A stretch of DNA of 64,000 nucleotides, from contig JADKKV010000007.1 in NCBI GenBank assembly GCA_016720345.1, positions 1 through 64,000 on the forward strand. The letters run 5' to 3'. The DNA comes from Thermomonas sp. GTDB taxonomy: Bacteria > Pseudomonadota > Gammaproteobacteria > Xanthomonadales > Xanthomonadaceae. A program made the position numbers and the translations under genes. Below the pieces are notes generated by a model. That model was not told where the DNA came from. It worked only from the letters and a program-made list of their open reading frames with translations, and made no database searches. This document shows positions 1-64,000 of this stretch, in pieces. The first letter of the stretch is position 1. The number at the start of each line of letters is the position of its first letter.

Positions 1-1516
1 CCACCGTGGCGTTGGCCCAACCCGGCCAAGCCGCAATCAGGTAAACGCGCTCGGGCCGGTTTTGCTGGATCCACTCCAGTACCTGCGCATTGCGTTTCCG
101 GCATGAGGGGGACTTGCGGTTGTTCACGCCAGGCAAAGGCGCGCAAGCAGAGCGCAAAGCAAGGACGCCGGCCCGACCCTCGCGCTTCAGGACTTCATCC
201 AGCGCGGGTGCCCAGGCAATCGCCCAGCTGTCGCCCCAGACCAGCGCGACCTTGCTGTTTCCATCCGCACCGATCCGGCACTCCGCCCGCGCCATGGAGA
301 CGGGCTTTCCATCGCATTCCTTGTAGGGAATGACCGGCAGGCGCGCCTGGTCCAGCGCCAGCACGTTCGGCGGAACCCGTTGCGGCACACCATAGGTGGC
401 CGCAAATCCCACCCCGATCGCGACCAGCAGGAACGCGCCCGCGCCGGAGGCCGCGAACACACGCGCGCGCGTCGCCGCTTCGCCCTGCTTGCGCGCGCGC
501 CGGAACGGCTGCTCCACGAAACGATAGCTGGCCACCGCCAACAGCAGGGACAGCCCCAGCAAACCCAACCCCTGCACGGACGACAACGGCGCCATCCCCT
601 GCCGGTAGCTCACCAGCACCAACAGCGGCCAATGCCACAGGTACAGCGAATACGAAATCAGGCCCACGAACACCAGCGGTCGCCATGACAGGAGTCCACC
701 CACCCACGTGCGTCCACCCGCGCCGAGATGCAGCAGCACCGCCGTCGCCAGCACCGGGATGGCGGCCTTCCAGCCGGGGAAATCGACGCCGGAGCGCATG
801 AACGCGATGGCGCCCAACAGCGCCGCCAGCGCAGCAACCGACAGCACCGTGCGCAGGGTCCCGTTGCGGACCTGCGGGGCCGCACCGAGCGCCACCAGCG
901 AGCCCAGCAACAACTCCCATGCCCGGAACGGCGACAGGAAGAACACCGCCTTGGCCAGGATGGGCTGCACCACGACGCACGCCGCGAACGAGAGCAACGC
1001 GCATGCCGCGATGACCCGCAGCAACCATTGCGGCCGGTAGCGGTGGACCAGCATCAGCAACAGCGGCAAGCCCACGTAGAACTGTTCTTCGACGCCCAGC
1101 GACCACGTGTGCAGCAACGCGTTGAAGTCCGACGCATCATCGAAATAACCGCTCTGGCGGAAATACAAGGCGTTGGAGACGAACAGCACCGTGGCGGTGG
1201 CCGCCTGCCCCAGCCGCGCGAGGTCGCTTGGCAGCAGCACGAACAGGCCGGCCAGCATCGTGACCAGCAGCATCACGAACAGTGCCGGGAAAATCCTGCG
1301 CGCACGGCGCTCGTAGAAGCGCGCCAGGGTGAACTCGCCGCGCGCCAGTTCCGACTGGATGATCCCGGTGATCAGGTAGCCGGAGATGACGAAGAACACG
1401 TCCACGCCGACAAACCCGCCCTGCAGGCCGCCGATGCCGAAGTGATAGAGGACGACCGACAGCACCGCGATCGCGCGCAGTCCATCGATGTCGGAACGGT
1501 AGTGCGATGCGGACAT
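1..1516 (-). CDS. OafA/YrhL-type acyltransferase with C-terminal SGNH domain (partial)
   Basis: The frame is open from ATG at 1516 to the left edge without a stop, so the C-terminus is missing. The N-terminus (SHYRSDIDGLRAIAVLSVVL) is the hallmark of the acyltransferase-3 family, multi-pass inner-membrane proteins that O-acetylate or acylate surface sugars. Several hydrophobic helices follow, including a TWSLGVEEQFY motif and a YSLYLWHWPLL motif. After residue ~340 comes a periplasmic SGNH-hydrolase-like domain whose GDSW motif is visible near 225-235. It is the last visible gene of the minus-strand exopolysaccharide locus and probably decorates the polymer. The exact acyl group is unknown. 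Confidence 0.85.
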   Translation of the reverse strand, partial: MSASHYRSDIDGLRAIAVLSVVLYHFGIGGLQGGFVGVDVFFVISGYLITGIIQSELARGEFTLARFYERRARRIFPALFVMLLVTMLAGLFVLLPSDLARLGQAATATVLFVSNALYFRQSGYFDDASDFNALLHTWSLGVEEQFYVGLPLLLMLVHRYRPQWLLRVIAACALLSFAACVVVQPILAKAVFFLSPFRAWELLLGSLVALGAAPQVRNGTLRTVLSVAALAALLGAIAFMRSGVDFPGWKAAIPVLATAVLLHLGAGGRTWVGGLLSWRPLVFVGLISYSLYLWHWPLLVLVSYRQGMAPLSSVQGLGLLGLSLLLAVASYRFVEQPFRRARKQGEAATRARVFAASGAGAFLLVAIGVGFAATYGVPQRVPPNVLALDQARLPVIPYKECDGKPVSMARAECRIGADGNSKVALVWGDSWAIAWAPALDEVLKREGRAGVLALRSACAPLPGVNNRKSPSCRKRNAQVLEWIQQNRPERVYLIAAWPGWANATV

Positions 1517-1574
1517 GCGTTGCCTCAGTGCCGCGACGGCGTTGCATGCCGGAAGGCGAAGCCCGGGCATCGCA

Positions 1575-1979
1575 TCATGCCGACGCCCCGGCGATGCGCA
1601 GGAACTCGGCGTGGTCGCGGATGTAGTCGTCGGCATCGTAGTGATGCGAGGCGAACACCAGCAACGCCGCGTCCGGCGAGTAGTTGAACTGCCCGCCCCA
1701 GGTCATCGGCGGCATGTAGAAGCCCAGGTTGGGCCGGTCCAGCACGAACTCCTCGCGGCGGCGGCCATCGTCGCCGACCACCGAGATCCGCCCACGCACG
1801 CAGACCAGGAACTGGTGGCATTCCCGGTGCGCGTGTTCGCCGCGCATCTCCACCAGCGGCACCTGGTAGACCAGGAAATAGCGCTTCGGGTCGAACGGAA
1901 TGTGGTTGCCGAACTCGCCGACGGTCAGGTTGCCGCGTGCATCGGTCACGTTCGGCAGTTCGATCAATCCGTAGCGCAT
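1575..1979 (-). CDS. FdtA/QdtA-type sugar 3,4-ketoisomerase (cupin)
   Basis: About 134 residues forming a single cupin domain (RmlC-like, WxcM/FdtA family). The HAHREC and HQFLVCVRG stretches match the conserved barrel, and [17 protein letters not shown] matches the family's C-terminal half. The family isomerises the keto group of dTDP-4-keto-6-deoxyhexoses for unusual O-antigen or capsule sugars. An upstream in-frame ATG at 1994 adds five residues; I prefer 1979 because an AAGGG ribosome site lies about 9 bases ahead of it. It sits between the acyltransferase and the nucleotide-sugar dehydrogenase. The dTDP-sugar synthesis genes are not in the window, so the substrate is inferred from family only. 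Confidence 0.85.
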
Positions 1980-2029
1980 GTCATCACCCTTCATCGCGAG
2001 GCCGGCTCACACAGCAGGACGCGCACGGT

Positions 2030-3380
<1,351 letters not shown>

Positions 3381-3389
3381 TCAAGTCGA

Positions 3390-4814
3390 TTAGGGCGGCT
3401 GCCGGTGGCCAGGCGTGCGCTGGCGGCCGGGCGAAAGTTTCATGGGCAGAATCCGCCGGCGGGATTTTTCCCGCGACTGCGCGTCCTGCAGGGTCGCCAG
3501 CACCAGCCCGGCCAACGCCGCGGTGGTGGTCATCAGGGTGATCGTGCGCAGCGGATAGTCGGCCCAGGAATGCGCCAGCACCGCGCAGATCGCGACGAAG
3601 CCGCCAGCGGCAAGCGCCGCATGGCCGTTGCGAATCCGCAGCGACGCGATGCGCCAGCCGCACAGGGCCAGCACGGCCAGCGCGAACGCCAGCGCCAGCA
3701 TGCCCGGCCAACCCGCTTCGAGCCACCACTGGGCGTACTCGTTGTGTGCATGGTTGACGTATCGCCGCAAGTGCAGCGCTGGCGGGGCCGACTGCTCGAA
3801 TACCTGGACGAAGCTGCCCACGCCACTGCCCAGCGGCGCCTGCCGTTCGCCGGCAACAACGGTGGCAACGGCCATCGTGTGGCGGAGCTCCTCGGCTTGG
3901 TCCACCGCCACCCAGCCGATGGCGACGCGCACGCCAACGATCGCCATGACGGCAAGCGCCAGGGCGAGCGCGGTGGCACGCCTGCTGCGTCCGATCCTGC
4001 CGGGGCGCAAGACGCCCGTCAGCACCAGCACCAGCGCCAGCGACGCGAAGGCAATTGGCATGCCGGCGCGTGCGGTACTCAGCGGCACCATCAACAGCAG
4101 GCATCCGGCCAGGCCGGCATACCACCAGGGCATGTGCGGACGGGTTTCGCCGCGTTCGACGCGACCGCGCGCCTCCACCGCCAGTCCCACCGCCAGCACC
4201 ATGCCGATGATGCAGGCCGTCGCCTGGTGGTTCGGGTTGACCAGCAGCCCACCGAAGCCGGCATCGAAATCCTGGTAGAGGCGCAACTGGCTGCCCTGCG
4301 GCAGGCCGGTCTGGAAGAACGCGAACGCGACGTTGAAGAGGACCAGGACGACGATGGCCTGCACCAGCCTGCGCCGATGGCCGGCTTCAAGCGCCATTGC
4401 GGCGAAAAACGCGGCCAGCGCCGGCATCAGCGACCACAGCGCGCCTTCGGTGGCGTGCGGCGACAGGGTCCAGCGCATCGGGAACGCATCGACACCCGCC
4501 TGCCGCAGGTCGGCGGCCAACCCACCGCGGCCTGGCGGAAGGTTCCAGCCAGCCGCCGCCATGGGCAGCAATTGCAGGAGCGGCACCGCGGCGATCAACA
4601 ACGCAACCGCGATCCCGGAGCGGCGATAGCGATCATCCGGGAGCTCCGCAAGCAGCACGACCGCGGCAACGGCCAGCAACGGCAGCGCAAGCAGTTGCAA
4701 CCATTCGTCGATGGGAGTGTCGTCCTGGGTGACGCCGCCCCCCAGCCATGCGGCAAGCAGCAGCACCAGCAGGGCCGGCAGCAGGAAACGGCGGAGCGCG
4801 TCGATCTGGGGCAT
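3390..4814 (-). CDS. Wzy-like O-antigen ligase/polymerase membrane protein
   Basis: About 474 residues from the ATG at 4814 (MPQIDALRRFLLPALL), with roughly ten or more hydrophobic helices and a larger periplasmic loop. The loop and following segment carry VNPNHQAT, PLSTARAGM, LGSGVGSF and NHAHNEYAQWWLEAGWPG, the pattern of the Wzy_C/O-antigen ligase family. It would polymerise or ligate polysaccharide repeat units at the inner membrane. The frame is continuous upstream into the small secreted protein with no stop between, which I attribute to the frame errors around 4.9-5.4 kb rather than a real fusion. It ends just before the nucleotide-sugar dehydrogenase on the same strand. Confidence 0.8.
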   Translation of the reverse strand: MPQIDALRRFLLPALLVLLLAAWLGGGVTQDDTPIDEWLQLLALPLLAVAAVVLLAELPDDRYRRSGIAVALLIAAVPLLQLLPMAAAGWNLPPGRGGLAADLRQAGVDAFPMRWTLSPHATEGALWSLMPALAAFFAAMALEAGHRRRLVQAIVVLVLFNVAFAFFQTGLPQGSQLRLYQDFDAGFGGLLVNPNHQATACIIGMVLAVGLAVEARGRVERGETRPHMPWWYAGLAGCLLLMVPLSTARAGMPIAFASLALVLVLTGVLRPGRIGRSRRATALALALAVMAIVGVRVAIGWVAVDQAEELRHTMAVATVVAGERQAPLGSGVGSFVQVFEQSAPPALHLRRYVNHAHNEYAQWWLEAGWPGMLALAFALAVLALCGWRIASLRIRNGHAALAAGGFVAICAVLAHSWADYPLRTITLMTTTAALAGLVLATLQDAQSREKSRRRILPMKLSPGRQRTPGHRQPP

Positions 4815-4917
4815 GGCGGGTGTCCCAGCGGGGTGTGCCGGCGGCGGTGCTGGCGGCGCGGGTACCGGATCGCTCGACCTGCCCTCGGCAATGCAACAGG
4901 CCGTGTTCAGCGCCCGA

Positions 4918-5377
4918 TCACGCCGTTGCGGCCTGCGGTTGCTGATTGAACGCTCGTCGTCCGTTCCGTTCTCGTTGATGAGTACAGCACCGACCACGCC
5001 AGCGCCGATGATCAAGCCCATCTTGGTGCCGCTGATGGCGCCACCGTTCGCCCAGGCAGCGCCCGGCGTGCAGACGGCGTCGATGATGTAGGTGTTCGGA
5101 TCGGTGTAGTCCTTCACGCACTTGCTGACGACCTTGCCGTTGTCGTCCAGCTCGTAATAGACGACCTTCGCCTTGGTCGCATCGCCGAGCAACATGTACT
5201 CGCCGATGACCAGCTGCTTGCCGGCGGCGCGGTCTGGTAGTCACCGCCGGTGCTGGTCATCACGTTGCCGGTCTTGTCCTCCAGCACGATCTTGTCCCAA
5301 TCCGTCTTTCGTGCTGGGCGAAGGGAGGCGCAGGAAACGCGGCAGCGATCGCGGCAAGTCAGGGCAAGCGTTTTCAT
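4918..5377 (-). pseudogene. small secreted protein of the exopolysaccharide locus, frameshifted
   Basis: I do not recognise the family. The start MKTLAL at 5377 is followed, in a shifted frame, by AIAAAFPAPPFAQ, which together make a normal signal peptide. The frame then returns to KTDWDKIVLEDKTGNVM, shifts again near 5230-5240, and continues as LVIGEYMLLGDATKAKVVYY and VVSKCVKDYTDPNTYI. It ends with a glycine-rich hydrophobic segment (MGLIIGAGVVGAVLI). The nearest plausible stop is at 4918, in another frame. At least three indels are needed. It may be a periplasmic or envelope-anchored accessory factor for polymer export; that is inference from location only. Confidence 0.5.
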
Positions 5378-5418
5378 GGATCATCCTTGGTCGTGCAGGA
5401 CTGGCGCAGGGGGGAAGG

Positions 5419-6701
5419 TTAACACCCCTGCGATGAATTGCAAGCACCCCGCGGGTGCCTGCAGGCAGTTGTGCTGGCCTTTGTCGGACCAGCCTCACAT
5501 CGTCCAGCCAGGCTTCTCCCACCACGCGTTGCGCGGCCCCGGACGGCACTGGATTCACCAGCCGCAGCCACTGGCCTGGACAGCCCGCAGAGGGGATCGT
5601 GATGTCGGCTTCGAATGTACGCCAGGCGAAGCTGCCATCGATCGCGTCGGTACGGCCCGCCACCCCCGCCGGACCTTGGCATTGGACGGTCCACTGCAGG
5701 CCAAGCTCGCTGCGCAAGGCCCGGGCGCGCATCCGCACGGACAGCCGGTAGGAGCCCGGCGAGAGTAGTAGCGCCTGTTCCAGCCCGGCATTCGGCACGC
5801 GGCGATCCAGGAAATGCAGGTACGCCACCTGCCCGCCTGCCTCGGACTCGGGTTCGAATTGCAGGATCACGCCCGGAATGCGCCGCAGCCGCCAGTCGAA
5901 GCCGACACCGGACGGCGGTTGCGCGAAATTCCCGTTGTAGACAAGCGGCAGCCGGCCATCCGGCTTGGGCAGCGGCCCTGCCCAGCGCGCATAGGCCTCC
6001 CCCACCGCCCCTGGGTCATCAGGTTGTCCAACCACTGCGCGTACTCCTCCGGCTTCAGGCCGCCCTGGTCTTGCAGGGCGCGCATCACCCGCCCAACGGC
6101 ACGGGATTTCCCGCCCCGGGATCCCGCAGCGACGCCAGCAGGTCCGCGGCGCCACGGCGGGCGCCTGCCGCAACCTGGCCGCGAGCGCATTCGCAAACCC
6201 CGGTTCGCGGGCCATCTGCACCAGCACGGGGAGTACCTTGGCCGCACGCTGCGGCACCAGCCGCAGGGTCCGGTCGATCTGCACCAGCGCTTGCGGATAG
6301 TCGCCCTGCTGCAGGTAGTGCTGCGCCAGCCAGGCACGAGTCAGCAGGTCGCGCGGCGCGCGCTTTCGGCGATCCGGTACAGCCGCAGGGCATCGTCCTG
6401 GCGACGTTCGCCGGCGGCGGCGGCGGCTTAGCAGCCGGAACGCGACGCCCTGCAAGGGCTCGTGCGCCAGCAACCGGCGCGCGCTGGCCGGCGACCCGGC
6501 GAACCTGCCCCCGGCCAGTTGCCGCGCCGCCAGCGCCAGCAGCGCCTGCGGGTGGTCGGGCCGCCAACCGAGGGCACGCTCCGGATCCGCCTGTGCGTAG
6601 CGCTCCGCCTGCATCTGGCCAACGATGCGCCAGCCGGCGACCACCGCGAAGGCGAAGACGAAGACGACGAGGATAGCCAGATAGAGACGCGCTGGTTTCA
6701 T
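5419..6701 (-). pseudogene. membrane-anchored TPR protein of the exopolysaccharide locus, frameshifted
   Basis: Begins MKPARLYLAILVVFVFAF at 6701, a single N-terminal membrane anchor. TPR-like helices follow (ADPERALGWRPDHPQALLAL, TRAWLAQHYLQQGDYPQALV, EYAQWLDNLMTQGRWGEAYA). A beta-rich C-terminal domain comes next, with YNGNFAQPPSGVGFDWRL, SPGSYRLSVRMRARAL and VGEAWLDDVRLV, which looks carbohydrate-binding-like. The frame breaks near 6430-6350 and 6150-6000 but recovers each time. Its ATG overlaps the stop of the upstream J-domain gene (ATGA), so the two are translationally coupled. The exact stop is uncertain because of the indels. It is likely a periplasm-facing assembly protein; no enzyme motif is seen. 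Confidence 0.6.
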
Positions 6702-8148
6702 TGCACGCGCTCGATGCTGAGGCCGACCACCAGCCAACGGTCACCACGCCAGGCAAGGTCGGCCGTCAGGCGGCCCTGCCGGTAGCCCCCTTGCGCGGCA
6801 CGACATACGGGCGATGTCATCCACGGCGTCGTCCTCGCCGATCCGCCATTGGTGCCTGCACGCGGGCACGCGCCCGCCACCAGCGCATGTGCTGCCGCAA
6901 CTGTTCCGCGCTGGACTGGATGCCGGGGCTGTTCCAGATCGGCGGGGACGGCCTGCGGGCGGCCATGAAACGCAGCAACTGGTCGCCGGCGCGTCCACGC
7001 TTGCTGGATGCGTGCCAGCGACGGCGGCGTGGCGTTCGGCGGGCCCGGCGCGTCGTCTGGCTTGACCGCCGGACTGGCCATGCCGCGCGGCCCGCGGCGC
7101 CGCCTCCCGCTGGCGGCGTGCCCAAACTGGGCAACGCGAGGCGTCGGTGCCGTTGCGGCAGGCGGGTACGGCGCGACCGGCACCGGCGCATTCGCCGCAG
7201 GTGCAGCCACGGCAGACCGCGCGCAGGCGCGGGAGGCGCCGTTCGCCACCGGCCTGGGGGCGGGAGCCCCGGACGGAGGGGCACCACGGGCGCCTGGCTG
7301 GACGCCGCGAGTTCACGATGGCCTGCGGGGGCGGCGCGATCTCGCGGGCGCTCGGCGGCTGACGCGGCACGCCGTCCGATCCGCAACGTCTTGCGGCGGC
7401 GCGAACGGTGGCTGCCGGCCTGCGCGTGGCGTCAGCCGGCGCCCTGCCCCTGCGCGGCAACCGGCCGCGATATCGCGATGATGCCCGGTGCGCGCTCGCC
7501 GACGCCGTCCGGCTTCCAGCAGGGGGGCGTCCATCGTCGGTGGTGCACGATCGGCATCGATCGCGATCAGCCCGACCAGCACCAGGCAGGTGGCACCCAG
7601 CGCCAGCACCGGCAAGCGATGGCGCCAGCGCGGCGGCGCCTCCGACCGGGATCCAGTGCGCACGCGGGCGATCCACACGGCCTCGGCATCGATCTCGACC
7701 AACGGCTGCGCCTGCGGTCCTCGTCGTAGGCGCGTCGACGGGCCTGGTTGCGCAGCCGGTTCCAGGCCACGTTCACGCGCGACGCGAAGATCGCATCGTC
7801 CTCGTTGTCCAGGCGGTCCGGATGCAGCCAGTGCTGCAGCAGCCGATGGTGCGCCTTGATCGACGCGTCGCTGGCATCCGCGTCGACGCCGAGGACGCGA
7901 TAGGCATCCGCCTGCGCGAAGAACAGCACCTCGCGCACGTAGAACTGCGCGGCTTCGCGCACGACCTCCGGCCGGCTCGCCGCAGGCGCACGGCTTCGGC
8001 GAGGTCATCGGCGCCTGGCACCGGCGGCGATGCCGAGCAGGCGATCCATGCCCGACGGCAGCGGCTTTTGCCGCAGCGCGTGGCGCTTCCCCGGCGCGTG
8101 CAGCAGCGCCAGGGCCCATTCCAGCGCGCTCCCCTTCGCGCCGTCCAT
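6698..8148 (-). pseudogene. J-domain membrane protein of the exopolysaccharide locus, frameshifted
   Basis: The N-terminus (MDGAKGSALEWALALLH) starts at 8148, five bases after the kinase stop. A J-domain lies near 7960-7700: ADAYRVLGVDADASDASIKA, then LHPDRLDNEDD with the HPD signature, then VNVAWNRLRNQARRRAYDE. A membrane segment follows near 7620-7560 (LPVLALGATCLVLVGLIAID), then a Pro/Ala-rich linker. The C-terminal alpha+beta domain ends LAWRGDRWLVVGLSIERVQ at 6698 and may be NTF2/SnoaL-like. At least five frame changes are needed to read it. J-domains recruit Hsp70; here it may service assembly of the adjacent kinase/export complex, which is inference. Confidence 0.6.
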
Positions 8149-8152
8149 GCGG

Positions 8153-10438
8153 TCAGCCCTTGGTCAACTTTGGCTTGCCGCCGTAGGCGTAATAGGCATC
8201 GTGCTGGTAGTGGTAGCCGTATCCGTAGCTGTAACCGGCGGTACGGACGTCGTACTTCGCCAGCAGCCGCCCACGATGCGCGCGCGCGCCGCCAGCAGGC
8301 GCTTCAGCGCGGCCCGGGCGGCGTTGATCTTGGTCGTGGCGCTGCTGATCACGACCAGGGTGCCTTCCATCGCGTTGGCCAGGATCGGGGCGTCGGCCAG
8401 GCCCAGCACCGGCGGGCCGTCGATGATGATCTGGTCGTAGCGCTCGCCTGCCACCGTCAGCAGCGACACCAGCTTGCTGCTTGACAGCAGTTCCGCCGGG
8501 TTGGGCGGCAAGGGGCCCGCCAGGATGACCTTCAGGCACGGGTCTCGCACTGTCGTGCGTCGCTTCGGCGAGGGTGCAACCACCCGCCAGCAGGTTGCTC
8601 AGGCCGATGCCGTGCCCCTGCAGTCCGAGTGTGCGATGCAGCGATGGGTTGCGCAGGTCGGCCTCGATCAGCAGCACGCGCTTGCCCAACTGGGCGAAAT
8701 TGCGGGCCAGCGCCAACGCCGTGGTCGACTTGCCTTCGCCGGGGCCACTGCTCGTGACCAGCAAGGTCTTCGGCACGCCATGGTCGGTCGAGAACTGCAG
8801 GGCGGTGCGGACCGAGCGATAGGCCTCGGCGAAGGTGGAGCGCGGGTCGCGGATGGCCACCGCAACGCTCTCCTTCTGGCCGAGCTTGGGGATCACCCCG
8901 AGCACCGCCAGCTTCAGCTTCTGCTCGACGTCCAGCGGGGTCTTCAGGGTGTCGTCCAGGAACTCTTGCAGCAAGGCAACGAGGACGCCGAGCAGCAATC
9001 CGAGCAGGATGCCGAGGAAAATGTTGGTGAGCGGGTCCGGCTTGATCCGCCACGCGGTCTGCGCACGGTCGATGATGGATATGTTGTTGGCGCGCACGCC
9101 ACCCGCCACACCCACTTCCTTGAAGCGCTGCAGCAGGCTGTCGTAGATCTGACGGTTGGTGTCGGTTTCGCGCTTGAGGATGTTGTACTGGATGCTGCGG
9201 CCGTCGACGTCCAACGCCTGGCTGCGCAAGCTGGAGATCTGCCCGATCAGCATTCGCTCCTGGGTGGCGGCGGCGTTGTATTCGGCGCGCACCGAGGCGC
9301 GCACGCTGCCGTTCTCCGCGGCGATCTGGCGATCCAGCTCGTCGATCTGGCCCTTCAGCTGCTGCATGTCCGGATAGTCCGGCTTGAAGGTCTGCAGCTT
9401 CAGCTGGTACTGGCCCTGCAGTTGCGCACGCTGTTGCTGCAACGGGCGGATGTTGGAATTGCCGATCATGTCCGCCGGCATGGCGCCGGACGACGCCTGC
9501 CGCCAGCGCGCCTGCGCGCGGATGCGCTGGTCCTGCGCGTTGGCCAGCGCGGCGTTCAGCTGGGTCAGGTTCTGGGTGGCGAGGGATTGGCCGTTTTCGC
9601 CGGTGCTGACCAGGCCTTCCTGCTGGGCGAACGAGACCAGCTTGCGCTCCGACTCTTCCAGCTTGGCCTTGGTCAGCTTGAGCTGGTCCTCCAGGTAGGT
9701 CTTGGCGTACGACGTGGCGCCGAACTTGCGTTCCAGGCCCGAGGCGATGAAGCCCTCGGCGACGGCGTTCGCCACCCGCACCGAGAAACCGGGCACCGTG
9801 CTGTCGTAGTTGATCTTCACCAGCCGCGAATCGCGCACCGGCTCCACGCTGAGGCCACCGCGCACGACCACGGTGGCCGGCACGGAGCTGTTCCTGGCAT
9901 CCGCGGGCGGCGCGCGCGCCTTCCCGCCTTCGACTTCGGGCGCAGCAGGGCCAGCATCCGACCGAACCAGCCCGGATGGTTCAGGCGATCAGGGTCGCCT
10001 GGTCGAGGTTCAACTCATTGGCGACCCGCTCCGCCAGCGACCGGCTCTGGATCAGCTTGTACTGGGTCTGCAGGAACTCCGGGATCCCAACCGTCGAAAT
10101 CGCTCAGGCTGCACCACCCACCTGCACCACCTGGTGCCCTACTTCTCCAGCTGCAGGACGCTGGTCGCGGATAGATCGGCGTGGTCATCAGCGTCTTCAG
10201 CAACGCAAGCGCCACCACCCCGGCCAGGATGCCCAGCACCAGCCAGCGCCGCTTGACCAAGATCCGCCAGTAGGCCAGCAGGTCGATTTCGTCGTCATCC
10301 CGGCGCTCTTCCTGCAGGTCCAGCGCCAGCGCGTTGGCGCCACGGAACGAGCCGAGTGCCTGCGAGGCAGCCGGATCGTGTCGCGCCGGCAGGCGGCTGC
10401 CGTTGTCCGCCGGATCAGCGGGCAGGTTCTTCGGTCAT
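8153..10438 (-). pseudogene. Wzc/GumC-type chain-length determinant with BY-kinase domain, frameshifted
   Basis: Polysaccharide co-polymerase plus bacterial tyrosine autokinase. The first membrane helix (RRWLVLGILAGVVALALL) lies near 10245. Then come a long coiled-coil periplasmic region, a second helix near 9000 (IFLGILLGLLLGVLVALL), Walker A at ~8750 (SSGPGEGKSTTALALA) and Walker A' (LLIEADLRNP). The DGPPVLGLADAPI segment lies in another frame. The Tyr-rich tail (YDVRTAGYSYGYGYHYQ) is the autophosphorylation cluster. Frame breaks are visible just after the start (10420), at 10180-9900, at ~8550 and at ~8268; the last two compensate each other. The start ATG is at 10438. It acts with the Wza protein just upstream. 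Confidence 0.75.
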
Positions 10439-10461
10439 CAGGCGGCTTCGTCCTTGATGGT

Positions 10462-11166
10462 TCAGAGGAAGCTGAAAACGCCGAGCACCGGGACCGACTC
10501 GATGAAGCGCCGTAGCGCGGTCTTGCTGGCCGATTGCTCGACCACGATGATGTCGTCGCCGTAGATCAGGGGATCGTCGACGACGCCCTTGCGCACCTGG
10601 CGCAGGTCGAACACCGCGGCCTGGCGCTTGCCGCCGACCTGGCGCATCAGCACGACGCCGCCGAGGTCGGCGAGCTTGTCGTCCACGCCCTCGGCCAGCG
10701 CGATCGCCTGCAACAGGGTGGTCTTGCCGGTGATCGGGTAGATGCCAGGCTTGTTGATCGCACCTTCCAGGGTGATCCGCTGGCTCGTGTACTCCTTGAC
10801 GAACACGCTGACCTGGGGCTTCTGCAGGAAGCCGTCCGCGTACTTGCGGGCGAGCTCGGCCTCCAGTTCCGGAATGGTCTTGCCGCCGGCCATGACCCCG
10901 CCGATCAACGGCAACGAGATCTGCCCGTTGGAGTTGACCCGCACTTCCTTTTCCAGGTCCTTGACCCCGAACACGCTGATCTCCAGCAGGTCCTGGGCGC
11001 CGACCCGATAGTCGCTGCCGCCCTGGTAGGCACCCGAGGCGGAGGTGGTATCGGGTGCCGGCAACGATGTTGCCACCGCATCCGTGCGGCCGCCGCCAGA
11101 GCTGGCGCAGCTCGCCAGCAGGCCTACCAACAGCGGGATCAGGAGGAAACGGAGCCAGCCACGCAT
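10462..11166 (-). CDS. Wza-type polysaccharide export outer-membrane lipoprotein
   Basis: 234 residues. The signal peptide MRGWLRFLLIPLLVGLLASC carries a lipobox (LLASC), so Cys20 is probably lipidated. Next is the Poly_export domain (YRVGAQDLLEISVFGVKDLE, VRVNSNGQISLPLIG) and then an SLBB-like domain (SQRITLEGAINKPGIYPI). The protein forms the outer-membrane channel for exopolysaccharide. It is the first gene of the minus-strand operon, 24 bases ahead of the Wzc-type gene. A GAGGTG ribosome site precedes the ATG at 11166. Unlike the five damaged genes in the locus, it reads cleanly. Confidence 0.9.
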   Translation of the reverse strand: MRGWLRFLLIPLLVGLLASCASSGGGRTDAVATSLPAPDTTSASGAYQGGSDYRVGAQDLLEISVFGVKDLEKEVRVNSNGQISLPLIGGVMAGGKTIPELEAELARKYADGFLQKPQVSVFVKEYTSQRITLEGAINKPGIYPITGKTTLLQAIALAEGVDDKLADLGGVVLMRQVGGKRQAAVFDLRQVRKGVVDDPLIYGDDIIVVEQSASKTALRRFIESVPVLGVFSFL

Positions 11167-11310
11167 GCGCGCACCTCGACAAGGGGAACGGCATTATGCG
11201 GCGCCGCATGCCGCGTGCAAGCTGAATGACCGTGACCAAGGGCAAATCAATGGTGTGCGGCAGCGCGCCCCCACGTCCCGCGCCGTGGGTGCCGCCCCGC
11301 GCGGCAACCG

Positions 11311-11338
11311 TTGCCGATCCATGGTGTTCCTGTACAAT
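11311..11338 (+). promoter_or_regulatory. sigma-70 promoter of tRNA-Val
   Basis: TTGCCG at 11311-11316 and TACAAT at 11333-11338 with 16 bp between them. The expected start is a few bases before the tRNA at 11351. Confidence 0.7.
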
Positions 11339-11350
11339 GCGCGGCCCGAC

Positions 11351-11425
11351 GGGCGGTTAGCTCAGCGGTAGAGCATCGCCTTCACACGGCGAGGGTCGCA
11401 GGTTCGAACCCTGCACCGCCCACCA
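11351..11425 (+). tRNA. tRNA-Val (CAC)
   Basis: Complete cloverleaf of 75 bases with an encoded CCA. The acceptor arms GGGCGGT and ACCGCCC pair fully. The anticodon loop TTCACAC gives anticodon CAC, reading GTG. The T-arm has GGTTCGAACC. Confidence 0.95.
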
Positions 11426-11437
11426 GACGTCACGACG

Positions 11438-11461
11438 AAGCCGGCCTTGCGCCGGCTTTTT
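11438..11461 (+). terminator. rho-independent terminator after tRNA-Val
   Basis: Perfect 8-bp stem AAGCCGGC / GCCGGCTT with a 5-base loop, followed by TTT. Confidence 0.85.
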
Positions 11462-11516
11462 CGTGGGTGGGCTTCGCGGGACTCCGCCTAAAAGGGGCTA
11501 AAAGGGGCGGCTGGCT

Positions 11517-11549
11517 AAAAGGGGCCAGAGTCAATTACCGTTTGAATCC
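11517..11549 (+). repeat. REP-like repeat, left boundary of the RAYT element
   Basis: AAAAGGGGCCAGAGTCAATT followed by ACCGTTTGAATCC. The reverse complement recurs at 12360-12393 and 15801-15834. Two short AAAAGGGGC units precede it (11490-11507), giving a small tandem array. Confidence 0.8.
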
Positions 11550-11643
11550 ACCGTTTTCCGACCTCGACCCGCGGCCTCGGCCGACAGCGATGGCCCGACG
11601 GGATGTCGCATGGTGCGTGTCACGCCCACGACGCAACCGACCG

Positions 11644-12378
11644 ATGCCGCGCCGCCCCCGACTTGAACTGCCCGCCATCCCGCTTCACTTCACCCAGCGT
11701 GGCGTGAACCGGGCGGCGACCTTCCTGGATGACGAGGACTTCGCGCAGTACCGCCAGAAACTGGGCGAGGTGCTGGCCGAGCACGACATCGCCCTGCACG
11801 CCTATGTGCTGATGACGAACCACGTCCACCTGTTGCTGACGCCGCCGCTGGCGGGCCGCTTGTCCGCGGCCATGTGCCAGTTGGGGCGGCGCTACGTGCC
11901 GGCCTTCAATCGCAAGCATGGGCGGACCGGCACCTTGTGGGAGGGGCGGTTCAAGACCTGCCTGGTCGACTCCGACCGCTATGCGCTGACCGTGCAGCGC
12001 TACATCGAGCTGAATCCCGTTCGCGCCGGGATGACGGCGTCGGCCGGGGCGTACCGCTGGTCCAGTGCGAGTGCCAGCCTTGGCGGTGCGGCGGACGCGC
12101 TGCTGTCGTTCCATCCGGTGTACCTGGCGCTGGGCGAGGACGCGCGTGCCCGGGCTTCGGCCTATCGGGAATGGCTGGCGCTGGGCATTGGCGCGGACGA
12201 GGCGCGGTCGATCCGCGAGCACCTGCGGCAAGAGCGCGCACTCGGCCAGCCGCACTTCCAGGAAATGGCCGAGAAAGCCCTGAACCGACCCGTCGCCATC
12301 CGCGGGCGGGGGCGGCCGCGGACATCACGCGTTCCAGGCGTGCCTGCGGGACTGCTCCCGGATTCAAACGCTAATTGA
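11644..12378 (+). CDS. REP-associated tyrosine transposase (RAYT, Y1/IS200-like)
   Basis: 244 residues from the ATG at 11644 (MPRRPRLELPAIPLHFTQRG), the usual start for this family. The HUH motif is TNHVHLLL and the catalytic tyrosine lies in VQRYIELNPVRAGM. The basic C-terminal extension with the helix around SIREHLRQERALG is typical of RAYTs, which mobilise or maintain REP palindromes. The gene is bounded by a near-perfect inverted repeat (11517-11549 and 12360-12393), and its stop codon lies inside the right copy. Flanking tRNA-Val is a common insertion neighbourhood. The open frame extends upstream through other ATGs, but conservation begins at PRRPR. Confidence 0.9.
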   Translation: MPRRPRLELPAIPLHFTQRGVNRAATFLDDEDFAQYRQKLGEVLAEHDIALHAYVLMTNHVHLLLTPPLAGRLSAAMCQLGRRYVPAFNRKHGRTGTLWEGRFKTCLVDSDRYALTVQRYIELNPVRAGMTASAGAYRWSSASASLGGAADALLSFHPVYLALGEDARARASAYREWLALGIGADEARSIREHLRQERALGQPHFQEMAEKALNRPVAIRGRGRPRTSRVPGVPAGLLPDSNAN

Positions 12379-12393
12379 CTCTGGCCCCTTTTT
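12360..12393 (-). repeat. REP-like repeat, right boundary of the RAYT element
   Basis: Reverse complement of the copy at 11517-11549 with one or two mismatches. It overlaps the stop codon of the transposase gene. Confidence 0.85.
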
Positions 12394-12396
12394 GTT

Positions 12397-13260
12397 TTAG
12401 CTGCCGATGGGGTGCCAGACGGTCTTGTATTCGACGAAGTCGAGCACCCGCTCCAGCGCCAGCAGCGGGCCGTGGCTGGCGACGCAGCGCTTCATGTTGT
12501 CGGCGGCGGCGCGCTCGAGTTCGGTGCGTTGCTGCGGTTCGTCGCGCAGGAAGGCCAGGCCCTGGATTTCCATGTGGCTGGCGAACTGCGGGGTGAGTTC
12601 GGCGGCATCGCCGGAGAGCAGGTTGACCACGCCGCCGGGCAGGTCGGCGGTGGCGAAGGCTTCGCCGAATTCGGCGACCAGGCCACCGGCGCGGTCCGGC
12701 AGCAGCGCGATCACGCTGTTGCCGGCGGCGATCGCGGCGGCGATGCGCGCGGCGATCGCGGCCGGGTCCGGTTCGTCGGGAAAGATGAGGCCGATGACGC
12801 CGGTGGGTTCGGGGGTGGTGAAGCTGTGGTGCGGCCCGGCCACCGGGTTCACCGCGCCGATGACCTGCGGGTACTTGTCGGTGGCGCCGGCGAAGTAGAC
12901 CAGCGCGTCGATCACGCCCTCGAACGCGCGCGTCGCCTGCGCCGCGGTGAGGCCAAGGCCATCACGCAACAGCGCACGCCAGGATTCGCCGCGGCCTTCG
13001 ATCATCTCGGCCATGCGGTACAGGATCTGCCCGCGGTTGTACGCCGAACGCCCCGCCCAGCCGGGCTGCGCGGCCTTTGCTGCATCCACTGCGGCGCGCA
13101 GGTCCTTGCGCGAGGCCAGGCACAGCTGCGCGTAGGCGTGCTTCGCACCCGGTTTGGCGAGCACGTAGCTGCGCCCGGATTCGCTGCGCGGGAATTCGCC
13201 GCCGATGTACAGCTTGTGCGTCTTCGGCACCGGCAGGCGCGCGGACTCGGTGCGGCTCAT
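12397..13260 (-). CDS. aldehyde dehydrogenase family protein, short (non-catalytic?) partner
   Basis: 287 residues from the ATG at 13260, whose ATGA overlaps the stop of the full-length aldehyde dehydrogenase. The N-terminal half matches aldehyde dehydrogenases (HKLYIGGEFPRSESGRSY, AYNRGQILYRMAEMIEGR, PEPTGVIGLIFPDEP). The protein stops after the coenzyme-binding part and shows neither a catalytic Cys motif nor the Glu motif (LELGG). A degenerate partner of this kind next to a full ALDH and deoC is a recurring arrangement. It is probably a structural subunit or regulator of the neighbour; the activity is unknown. Its stop is only 4 bases from the right REP-like copy. Confidence 0.8.
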   Translation of the reverse strand: MSRTESARLPVPKTHKLYIGGEFPRSESGRSYVLAKPGAKHAYAQLCLASRKDLRAAVDAAKAAQPGWAGRSAYNRGQILYRMAEMIEGRGESWRALLRDGLGLTAAQATRAFEGVIDALVYFAGATDKYPQVIGAVNPVAGPHHSFTTPEPTGVIGLIFPDEPDPAAIAARIAAAIAAGNSVIALLPDRAGGLVAEFGEAFATADLPGGVVNLLSGDAAELTPQFASHMEIQGLAFLRDEPQQRTELERAAADNMKRCVASHGPLLALERVLDFVEYKTVWHPIGS

Positions 13261-14747
13261 GCCACCACCTCCAGGTAGGGCAGCAGCCCATGGCGCCCGC
13301 CTTCGCGGCCGTAGCCGCTTTCCTTGTAGCCGCCGAAGGGTGAGGTGGGATCGAACTTGTTGTAGGTGTTGGCCCAGACCACGCCGGCGCGCAGTTGCGC
13401 GGCGACCGCATGCACCTTGGAGCCTTTCTCGCTCCAGATGCCGGCAGCCAGGCCATACGGCGTGTCGTTGGCCTTGGCGATCGCCTCGGCCGGGGTGCGG
13501 AAGGTCGACACCGCCAGCACCGGGCCGAACACCTCGACCCGGCAGATGGTGTGCGCGGAGGCGACGTCGGTGAACAGGCACGGCCGCAGGAAGTTGCCCT
13601 TGGCCGGCAGCACGACGTTGTCCGGCTCGAAATACGTCGCGCCCTCGCGCTTGCCGGTTTCGACCAGGCCGCGGATCTTGTCGAACTCGGCGGTGGAGTT
13701 GATCGCGCCGATGTCGGTGTTCTTGTCCAGCGGGTTGCCGACGCGCAGGGTCCGCATGCGCGCCTTGAGCTTGTCGAGCACGCGTTCGGCCACCGATTCC
13801 TCGACCAGCAGCCGCGAACCGGCGCAGCAGACGTGGCCCTGGTTGAAGAAGATGCCGTTGACCACGCCCTCCACCGCCTGGTCGATGGCGGCATCGGCGA
13901 ACACGATGTGCGCCGACTTGCCGCCGAGTTCCAGGGTCAGCCGCTTGCCGCTGCCGGCGACGCTGCGGGCGATCGCCTTGCCGACCTCGGTGCTGCCGGT
14001 GAAGGCGACCTTGCGCACCAGCGGATGCGCGACCAGTGCCGCGCCAGTGGCGCCGGCCCCGGTGACGATGTTGACCACCCCCGGCGGCAGGCCGGCGGCC
14101 TCGAAGATCTCCACCAGCTTGAGCACCGACAGCGAGGTCTGCTCGGCGGGCTTGAGCACCACGGTGTTGCCGCAGGCCAGCGCCGGCGCGATCTTCCACG
14201 CCGCCATCAGCAGCGGGAAGTTCCACGGGATGATCTGGCCGGCAACGCCCAGCGGCGCCAGCGTGGCCCCGGGCAGCGCATAGCCGAGCTTGTCGGCCCA
14301 GCCGGCGTAGTAGAAGAAGTGCGCGGCGACCAGCGGGATGTCGAAGTCGCGGGTCTCGCGGATCGGCTTGCCGTTGTCCAGCGTCTCCAGCACGGCCAGT
14401 TCGCGCGCACGCTCCTGGATCAGCCGCGCGATGCGGAACAGGTAGCGGCCGCGCTCGCGCCCGGACAGCTTGCTCCAGGTCCGGTCGTAGGCGCGCTTGG
14501 CGGCGCGCACCGCGGTATCGACGTCGGCGCTGCCGGCCTCGGCAATCTGCGACAGCGGCTTCAGCGTGGCCGGGTTGACGCTGGCGAAGTAGCGGCCCTC
14601 GGCAGGCGCGGTCCAGCGCCCGCCGATGTACAGCTCATGGCGCGGCGCGATGGTCACGATCTTGTCGGATTCGATGCTCGGGGCGTAGTCGATGACGGTC
14701 CCGGGCGCTGCGGCGGCGCGGCCGCCCTTGGCGGTGGTCTTAGTCAA
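13257..14747 (-). CDS. NAD(P)-dependent aldehyde dehydrogenase
   Basis: 496 residues, full family length. Active-site features are present: the oxyanion Asn in IIPWNFPL, the coenzyme loop FTGSTEVGKAIA, the general-base Glu in LTLELGGKSA and the nucleophile in FNQGHVCCAGSRL (two adjacent Cys). It overlaps deoC by 8 bases upstream and the short ALDH by 4 bases downstream. Following deoxyribose-phosphate aldolase, it most likely oxidises the acetaldehyde released when deoxyribose-5-phosphate is split. The substrate is inferred from context. Confidence 0.9.
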   Translation of the reverse strand: MTKTTAKGGRAAAAPGTVIDYAPSIESDKIVTIAPRHELYIGGRWTAPAEGRYFASVNPATLKPLSQIAEAGSADVDTAVRAAKRAYDRTWSKLSGRERGRYLFRIARLIQERARELAVLETLDNGKPIRETRDFDIPLVAAHFFYYAGWADKLGYALPGATLAPLGVAGQIIPWNFPLLMAAWKIAPALACGNTVVLKPAEQTSLSVLKLVEIFEAAGLPPGVVNIVTGAGATGAALVAHPLVRKVAFTGSTEVGKAIARSVAGSGKRLTLELGGKSAHIVFADAAIDQAVEGVVNGIFFNQGHVCCAGSRLLVEESVAERVLDKLKARMRTLRVGNPLDKNTDIGAINSTAEFDKIRGLVETGKREGATYFEPDNVVLPAKGNFLRPCLFTDVASAHTICRVEVFGPVLAVSTFRTPAEAIAKANDTPYGLAAGIWSEKGSKVHAVAAQLRAGVVWANTYNKFDPTSPFGGYKESGYGREGGRHGLLPYLEVVA

Positions 14748-15696
14748 GCGAGTAGCCCTTGTCGTAGTAGTAGCGGCCGGTGTACTGGCGGTAGACCTGC
14801 CGCAGCACGTCGTTGAGCAGGGCGCTGGCGCCGAAGCGGTACAGCTCCGGCGTCATCCACGCCGGACCCAGGGTCTCCTGGAGCATGCACAGGTACTGGA
14901 TCGACTGCTTGGCGTTGCGGATGCCGCCGGCCGGCTTCATGCCGATCTTCTCGCCGGTGCGGGCGTGGTGGTCGGCGATCGCCTGCAGCATCACCAGCGT
15001 CACCGGCGGCGTTGCGGCCGGCACGATCTTGCCGGTCGAGGTCTTGATGAAATGCGCGCCGGCGGCGATGGCGAGGTCCGAGGCAAGCCGCACGTTGTCC
15101 AGCGTGCCGAGTTCGCCGGTTTCCAGGATCACCTTGAGGTGCGCCGCGCCGCAGGCCTCGCGCACCGCGGCGATCTCGTCGAACACCTGCTGGTACTCGC
15201 CGGCCAGGAACGCGCCGCGGTTGATCACCATGTCGATCTCGTCGGCGCCACCCTCGACCGCCTCGTGCACGTCGACCAGCCGCGTCTTCAGCGTGGCCTG
15301 CCCGGACGGGAACGCGGTGGCCACGGACGCCACGTGCACGCCCGAGCCCTCCAGCGCCTTGACCGCATGCGGCACCAGCAGCGGATACACGCAGACCGCG
15401 GCCACCGGCGGGATCGGCCGGAAGCCCTCGACCTTCTGCAGCGCCTCGGTCAGCGCCGGCGCCGCCGGCTGCATCGCCTTGCGGCACATCTGCCGCACCC
15501 GCGCCGGGGTGTCGGCGCCCTCCAGCGTGGTCAGGTCCATCATGCGGATGGCGAGGTAGAGCAGGTCGAGCTTGCTCGCCGCCTTGACGCTGCGCTTGGC
15601 GAAGAAGCCGGCGCGCTCACCCGCGCCCACGGCATCGACCGCCACCCTCGGGATGCCGCGCAGCGAACCGTCGCGGTCGCGGACGGGAACAGTCAT
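14740..15696 (-). CDS. deoC: deoxyribose-phosphate aldolase
   Basis: 318 residues from the ATG at 15696 (MTVPVRDRDG); an upstream in-frame start at 15807 would run into the REP-like repeat and is unlikely. The class I aldolase signatures are VCVYPLLVPHA, GGADEIDMVINRGAFL, LKVILETGEL, the Schiff-base lysine in HFIKTSTGK and the second lysine in IGMKPAGGIR. It splits 2-deoxyribose-5-phosphate to glyceraldehyde-3-phosphate and acetaldehyde in deoxynucleoside catabolism. It is longer than E. coli DeoC by an N-terminal extension, as in the eukaryote-like DeoC subgroup. First gene of the deoC-ALDH-ALDH operon. Confidence 0.93.
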   Translation of the reverse strand: MTVPVRDRDGSLRGIPRVAVDAVGAGERAGFFAKRSVKAASKLDLLYLAIRMMDLTTLEGADTPARVRQMCRKAMQPAAPALTEALQKVEGFRPIPPVAAVCVYPLLVPHAVKALEGSGVHVASVATAFPSGQATLKTRLVDVHEAVEGGADEIDMVINRGAFLAGEYQQVFDEIAAVREACGAAHLKVILETGELGTLDNVRLASDLAIAAGAHFIKTSTGKIVPAATPPVTLVMLQAIADHHARTGEKIGMKPAGGIRNAKQSIQYLCMLQETLGPAWMTPELYRFGASALLNDVLRQVYRQYTGRYYYDKGYSLD

Positions 15697-15800
15697 GGAC
15701 ACCGGACTCTCACGGGAAAGCAGGGGCCAAGGATACGTGCTGGCCCGGTTGCCGTCACGGCAGCGGCGCCCGGTGGCCAGCGGGCGCGGCGGTTCGGCGC

Positions 15801-15860
15801 GATTCAAACGGTAATTGACTCTGGCCCCTTTTTGCTCTTTTTGTCTCTGGCCCTTTTTTG
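15801..15860 (+). repeat. solo REP-like repeat, third copy
   Basis: GATTCAAACGGTAATTGACT followed by CTGGCCCCTTTTTG at 15801-15834 matches the right boundary of the RAYT element 3.4 kb away. A partial second unit (CTCTGGCCCTTTTTTG) follows at 15845-15860. No transposase is attached to this copy. Confidence 0.8.
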
Positions 15861-15957
15861 TCTATTTCTCGGCGAAATGGGCAGCACGTCACAAATGCGC
15901 TTCGCAGTCGTACACTGGGAGCATGCGCCCGGGGGTCGGGCGGAATGGGAGAAGCGC

Positions 15958-16833
15958 ATGAAAACGCAGTTCAAGGCGATCTGCCTTGCGGTGTTGGGAG
16001 GTGCGGCGAGCTTGCTGGCTCCGGCAGGCGCCGAAGCCGGCAACGTGGGTTACTACGGCGACAACTGCTACAGCGTCAATCCGTCGTCGATCATCTCGGC
16101 CGCGGGGCATACGCCGGTGGCCGTCGCCGCCCTGGACGCGCCATCGCTGGCTGGCTTGCAGGGTCTGTTCATCAACGGCTGCACCTTCGTCACCAATGCC
16201 GCCGTCGACACCGCGGTGGCCAACGGCATGGTGCTCATCTGGCATGACCCCAACTGGAACAGCGTGTCACCCAGGCTCCTGCCTGGCGGGCAGTCGGTGC
16301 CCTATACCGTGAGCGGTGGTGACCGTTACCAGGTCGATTTCCCGGCGGGTTCTCCGGTCACGAGTGGCCCCGGAGGCGCGATAGGCAACACTTCGCTTGA
16401 TGGCGGCAACAGCTCCAACCATGGATACGTCGCAGCCGCGAGTTTGCCGGCCGGGTCGCAGGTCCTCGCCACGCAGGACGTCGCAGCCAACGTGACCACC
16501 TTCGCCTACAGCACCGGTGCCGGGAGGGTGGTGTTCTCCACCATCCCGTTGACCTGCTACTTCAGCGGCGGACCGTGCTCCGGAAACGTTGCGGTACCCG
16601 GCATGCAGGCCTACGCCACGAACCTGATCGCCTGGGCCGTGGCAGGTGGCGTATCCACAACCTGCGCCAGCGAGGGCTACACCGGCACCAAGCTGGAATG
16701 GTGCAAGAACATCTGCGAGCGCGGCTATGCCGGCAGCACCCTGGCGATGTGGATCCGCCGCTGGACCGACCGCTACCGCACCCTGCCCTACTGTGCGCTG
16801 GCGCCGGCGCCGGAGCCGGAGCCGGAGACCTGA
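15958..16833 (+). CDS. secreted protein with Cys-rich C-terminal module
   Basis: 291 residues from the ATG at 15958, 8 bases after a GGGAGAAG ribosome site. Signal peptide MKTQFKAICLAVLGGAASLL through AGAEA. The middle domain (YYGDNCYSVNP, LFINGCTFVTNAAVDTAVAN, VVFSTIPLTCYF) looks alpha/beta, somewhat like ThuA/glutamine-amidotransferase-fold proteins, but no catalytic triad is obvious. The last ~50 residues form a separate module with four cysteines (TCASEGYTGTKLEWCKNIC, then RTLPYC) and a Trp-rich helix (LAMWIRRWTDRY), of a kind I associate with exported proteins of this family. It ends in a short Pro-Glu repeat. Function unknown. It stands alone between the solo REP-like repeat and a terminator. 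Confidence 0.75.
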   Translation: MKTQFKAICLAVLGGAASLLAPAGAEAGNVGYYGDNCYSVNPSSIISAAGHTPVAVAALDAPSLAGLQGLFINGCTFVTNAAVDTAVANGMVLIWHDPNWNSVSPRLLPGGQSVPYTVSGGDRYQVDFPAGSPVTSGPGGAIGNTSLDGGNSSNHGYVAAASLPAGSQVLATQDVAANVTTFAYSTGAGRVVFSTIPLTCYFSGGPCSGNVAVPGMQAYATNLIAWAVAGGVSTTCASEGYTGTKLEWCKNICERGYAGSTLAMWIRRWTDRYRTLPYCALAPAPEPEPET

Positions 16834-16872
16834 TCGCACACGCTGCCGGCTGATGGCGGCACGTGATGTTGC

Positions 16873-16898
16873 AAGGGGCCCGCGCAAGCGGGCCTTTT
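16873..16898 (+). terminator. rho-independent terminator
   Basis: Stem GGCCCGC / GCGGGCC with loop GCAA followed by TTTT, 40 bases after the secreted-protein gene. Confidence 0.8.
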
Positions 16899-17009
16899 GC
16901 ATGATGGCGGTCGCGACCCCGGCCCGCCGCGCACGGCAGTTGCCTGCAGGCCGCGGCGGGGCTAACGTGGCGACAACCGGTTCGGACGACCACGCCAATG
17001 GAGATGCCC

Positions 17010-17351
17010 ATGCTGCAGGCCTACTTCGATGATCGCGTTCCAGGCAACCTGCGGCTGGCGCGGGTGTTCTGGCTGGAAGGCGTGCTGGCCAGCCATGTGC
17101 TGTTCCTGGCGCTGCTTGCGATCTACCAGTACGGCCCGGCGATTGCGCTGGTGGCGGCGGTGGCGGGGTTCATGGCCTACACCGCGTGGATCATGCGCCG
17201 GATCTGGTTGAACGCGCCCAACGTGGAACGGGCGGAACTGGGCACCATGGCGCGGGTGCTGACCATCGGCTGGACCATCAATGCGGTGACCGTGTGCACC
17301 TTCCTTGTGCTGGCGAAGCTGGGCGGGCAGCCGCTGCAGTTCCTGGGCTGA
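17010..17351 (+). CDS. small inner-membrane protein, unknown
   Basis: 113 residues from the ATG at 17010, which has GGAG six bases ahead; an in-frame ATG at 16998 is the alternative. Three hydrophobic helices are visible (VLASHVLFLALLAIYQYG, IALVAAVAGFMAYTAWIM, LTIGWTINAVTVCTFLVLA). I do not recognise the family. It lies alone, about 100 bases before the porin and upstream of the porin's FNR-type box, so it is probably a separate unit. Confidence 0.6.
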   Translation: MLQAYFDDRVPGNLRLARVFWLEGVLASHVLFLALLAIYQYGPAIALVAAVAGFMAYTAWIMRRIWLNAPNVERAELGTMARVLTIGWTINAVTVCTFLVLAKLGGQPLQFLG

Positions 17352-17376
17352 ACGCGGCATCCTCGCTTCCGTCGCC

Positions 17377-17390
17377 TTGACCTGAGACAA
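17377..17390 (+). promoter_or_regulatory. FNR/Dnr-type box upstream of the porin gene
   Basis: TTGACCTGAGACAA, a degenerate TTGAT-N4-ATCAA. A -10-like GACAAT at 17413-17418 lies where a class II site centred at -41.5 would put it. Confidence 0.55.
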
Positions 17391-17448
17391 GGCGGCACCG
17401 GCCCCACCTGCGGACAATTTCCGGCAGATGAAACTGCCGGAGCGTTCC

Positions 17449-18660
17449 ATGCGTGCTGCCCTTCCCCTTGCACTCGCGGTGGCCCTGGGTGGCCTGGCCG
17501 CGGCCCCCACCCCGGCGCTCGCTGCCGGTCCCGCCCAGGCGGCGCCCAAGCCATGGGCGCTGAACCTGCGCTACCGCCACGAGAGCGTCGACGACGACGC
17601 CTTCGCCCGTACCGCCGAAGCCGACACCCTGCGCCTGCGCGCAACCTTCAACCACCGCTTCGATCCGCACTGGACCGCGCAGGTCGAGGCCGAGGGCGTG
17701 GCCGAACTGGGCGACCGCTTCAATTCCAGCGCCAACGGCCAGGTCCAGTACCCGCTGGTGCCGGACGCGCGCGCGCTGGAACTCAACCAGGCCTGGCTGG
17801 ACTGGTCCGGCGACAAGACCGGGGTGCGCGTGGGCCGGCAGATGCTGGTGCTGGACAACGCCCGCTTCGTCGGCAACGTGGCCTGGCGGCAGAACATGCA
17901 GACCTTCGATTCCGCGCAGCTGCGCTGGAAGCCGAGCAAGGCGATCGAGGTGCAGGCGCTCTACCTGGACCGCGTGCACCGGATCAACGGCGACGAGGCG
18001 CGCGACCCGCTGGCGCGCGAGCGCCGGCTGAAGGCGCCGCTGCTGCGGGTTTCGCACGCGGTGCCGGGCGGCAGCCTGGTCGGCTACGGCTACTGGCTGG
18101 AGGACCGCGACGTGGCCAGCGCCTCCACTCGCAGCCTGGGCCTGCGCTGGAATGCCAGCCGCGCGCTGTCGACGGACTGGAAGGGCGGGCTGGTGCTGGA
18201 ACGCGCGCAGCAGGTGCCGTGGGCGGATGCGGTGGGCGGCTCGACCGCGTACATGCTGGTGGAACCGCGGCTGGAACGTGGCCCGCTGCTGCTCAAGGCC
18301 GGCTGGGAACGGCTTGGCGCCGGCCGCGGCCGCGCCTTCCAGACCCCGCTGGCGACCCTGCACGCCTTCAACGGCTGGGCCGACAAGTTCCTGGCCACGC
18401 CAGTCAACGGCCTGCGCGATACCTATGTCTCGGCGCAGCGCGGGATCGAGGTCGGCGGCCGCAAGGGCAAGTGGGAAGTGGCCTACCACGACTTCCGCGG
18501 CGACCGCGGCGGCATGGACTATGGCCGCGAGCTGGACGCCTCGCTGGGCGTGACCCTGCGCCCGGGTCTTGACGTGCTGGCCAAGCTCGCCAGTTACCAG
18601 AGCGAGGGCTTCGCGCGCGATACCGACAAGCTGTGGCTGCAGCTGGAGTGGAGCCTGTAG
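17449..18660 (+). CDS. outer-membrane porin, alginate-export-like family
   Basis: 403 residues from the ATG at 17449; an upstream in-frame ATG at 17428 is possible but would prepend charged residues to the signal. Signal peptide MRAALPLALAVALGGLAAAP to ALAA. The rest is alternating-strand beta-barrel (LNLRYRHESVDDDAFARTAE, GVRVGRQMLVLDNARFVG, KWEVAYHDFRGDRGGMDY) and ends in an aromatic-hydrophobic terminal strand (LWLQLEWSL), the signature of outer-membrane barrels. The pattern resembles the alginate_exp family of porins found next to denitrification genes. An FNR-type box upstream suggests anaerobic expression; nitrate or nitrite passage is a reasonable guess, not shown. Confidence 0.75.
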   Translation: MRAALPLALAVALGGLAAAPTPALAAGPAQAAPKPWALNLRYRHESVDDDAFARTAEADTLRLRATFNHRFDPHWTAQVEAEGVAELGDRFNSSANGQVQYPLVPDARALELNQAWLDWSGDKTGVRVGRQMLVLDNARFVGNVAWRQNMQTFDSAQLRWKPSKAIEVQALYLDRVHRINGDEARDPLARERRLKAPLLRVSHAVPGGSLVGYGYWLEDRDVASASTRSLGLRWNASRALSTDWKGGLVLERAQQVPWADAVGGSTAYMLVEPRLERGPLLLKAGWERLGAGRGRAFQTPLATLHAFNGWADKFLATPVNGLRDTYVSAQRGIEVGGRKGKWEVAYHDFRGDRGGMDYGRELDASLGVTLRPGLDVLAKLASYQSEGFARDTDKLWLQLEWSL

Positions 18661-18791
18661 GCGGACGCGCGTCCGTGCGGGGCAAGCCCCGCACCTAGAG
18701 GTTGCATGGGCTGCGGCCGATGTGGTGTCGCGCGCGCCGGCGCGGAAGCCGCGGATCGATAGCCGGCACGGGTGAAGACCGCCGCCGGCGA

Positions 18792-18805
18792 TTGATCCGA
18801 ATCAA
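18792..18805 (+). promoter_or_regulatory. FNR/Dnr box upstream of the Moco operon
   Basis: Perfect consensus TTGATCCGAATCAA. A TAGACT -10 at 18829-18834 predicts a start near 18840, leaving a GC-rich leader of ~130 bases before moaA. This box occupies the 310-base gap after the porin gene; apart from it and the leader I see no other element there. Confidence 0.8.
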
Positions 18806-18970
18806 TGTCGGTGCCGCGGGCGCTGGATTAGACTGGCGCCGCAGCTCGCGCTGCACTCCGAGTCGCATGGCCTTCGCCACCCTGGCATGGCCCGCGACCG
18901 TGGCGGATCCCGCCACCCGGTGCCACTGGAAACGGTGTCGCCGCCCGCGCTTGGACAGGAGCACAACCTG

Positions 18971-19954
18971 ATGGCAATCCTGGAGGACCGGTTCGGCCGG
19001 AGCTTCCCGTACCTGCGGCTCTCGGTGATCGAGGCCTGCAATTTCCGTTGCACCTACTGCCTGCCGGATGGCTTCCAGGCGCGTGCCGGGCGGCCGCAGC
19101 CGCTCACCCGCGAGGAGATCGCGCGGCTGCTGCGCGGATTCGCCGGGGTCGGCCTGCGCAAGCTGCGGCTGACTGGCGGCGAGCCCACCCTGCGCCGCGA
19201 CCTGCCTGAGATCATCGCCTCCGCGGCGGCGGTGGGCGGCATCGACAGCATCGCCCTGACCACCAACGGCACCCTGCTCGACCGCCGGGTGGCGCGCTGG
19301 CGCGAGGCCGGGCTGACCAACCTCAACGTCAGCGTCGATGCGCTGGACCGCGAGCGCTTCCACGCCATCACCGGCCACGACCGCCTGGATGAAATCCTGC
19401 GCGGGATCGAGCTGGCGCGCGGGATGGGCTTCAAGGCGGTCAAGCTCAACGCGGTGCTGCTGAAGGGCCTCAACGACGACCAGCTGCCGGCGTGGCTGGA
19501 CTACCTGCGCGAGCGCGACGTCAGCGTGCGCTTCATCGAACTCATGCGCACCGGCGACAACCTCGCCTACTTCGAGCGCCACCACCTGCGTGCGGAGGCG
19601 CTGGAGACCCAGCTGCAGGAGGCCGGCTGGCGCCTGCTGCCGCGCGCGCCCGATGCCGGCCCGGCGCGCGAATACGCGCATCCGGGCTACGCCGGGCGGA
19701 TCGGGGTGATCGCGCCGTACTCGAAGGACTTCTGCGCGGGCTGCAACCGCCTGCGGGTGACCCACACCGGCGACCTGCGGCTGTGCCTGTTCGGCAACGT
19801 CGGCATCCCGCTGCGGCCGTGGCTGCAGGACGACGGCGACCGCGACCGCCTGGTCGCGGCGTTGCAGGCGCAGCTGGGCCTGAAGGCGATCGGCCACCGC
19901 CTGCACGAGGGCGAGACCGGCATGACCCCCAACCTTTCCACCATCGGCGGCTGA
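18971..19954 (+). CDS. moaA: GTP 3',8-cyclase (radical SAM)
   Basis: 327 residues from the ATG at 18971, preceded by AGGAG at good spacing; a longer frame from 18887 lacks conservation. N-terminal radical-SAM cluster motif in EACNFRCTYCLPDGF, GGEPTLR glycine motif, and the C-terminal second cluster motif CAGCNRLRVTHTGDLRLCLF. It makes 3',8-cyclo-7,8-dihydro-GTP, the first step of molybdenum-cofactor synthesis. First gene of a six-gene operon ending just before narG, and probably expressed anaerobically through the perfect FNR-type box upstream. The product is oxygen-sensitive by nature of its two [4Fe-4S] clusters. Confidence 0.96.
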   Translation: MAILEDRFGRSFPYLRLSVIEACNFRCTYCLPDGFQARAGRPQPLTREEIARLLRGFAGVGLRKLRLTGGEPTLRRDLPEIIASAAAVGGIDSIALTTNGTLLDRRVARWREAGLTNLNVSVDALDRERFHAITGHDRLDEILRGIELARGMGFKAVKLNAVLLKGLNDDQLPAWLDYLRERDVSVRFIELMRTGDNLAYFERHHLRAEALETQLQEAGWRLLPRAPDAGPAREYAHPGYAGRIGVIAPYSKDFCAGCNRLRVTHTGDLRLCLFGNVGIPLRPWLQDDGDRDRLVAALQAQLGLKAIGHRLHEGETGMTPNLSTIGG

Positions 19955-20956
19955 ATGGACGCACCCACCCCCGCCTCCGGCTTCCACATGGCCGACGTCC
20001 GCCGCAAGCGCCCCAGCGAGCGGCGCGCGGTGGCGGTCGGCGAACTGCGCGCGGGGCCGGTCGGCTTCGCCGCGCTGGCCGGCAAGACCCTGCCCAAGGG
20101 CGATGCGCTGGCGATGGCGGAAGTGGCCGGCCTGCAGGGCGCGAAGAACGCCGCCCAGCTGATGCCGCTGTGCCACCCGCTGTCGCTGGAGTACGTGGAC
20201 GTGCGCTGCGTGCCGGTGCCCGAGCGCCACGCGATCCGGGTGTATTGCGAAACCTCGCTGACCGCCAGGACCGGGGTCGAGATGGAGGCCCTGGCCGGTG
20301 CCAGCGCGGCCCTGCTCACGCTGTACGACCTGACCAAGCCGGTGGAGCCGGCGCTGTCCATCGAGGCCGTGCGCCTGCTGTTCAAGGAAGGCGGCAAGAA
20401 GGGCCTGTGGATCCATCCGGAGGGCATGGACGCCGAGGAACGCGCCTACTACCGGCCGCAGCCCGGCCCGCGCCTGGACGGCGAGGCGGTGGCGGTGGTC
20501 ACCTTGAGCGACCGCGCCGCCGCCGGCGTGTACGAAGACAAGAGCGGCGCACTGCTGGAGGAGCGGCTGCGGGCGATGGGCGCGGACGTGCACCGCCAGT
20601 TGCTGGCGGACGGCATCGAGCCGCTGGCCGCGGCCCTGCGCGCCGAAGCCGCGCGTGGCACCCCACTGGTGCTGTGCACCGGCGGCACCGGCTTCGGCCC
20701 GCGCGACCTGGCGCCCGAGGCGCTGGCGCAGGTCGCCACCCGCCCGGTGCCGGGACTGGCCGAACTGTTCCGCAGCGCCAGCAGCGCGCACACCACGCTG
20801 GCCTGGCTGAGCCGCAGCGCCTGCGCGCTGGTCGGCGACGGCACCCTGGTGCTGCTGCTGCCGGGTAGCCCGAAGGCGGTGGCGCAGGGGATGGACATCC
20901 TCGGCCCGTTGCTGCCGCATGCGCTGGCGATGATGCGCGGGCTGCCGCACGCATGA
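19955..20956 (+). CDS. bifunctional cyclic pyranopterin phosphate synthase / molybdopterin adenylyltransferase-like
   Basis: 333 residues combining two Moco enzymes. Residues ~1-165 are MoaC (FHMADVRRKRPSERRAVAVG, AAQLMPLCHPLSLEYVDV, TLYDLTKPVEPALSI). Residues ~170-330 are MoaB/MogA (AVVTLSDRAAAGVYEDKSG, LCTGGTGFGPRDLAPEAL, LLLPGSPKAVAQGMDIL). MoaC converts the MoaA product to cPMP, and MoaB/Mog adenylylates molybdopterin. It starts directly after the moaA stop (TGAATG) and overlaps moeA by four bases. MoaC-MoaB fusions are known in this lineage; no separate moaB or mogA is in the window. Confidence 0.93.
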   Translation: MDAPTPASGFHMADVRRKRPSERRAVAVGELRAGPVGFAALAGKTLPKGDALAMAEVAGLQGAKNAAQLMPLCHPLSLEYVDVRCVPVPERHAIRVYCETSLTARTGVEMEALAGASAALLTLYDLTKPVEPALSIEAVRLLFKEGGKKGLWIHPEGMDAEERAYYRPQPGPRLDGEAVAVVTLSDRAAAGVYEDKSGALLEERLRAMGADVHRQLLADGIEPLAAALRAEAARGTPLVLCTGGTGFGPRDLAPEALAQVATRPVPGLAELFRSASSAHTTLAWLSRSACALVGDGTLVLLLPGSPKAVAQGMDILGPLLPHALAMMRGLPHA

Positions 20957-22212
20957 AGACGATGCTCTCCATCGACGACGCGCTGGCGCTGATCCGCGAT
21001 TGCTGCGCGCCGCTGGGCACCGAACAGGTACCGCTGGCGGACGCCGGCGGCCGGGTGCTGGCGGCGCCGGTGGATGCCCCGCGCGACCTGCCGCCATTCG
21101 CCAATTCGGCGATGGACGGCTTCGCCCTGCGCTGGCACGACGGCCTGGCCGGCGCCACCACCCTGCCGGTGCTGGCCGAACAGGCCGCCGGCGACGGCAT
21201 CGCCGGCCAGTCCGACGGTGCCTGCAGCATCATGACCGGCGCGCGCATCCCGGACGGGCTGGACACCGTGGTTCCGGTCGAGGACTGCCGGGTGGTCGCG
21301 CGCGACGGCGAAGGCCGGCCGTTGGTGATCGCACTGGCGCACGCCCCCGCGCGTGGGCAGCACGTGCGCCACGCCGGCGAGGACGTGGCCGCCGGTGAGC
21401 GCGTGCTGGAGGCCGGTACCCGGCTGGACGAGGAAGCCCTGCTGGTGCTGCGCGGGATCGGCATCGGCACCGTGGCCGTGCACCGCCGGCCGCGGCTGGC
21501 GCTGGCCTGCACCGGCCGCGAACTGGTGGACACCGACGGCGCCGCACTGGCGCCCGGGCAGATCGCCAACACCAATGGTCCGTACCTGCAACGCCTGTTC
21601 GCGGATGCCGGCGCCGAGGTGGTCGAGCGCGTCACCCTGGCCGACGAACCCGACGCCTTCGCCACATGGCTGGCGCGCTGGCTGGACGCCGGGATCGAGC
21701 TCGTCGTCACCACCGGCGCGGTCTCGATGGGCCGCTACGACTTCGTCCCCGACGTGCTGCGCGCGGCCGGCGCGGAGCTGCGCTTCCACAAGCTGAAGAT
21801 GCGCCCGGGCAAGCCGCTGCTGTTCGCCACCGCCGGCCGCGGCACCCTGGTGTTCGGCCTGCCGGGCAACCCGGTGTCGAGCACCGTGGGTGCGCGCGTG
21901 TTCGTCGATGCCGCGCTGCGCGCGCTGGCCGGCCGCGCGCCGGAACCGGCGCTGCTGCTGCCGCTGGCCGCCGCCGCGCGCAAGAAGCCCGGCTTTTCGA
22001 TGCTGCAGAAGGCCGCGCTGGCGCTGGATGCGGACGGCCGCCTGCAGGTACGCCTGCTGCAGGGCCAGGAAAGCTTCAAGACGGCGCCGCTGCTGGCCGC
22101 GCGCGCGTGGGCCGTGCTGCCCGAAGACGCCGCCGAGCTTGCCGCCGGGACGCACGTGCCGGTGTATCCGCTGCGCCCCGGTGGCGCCCCGTTCGATGGA
22201 CTGACCCGATGA
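20953..22212 (+). CDS. moeA: molybdopterin molybdenumtransferase
   Basis: 419 residues, normal for MoeA. Domain I/II start (LIRDCCAPLGTEQVPLADAG) and PPFANSAMDGFALR, the MoCF-fold segment QIANTNGPYLQRLF and VTTGAVSMGRYDFV, the metal-insertion site KMRPGKPLLFAT and GLPGNPVSS, and a C-terminal beta domain. It inserts molybdate into adenylylated molybdopterin. It overlaps its neighbours by ATGA on both sides, so synthesis is tightly coupled. Confidence 0.95.
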   Translation: MKTMLSIDDALALIRDCCAPLGTEQVPLADAGGRVLAAPVDAPRDLPPFANSAMDGFALRWHDGLAGATTLPVLAEQAAGDGIAGQSDGACSIMTGARIPDGLDTVVPVEDCRVVARDGEGRPLVIALAHAPARGQHVRHAGEDVAAGERVLEAGTRLDEEALLVLRGIGIGTVAVHRRPRLALACTGRELVDTDGAALAPGQIANTNGPYLQRLFADAGAEVVERVTLADEPDAFATWLARWLDAGIELVVTTGAVSMGRYDFVPDVLRAAGAELRFHKLKMRPGKPLLFATAGRGTLVFGLPGNPVSSTVGARVFVDAALRALAGRAPEPALLLPLAAAARKKPGFSMLQKAALALDADGRLQVRLLQGQESFKTAPLLAARAWAVLPEDAAELAAGTHVPVYPLRPGGAPFDGLTR

Positions 22213-22469
22213 AACTGACCGTGCAACTGTTCGGCCGCTTCCGCGAATTCAGCGCGGCCCCCGAGATCGCGCTGGAACTGCCCGGCATCGCCACCGTGGC
22301 CGAATTCCGCGCCGCCTTCGACGCGTGGGCAGGCGCGCACTGGCCGGGCTATACGCCAGGCCTGCTCAAGGCCTCGGCGATCGCCACCGAATCCACCCTG
22401 CTGCACGCCGGCAGCGCGCTGCCCGCCGATGGCCGGCTGGCGCTGCTGCCGCCGGTGAGCGGAGGCTGA
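22209..22469 (+). CDS. moaD: molybdopterin synthase sulfur carrier subunit
   Basis: 86 residues, ubiquitin-like fold. Begins MKLTVQLFGRFREF and ends LLPPVSGG with the C-terminal Gly-Gly that is thiocarboxylated to carry sulfur. Overlaps the moeA stop (ATGA) and is followed two bases later by moaE, its partner subunit. Confidence 0.93.
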   Translation: MKLTVQLFGRFREFSAAPEIALELPGIATVAEFRAAFDAWAGAHWPGYTPGLLKASAIATESTLLHAGSALPADGRLALLPPVSGG

Positions 22470-22471
22470 GC

Positions 22472-23086
22472 ATGCACGCCGACCTGCACCAGGATCCGCG
22501 GATCGAATGCCACGTGGTCGACATCGCCGGGGGCCGGCTGGACCCGGCGGCGGCGATCGCGTTCGTCAGCGACGACGCCCACGGCGGCATCGACGTGTTC
22601 ATCGGCCGCGTGCGCGCGTCCAGCCATGGCCGCCAGTGCGTCGCCATCCACTACGACATGTTCGATCCGCTGGCGCTCACGATCTTCCGCAGCACCGCCG
22701 CGGCGGCGGTCGAGCGTTTCGGCCCGAAGGCGAAGTGCTACGTCGCCCATGCCCGCGGCAAGCTCGCGGTCGGCGACCTCGCGGTGGTGATCGCATTCGC
22801 CACCCCGCACCGCGACGAAGCCTTCCGCGGCTGCCGCGAGGTGATCGAGGCGGTCAAGCACCAGGCCCCGATCTGGAAGCAGGAACACTTCATCGACGGC
22901 ATGACCGAATGGAGCGAGGGCTGCTCGCTGTGCGGCCACGAGCCGGCGCAGGACGCCGCCGGCGCACCGGCCGCTGCCGCGCACGGCGCGCCCCACGCCG
23001 GCCACGACCACGCCGGCCACGACCATGCCGGCCACGACCATGCGGGGCACGCGCACGCCGGCCCCGCTGCGGTGGATCGCGCATGA
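22472..23086 (+). CDS. moaE: molybdopterin synthase catalytic subunit with His-rich tail
   Basis: 204 residues, longer than the usual ~150. The core is standard: GGIDVFIGRVRASSHGR, VAIHYDMFDPLAL, VVIAFATPHRDEAF, the lysine motif EAVKHQAPIWKQE. It transfers sulfur from MoaD onto cPMP to make molybdopterin. After EWSEGCSLCGHEP comes a ~45-residue extension with repeated AGHDH units ending in AGHAHAGP, rich in His and Asp, which looks like a metal-binding tail. The two Cys (CSLC) at the junction could add to a metal site. Confidence 0.92.
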   Translation: MHADLHQDPRIECHVVDIAGGRLDPAAAIAFVSDDAHGGIDVFIGRVRASSHGRQCVAIHYDMFDPLALTIFRSTAAAAVERFGPKAKCYVAHARGKLAVGDLAVVIAFATPHRDEAFRGCREVIEAVKHQAPIWKQEHFIDGMTEWSEGCSLCGHEPAQDAAGAPAAAAHGAPHAGHDHAGHDHAGHDHAGHAHAGPAAVDRA

Positions 23087-23439
23087 AGCTGCAGGTCGAC
23101 GCCGGCCAGCTGCGCCTGCGCCTGTCCGAGGCCGAACTCGCCCGCCTGCTCGAACAGGGCGAGGTCACGCAGGCACTGGCGTGCCCGGACGGCGCGCCCG
23201 CGCACTGCCGGGTGGGCTTGCGTGAAGACATCGACGGCGGCCACTGCACGGGCAACCTGATGGACCTGCGGGTCGAACTGCCGCGCGCGGGGTTCCACGC
23301 GTTCGCCGCGGAACGCCCGCGCCGCGACGGCTTCGCGTTCAGCTGCGGTGCGCTGCGGGTCCTGGTGGAGGTCGACGTGCGCGACAGCCACCGGGCGCGG
23401 CGCGCGGCGGCGCCACCTGCGCAAGCGCACGTGAATTGA
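23083..23439 (+). CDS. unknown protein of the Moco operon
   Basis: 118 residues, no signal peptide or membrane segment. Begins MKLQVDAGQLRLRLSEAELA, then a polar beta-rich region with GHCTGNLMDLRVELP. Three cysteines are scattered. It overlaps moaE by ATGA and its stop codon lies inside the FNR-type box of narG. Similar small proteins occur in Moco or nitrate gene clusters; I cannot name the function. Its place as last gene of the operon suggests a role in cofactor handling. Confidence 0.65.
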   Translation: MKLQVDAGQLRLRLSEAELARLLEQGEVTQALACPDGAPAHCRVGLREDIDGGHCTGNLMDLRVELPRAGFHAFAAERPRRDGFAFSCGALRVLVEVDVRDSHRARRAAAPPAQAHVN

Positions 23440-23449
23440 CCCGCATCAA
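23436..23449 (+). promoter_or_regulatory. FNR/Dnr box of the nar operon
   Basis: TTGACCCGCATCAA with TAAACT at 23472-23477, exactly the -10 position for a class II site. Predicted start near 23484, 22 bases before narG. It overlaps the stop codon of the upstream gene. Confidence 0.85.
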
Positions 23450-23505
23450 ATACACCCTGCGAACAGCCCTCTAAACTGCTGCAGCCACCGGACTGGACCC
23501 CCCAC

Positions 23506-26500
23506 ATGAGTTATTTCCTCGATCGCCTCAACTTCCTCAAGCCCGCGCCGGAGCCCTTCTCCGGCGGCCATGGCGCCACCCGGGACGATGACAGGAGCTG
23601 GGAAGACAGCTACCGCCAGCGCTGGCAGTACGACAAGATCGTGCGCTCGACCCATGGCGTGAACTGCACCGGTTCCTGCAGCTGGAAGGTGTACGTCAAG
23701 AACGGCCTGGTCACCTGGGAAACCCAGCAGACCGACTACCCGCGCACCCGCCCCGACCTGCCCAACCACGAACCGCGTGGCTGCCCGCGTGGCGCCAGCT
23801 ATTCCTGGTACCTGTACAGCGCCAACCGGGTGAAGTACCCGCTGATCCGCAGCGCCCTGCTCAAGCTCTGGCGCGACGCGCGCAAGGGCAAGGCGCCGGT
23901 GGATGCATGGGCCAGCATCGTCGAGGACGACGCCAAGGCGAAGAGCTACAAGACCAAGCGCGGCATGGGCGGCTTCGTGCGCTCCAGCTGGGACGAGGTC
24001 AACGAGATCATCGCCGCCTCCAACCTGTACACGGTCAAGCGCTGGGGCCCGGACCGGGTGGTCGGCTTCTCGCCGATCCCGGCGATGTCGATGGTCAGCT
24101 ACGCCGCCGGCGCGCGCTACCTGTCGCTGCTCGGCGGCGCCTGCCTGAGCTTCTACGACTGGTACTGCGACCTGCCGCCGTCCAGCCCGCAGGTGTGGGG
24201 CGAGCAGACCGACGTGCCGGAATCGGCCGACTGGTACAACAGCCGCTTCATCATCGCCTGGGGCTCGAACGTGCCGCAGACGCGCACGCCGGACGCCCAC
24301 TTCTTCACCGAGGCGCGCTACAACGGCACCAAGACGGTGGCGATCACCCCGGACTATTCCGAGGTCGCCAAGCTCACCGACCACTGGCTGCACCCCAAGC
24401 AGGGCACCGACGCCGCGCTGGCGTTCGCGATGGGCCACGTGATCCTGAAGGAATTCCACGTCGACAACCCGTCGCAGTACTTCACCGACTACTGCCGGCA
24501 GTACAGCGACATGCCGCTGCTGGTGCGCCTGCAGAAGCGCGCGGACGGGCGCCTGGTGCCGGAGCGCTTCCTGCGCGCCAGCGACCTCGGCGGGCTCGGC
24601 GAGGCCAACAACCCCGAGTGGAAGATGCTGGCGTTCGACGAACTCAGCGGCGGCATCACCGTGCCGAACGGCTCGGTCGGCTTCCGCTGGGGCGAGAAGG
24701 GCAAGTGGAACATCGAGGAGAAGGACAGTGCCGGTCGCGAGACCCGCCTGCACCTGAGCCTGAAGGACCTGTCCGACGGCATCGAGGCGGTCAGCTTCCC
24801 GTACTTCGGCGGCATCGAGAACGAATACTGGACCGAGTCCAAGTTCGACGAGGTGCTGGAGCGCAACATCCCGGTCAAGCGCCTGCAGCTGGCGGATGGC
24901 CAGGAGTGGGCGGTCGCCACCGTGTACGACCTGCTGCTGGCGCAGTACGGCGTCGACCGCGGCTTCGGCGGCGGCAACGTCGCCACCAGCTTCGACGACA
25001 ACGTGCCGGGCACCCCGGCGTGGCAGGAAACCGTCACCGGCGTGCCGCGCCTGGACGTGATCGAGATCGCCCGCGAGTTCGCGCGCACCGCGGACAAGAC
25101 CCACGGCCGCAGCATGATCATCGTCGGCGCGGCGATGAACCACTGGTTCCACAACGACATGAACTACCGCGGGCTGATCAACATGCTCGTGATGTGCGGC
25201 TGCGTCGGCCAGACCGGCGGCGGCTGGGCGCACTACGTGGGCCAGGAAAAGCTGCGCCCGCAGTCCGGCTGGGCCCCGCTGGCGTTCGGCACCGACTGGA
25301 GCAAGCCGCCGCGGCTGATGAACGGCACCTCGTTCTTCTACTTCAACAGCAGCCAGTACCGCTACGAGAAGCTCGACGTCTCGGAAATCCTGTCGCCGCT
25401 GGCGGACCCGGCCAGGTACAGCGGTTCGCTGGCCGACTACAACCTGCGCGCGGTGCGGATGGGCTGGTTGCCGTCGATCCCGCAGCTCAACACGAACCCG
25501 ATGCAGGTCGTGCGCGATGCCGAACAGGCGGGCATGGCGCCGGTCGACTATGCGGTCGGCAAGCTCAAGGACGGCAGCCTGGACTTCGCCTTCGCCGACC
25601 CGGACGCGCCGGAGAACTTCCCGCGCAACATGTTCATCTGGCGCTCGAACCTGCTGGGCAGCTCCGGCAAGGGCCACGAGTACATGCTCAAGCACCTGCT
25701 CGGCACCCGCCATGGCCTGCAGGGCAAGGACCTGGGCGAACGCGGCGCGACCAAGCCGGAGGAAGTGACCTGGCGTGACGAGGCCCCGGAAGGCAAGCTC
25801 GACCTGCTGGTGACGCTGGACTTCCGCATGTGCACCACCGCGCTGTACTCCGACATCGTGCTGCCCACCGCGACCTGGTACGAGAAGAACGACCTCAACA
25901 CCTCGGACATGCACCCGTTCATCCACCCGCTGTCGAAGGCGGTGGACCCGGCGTGGGAAGCGCGCAGCGACTGGGACATCTTCAAGGGCATCGCCCGCAC
26001 CGTCAGCGCGATGGCGCCCGGCGTGCTCGGGGTCGAGAAGGACCTGGTGCTGGTGCCGACCCTGCACGACACCCCGAACGAGATCTCGATGCCGTTCGCG
26101 GTCACCGACTGGAAGCGCGGCGAGTGCGAGCTGATCCCGGGCCGCACCGCGCCGTCGATGGTGGTGGTCGAGCGCGACTACCCGAACCTGTACAAGAAGT
26201 TCACCTCGATCGGCCCGCTGCTCGATACCCAGGGCAACGGCGGCAAGGGCATGAACTGGGACACCACCCACGAGATCGAGTTCCTCGGCAAGCTCAACCA
26301 CGAGGTGCTCGAGGCCGGCGTCAGCCACGGCCGCCCGCAGCTTGAAACGGCGATCGACTGCGCCGAGGCGATCATGCACCTGGCCCCGGAGACCAACGGC
26401 CACGTCGCGGTCAAGGCGTGGGCTTCGCTGGAGACCTTCACCGGCCGCGAGCACCAGCACCTGGCGGTCGGCAAGGAGCACGAGGCGATCCGCTTCCGCG

Positions 26501-27249
26501 ACATCCAGGCGCAGCCGCGCAAGATCATCAGCTCGCCGATCTGGTCCGGGCTGGAGGACGAGAACGTCAGCTACAACGCCGGCTACACCAACGTCCACGA
26601 ACTGATCCCGTGGCGCACCCTGACCGGCCGCCAGCAGTTCTACCAGGACCACGAGTGGATGGTCGCGTTCGGCGAGGGCTTCATGGGCTACCGCCCGCCG
26701 ATCAACACCAAGACGGTCAAGCCGATCATGGGCAAGAAGCCCAACGGCAACAAGGAGATCGTGCTGAACTGGATCACCCCGCACCAGAAGTGGGGCATCC
26801 ACAGCACCTATTCCGACAACCTGATCATGCAGACGCTCTCGCGCGGCGGCCCGATCGTGTGGCTGTCGGAGGACGACGCGAAGTCGGCCGGGATCGAGGA
26901 CAACGACTGGATCGAGCTGTTCAACGTCAACGGCGCGATCGCCGCGCGCGCGGTGGTCAGCCAGCGCATGATGAACGGGATCGCGATGATGTACCACGCG
27001 CAGGAACGCATCATCAACACGCCCGGCAGCGAAGTCACCGGCACCCGCGGCGGCATCCACAACTCGGTCACCCGGGTGGTGGTCAAGCCCACCCACATGA
27101 TCGGCGGCTACGCGCAGCTGGCGTACGGCTTCAACTACTACGGCACGGTCGGCACCAACCGCGATGAGGTGGTGGTCGTGCGCAAGATGGACAAGGTCGA
27201 CTGGCTTGACGGCGAACCGGTGCCGGCGGCCGCCAAGGAGGTGGTGTGA
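23506..27249 (+). CDS. narG: respiratory nitrate reductase alpha subunit
   Basis: 1247 residues, full length for the membrane-bound NarG. The N-terminal FS0 [4Fe-4S] ligands are in STHGVNCTGSCSWKVYVKNG and EPRGCPRGASYSWY. The molybdenum-ligand Asp lies in SFYDWYCDLPPSSPQVWG. Molybdopterin-binding segments continue to the C-terminus (FNYYGTVGTNRDEVVVVR). There is no Tat signal with cleavage, consistent with the cytoplasm-facing enzyme. It reduces nitrate to nitrite with bis-MGD, taking electrons from NarH. First gene of narGHJI, which are joined by 1- to 4-base overlaps, driven from an FNR-type box. Confidence 0.97.
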   Translation: MSYFLDRLNFLKPAPEPFSGGHGATRDDDRSWEDSYRQRWQYDKIVRSTHGVNCTGSCSWKVYVKNGLVTWETQQTDYPRTRPDLPNHEPRGCPRGASYSWYLYSANRVKYPLIRSALLKLWRDARKGKAPVDAWASIVEDDAKAKSYKTKRGMGGFVRSSWDEVNEIIAASNLYTVKRWGPDRVVGFSPIPAMSMVSYAAGARYLSLLGGACLSFYDWYCDLPPSSPQVWGEQTDVPESADWYNSRFIIAWGSNVPQTRTPDAHFFTEARYNGTKTVAITPDYSEVAKLTDHWLHPKQGTDAALAFAMGHVILKEFHVDNPSQYFTDYCRQYSDMPLLVRLQKRADGRLVPERFLRASDLGGLGEANNPEWKMLAFDELSGGITVPNGSVGFRWGEKGKWNIEEKDSAGRETRLHLSLKDLSDGIEAVSFPYFGGIENEYWTESKFDEVLERNIPVKRLQLADGQEWAVATVYDLLLAQYGVDRGFGGGNVATSFDDNVPGTPAWQETVTGVPRLDVIEIAREFARTADKTHGRSMIIVGAAMNHWFHNDMNYRGLINMLVMCGCVGQTGGGWAHYVGQEKLRPQSGWAPLAFGTDWSKPPRLMNGTSFFYFNSSQYRYEKLDVSEILSPLADPARYSGSLADYNLRAVRMGWLPSIPQLNTNPMQVVRDAEQAGMAPVDYAVGKLKDGSLDFAFADPDAPENFPRNMFIWRSNLLGSSGKGHEYMLKHLLGTRHGLQGKDLGERGATKPEEVTWRDEAPEGKLDLLVTLDFRMCTTALYSDIVLPTATWYEKNDLNTSDMHPFIHPLSKAVDPAWEARSDWDIFKGIARTVSAMAPGVLGVEKDLVLVPTLHDTPNEISMPFAVTDWKRGECELIPGRTAPSMVVVERDYPNLYKKFTSIGPLLDTQGNGGKGMNWDTTHEIEFLGKLNHEVLEAGVSHGRPQLETAIDCAEAIMHLAPETNGHVAVKAWASLETFTGREHQHLAVGKEHEAIRFRDIQAQPRKIISSPIWSGLEDENVSYNAGYTNVHELIPWRTLTGRQQFYQDHEWMVAFGEGFMGYRPPINTKTVKPIMGKKPNGNKEIVLNWITPHQKWGIHSTYSDNLIMQTLSRGGPIVWLSEDDAKSAGIEDNDWIELFNVNGAIAARAVVSQRMMNGIAMMYHAQERIINTPGSEVTGTRGGIHNSVTRVVVKPTHMIGGYAQLAYGFNYYGTVGTNRDEVVVVRKMDKVDWLDGEPVPAAAKEVV

Positions 27250-28796
27250 TGAAGGTCCGTGCCCAGATCGCGATGGTCCTCAACCTGGACAAGTGCATCG
27301 GCTGCCACACCTGCTCGATCACCTGCAAGAACGTGTGGACCAGCCGCGAAGGCGTCGAGTACGCCTGGTTCAACAACGTCGAGACCAAGCCCGGCATCGG
27401 CTATCCCAAGGAATGGGAGAACCAGCGCAAGTGGAACGGCGGCTGGGTGCGTGGCGCCAACGGCAAGGTCACCCTGAAGGCCGGCGGCCGCCTGCGCCTG
27501 CTGGCGAAGATCTTCGCCAACCCCGACCTGCCGCAGATCGACGACTACTACGAGCCGTTCGACTTCGACTACCAGCACCTGCACCAGGCACCGGAAGGCA
27601 AGCACCAGCCGACCGCGCGGCCGCGCTCGCTGATCACCGGCGAACGCATGCAGAAGATCCACTGGGGCCCGAACTGGGAGGAGATCCTCGGCACCGAGTT
27701 CGCCAAGCGCAGCAAGGACAGCAACTTCGAGGGCGTCCAGCGCGAGATCTACGGCGCGTTCGAGAAGACCTTCATGATGTACCTGCCGCGGCTGTGCGAG
27801 CACTGCCTGAACCCGGCCTGCGTCGCATCCTGCCCGTCCGGCGCGATCTACAAGCGCGAGGAAGACGGCATCGTCCTGATCGACCAGGACAAGTGCCGCG
27901 GCTGGCGCATGTGCGTCTCCGCCTGCCCGTACAAGAAGATCTACTACAACTGGAAGTCGGGCAAATCCGAGAAGTGCATCTTCTGCTACCCGCGCATCGA
28001 GATGGGCGAGCCGACCGTGTGCTCGGAGACCTGCGTGGGCCGCATCCGCTACCTCGGGGTGATGCTGTACGACGCCGACCGCATCCAGGAAGCCGCTTCG
28101 GTGGCGTCCGAGAAGGACCTGTACCAGGCCCACGTCGACATCTTCCTGGACCCGAACGACCCGGCGGTGATCGCCGCCGCGCGCGCCGAGGGCATCACCG
28201 ACAACTGGCTGGACGCGGCCAAGGCCTCGCCGGTGTACAAGCTGGCGATCGACTGGAAGCTGGCGCTGCCGCTGCACCCGGAATACCGCACGCTGCCGAT
28301 GGTGTGGTACGTGCCGCCGCTGTCGCCGATCCAGTCGGCCGCGGATGCCGGCCGCATCGGCAAGAACGGCGAGATCCCGGACGTGAAGTCGCTGCGGATC
28401 CCGGTGCGCTACCTCGCCAACCTGCTGACCGCGGGCGACGAGGCCCCGGTGGTGCGCGCGATGGAACGCATGCTGGCGATGCGCGCCTGGCGCCGCGCGA
28501 TGCACGTGGACGGCGTCGAGGACCTGGAGGTGCTGCACCAGGCCGGGCTGACCCTGCACCAGGCGGAGGAGATGTACCGCTACCTCGCGATCGCCAACTA
28601 CGAGGACCGCTTCGTGATCCCCACGGCGCACCGCGAGTACGCCAACGATGCGTTCGGCGAACGCGGCGGCTGCGGCTTCACCTTCGGCGACGGCTGCTCG
28701 CCGTCGAGCCCGGCGGAAGCGCTGTTCGGCGGCCGTTCGACCCAGACCTACCACGTGCCGCCGGCGCGCCAGCTGCCGGTCCGGGAGAAGGCATGA
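27249..28796 (+). CDS. narH: respiratory nitrate reductase beta subunit
   Basis: 515 residues from the ATG at 27249, which shares one base with the narG stop; a GTG three bases earlier is the alternative. Four cluster motifs are visible: CIGCHTCSITC, CEHCLNPACVASCP, CRGWRMCVSACP (Trp in place of one Cys, giving the [3Fe-4S] cluster) and CIFCYPRIEMGEPTVCSETC. It relays electrons from NarI haem to NarG. Overlaps narJ by four bases. Confidence 0.97.
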   Translation: MKVRAQIAMVLNLDKCIGCHTCSITCKNVWTSREGVEYAWFNNVETKPGIGYPKEWENQRKWNGGWVRGANGKVTLKAGGRLRLLAKIFANPDLPQIDDYYEPFDFDYQHLHQAPEGKHQPTARPRSLITGERMQKIHWGPNWEEILGTEFAKRSKDSNFEGVQREIYGAFEKTFMMYLPRLCEHCLNPACVASCPSGAIYKREEDGIVLIDQDKCRGWRMCVSACPYKKIYYNWKSGKSEKCIFCYPRIEMGEPTVCSETCVGRIRYLGVMLYDADRIQEAASVASEKDLYQAHVDIFLDPNDPAVIAAARAEGITDNWLDAAKASPVYKLAIDWKLALPLHPEYRTLPMVWYVPPLSPIQSAADAGRIGKNGEIPDVKSLRIPVRYLANLLTAGDEAPVVRAMERMLAMRAWRRAMHVDGVEDLEVLHQAGLTLHQAEEMYRYLAIANYEDRFVIPTAHREYANDAFGERGGCGFTFGDGCSPSSPAEALFGGRSTQTYHVPPARQLPVREKA

Positions 28797-29479
28797 AGCT
28801 GCTGAAGCTCATCGCCGTGCTGCTGGACTACCCGGCCGAGGAGCTGTGGGCGCACGGGGATGAACTGCGCGCGGCGATCGACGACCCGGCGCTGTCGGCG
28901 GAACGCCTCGCCGCGCTGCGCGGGTTCGTCGACGAGCTGCTGGCGACCGAACCGATGCAGGCGCAGGAACGCTGGCTGGAATTGTTCGACCGCGGGCGGG
29001 CGATGAGCCTGCTGCTGTTCGAACACATCCACGGCGAGTCGCGCGACCGCGGGCAGGCGATGGTGGACCTGATCTCGACCTACCGCGGCCACGGCTTCGA
29101 GCTGGGCGTGAAGCAGCTGCCGGACTACCTGCCGGTGGTGCTGGAATACCTGTCGATGCGGCCGGTCGCGGAAGTGCGCGACTGGCTCGGCCACATCGGC
29201 CACATCCTCGAACTGCTGGCCGCGCGCGCGCAGGAGCGCAACAGCACGTACGCGGCGCTGCTGGAGGCGCTGGTGGAGACCGCGAGCGGCCGGGTCGACC
29301 TCGACCTGCTGCGCAAGCGGGTCGCCAGCGAGGAGCGCGACGACACCCCGGAGGCGATGGACCGCGTCTGGGAAGAGGAAGCGGTGCGCTTCGGTGTCGA
29401 AGCCCCCGGCGAAGACTGCAACCCCCCTACCCGGCTTCCGTCGGGCGTGAAGCGGAACGAACCCACGGTGACGCCATGA
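28793..29479 (+). CDS. narJ: nitrate reductase assembly chaperone
   Basis: 228 residues, all-helical NarJ/TorD-type chaperone. Begins MKLLKLIAVLLDYPAEELW; conserved LFEHIHGESRDRGQAMVDL and DYLPVVLEYLSM. It assists cofactor insertion into NarG and docking on NarI, and is not part of the final enzyme. Overlaps narH and narI by ATGA. Confidence 0.95.
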   Translation: MKLLKLIAVLLDYPAEELWAHGDELRAAIDDPALSAERLAALRGFVDELLATEPMQAQERWLELFDRGRAMSLLLFEHIHGESRDRGQAMVDLISTYRGHGFELGVKQLPDYLPVVLEYLSMRPVAEVRDWLGHIGHILELLAARAQERNSTYAALLEALVETASGRVDLDLLRKRVASEERDDTPEAMDRVWEEEAVRFGVEAPGEDCNPPTRLPSGVKRNEPTVTP

Positions 29480-30177
29480 ACTACATCAACACCTTCCTGT
29501 TCCAGATCTATCCCTACATCGCGCTGGCGATCTTCGCGATCGGCTGCTGGGCGCGCTTCGACCACGGCGCGTACACCTGGCGCAGCGGTTCCACCCAGCT
29601 GCTGTCCGGCAAGTGGATGCGGCTCGGCAGCAACTGGTTCCACGTCGGCATCCTGGCGATCCTGGGCGGCCACCTGGTCGGCCTGCTGACCCCGCACGCG
29701 GTGTACGAGCACGTCATCACCGCGCCGCAGAAGCAACTGGTGGCGATGGTGGTGGGCGGCCTGTTCGGCGTGATGTGCTTCATCGGCCTGAGCATCCTGC
29801 TGGCCCGGCGCCTGTTCAATCCGCGCATCCGCGCCACCTCCAGCGGCCGCGACAACATGATCCTGGTCCTGCTGTACGCGCAGCTGATCCTGGGCCTGAG
29901 CTCGATCTTCGTGTCCGCCGGGCACCTGGACGGCGGCCAGATGATCAAGCTGGGCGAGTGGGCGCAGCACGTCGTCACCTTCCGCGGCGGCGCCGCCGAG
30001 TTCATGGCCGACGCCCACTGGATCTTCAAGGCGCACGTGTCGCTGGGCATTACCCTGATCCTGCTCACGCCGTTCACCCGGCTGGTGCACGTGTGGTCGA
30101 TTCCGGTCGGCTACCTGACCCGTCCGTACCAGGTGGTGCGCAAGCGCCAGCGCCCGCTGCAGTACAAGGCGCGCTGA
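29476..30177 (+). CDS. narI: respiratory nitrate reductase gamma subunit (cytochrome b)
   Basis: 233 residues with five membrane helices (INTFLFQIYPYIALAIFAIG onward). His residues for two b haems lie in WFHVGILAILGGHLVGLL and AHVSLGITLILLTPFTRLVH. It oxidises ubiquinol at the membrane and passes electrons to NarH. Followed after 3 bases by a parvulin gene. Confidence 0.96.
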   Translation: MNYINTFLFQIYPYIALAIFAIGCWARFDHGAYTWRSGSTQLLSGKWMRLGSNWFHVGILAILGGHLVGLLTPHAVYEHVITAPQKQLVAMVVGGLFGVMCFIGLSILLARRLFNPRIRATSSGRDNMILVLLYAQLILGLSSIFVSAGHLDGGQMIKLGEWAQHVVTFRGGAAEFMADAHWIFKAHVSLGITLILLTPFTRLVHVWSIPVGYLTRPYQVVRKRQRPLQYKAR

Positions 30178-30180
30178 CCG

Positions 30181-31065
30181 ATGTCCAGCCGCGCGATCCC
30201 GATCGTGATGGATGCCGGGCCGCTGTCGGATGCGGCGGCCAAGGCCACCGCCGAGGCGCAGGCGCACGCGCATGCCGACGATCCCAGCCAGCCGCTGGCG
30301 GGTCCGGCGCCGGTGTTCGTGATGGTCGGCGACACCCCGATCGACGAGGCCGAGATCGCCCGCGAGATGCAGTTCCATCGCGCCGACGACCCGCACGCGG
30401 CGCGCCAGGCCGCGGCCACCACCCTGGTCATCCGCGAACTGGTGCGGCGCGAATGCGAGCGCCTGCAACTGGCGGTCGAGGCGATCGACGGCGAAACCGA
30501 GGACGAGGCCCGGGTGCGGGTGCTGGTCGACGCCGAGGTGGCGTTGCCGGAGGCCGACGAAGCCGCGCTGCGCCAGTACTACGAGGCCAACCAGGCCCGC
30601 CTGCACCACCCGGACGCGATCCGCGCCCGCCACATCCTGCTGGCCGCCGCGCCGTCCGACATCGCCGCCCGCCAGCGCGCGCAGCAGCATGGCGAGGAGC
30701 TGATCGGCGCGCTGCGCGAGGAGCCGGACCGCTTCATCGAATTCGCGATGCGCCACTCCGCCTGCCCCTCGCGCGAGCAGGGCGGCGAACTGGGCTGGAT
30801 CGAACGCGGCGACACCGTGCCGGAGTTCGACCGCCAGCTGTTCATGCTCAAGCCGGGGATGGCGGGGCTGACGGTGGAGACGCGTTACGGCCACCACGTG
30901 GTCGAGGTGCTGGAGCGGGTCGACGGCGAGCCGCTGTCGTTCGAGGACGCGCGCGAGCGGATCGCCGCCTACCTGGAAACCCAGGCCCAGCAGAACGCGC
31001 TGCACCAGTACCTGCACATCCTGGCGCAACGCCACGGCGTGGAAGGCATCGCGCTGGGAGACTGA
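30181..31065 (+). CDS. parvulin-type peptidyl-prolyl isomerase of the nar operon
   Basis: 294 residues. A helical N-terminal part (GDTPIDEAEIAREMQFH, ATTLVIRELVRREC) precedes a rotamase domain with IRARHILLAAAPSD, FAMRHSACPSREQGGELGWI and MAGLTVETRYGHHVVEVLER. No signal peptide is obvious, so it is probably cytoplasmic, like the NifM-type accessory isomerases found with nar genes. It sits 3 bases after narI and 4 before a flavin dehydrogenase, clearly in the operon. It likely helps fold the nitrate reductase; this is inference. Confidence 0.88.
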   Translation: MSSRAIPIVMDAGPLSDAAAKATAEAQAHAHADDPSQPLAGPAPVFVMVGDTPIDEAEIAREMQFHRADDPHAARQAAATTLVIRELVRRECERLQLAVEAIDGETEDEARVRVLVDAEVALPEADEAALRQYYEANQARLHHPDAIRARHILLAAAPSDIAARQRAQQHGEELIGALREEPDRFIEFAMRHSACPSREQGGELGWIERGDTVPEFDRQLFMLKPGMAGLTVETRYGHHVVEVLERVDGEPLSFEDARERIAAYLETQAQQNALHQYLHILAQRHGVEGIALGD

Positions 31066-31069
31066 CCCC

Positions 31070-32482
31070 ATGGGCGCGGCGTTCCTGCAGGCGCTGCGCG
31101 CCTGCCTCGGCGATCCGAACGTGCTGGTCGATGGCGACCTCGACGCATTCGAGGTCGACTGGCGCAAGCGCTACCGCGGCCGCGCGCTGGCGGTGGCACG
31201 CCCGTCCTGCACCGCCGAGGTCGCCGCCGTGGTCCGCCTGTGCGCCAGCCACGGGGTACCGATCGTGCCGCAGGGCGGCAATACCGGCCTGGTCGGCGGC
31301 GGCGTGCCGGATGCCAGCGGCCGCCAGCTGGTGCTGAGCCTGGCGCGGATGGCGCGGGTGCGCGCGGTCGATGCCGACAACCTGACCGCCACCGTCGAGG
31401 CAGGCTGCGTGCTGCAGGACGTGCAGGCGGCGGCCACGGCGCACGGCCTGCTGTTCCCGCTGCGGCTGGGCTCCGAGGGCAGCTGCACGATCGGCGGCAA
31501 CCTGGCCAGCAATGCCGGTGGCACCCAGGTGCTGCGCTATGGCAACGCGCGCGAGCTGTGCCTGGGACTGGAAGTGGTGACCGCCGCCGGCGAGGTGTGG
31601 GACGGCCTGTCCGGCCTGCGCAAGGACAACAGCGGCTACGACCTGCGCGACCTGTTCATCGGCAGCGAAGGCACCCTGGGGATCATCACCGCCGCCACCG
31701 TCAAGCTGCATCCACGCCCGGGCGCCACCCTCACTGCGCTGGCCGCCTGCCCCGGCATCGACGCCGTGCTCGCCCTGCTGCGCGCCGCGCGCAGCCGCCT
31801 GGATGCCGGCCTGACCGGCTTCGAGCTGATCGAGGGCTTCGCCCTGCACCTGCTGGCGCGGCACTACCCGGACCTGCGGCAACCGCTGGACGCGCCACCG
31901 TGGGCGGTGCTGCTGGAAGTGGCCGCCGGCGACGAGGCGGAGGCGCGCGAACGCCTGCACGCACTGCTGGACGAAGCATCCGCGCACGGCCTGGTCGGCG
32001 ATGCAGTCGTCGCCGCCAGCCTCGCCCAGGCACGCGAGCTCTGGCAGCTGCGCGAGTCGATCCCGCTGGCGCAAGCGCGCGAAGGCCTGAACATCAAGCA
32101 CGACATCGCGTTGCCGGTGTCGGCGATCCCCGGCTTCCTGGCCGAGGTGGAACCGCGGCTGCGTGCCGAAGTCCCGGACCTGCGGGTGGTGGTCTATGGC
32201 CACCTCGGCGACGGCAACCTGCACTACAACCTGCAGGCACCGCAGGGCATGCCCGCCGCTGATTTCCTGCAGCACCACGAGGCCAGCCTCAACCGTTGCG
32301 TGTACGACGCGGTGCTGGCGCGCGGCGGCTCGTTTTCCGCCGAGCACGGCATCGGCGCGCTGAAGGTGGCCGAGATGGCCGCGCGCAAGTCGCCGGTGGC
32401 GCTGGCGCTGATGCGCACGATCAAGCAGGCGCTGGACCCGCACGGCCTGCTGAATCCGGGCCGGGTGCTGCCCCCGCCCTGA
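31070..32482 (+). CDS. FAD-linked D-2-hydroxyacid dehydrogenase (GlcD/DLD family)
   Basis: 470 residues. FAD-binding (PCMH type) domain with IVPQGGNTGLVGGGVP, LGSEGSCTIGGNLASNAGGT and LFIGSEGTLGIITAATVKLH, then the GlcD/DLD C-terminal domain (YGHLGDGNLHYNLQ, EHGIGALKVAEMA). Family members oxidise D-lactate, glycolate or D-2-hydroxyglutarate and pass electrons to quinone or a flavoprotein. Last gene of the nar operon, so it may feed electrons from a hydroxyacid to the quinone pool during nitrate respiration. The substrate cannot be told from sequence. Confidence 0.85.
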   Translation: MGAAFLQALRACLGDPNVLVDGDLDAFEVDWRKRYRGRALAVARPSCTAEVAAVVRLCASHGVPIVPQGGNTGLVGGGVPDASGRQLVLSLARMARVRAVDADNLTATVEAGCVLQDVQAAATAHGLLFPLRLGSEGSCTIGGNLASNAGGTQVLRYGNARELCLGLEVVTAAGEVWDGLSGLRKDNSGYDLRDLFIGSEGTLGIITAATVKLHPRPGATLTALAACPGIDAVLALLRAARSRLDAGLTGFELIEGFALHLLARHYPDLRQPLDAPPWAVLLEVAAGDEAEARERLHALLDEASAHGLVGDAVVAASLAQARELWQLRESIPLAQAREGLNIKHDIALPVSAIPGFLAEVEPRLRAEVPDLRVVVYGHLGDGNLHYNLQAPQGMPAADFLQHHEASLNRCVYDAVLARGGSFSAEHGIGALKVAEMAARKSPVALALMRTIKQALDPHGLLNPGRVLPPP

Positions 32483-32556
32483 GCGCCGGCCACCCGCCGT
32501 GGCGGGTGCGCCCGCACCGGCACGAACGACCCGCCGACACCGCGCTTCCGGCAGGC

Positions 32557-32570
32557 TTGACGTGAATCAA
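32557..32570 (+). promoter_or_regulatory. FNR/Dnr box of the narK pair
   Basis: TTGACGTGAATCAA in the 194-base gap before narK. The -10 at the class II spacing (around 32593) is weak. Confidence 0.75.
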
Positions 32571-32676
32571 GCTGGATTCGCCGCGCAATTGATGAACGTC
32601 AAATCGACGCCGGCGGACAACCGGCATCATGCCGCCAATTCCTGCATCCCCACCCCCATTGCCTGCCGGAGGCTCC

Positions 32677-34038
32677 ATGTCCGCGACCGACGCCACTGCC
32701 ACCAAGCTGTCCGCCACCTGGCTGACCCGCTGGGACCCCGAGGACCAGGCGTTCTGGGCCGGCGGCGGCTCCACCATCGCCTGGCGCACGCTGGCCCTGA
32801 CCACGGTCAACCTGACCCTCGCCTTCGCCGCCTGGTTCATGGTCTCGGCGCTGGTGGTGCGGCTGCCGCAGGTCGGCTACACGTTCAGCGCCAGCCAGCT
32901 GTTCTGGCTGACCGCGATGCCCGGCCTGGCCGGCGGCACCCTGCGCCTGGTGCACATGTTCCTGACCCCGATGGTCGGCACCCGCCACGTGGTGAGCCTG
33001 TCGACGCTGTCGCTGCTGGTGCCGCTGCTCGGCTGGTTCTTCGCGGTGCAGGACCCGAACGTGCCGTACTGGGTGCTGCTGCTGCTGTCGTTCTTCGCCG
33101 GTCTCGGCGGCGGCAACTTCTCCTCGTTCATGCCGTCCACCAGCCTGTTCTTCCCGAAGCGGCTGCTGGGCACCGCGCTGGCGATCCAGGCCGGCATCGG
33201 CAACCTCGGCGTTTCGATCGTGCAGTTCGTGACCCCGTGGATCATCGGCGTGGCGTTGCTGGGCGGCGCCGCGTTCATGGGCGACAGCCAGACCCTGGTC
33301 AAGAACGGCGTGGAAAGCCAGGTCCACCTGCAGAACGCGGCGGCGGTGTTCATCCCGTTCGTGGTGGTGTTCGGCATCACCGCCTGGCTGCTGCTGAAGT
33401 CGGTGCCGGTCAAGGCCAACTTCGGCGAGCAGTTCGACATCTTCAAGTCGCGCCACACGTGGTCGATGACCTCGCTGTACATGATGACGTTCGGCGGCTT
33501 CTCCGGCCTCGCCGCGACCTTCCCGCTGCTGATCAAGCAGGGCTTCGGCGGCTTCGAAGGCGCGCCGGACCCGCTCAAGTGGGCGTTCTGGGGGCCGCTG
33601 GTGGGGTCGATCGCGCGGGTCATCGCCGGTCCGCTGTCGGACAAGCTGGGCGGCGCGCGGGTGACCCAATGGGCCGGCATCGGCATGGTCGCGTGCACGG
33701 TGATGGTGGCGATGAACGTCTCGCCGGACTCGCTGGACGAATTCCCGACCTTCGTCGGCTGGATGCTGGCGCTGTTCTTCTTCGCCGGCATCGGCAACGC
33801 GTCCACCTTCAAGCAGATGCCGATGCTGTTCGCGCCGCGCCAGGCCGCCGGGGTGATCGGCTTCACCGCCGCGATCGCGGCCTACGGCCCGTTCCTGTTC
33901 GGCATGCTGTTCGCGTGGGCGTTCGGCGCGTTCAAGGCCGCCACCCCGGTGTTCTACGGCCTGGCCGTGTTCTTCGCCTTCAACGTGGTGCTGAACTGGT
34001 GGATGTATGCCCGCCGCGGCGCCGCCAACCCCTGCTGA
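32677..34038 (+). CDS. narK: nitrate/nitrite antiporter, NarK2-type MFS
   Basis: 453 residues from the ATG at 32677 with GGAGG seven bases ahead. Twelve membrane helices. The nitrate signature of the NarK/NarU antiporter group is seen in LGTALAIQAGIGNLGVSIVQ, and FFAGLGGGNFSSFMPSTSLF precedes it. It exchanges nitrate for nitrite across the inner membrane, supplying NarG and removing its toxic product. First of two adjacent NarK genes, with an FNR-type box upstream. Confidence 0.9.
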   Translation: MSATDATATKLSATWLTRWDPEDQAFWAGGGSTIAWRTLALTTVNLTLAFAAWFMVSALVVRLPQVGYTFSASQLFWLTAMPGLAGGTLRLVHMFLTPMVGTRHVVSLSTLSLLVPLLGWFFAVQDPNVPYWVLLLLSFFAGLGGGNFSSFMPSTSLFFPKRLLGTALAIQAGIGNLGVSIVQFVTPWIIGVALLGGAAFMGDSQTLVKNGVESQVHLQNAAAVFIPFVVVFGITAWLLLKSVPVKANFGEQFDIFKSRHTWSMTSLYMMTFGGFSGLAATFPLLIKQGFGGFEGAPDPLKWAFWGPLVGSIARVIAGPLSDKLGGARVTQWAGIGMVACTVMVAMNVSPDSLDEFPTFVGWMLALFFFAGIGNASTFKQMPMLFAPRQAAGVIGFTAAIAAYGPFLFGMLFAWAFGAFKAATPVFYGLAVFFAFNVVLNWWMYARRGAANPC

Positions 34039-34057
34039 GACCCAGGAGACCGCCCCC

Positions 34058-35371
34058 ATGAGCGCAGTTCCCGCCCTTCCGTCCCGCGGCCAGCAGAACC
34101 TGGCCCTGTGGGGCAGCACGTTCGCCTTCACCGTGTGCTTCGCGGTGTGGACGATCTTTTCGATCATCGGCATCCAGATCAAGAAGGACCTGGGGCTGAA
34201 CGACACCCAGTTCGGCCTGCTGGTGGCGACCCCGATCCTCACCGGCTCGCTGATCCGGCTGTTCCTGGGCGTGTGGGCGGAACAGTACGGCGGCCGCATC
34301 GTGTTCAGCCTGGTGATGCTGGCCGGCGCCAGCGCCACCTGGATGCTGACCTACGCGCAGACCTACCCGCAGTTCCTGCTGGCGGCGCTGGCGGTCGGCA
34401 TCGCCGGCGGCTCGTTCGCGGTCGGCGTCGCCTACGTGTCCAAGTGGTTCCCGCAGGAGAAGCAGGGCACCGCGCTCGGCATCTTCGGCGCCGGCAACAT
34501 CGGCTCGGCGGTGACCAAGCTGCTGGCGCCGATGGTGATGGTGGCGTACGGCTGGCACGGCGTTGCGCGCTTCTGGGCGATCGGGCTTGCGATCACCGCG
34601 GTGCTGTTCTTCCTGTTCACCAAGGACGACCCGGGACTGGCCCGGCGCAAGGCCGAAGGCATCAAGCCGGTGCCGTTCGCGGAGCAGATGAAGCCGCTGC
34701 GCAACCTGCAGGTGTGGCGCTTCGCGCTGTACTACTTCTTCGTGTTCGGCGCGTTCGTGGCGCTGGCGCTGTGGCTGCCGCGCTACCTGACCGGCGCCTA
34801 CGGCCTGGACGTGCGCACCGCCGGCCTGATCGCGGCCTGCTACTCGATCCCGGCCAGCCTGTTCCGGATCGTCGGTGGCTGGCTGTCGGACCGGATCGGC
34901 GCGCGCCGGGTGATGTACTGGACCTTCGGCGTGTCCGCGCTGTGCACGTTCCTGCTTTCGTATCCCTCCACCACCTACGTGGTCGACGGCATCAACGGGC
35001 CGGTGGAATTCCGGGTGGCGATGGGCCTGCTGCCGTTCGTGGTGCTGGTGTTCGCGCTCGGCTTCTTCATGTCGCTGGGCAAGGCCGCGGTGTACAAGCA
35101 CATCCCGGTCTACTACCCGAACAACGTCGGCGCGGTCGGCGGCGTGGTCGGCATGATCGGCGGCCTTGGCGGCTTCATCCTGCCGATCACCTTCGGCGCG
35201 ATGAACGATGCGCTGGGGATCTGGACCAGCTGCTTCATGCTGCTGTTCGTGCTGGTCAGCACCGCGCTGGTGTGGATGCACTTCGCGATCCGGCGCATGG
35301 ACGTGTCGCGCCACCCGCAGATCACCAGCGACACCGACCTGCCCGAGATCATGCCGCAGGCGGGTCGCTGA
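34058..35371 (+). CDS. narK: nitrate/proton symporter, NarK1-type MFS
   Basis: 437 residues from the ATG at 34058, with AGGAG upstream. Twelve-helix MFS protein. The signature differs from its neighbour: KQGTALGIFGAGNIGSAVTK and later MIGGLGGFILPITFG, typical of the NarK1 symporter branch. It would import nitrate with protons to start respiration before nitrite builds up. Starts 19 bases after the first narK; the pair reproduces as two genes the fused NarK1-NarK2 arrangement of some denitrifiers. Confidence 0.88.
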   Translation: MSAVPALPSRGQQNLALWGSTFAFTVCFAVWTIFSIIGIQIKKDLGLNDTQFGLLVATPILTGSLIRLFLGVWAEQYGGRIVFSLVMLAGASATWMLTYAQTYPQFLLAALAVGIAGGSFAVGVAYVSKWFPQEKQGTALGIFGAGNIGSAVTKLLAPMVMVAYGWHGVARFWAIGLAITAVLFFLFTKDDPGLARRKAEGIKPVPFAEQMKPLRNLQVWRFALYYFFVFGAFVALALWLPRYLTGAYGLDVRTAGLIAACYSIPASLFRIVGGWLSDRIGARRVMYWTFGVSALCTFLLSYPSTTYVVDGINGPVEFRVAMGLLPFVVLVFALGFFMSLGKAAVYKHIPVYYPNNVGAVGGVVGMIGGLGGFILPITFGAMNDALGIWTSCFMLLFVLVSTALVWMHFAIRRMDVSRHPQITSDTDLPEIMPQAGR

Positions 35372-35378
35372 GGCCGCG

Positions 35379-36026
35379 ATGCAGGGCCCGCAGCTCGACG
35401 CGGAACAGGCCCTCGCGCGGTTGCGCGAGGGCAACCGCCGCTTCGTCGACCATGTGATCAGCCTGGAGGCGCTGCTCAGCCACGCGCGGCGCGAGGACCA
35501 TGCGCGCGCGCAACGCCCGTTCGCGGTGGTGCTGGGCTGCTCCGACTCGCGCGCGCCGGCCGAATTCGTGTTCGACCAGGGCCTGGGCGACCTGTTCGTG
35601 ATCCGCGTCGCCGGCAACATCGCCGCGCCGTCGCAGGTCGGCAGCATCGAGTTCGCGGTGGAACAGTTCCAGGTGCGGCTGGTGGTGGTGCTTGGCCATT
35701 CCAACTGCGGCGCGGTGCGGGCGACCCTGGCCCACCTGCAGGCACCGGGCGACACCAGCCCGGCGCTGCGCGCGATCGTCGACCGCATCGCACCCGGGAT
35801 CCAGCCGGTGCTGTCCGGCTGCGGCGGCGAATCGGACGCGTGCATGCCGCAGGCGATCCGCGCCAACGTCGAGGCGACCATCCGCAACCTGCGCGCGCAA
35901 TCGGACTACCTGCGCTACGCGGAGTTGCAGGGCGGCCTGCGCATCGTCGGCGCCGACTACGACCTCAGCAGTGGCGCGGTGGACTTCTTCGCCAGCCAAG
36001 CGCCGGCCTGGACGAACGACGCCTGA
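35379..36026 (+). CDS. beta-carbonic anhydrase
   Basis: 215 residues. Zinc ligands and catalytic dyad appear in VVLGCSDSRAPAEF (Cys, Asp-Arg) and VVLGHSNCGAV (His, Cys). It interconverts CO2 and bicarbonate. It starts 7 bases after the second narK and is likely co-transcribed, which is an unusual partner for nitrate transport; it may balance pH or bicarbonate during proton-coupled uptake. The link is inference. Confidence 0.92.
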   Translation: MQGPQLDAEQALARLREGNRRFVDHVISLEALLSHARREDHARAQRPFAVVLGCSDSRAPAEFVFDQGLGDLFVIRVAGNIAAPSQVGSIEFAVEQFQVRLVVVLGHSNCGAVRATLAHLQAPGDTSPALRAIVDRIAPGIQPVLSGCGGESDACMPQAIRANVEATIRNLRAQSDYLRYAELQGGLRIVGADYDLSSGAVDFFASQAPAWTNDA

Positions 36027-36047
36027 CCGCGCCCGCGGGGGGCGCGC

Positions 36048-36452
36048 TCAGCCGCGCGCCAGTTCGACCAGGCGGCCGTCGCGATCGACCGCCAGGAAGC
36101 GCGCGATCCGCCCGCCCTTGACCTGCTCCACCATCATCTGCAGCGGCTGCACCGCTTCGTCGGAATTGGGGGGATGGCCACCGCGGCCGTCCATCGCCGC
36201 GACGAACAGGATCCGCCAGTCCGGGATCGCCGCCTTCGATTCCTCGAGCAGGGCCGCGAACGAGGCGATCTCCCCCGGCAGCTTGTCCACGCACACCGCC
36301 GGCGCCAGCGCCCCGCCCTCGCCGCGCTCGAACGCCGCGCGCTCCGCCGCGGTGGCGTCGGGCGGGCACTCGGCGCGGGCAAACACCAGCAGCAGCCGTT
36401 GCGGTTCGGGTTGGCCGCCCGCGGCGGCGAGGAAATCGTCGAAATGTTGCAT
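36048..36452 (-). CDS. conserved protein of unknown function
   Basis: 134 residues, soluble, no signal. Conserved blocks LLLVFARAECPPDATAAERA, FERGEGGALAPAVCVDK and RILFVAAMDGRGGHPPNSDE. Similar proteins in other genomes are often labelled ribonucleotide reductase alpha subunit, but nothing of that enzyme is present. It stands alone on the minus strand, convergent with the carbonic anhydrase (22-base gap) and divergent from the FNR-type box at 36508, inside the anaerobic cluster. Confidence 0.65.
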   Translation of the reverse strand: MQHFDDFLAAAGGQPEPQRLLLVFARAECPPDATAAERAAFERGEGGALAPAVCVDKLPGEIASFAALLEESKAAIPDWRILFVAAMDGRGGHPPNSDEAVQPLQMMVEQVKGGRIARFLAVDRDGRLVELARG

Positions 36453-36507
36453 GCGTGGGCAGGGTTCCGTGGGGCGCCCAGTCTAAGCCTTCGCCATGCC
36501 TGCAGGC

Positions 36508-36521
36508 TTGACCTGAATCAG
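36508..36521 (+). promoter_or_regulatory. FNR/Dnr box upstream of the small protein-HemN-like-ubiD operon
   Basis: TTGACCTGAATCAG with GACACT at 36544-36549 at the class II -10 position. Predicted start ~36556, 29 bases before the first gene. Confidence 0.75.
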
Positions 36522-36584
36522 TGCAGGCGCCGCGGCGCATGCCGACACTGGCGTCCCGATCCGCATCCCCGCCGAGCCCGCGCC

Positions 36585-36830
36585 ATGACCATGCCCGCCA
36601 CCCATTCGCACGCCCCCGATCCCATCCAGGCACTGCGCGAACTGATCGCGGGCCTGGATCCCGAATGCGAGGTGCTGGTGGACGAAATCAGCGGCGATGT
36701 GCTGGTCCGCGGCAGCATCGATCCGGCCCAGCTGGATGCCGCGATCAAGGCCTCGGGCCTGGGGATGCGCATCGCCGACAGCGCGGGCGAAAGCGGTGGC
36801 GGTTGCTGCGGCGGCTGCGGTTGCGCCTGA
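36585..36830 (+). CDS. small protein with HMA-like fold and Cys-rich tail, unknown
   Basis: 81 residues from the ATG at 36585; a second in-frame ATG at 36591 is possible. The middle (CEVLVDEISGDVLVRGSID, then LDAAIKASGLGMRI) has the beta-alpha-beta rhythm of heavy-metal-associated domains but without their CxxC loop. The extreme C-terminus is GGGCCGGCGCA, four cysteines in seven residues. It is the first gene behind an FNR-type box and precedes a HemN-like protein and ubiD. A metal or Fe-S carrier for these partners is a guess. Confidence 0.65.
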   Translation: MTMPATHSHAPDPIQALRELIAGLDPECEVLVDEISGDVLVRGSIDPAQLDAAIKASGLGMRIADSAGESGGGCCGGCGCA

Positions 36831-36881
36831 CCCGGCGAGGCTGCCCATGGCCGCGCATGCCCTGACCGCGAAGCCGTCGCC

Positions 36882-38234
36882 ATGACCACCGCGGCCAGCG
36901 ACGGGTCGCTCGCGCGCCTGCGCCGCAACCTGCGGCTGGGTGGCGGCTGGTACGCGCTGTACCCGCCGCCGCGCGCCTTCCAGGCCTTCGGCGACGACCG
37001 CTTCATCGCCGCGATCCGCGAGAGCAACGGCGATCCGATCCCGCCGCAGCTGGCGCTGCATTTCGACATCCCGGCCGCCTACCGCAGCAGTTTCTGCCAC
37101 CCCGACAGCCGCCCGCGCGGCGCGGACGGCAGCCGCGCGGAAGCGTACCGGGACCGGCTGGTGCGCGAGGTCGGGCTGGTCGGCAGCCTGTTCGACCGCG
37201 ACCGCGACGTGGTCCAGGTCAGCCTGGCGCCGGGGATGACGCGCTGGATGAGCGTGGCCCAGGTCGCCGAATTGCTGGCGAGCCTGCGCCGCCACTTCCA
37301 CGCGGACCGCGCCGCCGACATCGACCTGGCGATGACCCTGGACCCGGACGACCTGGCCTCGGCGCCGCTGCGCGACTGGGCCGCGCTGGGCTTCAACCGG
37401 GTCGGGATCAACATCGCGGCGCTTGCCGGCGCCGGCGCGGCGCCGTCGCGGCAACGCGAAGACGTCGCCCGGCTGGTCGCGCAGGCGCGCGAGGCCGGGT
37501 TCGCCAACCTGCGGGTGGAAGTGCCGTACGGGCTGGCCGGGCAAACCGACGCCGCGTTCGACGCGCTGGTGGCGGCGGTGGCGGCGGCCCGGCCCGAACG
37601 CGTCGGCCTGCGCCACTGTCCCTCGCAGGACGCGCCCGATGCCGGCGCGACCCCGGCCGGGCACGACGCCCACGCGCGCATGCTGCTGGCGGGCGCCGAT
37701 GCGCTGGAGCGCGCGGGCTACCTGCACGTCGGCGTCGACCTGTTCGCGCAGGCGGACGATCCGCTGGTGCGGGCCCAGCGCCAGGGCCGCATCCATCGCG
37801 ATGCGCTCGGGTTCGGCGCGCACGCCGCCACCCACCTGGTCGGCTTCGGGGTGGGCGCGATCAGCCAGCTCGGCGGTTGCCATGCGCAGAACCCGCTGGA
37901 CCAGCCGAGCTGGGAGGCACGCATCGACCGCGGCCACCGCGCCTGCAATCGCGGGGTCGAGCTCAGCGAGGACGACCACCTGCGCGCCGCGGTCCTGCAG
38001 GACATCCTGTGCTACGGACGGATCGGGGTGGCCCAGCTCGAGGCGCACCACCGGATCCCGTTCCGCGCGTACTTTGGCGACGCCCTTGCGCGCCTGCAGC
38101 CGCTGTTCGAGGACGGCTCGCTGTGCTGGGACGGCGACGCGATCCTGCTCGACCGCATCGCCCGGCTTGCCGCGCAGGCGATCGCCAGCCAGTTCGACCC
38201 GCTGACCGGGGCCACCGCAGGCGGCACCGCGTGA
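36882..38234 (+). CDS. HemN-like protein lacking the radical-SAM cysteine motif
   Basis: 450 residues collinear with oxygen-independent coproporphyrinogen III oxidase HemN. The C-terminal half is well kept: LHVGVDLFAQADDPLVRAQR, GFGVGAISQLGGCHAQN, EAHHRIPFRAYFGD. The expected CxxxCxxC cluster motif near residue 65 instead reads FDIPAAYRSSFCHPDSRP, with only one Cys, and the GGGTP motif is replaced by LAPGMTRWM. No frameshift is present there. The classical radical-SAM reaction therefore looks impossible. It lies 51 bases after the small Cys-rich gene and overlaps ubiD (GTGA), behind an FNR-type box. Role unknown; haem binding or a scaffold role are options. Confidence 0.85.
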   Translation: MTTAASDGSLARLRRNLRLGGGWYALYPPPRAFQAFGDDRFIAAIRESNGDPIPPQLALHFDIPAAYRSSFCHPDSRPRGADGSRAEAYRDRLVREVGLVGSLFDRDRDVVQVSLAPGMTRWMSVAQVAELLASLRRHFHADRAADIDLAMTLDPDDLASAPLRDWAALGFNRVGINIAALAGAGAAPSRQREDVARLVAQAREAGFANLRVEVPYGLAGQTDAAFDALVAAVAAARPERVGLRHCPSQDAPDAGATPAGHDAHARMLLAGADALERAGYLHVGVDLFAQADDPLVRAQRQGRIHRDALGFGAHAATHLVGFGVGAISQLGGCHAQNPLDQPSWEARIDRGHRACNRGVELSEDDHLRAAVLQDILCYGRIGVAQLEAHHRIPFRAYFGDALARLQPLFEDGSLCWDGDAILLDRIARLAAQAIASQFDPLTGATAGGTA

Positions 38235-39703
38235 GCTTCCACGACCTGCGCGGATTCCTGGCCGCGCTGGAACGCAATGGCCGCCTGCGCCGCGTGCGCG
38301 AGCCGGTGGACCCGGAACTGGAAACCACCTCGCTCAGCCTGCGCGCGTTGAAGGCTGGCGGGCCGGCGCTGCTGATGGAGCAACCGCTGGGCGCGCGCCA
38401 CCCATACCTGGGCAACCTGTTCGGCCACCGCGACCGCATCGAGGCGGCGCTGGCGGGGCGGCCGCTGGCATCCCTGCGCGAACTCGGCGAACTGCTGGCC
38501 TCGATCAAGGAGCCCAAATGGCCGTCCAGCCTGCGCGAGGCGCTGGGCACCTGGCCGGAGCTGGCGCAGCTTGCGCACGTGGCACCGCAGCGGGTGCGCG
38601 AAGCCGCGTTCCAGCACGAGGTGCTGGAAGGCGACGAGGTCGACCTGTCGCGCCTGCCGATCCAGCGCTGCTGGCCGGAAGATGCAGCGAAGCTGATCAC
38701 CCTGGGCCTGGTGGTCACCCGCGGCACCCGCCAGAAGCGCCAGAACGTGGCGATCTACCGGCAGCAGGTGATCGCGCGCAACCGCATCATCCTGCGCTGG
38801 CTGCCGCACCGCGGCGGCGCGCTCGACTACGCCAGCTGGCAGCACAGCCATCCCGACCAGCCGTTCCCGCTGCTGGTGGCGATCGGCGCGGACCCGGCAA
38901 CCCTGCTTGCAGCGGTGGCGCCGGTTCCGGACACCCTTTCCGAATACGAATTCGCCGGCCTGCTGCGCGGCGAGCGCACCCGCGTCTGGCACAGCGCGGC
39001 CACCGGGCTGGATGCACCGGCCGGCTGCGAGATCCTGCTGGAGGGCCATATCGCCCCCGGCGACACCGCGCTGGAAGGCCCGTTCGGCGACCACACCGGC
39101 TACTACAACGCGCAGGACCACTTCCCGGTGATGACCATCACCCGCATGCACCTGCGCCGCGATGCGATCTACCAGGGCAGCTACATGGGCCGCGCGCCGC
39201 ACGACGAACCGTCGGTGATGGCGATGGCGCTGAACGACGTGTTCGTGCCGATCCTGCGCAAGGTGTTCCCGGAGATCGTGGACTTCTACCTGCCGCCGGA
39301 AGCGTGCTCCTACCGGATCGCGGTGGTCAGCATCCGCAAGCAATACCCCGGCCACGCGCGCCGGATCATGATGGGCATCTGGTCGTACCTGCGCCAGTTC
39401 ACCTACACCAAGTTCGTGATCGTCACCGACGACGACATCGACGTGCGCGACTGGTCGCAGGTGATCTGGGCGCTCTCGACCCGGGTCGACCCGGCGCGCG
39501 ACAGCGTGATCATCGACAAGACCCCGATCGACTACCTCGATTTCTCCAGCCCCACCCCGAACCTCGGTTCGAAGCTGGGGCTGGACGCCACCAACAAGTG
39601 GCCGGCCGAGACCACCCGCACCTGGAGCAAGCCGATCGCGCTGGACCCGGCGGTGGAGAAGCGGGTCGACGCGCTCTGGTCGCAGCTGCTGCAGGCACCC
39701 TGA
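38231..39703 (+). CDS. ubiD: UbiD family decarboxylase (prenyl-FMN dependent)
   Basis: 490 residues from a GTG at 38231 that overlaps the upstream stop (GTGA). UbiD signatures: RLPIQRCWPEDAAKLITLGL, NRIILRWLPHRGGALDY, LEGPFGDHTGYYNAQDHFPV and IYQGSYMGRAPHDEPSV. It decarboxylates octaprenyl-4-hydroxybenzoate in ubiquinone synthesis using prenylated FMN (UbiX, not in the window). Its place with ubiU, ubiV and ubiT suits the anaerobic ubiquinone branch; it could also be the only UbiD of the genome. Confidence 0.9.
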   Translation: MSFHDLRGFLAALERNGRLRRVREPVDPELETTSLSLRALKAGGPALLMEQPLGARHPYLGNLFGHRDRIEAALAGRPLASLRELGELLASIKEPKWPSSLREALGTWPELAQLAHVAPQRVREAAFQHEVLEGDEVDLSRLPIQRCWPEDAAKLITLGLVVTRGTRQKRQNVAIYRQQVIARNRIILRWLPHRGGALDYASWQHSHPDQPFPLLVAIGADPATLLAAVAPVPDTLSEYEFAGLLRGERTRVWHSAATGLDAPAGCEILLEGHIAPGDTALEGPFGDHTGYYNAQDHFPVMTITRMHLRRDAIYQGSYMGRAPHDEPSVMAMALNDVFVPILRKVFPEIVDFYLPPEACSYRIAVVSIRKQYPGHARRIMMGIWSYLRQFTYTKFVIVTDDDIDVRDWSQVIWALSTRVDPARDSVIIDKTPIDYLDFSSPTPNLGSKLGLDATNKWPAETTRTWSKPIALDPAVEKRVDALWSQLLQAP

Positions 39704-39718
39704 GCCGCGACCCTGCGC

Positions 39719-40294
39719 TTACTCCTGCGCGGGCTGGTCCCAGCCCGGGTCGTCGAAGCGCTGCGGATACTGCGCCAGCGCGTCCTGCATCGCCGCGAGT
39801 TCGGGCTGGCCGAAGCGTCCTTCGCGGACCGCACCGGCACCGGCGACCAACGGCGCCAGCAGGCCGTGCAGGGAGGCGTCGGCCTCCGGCTCCAGCTTGC
39901 AGTTGGCGATCATGTCGGCGACCGCGGCATCCACCTGCGCCGCCGCATCCTTCTGCTGGGCCTCGGTGAGGTGGCCCATCAGGCCATGCTGCAGCGCTTC
40001 GACCGCACTCCGGATCCGCGCCATGCCGGCGCGCAGGGGCGCATCGGTCGCCCAGCGCTGGCCCGCTGGCGGCAGCGGTGCGGCATCGACGGGCGCATCT
40101 GCATGCGCGGCATGGGCGGCATGGGCATCGTGGCCGGCGTCGGCCGCCGCCGGCGGCGCCTGCGCGGCCGGTGCCGCCGCCGCGGGTTCCGCGCCGGGCC
40201 TGGGCGAACAGCCGGCAGCCACCGCCAGCAGGACCAGCGCGGCCATGGCGGGGCGCCAGCGGGCGCGCGGCGGAATCGTGGGGACCTGCAACAT
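39719..40294 (-). CDS. lipoprotein with Ala/His-rich linker, divergent from ubiU
   Basis: 191 residues from the ATG at 40294; an upstream in-frame start at 40345 is less likely. Basic N-terminus, hydrophobic stretch MAALVLLAVAAGC ending in a lipobox, then a low-complexity linker rich in Ala and with repeated HAAHA-like units. A helical C-terminal domain follows (GMARIRSAVEALQHGLMGHL, ADMIANCKLEPEADASLHGL). Similar proteins occur in denitrifier clusters (I recall the label DnrO, unverified). Probably periplasmic; function unknown. It faces the FNR-type box at 40369, which may serve both directions. Confidence 0.65.
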   Translation of the reverse strand: MLQVPTIPPRARWRPAMAALVLLAVAAGCSPRPGAEPAAAAPAAQAPPAAADAGHDAHAAHAAHADAPVDAAPLPPAGQRWATDAPLRAGMARIRSAVEALQHGLMGHLTEAQQKDAAAQVDAAVADMIANCKLEPEADASLHGLLAPLVAGAGAVREGRFGQPELAAMQDALAQYPQRFDDPGWDQPAQE

Positions 40295-40368
40295 GCAATC
40301 GCTCCTCGGGGATGCGGCCGGGTGGCCGGCGATGGCCGCCACCATCGCATGCGCGCAACCGCGGCGAC

Positions 40369-40382
40369 ATGACCGGGGTCAA
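40369..40382 (+). promoter_or_regulatory. FNR/Dnr box of ubiU-ubiV
   Basis: ATGACCGGGGTCAA with TAGCAT at 40405-40410, exactly the class II -10 position; start predicted at ~40417, 22 bases before ubiU. Confidence 0.7.
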
Positions 40383-40438
40383 TGACGCCACGGTTGGCCG
40401 GCCCTAGCATGGCCGCCTTGTCCTTCCGGGAAGCGACC

Positions 40439-41437
40439 ATGCAACTGGTGTGTCCCGCCGGCAACCTGCCGGCCCTGCAGGCGGCGGTGGATGCCGGCGC
40501 CAACGCGGTTTACGCAGGCTTCCGCGACCAGACCAACGCGCGCGCCTTCCCCGGCCTCAACTTCTCCGACGACGAGTTGCGCGCCGGCGTCCGCTATGCG
40601 CATGCCAAGGGCGCGAAGGTGTACCTGGCGCTCAACACCTACCCCGACAGCGCGCGCCTGAAGGACTGGCATGCGGCGGTGGACAAGGCCGCCGCGATCG
40701 GCTGCGACGCCATCATCGCCGCCGAGATGGCGGTGCTGGACTACGCCGCGCGCACCCACCCGGGCCTGCCGCGGCACCTGTCGGTGCAGGGCAGTGCGAC
40801 CACTGCGCCGGCGCTGAAATACGCGTACGAACGCTTCGGCATCAGCCGCGCGGTGCTGCCGCGGGTGCTCTCGCTGCAGCAGGTGGAGCGGCTGTGCGAG
40901 CGCTCGCCGGTGGCGCTGGAGGTCTTCGCGTTCGGCAGCCTGTGCATCATGGTCGAAGGCCGCTGCCAGCTGTCCAGCTACGTCACCGGGGCCTCGCCGA
41001 ACCGCCACGGCGTGTGCTCGCCGGCGAAGTTCGTGCGCTGGGACGAACACACCGATGGCAGCCGCAGCGTGCGCCTCAACGACGTGCTGATCGACCAGTT
41101 CCAGCCGCAGGAGCCGGCCGGTTACCCGACCGTGTGCAAGGGACGCTTCGAGGTCGGCAACGAGATCTTCCACGCGCTGGAGGAGCCGACCAGCCTCAAC
41201 ACCCTGGAACTGCTGCCGCGGCTCCAGCAGGCGGGGGTGGTGGCGCTCAAGATCGAGGGCCGGCAACGTGGCGTGGCCTACGTCAGCTCGGTCACCCGCA
41301 CCTGGCGCAAGGCGCTGGACCGGCTGGCCGCGGACCCGGCGCACTGGCAGCTGCAGCCGGACTGGCAGGCGGAACTGTCGCGCCACGCCGAGGGCCACCA
41401 GACCACGCTGGGCCCGTACCACCGGGCCTGGCATTGA
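40439..41437 (+). CDS. ubiU: O2-independent ubiquinone hydroxylation protein, U32 family
   Basis: 332 residues from the ATG at 40439 (MQLVCPAGNLPALQAAVDAG). The four [4Fe-4S] cysteines of UbiU are visible in GSLCIMVEGRCQLSSY, RHGVCSPAKFV and PTVCKGRFEV. U32 peptidase-like fold. With UbiV it introduces ring hydroxyl groups anaerobically (prephenate as oxygen donor is reported for this pathway). Followed after 10 bases by ubiV. Confidence 0.94.
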   Translation: MQLVCPAGNLPALQAAVDAGANAVYAGFRDQTNARAFPGLNFSDDELRAGVRYAHAKGAKVYLALNTYPDSARLKDWHAAVDKAAAIGCDAIIAAEMAVLDYAARTHPGLPRHLSVQGSATTAPALKYAYERFGISRAVLPRVLSLQQVERLCERSPVALEVFAFGSLCIMVEGRCQLSSYVTGASPNRHGVCSPAKFVRWDEHTDGSRSVRLNDVLIDQFQPQEPAGYPTVCKGRFEVGNEIFHALEEPTSLNTLELLPRLQQAGVVALKIEGRQRGVAYVSSVTRTWRKALDRLAADPAHWQLQPDWQAELSRHAEGHQTTLGPYHRAWH

Positions 41438-41447
41438 GGACGCACGC

Positions 41448-42326
41448 ATGAAACTGAGCCTGGGCCCGCTGCAGTACTTCTGGCCGCGCGAACGCACCCT
41501 CGCCTTCTACCGCGAGGCGGCGGCGTGGCCGCTCGACATCGTCTACCTCGGCGAAACCGTGTGCAGCAAGCGCCGCGAACTGCGCACCGCGGAGTGGATC
41601 GAATTGGCTCAGGAACTGGCCGCCGCCGGCAAGGAGGTGGTGCTGTCCTCGCTGTCGCTGATCGAGGCCGAGTCCGAACTCGGGGTGGTCGATCGCCTCG
41701 CCGCGCACGGCGGCTTCAAGGTCGAGGCCAACGACCTCTCTGCGGTGCAGGTCTGCCGCGAGCGCGGCACCCCGTTCGTGGCCGGCCCGTCGCTGAACCT
41801 GTACAACCACCGCGCGCTGGCGCTGCTGGTCGAAGACGGCCTGGTGCGCTGGGTGCCCGGGGTGGAACAGGGCGAAACCCTGGTGCGCGAGCTCAAGCAG
41901 GCATTCGAGGCCGATGGCGGCGCGATGCCGGAACTGGAGGTGATTGGCTGGGGCCGGCTGCCGCTTGCGTATTCGGCGCGCTGCTTCACCGCGCGCGCGC
42001 TGGACGTGGCCAAGGACCAGTGCGGCTTCCGCTGCATCGACTACCCGGACGCGTTGCCGCTGGCCACCCGCGAAGGCCGCCCGTTCCTGCGCATCAACGG
42101 CATCCAGGTGCTGGGCGAGGAACTCACCGACCTCGGCCCGGAACTGCCGGCGCTGCGCGCGTTGGGGGTGGACATCCTGCGCCTGTACCCGCAGGCGGAA
42201 GGCATGGCGGACCTGGTGCGCCACTTCGACCAGGCCCGCGCAGGCGACGCCGCCGCGGCCCCACTCGGCCAGCGCAACGGTTACTGGCATGGCGAACCCG
42301 GCATGCAGGTCGCCGCCGCCGGCTGA
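41448..42326 (+). CDS. ubiV: O2-independent ubiquinone hydroxylation protein, U32 family
   Basis: 292 residues from the ATG at 41448, with TGAGGA upstream. Cluster cysteines: YLGETVCSKRREL, SARCFTARALDV and KDQCGFRCIDYP. Forms a heterodimer with UbiU. The gene converges on nadB with only six bases between the two stops. Confidence 0.94.
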   Translation: MKLSLGPLQYFWPRERTLAFYREAAAWPLDIVYLGETVCSKRRELRTAEWIELAQELAAAGKEVVLSSLSLIEAESELGVVDRLAAHGGFKVEANDLSAVQVCRERGTPFVAGPSLNLYNHRALALLVEDGLVRWVPGVEQGETLVRELKQAFEADGGAMPELEVIGWGRLPLAYSARCFTARALDVAKDQCGFRCIDYPDALPLATREGRPFLRINGIQVLGEELTDLGPELPALRALGVDILRLYPQAEGMADLVRHFDQARAGDAAAAPLGQRNGYWHGEPGMQVAAAG

Positions 42327-42332
42327 GCCCGC

Positions 42333-43796
42333 TCAGGCCGCCGCGACCGGCCCCGCCATCGAAGCGTCGTCATCGCGGTAGTGCGCACCCAGGCTGCGGC
42401 GGCGCTGCAGTGCCGCCGCCAGCAGCGCCCGCGCCAGCCCGGCCTGCCAGCCTTCGGCCGCCAGTCCTTCGCATTCGTCCAGCGCCGCCTGCAGGCCGGC
42501 ATGGTTGCGCACCGGGCCCATCGCCGCCCCCATCAACGCGCGCAACCGTTGCAGCGCGGGCGGCGGCAACGCCGGGCCAAGGCCCACCCACGCCGCCTCG
42601 CCACCACGGTTCTCCGCCCCGGAAACGGCGGCCAGCCATTGCCCGAGCCGGCGACCGAACACCACGCCTTCCAGCAGCGAATTGCTGGCCAGCCGGTTGG
42701 CACCGTGGACGCCGTTGCAGGCCACTTCGCCGGCGGCGAACAGCCCCGGCAGCGAGGTGCGGCCGTCGGCGTCGGTGGCCAGCCCACCCATGTGGAAATG
42801 CGCGGCCGGGGCCACCGGGATCGGCTGCAGGCGCGGATCGATCGCATGCGCCAGGCAGGCCGCGAGCACGGTCGGGAACGCGGTTGGCCAGGCCACGCCG
42901 ATGTGGCGGGCATCCAGCCACGCGCCACCCGCGTGCACCGCCGCCGCGACCCGCCGCGCCACGATGTCGCGCGGGGCAAGGTCGCCCAGCGGATGCACGC
43001 CGGCCATCAGCGGCTGGCCGTCGCGGTCCAGCAGGCGCGCGCCGGCACCGCGCAGGGCCTCGGTGACCAGCGGCAGGCTGTGCAGGCCGGGCACCGCCAA
43101 CGCGGTGGGATGGAACTGCACGAATTCGAGGTCGCGGGCCGCCGCGCCCGCCGCCAATGCCAGTGCGAGGCCGCCGCCATCGGCATCCGCCGGGTTGCTG
43201 GTGGCCGCGAACAGGCCGCCGATGCCGCCCGTGGCCAGCACCACCGCGCGTCCGTCGAAGCGCTGCCTGCTGCCATCGTCGAGGGTCGCGGACACCCCGA
43301 CCACCTGGCCATCGCGCACGGCCAGCGCATCCACGTCGCAGCCGGCGATGCGGCGGATCCGCGGCTGCGCGCGCGCGGCGGCCACCAGCGCGCGCATCAC
43401 CGCGGCGCCGGTGCCGTCGCCGCCCGCGTGCGCGATCCGCGCGCGGTCGTGGCCGCCCTCGCGGCCGAGTTGCAGGCGGCCGTCGGCATCGCGGTCGAAG
43501 TCCACGCCGATCGCCTGCAGCCACGCGATCGCGGCCGGCGCGGACGCAGTCAGCAGTTCCACCATGGCGACGTCGTTGTGGTGGCTGCCGGCCACGCAGG
43601 TATCGCGCGCGTGCGCCGCGGGGGTGTCGCCCGCGCCCAGCGCGGCGGCGATCCCGCCCTGCGCGAGGGTGCTGGCCGCGCCCGCGGCGCCCGGCCGCCG
43701 GGTCAGCAGCAGCACCGGCGCCGGTGCGGCGGCCAGCGCCGCGGACAGGCCGGCGATCCCGCCGCCGACCACGATGATCGGCGCGTCGCCGCTCAC
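42333..43796 (-). CDS. nadB: L-aspartate oxidase
   Basis: 487 residues from a GTG at 43796 that overlaps the nadA stop (GTGTGA). FAD-binding start IIVVGGGIAGLSAALA, succinate dehydrogenase-like core STLAQGGIAAALGAGD, FVQFHPTALAVPGLH, HFHMGGLATDADGRTSLPG and AGEVACNGVHGANRLASNSL. It oxidises aspartate to iminoaspartate for NAD synthesis and can use fumarate in place of oxygen, fitting the anaerobic neighbourhood. Slightly shorter than the E. coli enzyme (~540). Confidence 0.93.
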   Translation of the reverse strand: MSGDAPIIVVGGGIAGLSAALAAAPAPVLLLTRRPGAAGAASTLAQGGIAAALGAGDTPAAHARDTCVAGSHHNDVAMVELLTASAPAAIAWLQAIGVDFDRDADGRLQLGREGGHDRARIAHAGGDGTGAAVMRALVAAARAQPRIRRIAGCDVDALAVRDGQVVGVSATLDDGSRQRFDGRAVVLATGGIGGLFAATSNPADADGGGLALALAAGAAARDLEFVQFHPTALAVPGLHSLPLVTEALRGAGARLLDRDGQPLMAGVHPLGDLAPRDIVARRVAAAVHAGGAWLDARHIGVAWPTAFPTVLAACLAHAIDPRLQPIPVAPAAHFHMGGLATDADGRTSLPGLFAAGEVACNGVHGANRLASNSLLEGVVFGRRLGQWLAAVSGAENRGGEAAWVGLGPALPPPALQRLRALMGAAMGPVRNHAGLQAALDECEGLAAEGWQAGLARALLAAALQRRRSLGAHYRDDDASMAGPVAAA

Positions 43797-44827
43797 ACCC
43801 GGTCGCGGCGGCCGACCGCCAGCATGCGTTCCAGCGCGCGCCGCGCGCCGGCGGCGATCCCGGCCGGCACCTCCACCACGTACTTGCGTTCCAGCAGGCT
43901 GGCGTGGATGTTCGGCAGGGTGATCCGCTGCATGTACGGGCACAGGTTGCAGGGCTTGACGAACTCGATGCCCGGGAACCGCGACTTCAGGTTGTCGGCC
44001 ATCGAGCATTCGGTAATCAGCGCCACCCGCTCCGGCTTTTCCCTTTCCAGCCAGCTGCCCATGGCGGTGGTGGAACCGACGAAATCGGCTTCGGCCAGCA
44101 CCTCCGGCGGGCACTCCGGATGCGCCACCACGCGCGCGTGGAACTGCTCGCGGGTGTGCCGGACCTGCTGCGCGGTGAAGGTCTCGTGGACCTCGCAGCT
44201 GCCGTCCCACAGCACCAGCCGGATCTTCGTCTGCGAGGCGACGTGCGCGCCGAGGAAGCGGTCCGGCAGGAAGATCACGGTGTCCACCCCGAATTCGGCG
44301 GCGACCGCTTCCACCACCTCGGAGGCATTGGCGGAGGTGCAGCAGGCGTCGGACTCGGCCTTCACCGCGGCGGTGGTGTTGACGTAGCTCACCACCGGCA
44401 GCCCGGGATGGCGCGCGCGCAGGGCACGCACGTCGTCGGCGGTGATCGACGCGGCCAGCGAGCAGCCGGCCTCCAGGTCCGGGATCAGCACGGTCCGGTC
44501 CGGGGCCAGGATCTTGGCGGTTTCGGCCATGAAGTGGACGCCGCACAGGACGATGGTGTCGGCCTCGCAGGTGGCCGCGGCCTGCGCCAGCGCCAGCGAG
44601 TCGCCGGTGATGTCGGCCACCCCGTGGAAGATCTCCGGCGACTGGTAGCTGTGCGCCATGATCACCGCGCCGCGCTCGCGCTTGAGTTGCTGGATGGCGT
44701 CGATCCAGGCCAGGTGCAGCGGCACCTCCAGGCACGGCACCAGTTGTTCAAGGCGGGCACCCAGCGCGGCATGGCGCTCGGCGATCTCGGGGGTCCATCG
44801 CGGACGGAAAGCGTCTTGGCGGGTCAT
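43793..44827 (-). CDS. nadA: quinolinate synthase
   Basis: 344 residues from the ATG at 44827 (MTRQDAFRPRW); the longer open frame to 44992 is Pro/Ala-rich and not conserved. [4Fe-4S] cysteines in IVLCGVHFMAETAKIL, SDACCTSANA or ITECSMADNL, and KPCNLCPYMQ. It condenses iminoaspartate with DHAP to quinolinate and is oxygen-sensitive. Upstream of and overlapping nadB. Confidence 0.94.
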   Translation of the reverse strand: MTRQDAFRPRWTPEIAERHAALGARLEQLVPCLEVPLHLAWIDAIQQLKRERGAVIMAHSYQSPEIFHGVADITGDSLALAQAAATCEADTIVLCGVHFMAETAKILAPDRTVLIPDLEAGCSLAASITADDVRALRARHPGLPVVSYVNTTAAVKAESDACCTSANASEVVEAVAAEFGVDTVIFLPDRFLGAHVASQTKIRLVLWDGSCEVHETFTAQQVRHTREQFHARVVAHPECPPEVLAEADFVGSTTAMGSWLEREKPERVALITECSMADNLKSRFPGIEFVKPCNLCPYMQRITLPNIHASLLERKYVVEVPAGIAAGARRALERMLAVGRRDRV

Positions 44828-44885
44828 CGGCGGGTACGGATCGGGCGCGGCGGTGCCGCGCGGGAGTTGAGCACCGCGCGCGGGG

Positions 44886-45737
44886 TCAGGCGCGGGCGTG
44901 GTAGGCGGCGCGGGCCGCGTCGGCGAGGCGGGCACCGCGGTTGAGGGCGATGCGCAGCCCCAGCGGCACCTGTTCCCACGGCAGGCGGTCAAGCACGTTG
45001 CGCGCGGTCAGGCCGAGTTCGGTGTCGCCGGTCAGCACCAGCCGGCGCTGGAAGAACAGGGTATCGGCGTCCTCGCGGCGCCCGGCCAGCAGCAGCAGGT
45101 CGGTGGCAGTGCCGCGCACGGTGGCCTCGGCGGGTGCATCCACCACCACCAGCCGGTTGCCCTGCAGTTCCACCACCCAGCCGATGCCGAGGTCGCTGAC
45201 CTCGATCCCGAGCCGGCGCCCGTCCATGAACTCGATCGCGCCCTCGGCGAGTGGCTGCGCCAGCGCCTGCGCCATCGCGCGTTCGATCACCCGCCGCCGC
45301 AGCGACGGCGGCACCGCCCGCAGCAACGGGGCCAGCCGGCGCGGTGGCGGGATCAGGCGCAGCAGCGGATTGGCGGCCGGCAGGGGGGATTCGGGTTGGG
45401 CATCCATGGTGGCCGCCATCATGCGCCCCGCCGCCGCGGGCGGGCCTTGATCCAGGTCAGATGCCAGTGCCTGCGCGCGGCAGGCCTCGCCGATGGCGAG
45501 GCCGACGACGCCGCTTGCGACCTCAGGGGCCACCCCGACCCGCACCGCCAGCGCGGCCGCGCGTTCGCGGACCTGGCGCTCGCGCCCGGGATCGCGCCCG
45601 CGGGCACCGGCGTGCAGCTTCAGCCGTCCCGCCAGCTGCGCCAGCCGCGCGCGCGCCGCCAGCAGCAGGACCAGGCCATCGTCGATGCCATCGATCGCAG
45701 TGCGTACCGGCGTCAGCCCGGGAACAGGTCTGGTCAC
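44886..45737 (-). CDS. chorismate mutase-UbiT (SCP2) fusion protein
   Basis: 283 residues from a GTG at 45737 with GGAGG six bases ahead; another GTG at 45749 would add four residues. Residues 1-85 are an AroQ chorismate mutase: VRTAIDGIDDGLVLLLAARA, then GRLKLHAGARGRDPGRERQV. Counterparts of the E. coli Arg11, Arg28, Lys39, Arg51 and Glu52 active-site residues are in place. After a linker (LASDLDQGPP) comes UbiT: LLRLIPPPRRLAPLLRAVPP, IEFMDGRRLGIEVSDLG, REDADTLFFQRRLVLTGDTE. UbiT is the SCP2 lipid-binding accessory factor of anaerobic ubiquinone synthesis. FNR-type boxes lie upstream (45808) and inside the linker (45447). The frame is intact. Confidence 0.85.
   Translation of the reverse strand: MTRPVPGLTPVRTAIDGIDDGLVLLLAARARLAQLAGRLKLHAGARGRDPGRERQVRERAAALAVRVGVAPEVASGVVGLAIGEACRAQALASDLDQGPPAAAGRMMAATMDAQPESPLPAANPLLRLIPPPRRLAPLLRAVPPSLRRRVIERAMAQALAQPLAEGAIEFMDGRRLGIEVSDLGIGWVVELQGNRLVVVDAPAEATVRGTATDLLLLAGRREDADTLFFQRRLVLTGDTELGLTARNVLDRLPWEQVPLGLRIALNRGARLADAARAAYHARA
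45447..45460 (-). promoter_or_regulatory. FNR/Dnr-type box inside the chorismate mutase-UbiT linker
   Basis: On the minus strand CTGACCTGGATCAA, encoding the linker residues around DLDQ. A -10-like CATGAT lies at 45418-45423, predicting a start ~5 bases before the in-frame ATG at 45407. It may drive UbiT alone, or be chance. Confidence 0.4.
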
Positions 45738-45807
45738 GTCCACCTCCACTGGTCGCCGCAGGCGCGGCGACGCCCGCCATCATTCTGCAGCAGCGCCCAC
45801 GCGCGCG

Positions 45808-45821
45808 CTGATGCAGGTCAA
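45808..45821 (-). promoter_or_regulatory. FNR/Dnr box of the chorismate mutase-UbiT gene
   Basis: Minus strand TTGACCTGCATCAG. Class II geometry predicts a start near 45773, 36 bases before the GTG at 45737; the -10 is poor. Confidence 0.65.
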
Positions 45822-45870
45822 GCCGGGATCCCGCACCGGCGTCGCCGCGGCCTCGCGCTTGCCGGCCGGG

Positions 45871-47739
45871 TCAGTCCGGCAGCAGCGCGCGGATCACCTC
45901 GCCGGCCAGCTCGACCGGGCTGGCACGGTCCGCGTGCAGGTGCAGTTCGGGATGCTCGGGGGCTTCGTACGGCGAATCGATGCCGGTGAAGTTGCGCAAC
46001 TGGCCGGCGCGCGCCTTCGCATACAGCCCCTTCACGTCGCGTTGCTCGGCCACCGCCAGCGGGGTGTCGACGAACACCTCCAGGAACTCGCCGGGTTCGA
46101 ACAGCGCGCGCGCCATCTCGCGTTCGGCGCGGAACGGGCTGATGAAGCTGACCAGCACGATCAAGCCGGCATCGACCATCAGCTTGGCGACTTCGGCAAC
46201 ACGGCGGATGTTCTCGACGCGGTCCTCGTCGGTGAAGCCCAGGTCCTTGTTGAGGCCGTGGCGCACGTTGTCGCCATCCAGCAGGTAGGTGTGCTGGCCC
46301 ATCGCCAGCAGCCGCTTCTCGACCAGGTTGGCGATGGTCGACTTGCCGGCGCCGGACAGGCCGGTGAACCACAGGCAGCGCGGCGACTGGTGCTTGATCC
46401 GCGCGCGCGCCGCCTTGTCCACGTCCAGGTGCTGCCAGTGGATGTTGCCGGCGCGCCGCAACGCGAAGTCCAGCGTTCCGGCGGCGACGGTGGCGTTGCT
46501 CTGGCGGTCGATCAGGATGAAGGCGCCGAGCGCACGGTTGCGCGCGTACGGCTCGAACGCGAGCGGCTGGTCGAGGTGCAGGTTGCAGCAGGCGACCTCG
46601 TTGAGCTCCAGGTGCTTGGCGGCCAGGTGCTCCTGGGTGTTGACGTCGACCTTGTGCTTGATCTCGGTGACCGAGGCGCCGACCGTGCGCGTGCCCAGCT
46701 TCAGCAGGTAGGGCCGGCCCGGCAGCAGGCGCTCGTCGCCCATCCACAGCAGGTGCGCGGCGAACTGGTCGGCGACCTCCGGCGGATCGATCGCGGCGGC
46801 GATCACGTCGCCGCGGCTGGCATCGACCTCGTCGGCCAGGGTCAGGGTGACCGCCTGGCCGTCGCCGGCGTGCGCAAGGTCGCCGCCGGCAGTGACGATC
46901 CGCGCCACCGTCGAGCGCCGTGCCGAAGGCAGCACCACCACTTCGTCGCCGACCGCGACCCGGCCACCGGCAACGGTGCCGGCGAAGCCGCGGAAATCCT
47001 GGTTGGGACGATTGACCCACTGCACCGGCAGGCGGAATCCGGTGGCCTGGGTGGCCGGCTCCACCTGCACGGTTTCCAGGTGCTGCAACAGGCTGGGACC
47101 GCGATACCACGGCATCGCCGCGGACCCGTCGACCATGTTGTCGCCGCGCAGCGCCGACAGCGGGATCGCCTGCACGTTGGCGATGCCGAGCTGCGTGGCG
47201 AGGTCGCGGTAGCCGGCGACGATGGAATCGAACACGTCCTGCCGGTAATCCACCAGGTCCATCTTGTTCACCGCCAGCAGAACGTGGCGGATGCCGAGCA
47301 GCGAGGCGATGTAGCTGTGCCGGCGGGTCTGGGTCAGCAGGCCCTTGCGCGCATCCACCAGCACCACCGCCAGGTCCGCGGTGGATGCGCCGGTGGCCAT
47401 GTTGCGGGTGTACTGCTCGTGGCCGGGGCAGTCGGCGACGATGAACTTGCGCCGTTCGGTGCCGAAGAAGCGATACGCGACGTCGATGGTGATGCCCTGC
47501 TCCCGCTCCGCGGCCAGGCCATCGACCAGCAGCGCGAAATCGAGCTCGCCGCCCTGGGTGCCGTGCCTGCGGCTGTCCGCTTCCAGCGCGGCGACCTGGT
47601 CGTCCAGCAGCAGTTGGGTGTCGTGCAGCAGGCGCCCGATCAGGGTGCTCTTGCCGTCGTCCACGCTGCCGCAGGTGATGAACCGCAGCAGGCCCTTGGA
47701 TTCGTGCTGTTGCAGGTAGGCGGCGATGTCCGGGGCCAT
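45871..47739 (-). CDS. cysN: sulfate adenylyltransferase subunit 1 / adenylylsulfate kinase fusion
   Basis: 622 residues, CysN plus CysC (NodQ type). The GTPase part has [32 protein letters not shown] and [12 protein letters not shown]. The APS-kinase part, from ~residue 440, has [37 protein letters not shown] and [18 protein letters not shown]. It drives sulfate activation to APS with CysD and then phosphorylates it to PAPS. Shares one base with the cysD stop (TGATG). Confidence 0.95.
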
Positions 47740-48644
47740 CAGAAGTACCCCTCCTGCTTCTTCTTTTCCATCGATGCGGCGGGATCGTGGTCGATCACCC
47801 GGCCCTGCCGTTCCGACGACGTGGCCACCAGCATCTCGGCGATGACCTTTTCCAGCGTGTCCGCCCCGGATTCGATCGCGCCGGTCAGCGGGTAGCAGCC
47901 CAGGGTGCGGAAGCGCACGCGCTTCAACGCCGGCACTTCGTCCGCGCGCAGCGGCAGGCGCTCGTCGTCGACCAGGATCAGCGCGCCGTCGCGTTCCACC
48001 ACCGGGCGCTCGCGCGCCAGGTACAGCGAGGGCACCGGGATGTTTTCGCGGTAGATGTACAGCCAGACGTCGAGTTCGGTCCAGTTGCTGATCGGGAACA
48101 CCCGCACCGACTCGCCGGCATGGATCCGGGTGTTGTACAGGTTCCACAACTCGGGGCGCTGGTTCTTCGGGTCCCAGCGGTGCTGGTCGTTGCGGAAGCT
48201 GAAGATGCGTTCCTTCGCGCGCGACTTCTCCTCGTCGCGGCGCGCGCCACCAATCGCCGCATCGAAGCCCCACTTGTCGAGCGCCTGCTTCAGCCCCTGG
48301 GTCTTCATCACGTCGGTGTGCACGGTTGCACCGTGGCTGATCGGGCCGATGCCGCGGGCCACGCCGTCCGGGTTGGTGTGCACGCGCAGTTCGATGCCGG
48401 TCTCGGCGGCGCGGCGGTCGCGGAATTCGATCATCTCGCGGAACTTCCAGCCGGTATCCACGTGCAGCAGCGGGATCGGCGGGCGCGCGGGATGAAACGC
48501 CTTCGCCAACAGGTGCAGCAGCACCGAGCTGTCCTTGCCCACGGAATACAGCATCACCGGGTTGCGGAATCCGGCCGCGACCTCACGGAGGATATGGATG
48601 CTTTCGGCTTCCAGCCGGTCGAGGTGGGAGGGTGCTGCGTCCAA
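47739..48644 (-). CDS. cysD: sulfate adenylyltransferase subunit 2
   Basis: 301 residues. PP-loop ATP pyrophosphatase motif [19 protein letters not shown], then [18 protein letters not shown] and a conserved C-terminus [14 protein letters not shown]. It forms APS from sulfate and ATP with CysN. First gene of a two-gene operon. Confidence 0.95.
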
Positions 48645-48680
48645 GGCGAAAGGTGCGTTCTTCGAAGATCGCGCAGGATA

Positions 48681-50306
48681 TCAGTAGGCCTTCCCGGACC
48701 GCAGTCGAAGCACATTCTCCGGCGGCATGAAGGCATCACTGCGCGCGGCTTGCCAGAAGTCCTGGAACACCGCGTGCCCGGGGATGCGGCCGCCCAGCAG
48801 GTCGCCCGGCTCGAGGAAGCGGTACAGCGCCCCCAGCGAGCGCACGTGGGTCGGCGACACCCGCCGCAGGATGTGCTCCGGCCCCAGCTGGTCCGGATGC
48901 TCCAGCCCGGCCGCGCACAGCAGGTCGCGCAATGCATGCAGGGTGTTGGCGTGGAACTCGGCGACCCGGCTGGCCTTGTCCGGCACGTCCAGCCGCTTCC
49001 AGCGCCCCGGGTCCTGGGTGGCGATCCCGGTCGGGCAACGGTCGGTGTGGCAGGCCATCGACTGGATGCAGCCCAGCGCGAACATGTAGCCGCGCGCAGC
49101 GTTGCACCAGTCCGCGCCCATCGCCAGGGTGCGCGCGATGTCGAATGCGCCGACGATCTTGCCGGCGGCGCCGATCCTGATCCGGTCGCGCAGTTCCAGC
49201 CCGACCAGGGTGTTGTGGACCAGCATCAGCGCCTCGTGCATCGGCACCCCGACATGGTCGATGAATTCCGCCGGCGCCGCGCCGGTGCCGCCTTCGGCGC
49301 CATCGACGACGATGAAGTCGGGGAGGATCCCGCTCTCGTGCATCGCCTTGGCGATGCCGAACCATTCCCACGGATGGCCGATGGCGAGCTTGAAGCCGAC
49401 CGGCTTGCCGCCGGACAGCTGGCGCAGGCGGGCGATGAAGTGCAGCAATTCGAGCGGCGTGGAAAACGCGGAATGGCGGGCCGGCGAGACGCAGTCACGG
49501 CCCATCGGAACGCCGCGGGTCACCGAGATTTCCGCGCTGACCTTGGCCGCCGGCAACACGCCGCCGTGGCCGGGCTTCGCGCCCTGCGACAGCTTCACTT
49601 CGATCATCTTCACCTGCGCATCGCGCGCGTTGGCGGTGAAGCGCTCCTCGCTGAAGCTGGAATCCTCATTGCGGCAACCGAAGTAACCCGAGCCGATCTC
49701 CCACACCAGGTCGCCGCCGGCCTCGCGGTGGTACGGCGAGATCGAGCCCTCGCCGGTGTCGTGGTAGAAGCCGCCGCGCTTCGCTCCCGCGTTCAGCGCC
49801 CGGATCGCCGCCGCCGACAACGAGCCGAAGCTCATCGCCGAAATGTTGAACACGCTGGCCGAATAGGGTTGCGCGCACTCAGCGCCGATCACGATGCGGA
49901 AATCCGGGGACGCGATCGCCGCGGGCGCCAGCGAATGGTTGATCCATTCGTAGTCGATGCCGTAGACGTCCTGCTGGGTGCCGAACGGGCGCACGTCGTT
50001 GAGGCGCTTGGCGCGCTGGTAGACCAGCGCCCGCTGCTGGCGCGAGAACGGCACCTCGGCAAGGTCGGATTCGATGAAGTACTGCCGCATCTCCGGCCCG
50101 ATCGATTCCAGCCCGTAGCGGAAATGCGCCAGCAGCGGGTAAAGGCGGCGCAGGGTGCTCTTGCGCTGCAACAGGTCGATGGTCCCAAGCGCGGCCAATC
50201 CGCCGAACAGCACCACCCCCGCCCACCAACCCGGCATGCGCAGGGCCAGCAGCAGGGATGCAAGCGTCAGCAACAGGCTGGCTGCGTAAACGGCGTAGCG
50301 GGACAC
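48681..50306 (-). CDS. FMN-binding glutamate synthase family protein, membrane-anchored
   Basis: 541 residues. Two N-terminal hydrophobic helices (YAVYAASLLLTLASLLLALR, WWAGVVLFGGLAALGTIDLL) anchor it. The rest is the central FMN/Fe-S domain of glutamate synthase: NISAMSFGSLSAAAIRAL, KLSQGAKPGHGGVLPAAKV, VDGAEGGTGAAPAEFIDHVG and CHTDRCPTGIATQDP. It lacks the amidotransferase and C-terminal GltB domains, so it is not a classical GOGAT; the substrate of this stand-alone family is unsettled. It lies just downstream of tRNA-Leu. Confidence 0.85.
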   Translation of the reverse strand: MSRYAVYAASLLLTLASLLLALRMPGWWAGVVLFGGLAALGTIDLLQRKSTLRRLYPLLAHFRYGLESIGPEMRQYFIESDLAEVPFSRQQRALVYQRAKRLNDVRPFGTQQDVYGIDYEWINHSLAPAAIASPDFRIVIGAECAQPYSASVFNISAMSFGSLSAAAIRALNAGAKRGGFYHDTGEGSISPYHREAGGDLVWEIGSGYFGCRNEDSSFSEERFTANARDAQVKMIEVKLSQGAKPGHGGVLPAAKVSAEISVTRGVPMGRDCVSPARHSAFSTPLELLHFIARLRQLSGGKPVGFKLAIGHPWEWFGIAKAMHESGILPDFIVVDGAEGGTGAAPAEFIDHVGVPMHEALMLVHNTLVGLELRDRIRIGAAGKIVGAFDIARTLAMGADWCNAARGYMFALGCIQSMACHTDRCPTGIATQDPGRWKRLDVPDKASRVAEFHANTLHALRDLLCAAGLEHPDQLGPEHILRRVSPTHVRSLGALYRFLEPGDLLGGRIPGHAVFQDFWQAARSDAFMPPENVLRLRSGKAY

Positions 50307-50325
50307 GGCGGCTCCATCGTTGCGC

Positions 50326-50412
50326 TGGTGCCCGGAGTCGGGATCGAACCGACATACCCTCGCGGGTGAGGGATTTTAAGTCCCTTGCGTCTACCAGTTT
50401 CGCCATCCGGGC
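50326..50412 (-). tRNA. tRNA-Leu (TAA)
   Basis: 87 bases with encoded CCA and the long variable arm expected of leucine tRNAs. Acceptor GCCCGGA / TCCGGGC; anticodon loop CTTAAAA gives TAA. Confidence 0.95.
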
Positions 50413-50453
50413 TTGCGCGGAAGCTTACGCGATGTATGGCTGCCCGGCCCGCG

Positions 50454-50547
50454 GCGCGCGGCTGTGCCGGGAACACGCCGCGAGTACGTCCATGCAGGCT
50501 AATCGGCGGCGTCCATGCCGCCGATTGTCCCCGGCACAGCCGCGCGC
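50454..50547. repeat. nested perfect inverted repeats between tRNA-Leu and tRNA-Cys
   Basis: Outer arms of 18 bp at 50454-50471 and 50530-50547 (GCGCGCGGCTGTGCCGGG). An inner hairpin sits at 50501-50526 (AATCGGCGGC / GCCGCCGATT). No gene overlaps. Confidence 0.8.
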
Positions 50548-50605
50548 CACGACCCGGGCACCGACCTCCATCGCCTCGCAGCAATATCCGGATCCCGCAA
50601 AACAA

Positions 50606-50629
50606 GAAACCCCGCCGAAGCGGGGTTTC
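50606..50629 (-). terminator. terminator after tRNA-Cys
   Basis: Minus-strand stem GAAACCCCGC / GCGGGGTTTC with a TTCG loop, then TTGTTTT. Confidence 0.85.
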
Positions 50630-50634
50630 GTGTC

Positions 50635-50708
50635 TGGAGGCCGAGGTCGGAATTGAACCGGCGTACGCGGATTTGCAGTCCGCTGCATAACCACTCTGCC
50701 ACCCGGCC
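50635..50708 (-). tRNA. tRNA-Cys (GCA)
   Basis: 74 bases with encoded CCA. Acceptor GGCCGGG / CTCGGCC with one G-T pair; anticodon loop CTGCAAA gives GCA. Confidence 0.95.
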
Positions 50709-50752
50709 GGTGACGTGAACTGCAGATGCGCCTGCATCTTACTGAAACAACA

Positions 50753-50773
50753 AAGCCCCGCGTAACGGGGCTT
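50753..50773 (-). terminator. terminator after tRNA-Gly
   Basis: Stem AAGCCCCG / CGGGGCTT with a 5-base loop, followed on the minus strand by TGTTGTTT. Confidence 0.85.
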
Positions 50774-50784
50774 CGTCTTGAAAC

Positions 50785-50860
<76 letters not shown>

Positions 50861-50872
50861 GTTGAGCCCGCC

Positions 50873-50900
50873 ATTTTACGGGTTCATTCCGGAGTGTCAA
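50873..50900 (-). promoter_or_regulatory. consensus sigma-70 promoter of tRNA-Gly
   Basis: TTGACA (50900-50895), 16 bp, TAAAAT (50878-50873). The -35 lies inside the last codons of pgsA. Confidence 0.8.
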
Positions 50901-51468
50901 CACCTTGCGCTTCCTGCCTGCTCAGGGCCGGCCACGCCGCGCGGGCGTACTCGAAGCCGGACCACAGGGTCAGCAGCGCCGCCGCCGCCAGCAGCCATTC
51001 GCCGATCTGGAAGATCGGCAGCCCCAGCAGGGGCTCGCGGTACAGCAGGAACCCCAGCGCCACCATCTGCACCACGGTCTTGACCTTGCCGACCGTGGCG
51101 ACCGCCACCTTCGCCCGCTGGCCGAGTTCGGCCATCCACTCGCGCAGGGCCGACACCGCGATCTCGCGGCCGATGATCACGCTGGCCCACAGCGCCATCC
51201 AGATCGTGTGGTGGTACTGCACGGTGATCACCAGCGCGGTCGAGATCATCAGCTTGTCCGCCACCGGGTCCAGGAACGCACCGAACGCCGAGAACTGGTG
51301 GTAGCGCCGCGCGATCCAGCCGTCCAGCCAGTCGGTCAGCGACGCGAACACGAAGATCGCGGTCGCCGCGATATTCGTCCAGCGGTAGTCCAGGTAATAG
51401 ACCACCACCAGCACCGGGATCATCGCGATCCGCGCCAGCGTCAACCATGTGGGTATCGTCAGCTTCAT
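50884..51468 (-). CDS. pgsA: CDP-diacylglycerol-glycerol-3-phosphate 3-phosphatidyltransferase
   Basis: 194 residues from the ATG at 51468, whose ATGA overlaps the uvrC stop. The CDP-alcohol phosphatidyltransferase motif D-x2-D-G-x2-A-R-x8-G-x3-D-x3-D is complete (TDWLDGWIARRY then GAFLDPVADK). About five membrane helices. It makes phosphatidylglycerol phosphate. uvrC-pgsA is a classic proteobacterial pair. Confidence 0.95.
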   Translation of the reverse strand: MKLTIPTWLTLARIAMIPVLVVVYYLDYRWTNIAATAIFVFASLTDWLDGWIARRYHQFSAFGAFLDPVADKLMISTALVITVQYHHTIWMALWASVIIGREIAVSALREWMAELGQRAKVAVATVGKVKTVVQMVALGFLLYREPLLGLPIFQIGEWLLAAAALLTLWSGFEYARAAWPALSRQEAQGVDTPE

Positions 51469-53354
51469 CCCTGCTCCTGCTCTTGCGCCGCGCCTGGTTC
51501 CAGTGCGCCCTGCCCCAGTCCGTGCAGGTTCGCCCAGATGCGTTCGGCCAGCGCACGGTTGACCCCTTCGACCCGGGCGATGTCGTCGACCGCCGCGGCC
51601 TTCAATCCTGACAGACCACCGAAATGCCGCAAGAGGGCCGCACGCCTGCGCGGCCCGATCCCGGCGATGTCCTCCAGCCGGCTGCTGTTGCGCGCCTTCT
51701 GCCGCTTGCCGCGGTGGCCGGTGATGGCGAAGCGGTGCGCCTCGTCGCGCACCTGCTGGACCAGCTGCAGCGCCGGCGAAGCCGCGCCGGGCCGCACTTC
51801 GCGCCCATCCGGCAGCAGCAGGGTTTCCGCACCTGCCTTGCGCGCCGGGCCCTTGGCTACCCCGACCACGGCCACTCCGACGACACCGCTTTCCTGCAGC
51901 ACCGCCTGCGCCTGCGCCACCTGCCCGGCGCCGCCGTCGATCAGCAGCACGTCCGGCAGCACCGCTTCGGGCTCGCCTTCGGTCGGCGGCCGGAAGCGCC
52001 GCTGCAAGGCCTGGTGCATCGCCGCGTAGTCGTCGCCGGGCTCGATCCCGCCGATGTTGTAGCGGCGGTACTGCTTGCGCACCGGCCCGGCCGCATCGAA
52101 CACCACGCAGGACGCCACCGTCGCCTCGCCCATCGTGTGGCTGATGTCGAAGCATTCGATCCGCTTCGGCGCCTCCACCAGCCCGAGCAGGTCGCGCAAC
52201 CCGTCCAGCCGCGCCTGCTGCGCACTGCTGCTGGTCAGTTCGGTTGCCAGCGCCAGTTCCGCGTTGCGCCGGACCAGGTCCAGGTGCGCCGCGCGTTCGC
52301 CGCGCACGCTGCTGCGCAGTTCGACCTTGCGCCCGGCGTGCTCGGCCAGCGCGCGTTCGATCAGTTCGCGTTCGGGGATGTCGCGGTCGAGCACGATCTC
52401 CGCCGGCGGCGGTTGCTCGGCGTAGTACTGGGAGACGAACGCAGCCAGCACCGCGGCGGCGCTGTCCTCGCCATTGGTCTTCGGGAAGAACGCGCGGGTG
52501 CCGAGGTTGCGGCCGTCGCGGAAGGCGAGCATGAGCACGCAGGCCAGCGCGCCCTGCATCGCCACCGCCAGCACGTCGAGGTCGGCATTGCGGCCATCGA
52601 CGTACTGGCGCGACTGCAGCTTGCGGATGGCACCGACCAGGTCGCGCAACCGCGCCGCCTGCTCGAACTCGAGCGCGTCGCTGGCCTGCTGCATCGCCGT
52701 CGTCAGCTCATCGGTGAGTTCGCCACTGCGGCCATCCAGGAACAGGCCCGCGCGGCGCACCGCGTCGGCGTACTCGTCCACCTCCACCAGGCCGACGCAG
52801 GGCGCGCTGCAGCGGCCGATCTGGTGCTGCAGGCATGGCCGCGAGCGGTTGCGGAACACGCTGTCCTCGCAACTGCGCAGGCGGAACAGCTTGTGCATCA
52901 GGTTCAGCGTCTCGCGCACCGACGTCGCGCCCGGATACGGGCCGAAGTAGCGCCCCGGCAGCGCGCGCGGCCCGCGGTGGAACGCCAGCCGCGGCCACTG
53001 CTCGCGGGTCAGCAGCACGAACGGATAGCTCTTGTCGTCGCGCAGCAACACGTTGTAGCGCGGCTGCAGCGACTTGATCAGCTGGTTTTCCAGCAGCAAC
53101 GCATCCGCTTCGCTGCGGGTGACCGTGATCTCGATCCTGGCCACCTGCGCCAGCATCGCCATGATCCGGGTCGGCTTGGGGGTTGCGTTGAAATAGCTGC
53201 CGACGCGGTTGCGCAACGCGCGCGCCTTGCCGACATACAGCACCGTGCCGTCGGCGGCGGTCATCCGGTACACCCCTGGTGCGGCCGGCATCGCCGCGGC
53301 CACCGCCTTGCCGTCGAACGCCTCGGCTTCCGCACCCGGCTGGTGCCCGCTCAT
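51465..53354 (-). CDS. uvrC: excinuclease ABC subunit C
   Basis: 629 residues. GIY-YIG nuclease N-terminus (PGVYRMTAADGTVLYVGKA), UVR motif region (LTTAMQQASDALEFEQAARL), RNase H-like half (RIECFDISHTMGEATVASCV, VLLIDGGAGQVAQAQAVL) and C-terminal helix-hairpin-helix (LEDIAGIGPRRRAALLRHFG). It cuts on both sides of DNA lesions in nucleotide excision repair. Confidence 0.96.
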   Translation of the reverse strand: MSGHQPGAEAEAFDGKAVAAAMPAAPGVYRMTAADGTVLYVGKARALRNRVGSYFNATPKPTRIMAMLAQVARIEITVTRSEADALLLENQLIKSLQPRYNVLLRDDKSYPFVLLTREQWPRLAFHRGPRALPGRYFGPYPGATSVRETLNLMHKLFRLRSCEDSVFRNRSRPCLQHQIGRCSAPCVGLVEVDEYADAVRRAGLFLDGRSGELTDELTTAMQQASDALEFEQAARLRDLVGAIRKLQSRQYVDGRNADLDVLAVAMQGALACVLMLAFRDGRNLGTRAFFPKTNGEDSAAAVLAAFVSQYYAEQPPPAEIVLDRDIPERELIERALAEHAGRKVELRSSVRGERAAHLDLVRRNAELALATELTSSSAQQARLDGLRDLLGLVEAPKRIECFDISHTMGEATVASCVVFDAAGPVRKQYRRYNIGGIEPGDDYAAMHQALQRRFRPPTEGEPEAVLPDVLLIDGGAGQVAQAQAVLQESGVVGVAVVGVAKGPARKAGAETLLLPDGREVRPGAASPALQLVQQVRDEAHRFAITGHRGKRQKARNSSRLEDIAGIGPRRRAALLRHFGGLSGLKAAAVDDIARVEGVNRALAERIWANLHGLGQGALEPGAAQEQEQG

Positions 53355-53378
53355 GCGTCCGGCCTCATCGCGGCGCGC

Positions 53379-53858
53379 TCAGAAGCGTCCCTGGCGGATG
53401 CGCTCGACCACGCCCAGCGCCGCCGCGTCGACCAGCTTGAATGCCTTCTCGAAATCGCGCGCATCGCCGTAATACGGATCCGGCACGTCCTTCCTGCCGA
53501 CGCCGCTCCATTCCAGCAGCAGCTCCACGTCGCCATGCGCGGTGCGTGGCTTGCGCATGCGCGCATCGTGCAGGATGGTGCGGTCGGCGCAGAGGATGAA
53601 ATCGAAGGCGTCGAAGTCGTCCGCCTGCAGCGCGCGCGCGCGCTGTGCGGCGATGTCGATGCCGTGCCGCTTCGCGCAGGCGATGGCGCGCTCGTCCGGC
53701 GCATGGCCGATGTGCGAACGACCGGTGGCCGCGGAATCCACCCGCACCTTGCCGCCCAGCCCGGCTTCCTGCAGCCGCGCCAGCAACACGCCTTCCGCCA
53801 TCGGCGAGCGGCAGATGTTGCCCAGGCACACCATCAGCACGCCCAGCGTCCTCGTCAT
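53379..53858 (-). CDS. low-molecular-weight protein-tyrosine phosphatase
   Basis: 159 residues from the ATG at 53858, which shares one base with the kdsB stop. P-loop VCLGNICRSPMAEGVL and general-acid Asp in DVPDPYYGDARDFE. It could dephosphorylate the BY-kinase of the exopolysaccharide locus 43 kb away, though it sits in the kdsB unit; that pairing is inference. Confidence 0.92.
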   Translation of the reverse strand: MTRTLGVLMVCLGNICRSPMAEGVLLARLQEAGLGGKVRVDSAATGRSHIGHAPDERAIACAKRHGIDIAAQRARALQADDFDAFDFILCADRTILHDARMRKPRTAHGDVELLLEWSGVGRKDVPDPYYGDARDFEKAFKLVDAAALGVVERIRQGRF

Positions 53859-54637
53859 CACGCGTCGATCCCCCGCTGCATGCGGTGCATGTCCTGCGCG
53901 CGCGCGAGGTCTTCCTCGGTATCCACCCCGGGCGGGAATGGCGACGGCGCCAGCCGCACCGCGATCCGCCAGCCAGCCTCCAGCGCGCGCAGCTGTTCCA
54001 GCGATTCGGTGCGCTCCAGGTCGCCCGCCGGCAGCGCCGCGAATGCGCGCAGGGCGGAGGCGCGGTAACCGTAGATGCCGATGTGGCGCAGCCAGCGTCC
54101 GCTCGGCATCCGCGTGCGGTCGACCGCGAACGCATCGCGCGGCCACGGCACCGGCGCGCGGCTGAAGTACAGCGCATCGCCGCTGCCGGCCAGCACCACC
54201 TTGACCACGTTCGGATCGAGCAGGGTTTCGATGTCGTCGATCGGCGCGGCCAGGGTGGCGATGCCGGCGCCGCTGGCGGCGACCGCGCGGGCCACGCAGG
54301 CGATGCCGTCGGCTGGCGCGAATGGCTCGTCGCCCTGCAGGTTGACCACGATGGTGTCGTCGCCCCAGCCGGCGATGCCGGCGCACTCGGCCAGGCGGTC
54401 GCTGCCGGAGGCGTGCGTGGCCGAGGTCATCGCGACCTGCACGCCGCTGCCGTCCAGGGCATCGGCGATGCGGGCGTCGTCGGTCGCCACCCAGGCCTCG
54501 CGCGCACCGGCGGCCAGCGCGCGCCGCGCGACGTGCAGGACCATCGGTTCGCCGCCGATCAGGCGCAGCGGCTTGCCGGGCAGGCGCGAGGCCGCGTAGC
54601 GGGCGGGAATGGCGACGACGAAATCGGTGCTTGTCAT
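53858..54637 (-). CDS. kdsB: 3-deoxy-manno-octulosonate cytidylyltransferase
   Basis: 259 residues. [20 protein letters not shown] nucleotide-binding start, [15 protein letters not shown] and [19 protein letters not shown]. It makes CMP-Kdo for lipid A core synthesis. It follows lpxK across a 162-base gap containing a large inverted repeat. Confidence 0.95.
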
Positions 54638-54654
54638 GGGTCGGATTATCGCCG

Positions 54655-54767
54655 GTCGTCGGTGCGGCTGGGGTGTGCTTCGCCGCTCAGGCTTCGCGTC
54701 CAGCTACGATTCGCGGCCGCGCGCCATCCATGGCGCGCTCGAAGCACACCCCAGCCGCACCGACGAC
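54655..54767. repeat. 28-bp perfect inverted repeat between lpxK and kdsB
   Basis: Arms 54655-54682 and 54740-54767 are exact reverse complements, beginning GTCGTCGGTGCGGCTGGGGT. The 57-base interior has a second palindrome (GCGCGCCAT / ATGGCGCGC). Confidence 0.85.
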
Positions 54768-54799
54768 CCCGACCCTCATCGTGATCCGACACATGAAGG

Positions 54800-55819
54800 T
54801 CACCTGCTCCGCGCCGGCAACCGATCCAGCAACGCCAGCCAGAATGGCTCCGGCAGCACCGCCTCGACCGGCACCATGAAGGCCTGCGCATCCACCAATC
54901 CCGCGCATTTCACCGCGTCCTTCGCGGTCATCAGCACCGGCAGGCGGCTGCCGAAGTCGAAATCGGGCGCGGCGTAGGCATGGTGGTCGGGGAACGCATG
55001 CGGCACCACCGCGATCCCGGCATCGCGCAGCATGGCGAAGAAACGCTCCGGGTCGCCGATCCCGGCCACCGCATGCACGCGCTGGCCGGCGAACATCGCC
55101 AGCGGCTGCGGGCGCCCGCCGTGCAGGGGCTGCACGGCGCCGACCTGCAGCCGCATCGGCCATTCGCCGAGGCCTGGCGGGCGCGCTGCCACGCCCTCGC
55201 CGGCGACGCCGAGGTTGAGTACCCGGAACCCGCAGTCCGCCGCGCGTTCCACCGGCTCGCGCAGTGGACCGGCCGGGAGCAGGCGGCCGTTGCCGTAGCG
55301 ACGACGCGCGTCCTGCACTTCGATCTCGATGTCGCGCGCGAGCCGGTAGTGCTGGAGGCCATCGTCGCAGACGACGATGTCGCAGCCGGCGGCGACCAGC
55401 GCGCGCGCGGCCGCGACCCGGTCGCGGTCCACCCGAACCTTGGCCGCGGTCGCGCGCGCGATCAGCAACGGCTCGTCGCCGACCAGCGAGGCGGCGGCAT
55501 CGGCGTCCACCCAGCGCGGCGTTGCCTCGTGCTCGCGGCCGTGGCCGCGGCTGGCGATGCCGGGGGTCCAGCCCGCGGCGCGCAGGCGCGCGACCAGTGC
55601 GATCACCAGCGGGGTCTTGCCGGTGCCGCCGGCGGTGATGTTGCCGACCACGACCACCGGCACGGCCACCCGCTGCTTGTGCAACCAGCCGCGGCGATAG
55701 GCCCCGCGCCGCAGCGCGGTGAGCCCGCCATAGAGCGTGGACAGCAGGCGCGCGTGCAGCGGTGGCGGGCTGCCGTCGTACCACCAGGCCGGCGCTTGCG
55801 GCAAGCGGCGCCGGCTCAT
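54800..55819 (-). CDS. lpxK: tetraacyldisaccharide 4'-kinase
   Basis: 339 residues from the ATG at 55819, overlapping the msbA stop by ATGA. P-loop [56 protein letters not shown] and [16 protein letters not shown]. It phosphorylates the lipid A precursor. Confidence 0.95.
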
Positions 55820-57567
55820 GCCGGTTGCCCGTTGCCTTCCCGGAACTGCATCGCATGCAGGTGCGCATACACGCCACCGCGCGCCAGCAGCTCGGCATGG
55901 GTGCCCTGCTCCACCAGCCGGCCGGCATCCAGCACCAGCACCTGGTCGGCATGTTCGATGGTCGACAGCCGATGCGCGATCACCAGCGTGGTGCGGTCCG
56001 GGATCAGCTGCGCCAGCGCATCCTGCACCAGCCGTTCGGACTCGTTGTCGAGCGCCGCGGTGGCCTCGTCGAGGATCAGGATCGGCGCGTCCTTGAGCAT
56101 CGCGCGGGCGATCGCCAGGCGCTGGCGCTGGCCGCCGGACAGCTTGCCGCCCTTGGCGCCGATGTGGGTCGCCACGCCGTCCGGCAGGTTCGCCACGAAC
56201 TCCATCGCGTTGGCGCCTCGCACCGCCGCCTCGATCCGCTCCGGCGCGGCCTCCTGCATCTCGCCGTAGGCCACGTTGTCGGCCACGCTGCCGTCGAACA
56301 GCATCACCTGCTGGCCGACCAGCGCGATCTGCCGGCGCAGGTCGGCGAGCGGGTAGTCGGCGAGCGGATGGCCGTCGAGCAGGATCTGCCCGCGTTCGGC
56401 TTCGTAGAAGCGCGGGATCAGCTTGGCCAGGGTCGACTTGCCGCTGCCGGAGCGGCCGACGATGGCGGTGACGGTGCCCGGCCGGGCCACGAAGCTGATG
56501 GCATGCAGCGCCGGCGCGTCCTGGCCTTCGTAGCGCGCGTCGACCTCGTGGAACTCGATCAGCCCGCGCGCGCGCTGCAGCGGGCGGGTGCCCTGGTCGC
56601 GTTCGCTGGGTGCGTCCATCACCGAGAACAGCCGCTCGGCGGAGCTGATGCCACGCTGCAGCATGCTCTGCACGTTGGTGAGCTGGCGCAGCATCGGCAC
56701 CAGGCTGACCATCGCGGTCATCAGGGTCATGAAGTCGCCGGCGGTCAACCGGCCCTGCGCGGCCTCGAAGCCGGCCGCGACCAGCATCACCGCCACCCCG
56801 ACCGCGCCCAGTCCCTGCACCAGCATCGACAGGGTGCCGCGGGTGACCTCGATCTTCAGCGCCAGCCGCAGGTTCTGCAGGGTCTGCTCGCCGTAGCGCG
56901 CCATTTCCGCCGGTTGCGCGCCGTAGGCCTTGACGTCCTGCTGCGCATGCAGGGCCTGGTCGGCGGTCTGCAGCATGCCCGCCGCGGATTCCTGGATGGC
57001 GTGGTTCAGCCGCCGGTAGCGCCGGCCCACCTTGCCCATCATCCAGGCCATCGCCGGCGCCAGCAGCAGCAACACCAGCGAAACCCGCCAGCTGGTCCAG
57101 AACATCACCGCGAGCGTGGCGAGGATGCCCAGGGTGTTGCTGGCCATCACCTTCAGTGCATCCACCGCGGCCTGCGCCACCTGCTCGCTGTCGGCGCCCA
57201 GGCGGGTCAGCATCGACGGCACCGGCTCGGTGTCGAAGCGCGCCCCCGGCAGGTGCAGGTACTTGTCCATCAGCTGCATGCGCAGGTCGCGCGCCACCCC
57301 GCGCCCGGAGCGGGCGATCGTGTAGTCCGCGGCCAGGCCGAACAGCCCGCGCGCCAGCAGCAGGATCACCAGGCCGGCCGGCAGCCAGTAGCTGAACGCC
57401 TTCTCGACGAAGATGTCGTCGACGATCGGCCCGAGCAGCTTCAGGGTCCCGGCACTGGCCGCGGCTTCCAGCGCCATCGCCAGCATGCCGATCGCGATCA
57501 GTCCCCAATACGGCTTCGCGTATTGGCGCAGGCGCTTGTAGGTGATGGAGGTCGCGACCTCGCTCAC
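55816..57567 (-). CDS. msbA: lipid A export ABC transporter, ATPase/permease
   Basis: 583 residues from a GTG at 57567 that overlaps the exbD stop (GTGA). Six N-terminal membrane helices, then the ATPase: Walker [18 protein letters not shown], signature [17 protein letters not shown], Walker [17 protein letters not shown]. Flips lipid A-core to the periplasmic leaflet. Coupled to lpxK downstream. Confidence 0.94.
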
Positions 57568-57998
57568 CGGGCGCTGGCCCCGCCCGGGCTTGGCGCGGTG
57601 GCGATCGCGACCCTGCGGAAGCCGAGCTGGCCCAGCGCGTCGAGGGCGGTCACCACCGACTGGTGCGGGGTGCGTGCATCCGCGCGCAGCAGCACCGCGC
57701 GCTCGCGGTCGTCGCCGGCGACGTCGCGCAGCGACTGCTTCAGGGACTCCAGGTCGGTGCGCAGCACCTCGCGGTCGCCGACGAAGTAGCGCCCCTGCGC
57801 ATTGACCAGCACGCTCAGCGCCTTCGATTGCGCTTCCGAAGGGCTGCCATCGGCGCGCGGCAATTCCAGCTTCAGGACCGAGCGCGCATCGAAGGTGGTG
57901 GTGACCACGAAGAAGATCAGCAGGCACAGCAGCACGTCGATCAACGGGATCAGGTTGATCTCCGGGGTATCGTCGTCGCGAAAGTCCCTGATCCGCAC
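57564..57998 (-). CDS. exbD: ExbD/TolR family biopolymer transport protein
   Basis: 144 residues. N-terminal [20 protein letters not shown] is the conserved membrane helix with the proton-carrying Asp. Periplasmic C-terminal domain. Works with the ExbB protein 7 bases upstream; the msbA neighbourhood is the usual place of this pair in xanthomonads. Confidence 0.93.
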
Positions 57999-58005
57999 GC
58001 GCGCC

Positions 58006-58656
58006 TCAGCCTGGCTTCACGGCCGGGTTCGTCCCCGGCGCAGCCGGCGCGGGGGCGGCGTCGAGCACGTCCATGAGGCGGATCGCCTCGTGCTCCATGT
58101 CGACGATGTAGCCGGCGATGCGGCCGCGGAAATAGCGGTGGAAGGCCAGCGCAGGGATCGCCACCAGCATCCCGGTGGCGGTGCACACCAGCGCCTTGCC
58201 GATGCCGCCGGCCAGCTGGTTGGCGTCGCCGATGCCGTGGTCGAGGATGCCGAGGAACATCTCGATCATGCCGACCACGGTCCCGAACAGGCCCAGCAAC
58301 GGCCCCGCCGCGGCGATCGTGCCCAGCGTGTTCAGGTAGCGCTCCATCCGGTGCACCAGGTGGCGGCCCACGTCCTCCACCCGCTCGCGGATCTCTTCGC
58401 GGCTGCGGTTGCGCACGTCCAGCGCGGCCGCCAGCAGCGCGCCCAGCGGCGCGGTGGAGCGCAGCGAATCGACGTGCGCCGGATCCAGCGACTTGCCGCG
58501 CGCGACCCACGCCCGCACCTCGTCGCCAAGCCCCGGCGGCAGCACGCGTTCCCGGCGCAGGCTCCAGAAGCGCTCGACGATGATCGCCAGCGCCAGCGCC
58601 GACAGCAGCAGCAGCGGGATCATTGGCCAGCCACCGGCCCGGATCAGTTCCAGCAC
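58006..58656 (-). CDS. exbB: ExbB/TolQ/MotA family proton channel
   Basis: 216 residues. Three membrane helices (MIPLLLLSALALAIIVERFW; TLGTIAAAGPLLGLFGTVVG; AGGIGKALVCTATGMLVAIP). Forms the proton channel that energises an outer-membrane function with ExbD. No tonB in the window. Confidence 0.93.
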   Translation of the reverse strand: MLELIRAGGWPMIPLLLLSALALAIIVERFWSLRRERVLPPGLGDEVRAWVARGKSLDPAHVDSLRSTAPLGALLAAALDVRNRSREEIRERVEDVGRHLVHRMERYLNTLGTIAAAGPLLGLFGTVVGMIEMFLGILDHGIGDANQLAGGIGKALVCTATGMLVAIPALAFHRYFRGRIAGYIVDMEHEAIRLMDVLDAAPAPAAPGTNPAVKPG

Positions 58657-58674
58657 GCGCCAATCCTCCGGCCC

Positions 58675-61131
58675 TCACGGCCGTTGCATCTCCGGCGCGT
58701 AGCATAGCCCAGCCGTTCCGTGCCGCCGTCGCGCCGCATCCCACAAGCGCGGCCGGGCCATGCGGCGTTCGTCCACCAGCAGGCCCGGGCGCTGCACCCC
58801 TGCCTGCCGCAGCCAGATCCGCACCGCGCCTGCGCGCGCCGTATCCAGCACTTCCGCGCCACCATCGCACCAGCGCCGCACCACCTCCGCGCGCGGATGG
58901 CCGAAGCGGTTGCCGGCGCCGGACGACACCACCGCCAGCCGCGGCCGGGTGGCGGCGACGAAGGCCTTGCTGGAGGAGCCGGCGCTGCCGTGGTGCGGGA
59001 CCACCAGCACGTCGGTGCGCAGGGCCCGGGGGGCGACACGCAGGAGTTTCGATTCGACGACGTTGCCGATGTCGCTGGTCAGCAACGCGCTGCCGTGCGC
59101 ACTTTCGATGCGCAACACGCAACTGGCTTCGTTGCCGAGATAGGGGAACCAGGGCGTCGGATGCAGGACGCGGAAGCGCACGCCGTCCCATTCCCAGGAC
59201 TGCCCGGCGCTGCACGCCGTGATCCCGGGCGCGGGGCTGCCGGCCGGCGCCAGCAGCGCCGCCACCGGGAACGCCTTCGCCACCGATGCCCAGCCGCCGG
59301 CGTGGTCGTTGTCGCCATGGCTGAGCACGGCCGCATCCAGCCTGCGCACGCCCAGCGCGTGCAGGGCCGGCACCACCGCACGTTCGCCGGCATCGAAGCC
59401 GTCCCGCATCGCCGGCCCCATGTCGTACAGCAGGCTGTGGCGCGCGGTCCGCACCAGGACCGACAGCCCCTGCCCGACATCGATCACCACCAGCTCCACT
59501 TCGCCATGGCGCGGCAAGTCCAGCGGCGGATGCAGCAATGGCAACCCCAGCAACAGCGCCAGCGGCTTGCCGGGCACTCCGCGCGGCAGCAGCAGCCAGA
59601 ACGCCGACAGCAGTGCCAGCGGCAACGCGAACCAGCGCGGCTCCGGCAGCCAGGCCATCGCCAGCGGGCTGTCGGCGATCCGCGCGAGCGCCGGCCACAG
59701 CAGGTCGAAGGCCTGCGCGGACAGCCACCAGCCGGCTTCACCCCACCCGCCATGCAGGCTTTCCGCAAGCACGCCCAGCAAGGCCAGCGGAATCACCACC
59801 AGGCTCCACCACGGCACCGCCGCCAGGTTGGCCAGCGGGCCGGCGAACGAGGCCTGCCCGAACAGCATCACGGTCAGCGGCAGCAAGCCCAGCGTGGCCA
59901 CCGCCTGCGCCGCGACGAATCCGCGCAGCATCGCCCAGCGTCGCCGCCCCTGGTCCGGCGGCAGGCACCACAACAGCCACGCCACCCCGGCAAAGCTGAG
60001 CCAGAATCCCGCGCCCAGTACCGCCAGCGGATCCAGCAGCAGCAGGACGATGCAGCCCAACGCGAGGGTGTCGGCAAGCCGCTGGCGGCGTCGCAGGCAG
60101 CGCGCCGCGACCAGCGCCGCGATCATCACCGCGGTACGCAGGGTCGGCAGCGCGAAGCCGGTCATCGCCGCATACGCAAACGCACCGGCCACCGCCGCGA
60201 AGCCGGAGGCGAATGGCCGCGGCACGTGGCGGCACAGGCCTGGAACGACCCACCACGCCGCCGCCGCGAACAGCGCGAAGAAGCCCGCGACCAGGCCGAC
60301 GTGGAAGCCGGAGATCGCGATCAGGTGGGTGAGCCCGGCCGCGCGCAGGCGCGACCAGTCGCGATCGTCGAGGCCACGGGTATCGCCAAGCGCCAGCGCA
60401 CGGATGAAGCGCGCGGAAGCCACCGGCAGCGCCGCCGCGATCCGCCCGCTCATGCGTTCGCGCCAGGCATCGATCCCGGTCGGTGCCGCGAGCCGCAGCG
60501 CCAGCGCCGGTTCCAGCACGTAGCCGGTGGCCGCGATGCGCGCCGCCATCGCCTGCATTTCGCCATCGTTGCCACCGGGGTTGCGCAGCGCTTGCGGTAC
60601 CCGCAGCTGCACGTGGAAGCGCCAGCGGCTGCCGGCGACCAGGCCGGCCCGGTTGCGCGGATCGTCGTCGAACGACCCGATCCGCAAACGCTTGCCGCGC
60701 AGCGCCGGCGGCTGGGTTGGATCGGCATCCACCACGAATTCGAAGCGGGTGCGGCGGACTTCGTGCAGCGGCAGGCCGACGATGCGCCCGCTCACCTCAT
60801 GCGCCTTGCCCTCCAACGCGGCCGGGATCTGCCGGTGCAGCGCGGCCGCGGCGTGCAGCCCGGCGAAGCCGAAGCCGAGCAGCAAGACCCCCAGCACCCG
60901 CGCGCGCCGCGCGCGCCACGCCAGCGCGATCCCGGCGAGCAACGACAAGACCAACAGCGGCCATGCCGGCAGGAACGGCCACCACAGGCAGGCGCACACG
61001 CCAGCCAGCAGGGCCGCGGCGCAGGTGGGACCGGAGAATGGAGAGTCATTGCTCACGCCGACAGCGTGGCGATGCTCCCGATGATTCGCGATCGGCAATG
61101 AACCCGCTGTTTCCTCAGGGAACTCCGACAT
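58675..61131 (-). CDS. comEC: DNA internalisation protein ComEC/Rec2
   Basis: 818 residues if started at the ATG at 61131; a GTG at 61056 and an ATG at 61182 are alternatives. N-terminal membrane helices and DUF4131, competence domain (GDTRGLDDRDWSRLRAAGL, HLIAISGFHVGLVAGFFALF), then a C-terminal metallo-beta-lactamase-like domain (VVIDVGQGLSVLVRTARHSL, LSHGDNDHAGGWASV, VLVVPHHGSAGSSSKAF). It forms the inner-membrane channel for transformation. Confidence 0.93.
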   Translation of the reverse strand: MSEFPEETAGSLPIANHREHRHAVGVSNDSPFSGPTCAAALLAGVCACLWWPFLPAWPLLVLSLLAGIALAWRARRARVLGVLLLGFGFAGLHAAAALHRQIPAALEGKAHEVSGRIVGLPLHEVRRTRFEFVVDADPTQPPALRGKRLRIGSFDDDPRNRAGLVAGSRWRFHVQLRVPQALRNPGGNDGEMQAMAARIAATGYVLEPALALRLAAPTGIDAWRERMSGRIAAALPVASARFIRALALGDTRGLDDRDWSRLRAAGLTHLIAISGFHVGLVAGFFALFAAAAWWVVPGLCRHVPRPFASGFAAVAGAFAYAAMTGFALPTLRTAVMIAALVAARCLRRRQRLADTLALGCIVLLLLDPLAVLGAGFWLSFAGVAWLLWCLPPDQGRRRWAMLRGFVAAQAVATLGLLPLTVMLFGQASFAGPLANLAAVPWWSLVVIPLALLGVLAESLHGGWGEAGWWLSAQAFDLLWPALARIADSPLAMAWLPEPRWFALPLALLSAFWLLLPRGVPGKPLALLLGLPLLHPPLDLPRHGEVELVVIDVGQGLSVLVRTARHSLLYDMGPAMRDGFDAGERAVVPALHALGVRRLDAAVLSHGDNDHAGGWASVAKAFPVAALLAPAGSPAPGITACSAGQSWEWDGVRFRVLHPTPWFPYLGNEASCVLRIESAHGSALLTSDIGNVVESKLLRVAPRALRTDVLVVPHHGSAGSSSKAFVAATRPRLAVVSSGAGNRFGHPRAEVVRRWCDGGAEVLDTARAGAVRIWLRQAGVQRPGLLVDERRMARPRLWDAARRRHGTAGLCYAPEMQRP

Positions 61132-61268
61132 CCGCGGAATCGTCCGGGCCGGGCCCGGGTGGGCAAGGTTCGAGCGCGCCATGGATCACGCGCGGCCGCG
61201 CATCGGAGCCGGATGCGAAGCCTGAGCAGCGAACATTGCCCGCCGGGGACCGGCCCGGACGCGACGGG

Positions 61269-61988
61269 CTAGACCTCGTGCGTAGCCAGTTCCCGCAGCC
61301 TGCCCTCGTGCAACTCCAGTACGCGATCCAGCCTGCGCGCCAGGCTGCGGTCGTGGGTCACCAGCACCAGGCTGGTGCGCTGGGCGCGGTTGAGCTCCAG
61401 CATCTGCGCGAACACGTGCGCCGCGGTCTTCTCGTCGAGGTTGCCGGTGGGTTCGTCGCCAAGCACGCAGGCGGGCGCGTTGACCAGCGCACGCGCCACC
61501 GCCGCGCGCTGGCGCTCGCCGCCGGACAGTTCGCCCGGCTTGTGCTGCAGGCGATGGCCCAGGCCCACCGATTCCAGCAATGCCTGCGCGCGCCGCACCG
61601 CCTCGGACGTGGCCTGCCCGGCCAGCAGCACCGGCATCATCACGTTCTCGAGCGCGGTGAACTCGGGCAACAGGTGGTGGAACTGGTAGACGAAGCCGAG
61701 CGCGCGGTTGCGCAGGCGGCCGCGTTCGGCGTCGGACAGCGCGCTCATCTTGCGACCGGTCACGTACACCTCGCCGGCACTGGGCACGTCGAGGCCGCCG
61801 AGCAGGTGCAGCAGCGTGCTCTTGCCGGCGCCGGAGGCACCGAGGATGGCCACGGTCTCGCCCGCGCGCACCGCGATGTCCAGCCCGTCGAACACCCGCG
61901 TATGCAGGCTGCCTTCGGCATAGGTCTTGGCGAGGCCCTCGGCGCGGATCACCTCGTCGCCGCACGCGTCCAATGCTTGCTCACTCAT
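61269..61988 (-). CDS. lolD: lipoprotein-releasing ABC transporter ATPase
   Basis: 239 residues. Walker [21 protein letters not shown], LolD-type [20 protein letters not shown], signature [17 protein letters not shown], Walker [12 protein letters not shown]. Overlaps the permease gene by 8 bases. Powers release of lipoproteins to LolA. Confidence 0.95.
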
Positions 61989-63225
61989 AGCGCAGCGCCT
62001 CCGCGGGGGCGGTCCGCGCCGCCCGCCAGGCCGGGTAGAGGGTGGCCACGAACGCCATCGCCAGCGCCACGCAGGCGATCGCGGCGACGTCGCCCGCCTG
62101 CAGGTCGGTCGGCAGGCCGGTGATGTAGTAGACGTCCTGCGGCAGCAATTGCACGCCGAGCACGCGTTCGATCGCCTGCAGGATGCGGTCCAGGTTGAGG
62201 GTCAGCAGGATGCCGCCAAGCACGCCGGCCACGGTCCCGATCACCCCGATCAGGCTGCCCTGCACCATGAACACCTGCATCACCTGCCGCGGGGTCAGGC
62301 CAAGGGTGCGCAGGATCGCGATGTCGGCCTGCTTGTCGGTCACCAGCATCACCTGCGACGACACCAGGTTGAACGCGCCCATCGCGATGATCAGCGACAG
62401 CAGGATCGCCATCACCGTCTTCTCCATCTTCAGCGCGCGGAACAGGTTGGCGTTGTCCTGGGTCCAGTCGCTGACCCGGAACGGCCCCTGCAGCCTGGTC
62501 GCCAGGTCGCGACCCACCACGAACGCCTGGTCCATGTCGTGCAACCTGAGGCGCACGCCGGTCACGCCCCCGCCCATCCGCAGCAGGCGCTGCAGGTCCT
62601 GCAGGTTGACCACCGCCAGGCCCTTGTCGAATTCGTTGTAGCCGGCCTCGAAGATGCCGCTGACCACGAACCGCTTCTGGGTCTGGATGCCGCCCATCGG
62701 GGTGTTGCGGTAGTCGGCCAGCATCACGATCACGTCGTCGCCGACGCCAACCCCCAGCCACACCGCCAGTTCGCGGCCCAGCACGATCCGGAAACCACCG
62801 GGCTGCAGGTCGACCAGCTTGCCCTGCACCAGCTTGTCGCCGATCACCGAGACCTTGCCTTCCTGCGCCGGCTCGACCCCGCGCAGCATCGCCGGCTGGT
62901 TGTTGCTGCCCAGGATCAGCGCTTCCTTCTCGACGTATGGCGCGGCGCCGGCCACCCGCGGATCCTGCAATGCCACCTGGACCGCACGCTGCCAGTCCTG
63001 CAGCGGCTCGCCGTAGCCGCTGACGGTGGTATGCGCGGCCATCTGCAGCATGCGGTCGCGGATCTCGCGCTGGAATCCGCTCATCACCGACAGGGTGGTG
63101 ATCAGCGCGGTCACCCCCAGCGCGATGCCGAGGATCGAGGCCAGCGAGATGAAGGAAATGAAGCCGTTGCGGCGTTTCGCGCGCAGGTAGCGCAGGCCGA
63201 TGGCGACGGGGACGGGTTTGAACAT
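61981..63225 (-). CDS. lipoprotein-releasing ABC transporter permease LolC/E
   Basis: 414 residues. Begins [20 protein letters not shown] and [20 protein letters not shown], one N-terminal and three C-terminal membrane helices around a large periplasmic domain. Only one permease is present, as in organisms with a homodimeric LolF. Confidence 0.93.
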
Positions 63226-63247
63226 CGAGGGCCCTTCGAGTGACCGC

Positions 63248-63700
63248 CTATCCTGCCATCGATGCGGGTTCCGCTGCAGGGTCCCGGCGCAGCATCACGA
63301 CCTTGAGTTCACGCCGCATTCCGGCATCCAGGGTATCGGGCCACCACGATGCGCGATGGCTGCGGCCGGTGCCATCGCGCCAGCATGCGAACGCCAGCGG
63401 GCCGCGCCAGCCAAACCGCAGGTCGACGATCGGCGCGCCGTCGCAGGTGGCGGCGGCGCGACCCGGCGGGACCAGCAGCAGCCGCGGCGGCATCGCCCGC
63501 TGGCGGCGCGCGGAGACGACCCCCCAGGCCCCCGCCGCGAGCGCGAGCGGCCATGCCGCCACGCGTGGCAGTCCGGAGGCTAGCAGGGAGAACGGCGCCA
63601 GCAGCGCCAGCGCCCACGACATCGCGCCCAGCCAGCGCGACGGGCGCCACTCAAGGCGGCAGGGAACGGATGCGATCGACGAGCGCCGCGATTTCGACAT
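63248..63700 (-). CDS. YgfX-like membrane protein
   Basis: 150 residues from an ATG at 63700 (five residues more if started at 63715). Two close hydrophobic helices ([35 protein letters not shown]) then a basic soluble part. Overlaps the end of sdhE, the standard location of YgfX/CptA. Sequence identity is weak, so the call rests on context and layout. Confidence 0.6.
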
Positions 63701-63902
63701 CAGGGCAAACCTCATGGCCGAGGAACCAGCGCCAGAGCCTATCGTCCTCGCAGTCCAGCAGGCGCAGGAAAACCTCGCGCTGCGCGGTGGGACTTTGCCG
63801 CCATTCGCGATCCAGCCAGCGTTCCAGCAACTGGTCGAGCTCGCGCATGCCGCGCCGGCAACGCCAGCGCAGCTTGCGGATTTCGGTTTCGTCGGCGCTC
63901 AC
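63651..63902 (-). CDS. sdhE: succinate dehydrogenase assembly factor 2
   Basis: 83 residues from a GTG at 63902 overlapping the sdhB stop (GTGA). Flavinylation motif [15 protein letters not shown] and [18 protein letters not shown]. It helps attach FAD to SdhA. Confidence 0.9.
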
Positions 63903-64000
63903 GCGCGGCGGGCGAGCATCAGTTGCTTGATCTCGGCGATCGCCTTGGCCGGGTTCAGGCCCTTCGGGCAGGTTCGCGCGCAATTCATGATGGTGTGGCA
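63899..64000 (-). CDS. sdhB: succinate dehydrogenase iron-sulfur subunit (partial, C-terminus)
   Basis: The last 33 residues before the right edge: [20 protein letters not shown], then [13 protein letters not shown]. The cluster cysteines and CPKGLNP identify SdhB. The 5' part lies outside the window. Confidence 0.9.

Follow-up and report, generated by a model that had tools for sequence, protein, structure and literature searches.

Prephenate is the oxygen donor for the hydroxylations performed by UbiU-UbiV, according to the available text of a review (PMC11574389) citing Ferizhendi et al. (2024, PNAS), and the initial annotation of the locus described here had said the same. The claim is recent and unusual; the same text of PMC11574389 adds that the exact chemistry, along with direct evidence for the U32 enzymes, is still to be demonstrated. 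In E. coli UbiT is a protein of 174 aa, as given in the available part of PMC6747719, and its gene has two promoters, one of them activated by FNR, as given in that of PMC10470549. No description of a protein joining chorismate mutase to UbiT was found in the open-licence papers searched, and the available portions of PMC10470549, PMC11574389, PMC11707229, PMC6747719 and PMC13386864 contain no mention of it under chorismate, prephenate or fusion terms. Here, the gene for such a protein (CM-UbiT) is analyzed in a 64,000-nucleotide stretch of DNA from Thermomonas sp., referred to below as the window.

Structure of the fusion gene and its product

The open frame of CM-UbiT, counted from its first GTG, spans 287 codons (44886-45749, minus strand). 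The GTG at 45737 appears to be the better start, because a Shine-Dalgarno motif, GGAGGT (45742-45747), stands 4 nt ahead of it; the gene so delimited (44886-45737, minus strand) encodes 283 aa and is supported by the open reading frame, the Pfam and NCBIfam matches and the Shine-Dalgarno motif. In the 287-residue translation, Pfam CM_2 (PF01817) matches residues 15-90 with 47.6 bits (cut-off 27), which corresponds to a type II chorismate mutase (AroQ) domain at 45480-45707 (minus strand), modelled with three helices. Pfam SCP2 matches residues 161-254 (56.8 bits, cut-off 21.3), while the NCBIfam UbiT model NF047962 matches residues 144-260 (129.8 bits, curated cut-off 46.9), the UbiT/SCP2 domain being placed at 44970-45320 (minus strand). 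One match to CM-UbiT was found in its own genome.

The initial annotation had read the gene as one intact frame with a mutase at residues 1-85 and UbiT at residues ~110-283. These limits fit the Pfam and NCBIfam matches, both halves pass the Pfam cut-offs and the UbiT half that of NCBIfam as well, and the frame is open in relatives. Because this frame is open in many relatives as well, the junction is explained neither by chance nor by a sequencing error, and an artefact was rejected as an explanation. The CM-UbiT fusion is firmly established.

An AlphaFold2 model built with 64 fused sequences as input (mean pLDDT 84, pTM 0.59) contains three helices (residues 8-43, 50-67 and 71-88), then a disordered linker (residues 93-117 of 283, pLDDT under 50; 45387-45461, minus strand), followed by an SCP2-like part. 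Because the linker is disordered, the model does not point to a channel between the two halves. In Foldseek comparisons the mutase half resembled the E. coli chorismate mutase 1ecm (TM 0.82 of target, rmsd 1.3, with a weak E of ~0.02), and, among solved structures, the UbiT half came nearest to UbiJ-SCP2, 6h6p (TM 0.75 of target, E ~1e-5).

Conservation was analyzed in 77 distinct fused proteins, the window's included. R11, R28, K39, R51 and E52 are invariant (77/77), in line with the conserved charged active-site residues of the initial annotation, whereas 76 of them retain Q88 and 73 retain D48; all seven are present in the window's protein, and we take their numbering and catalytic roles to be those of the E. 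coli enzyme. The position of E. coli S84 is occupied by Ala in 70 of the 77 and by Val in the Bartonella enzyme 3rmi. Across the mutase region the commonest residue averages 60% in the first alignment (42 rows, that of L036 being without mutase). The CM_2 score, the three-helix fold and the catalytic residues are those of a type II (AroQ) chorismate mutase, and the mutase half would accordingly be expected to convert chorismate to prephenate. Median dN/dS over non-overlapping pairs was 0.315 for the mutase half (35 pairs), 0.292 for UbiT (35 pairs) and 0.72 for the linker (33 pairs); many of these pairs are distant and near saturation, and the weight is carried by close ones, the five closest of which gave 0.07 to 0.23 for the mutase half. 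Purifying selection acts on both halves of CM-UbiT, and a decayed passenger, considered as an explanation of the mutase half, is ruled out by the residue conservation and the dN/dS values.

Gene neighborhood

The initial annotation had named ubiU, ubiV and ubiD as neighbors of the fusion. All three are in the window: ubiU at 40439-41437 (plus strand; NF047963, 529.8 bits, cut-off 440), ubiV at 41448-42326 (plus strand; NF047965, 350 bits, cut-off 275) and a ubiD-family decarboxylase at 38231-39703 (plus strand; PF01977, 235.8 bits; TIGR00148 above and PRK10922 below the cut-off). The immediate neighbors, however, are nadA directly downstream (43793-44827, minus strand, ATG start chosen; PF02445, 357 bits), followed by nadB (42333-43778, minus strand, start approximate; PF00890, 260.7 bits; L-aspartate oxidase models below their cut-offs), and cysNC upstream. 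The ubiUV genes are oriented towards CM-UbiT from the far side of nadB. The same arrangement recurs in many relatives (L120-L199), nadA and nadB lying directly 3' of CM-UbiT and ubiV-ubiU facing it.

Several further features of these loci were recorded. A HemN-like radical SAM protein is encoded beside ubiD at 36882-38234 (198 bits vs a hemN cut-off of 325). In L036 (genome G255) and L221 (genome G012), a frame for a membrane protein, NnrS-like by eye only, immediately precedes UbiT or the lone mutase. FNR-type boxes occur at 23436-23449, 18792-18805, 32557-32602 and 40369-40382, before narG, moaA, narK and ubiU, respectively, and these predicted sites mark an anaerobic nitrate-respiration island. 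The whole window holds 10 boxes with at most one mismatch vs 1.35 expected.

A putative FNR-type promoter within the linker

In the class II layout of FNR/CRP-type promoters, a TTGAY-N4-RTCAA box precedes the -10 hexamer by about 22 nt. This layout is found inside the coding sequence of the fusion, where it had been missed by the initial annotation: a box in the linker (CTGACCTGGATCAA; 45447-45460, minus strand; 9 of 10 to the consensus) is followed 23 nt later by a putative -10 element, CATGAT (45418-45423, minus strand), with the conserved pattern xA---T, the two forming a predicted promoter. Position 40 behind the box holds an in-frame ATG, from which a UbiT-only product of 173 aa (44886-45407, minus strand) would be translated. 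A second box lies upstream of the whole gene (TTGACCTGCATCAG; 45808-45821, minus strand), with a putative -10 element, AATGAT (45779-45784, minus strand). The narG, moaA and ubiU boxes of the window have the same layout with a gap of 22-23, that of ubiU (40369-40382, plus strand) being followed by TAGCAT 22 nt later.

A box of at least 9/10 is present in the linker in 56 of the 77 distinct loci. Six further 120-nt segments taken from these genes contain one in 0-1 of 77, three stretches 1-3 kb upstream in 0 to 11 of 77, and two windows just before the gene in 12 of 77 each. The A and the last T of the -10 element (xA---T) are kept in all 56 distinct linker-box loci (box at least 8/10), and in 54 of the 56 an ATG in frame follows the box at position 37 or 40. 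With box, -10 element and in-frame ATG combined, the gene probably gives two products, mutase-UbiT and free UbiT, a reading with good backing at the sequence level. The regulator (the genome holds four Crp-type regulator domains), the activity of the linker promoter and the separate UbiT are all things that we infer from nucleotide patterns. With thresholds of at least 8 in the linker and at least 9 within 300 nt upstream (background ~0.1 upstream box per locus), the box is confined to the linker in 48 of 79 loci and to the upstream region in 11, while 15 have it in both places, as the window has, and five in neither; in the 48 linker-only loci the anaerobic product would therefore be UbiT without mutase.

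Two other approaches to the linker were discarded. Its conserved peptide (DLDQG ... M[IM]) was considered as a protein signal, and a DNA signal was preferred because Thermomonas hydrothermalis (L127) shifts the ATGAT and keeps A25 and T29 of the -10 element; a codon-use test of the box codons was circular and was set aside.

The frequency of the linker box, the constancy of its -10 pattern and the placement of the ATG would also be expected if two genes simply share one frame, with the mutase frame overrunning the ubiT promoter, in which case the linker promoter would be the true source of UbiT and the joined protein a by-product. This explanation, which partly overlaps with the one preferred below, gains from the lone-ubiT loci of the order, 12 of 27 of which (but not the other 15) have a box of at least 9/10 about 60-125 nt ahead of the UbiT core, at a distance like that of the linker boxes in fused loci, and from the loci in which UbiT and its box survive the loss of the mutase (L036, 8/10; L037, 9/10). 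A mere by-product is nonetheless unlikely, considering that the frame is kept across linkers of differing length in 78 of the best 80 named loci (picked by likeness to the fusion), that the 11 upstream-only loci have no box in the linker, and that the mutase half is under purifying selection. Moreover, two of the 41 fused genes (L035 and L043) have no in-frame ATG, GTG or TTG between the halves, and UbiT should therefore exist there only as the fusion; in a separate set of 79 loci of the named-genome scan, an in-frame start between the halves occurs in all 79. As for the history of the gene, the mutase frame likely came to run through a ubiT promoter that was already there.

Distribution and origin of the fusion

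The full-length fusion, with both halves in one open frame, was found in 41 of the 299 Xanthomonadales genomes sampled; these 41 fall in families f1, f2, f3 and f12; matches to the query at E <= 0.001 were obtained in 150 of the 299, many through other mutases only. The initial annotation had suggested looking for AroQ-SCP2 fusions in genomes with ubiUV. UbiU (E <= 1e-90) is present in 79 of the 299 genomes and in 40 of the 41 fused ones, the sole fused genome without a UbiU match (G076) being 67% complete. In the window's family the fusion occurs in all 19 UbiU-bearing genomes and, among the genomes sampled, never without UbiU. In a phylum-wide sample of 398 genomes there were 63 matches at E <= 1e-8, of which only four cover both halves, all in the window's own family and with the window genome among them; the other 59 are due to the UbiT half (58) or to a lone mutase (one, G449). 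Among the best 80 of 290 relatives in a scan of named genomes, chosen by likeness to the fusion and hence favoring it, 78 are fused; the genera include Thermomonas, Lysobacter, Stenotrophomonas, Rhodanobacter, Dyella, Frateuria, Arenimonas, Luteimonas and Pseudoxanthomonas, and in the two that are not fused, from Arenimonas daejeonensis and Luteimonas granuli, mutase and UbiT occupy different frames.

Separate genes in relatives had been named in the initial annotation as something that would speak against the fusion. One such genome was found (G291, with UbiU), in which a lone mutase with the catalytic residues recognized by eye is 35 kb from a lone UbiT in an otherwise fused family, and two loci (L189 and L196) have a frame break between the halves; the junction itself is supported by many other relatives. 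Three more genomes, each a single case like G291, concern the fate of the mutase. In two of them UbiU was not matched: in G184 little more than traces of the mutase half remain beside UbiT, and G012, lacking a UbiT match too, encodes a free-standing mutase of this type in which K39 is read as R. G255 runs counter to this pattern, since it has UbiU and retains UbiT, yet its mutase half is gone.

A mutase scan with our own HMM over 74 loci, mostly of lone UbiT with flanks of 1.5-6 kb, gave hits in L091-L093 (fused loci), L189 and L196 (mutase and UbiT not in one frame) and L211 (lone mutase); apart from the frame-broken L189 and L196, no mutase beside a lone UbiT was found in these 74 loci. CM_2 is present in 55 of 57 lone-UbiT genomes, in none of the 57 within 35 kb of UbiT on the same contig, the closest being that of G291; as many of these genomes are drafts, neighbors across contig ends are unseen. 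In a quick tree of 148 rows, from which partial and long-branch rows had been dropped and in which L189 and L196 were counted as fused, a clade of 97 rows (support 95) unites all 92 that are labelled fused; its other members are three lone UbiT (L044-L046) and the two rows whose mutase was lost. The fusion may have had one origin, with which this tree is compatible. One contig filed as an Erythrobacter MAG (L191) has a CM-UbiT that groups with gammaproteobacterial ones and is probably misbinned.

Supply and use of prephenate

Prephenate dehydratase was detected in 33 of 37 fused genomes tested and was not matched in G231, G203, G116 and G246, which are 99-100% complete, have an intact CM-UbiT and all carry UbiU. 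By inferred names, the lineages that appear to have lost PheA are Thermomonas hydrothermalis and some Arenimonas. The single CM_2 domain of each of the four is that of the fusion, with the catalytic residues kept, whereas two or three CM_2 domains were counted in each of the other 30 of 34 fused genomes tested (the second of the window genome being a fragment), so that most fused genomes have another source of prephenate. Chorismate synthase is present in all nine genomes tested, the four included.

As to the use of prephenate, the TrhP model matches at the UbiU places only (16 of 16 genomes), while prephenate dehydrogenase gave no match in G231, scores below the cut-off in G203 and G116, and 26.7 vs 26.5 bits in G246; the latter search is weak evidence, because nothing matched in eight dehydratase-bearing genomes either. 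By the dehydratase, dehydrogenase and TrhP searches, UbiU-UbiV are the only prephenate-linked enzymes found in the four genomes, 'only mutase' holding for the CM_2 type and 'only user' for these three families. Having the fusion's CM_2 only, no dehydratase match and UbiU as the only match of the TrhP model, these genomes favor a link of the predicted mutase to UbiUV.

The window genome itself shows pheA in three reading frames on contig C3 at ~57.7-58.4 kb (L201, L222), and the adjoining serC and aroA, recognized by eye, also look broken, unlike the window. Either assembly indels or gene decay would explain this region, and as the two are indistinguishable here, the window genome is not counted as a loss of PheA. 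A complementation screen of Rhodanobacter and Lysobacter libraries, described in the available part of PMC11535334, was set aside as evidence on the mutase, since pheA selection mainly tests the dehydratase.

These data also bear on the possibility that the mutase half is an extra chorismate mutase for general aromatic amino acid synthesis, joined to UbiT through neighborhood and devoid of pathway meaning. Phenylalanine synthesis is normally present in fused genomes, as the dehydratase counts indicate, and across the phylum-wide sample UbiT is encoded alone elsewhere, both of which suit such a role. The four dehydratase-less genomes retain a fused mutase with its catalytic residues, however, and the fusion tracks UbiU; where UbiU was not matched, the homologue either has K39 read as R (G012) or has decayed (G184), these being single cases. 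A general aromatic role is, in our judgment, quite improbable.

AroQ folds include isochorismate lyases, and the mutase half scores below every curated NCBIfam chorismate mutase cut-off (PRK09239, TIGR01795 and others; best 42.3 bits vs 120), but that it is an isochorismate or chorismate pyruvate lyase, serving for example 4-hydroxybenzoate, the ubiquinone ring precursor, is hardly credible, given the 12.5 bits obtained with the PchB-type isochorismate pyruvate lyase model PRK07075 (cut-off 126) vs 42.3 bits with the best chorismate mutase model, and the invariance of R51 and E52 (77/77), the latter of which PchB is not known to have.

Proposed function

Taken together, the results are best explained by a bifunctional CM-UbiT of oxygen-free ubiquinone synthesis with a local supply of prephenate and two outputs of one gene, to which we assign a probability of about 0.7. 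The N-terminal AroQ domain would convert chorismate to prephenate, and the C-terminal UbiT would bind the hydrophobic precursors, which UbiU-UbiV would hydroxylate with oxygen from prephenate; one flexible chain would thus tie the local supply of prephenate to the carrier of the precursor. The whole fusion would be expressed from the upstream promoter, which in the window has an FNR-type box of its own, and UbiT alone from the FNR-type promoter embedded in the linker. Use of the fusion's prephenate by UbiUV, and its supply on the spot, are the best reading of the gene content and conservation described above. The initial annotation had proposed a functional link of this kind: conservation of the fusion, its retained active site and its co-occurrence with ubiU give the link partial support, and it is amended by the putative linker promoter, predicted to give UbiT alone.

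A more specific version, in which the mutase is dedicated to making the donor, a single gene providing free UbiT along with a mutase-UbiT that passes prephenate on to UbiU-UbiV next to the bound precursor, and in which the lineages without PheA make prephenate solely for this purpose, is offered tentatively, its chances being somewhat short of even. The mutase half would be an aid and not a general requirement, since UbiT lacks the mutase in other sampled lineages and the E. coli protein works in that form, according to the available text of PMC6747719.

Such a conserved fusion of a presumed prephenate-maker with a lipid-binding factor would constitute independent genomic evidence for the link between prephenate and UbiUV, and organisms whose genomes retain the fused mutase but no PheA lend themselves naturally to testing it. 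The predicted promoter in the linker suggests a way in which two genes can become fused without the second one losing its own anaerobic regulation.

Comparison with known systems

Like UbiT (YhbT) of E. coli and other Proteobacteria, CM-UbiT has an SCP2 domain scoring over the NF047962 cut-off, a location near ubiUV and a predicted FNR-type control, and its putative short form of 173 aa compares with the 174 aa of the E. coli protein given in the available text of PMC6747719; it differs in having an AroQ domain at the N terminus and a promoter pattern inside the coding sequence. With the AroQ mutases (the PheA domain 1ecm and the Bartonella enzyme 3rmi) it shares the three-helix fold (TM 0.82 and 0.71 of target, respectively) and the catalytic residues, but here the mutase is joined to a lipid-binding protein instead of prephenate dehydratase, prephenate dehydrogenase or DAHP synthase. 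UbiJ-SCP2 (6h6p), the nearest solved structure to the UbiT half, belongs to the O2-dependent pathway, as stated in the available part of PMC6747719, and has no mutase. The UbiT-UbiU fusion of Zymomonas mobilis, reported in the same part of PMC6747719, likewise joins UbiT to a partner from the same pathway; there the partner is the hydroxylase, whereas in CM-UbiT it would be the enzyme making the oxygen donor.
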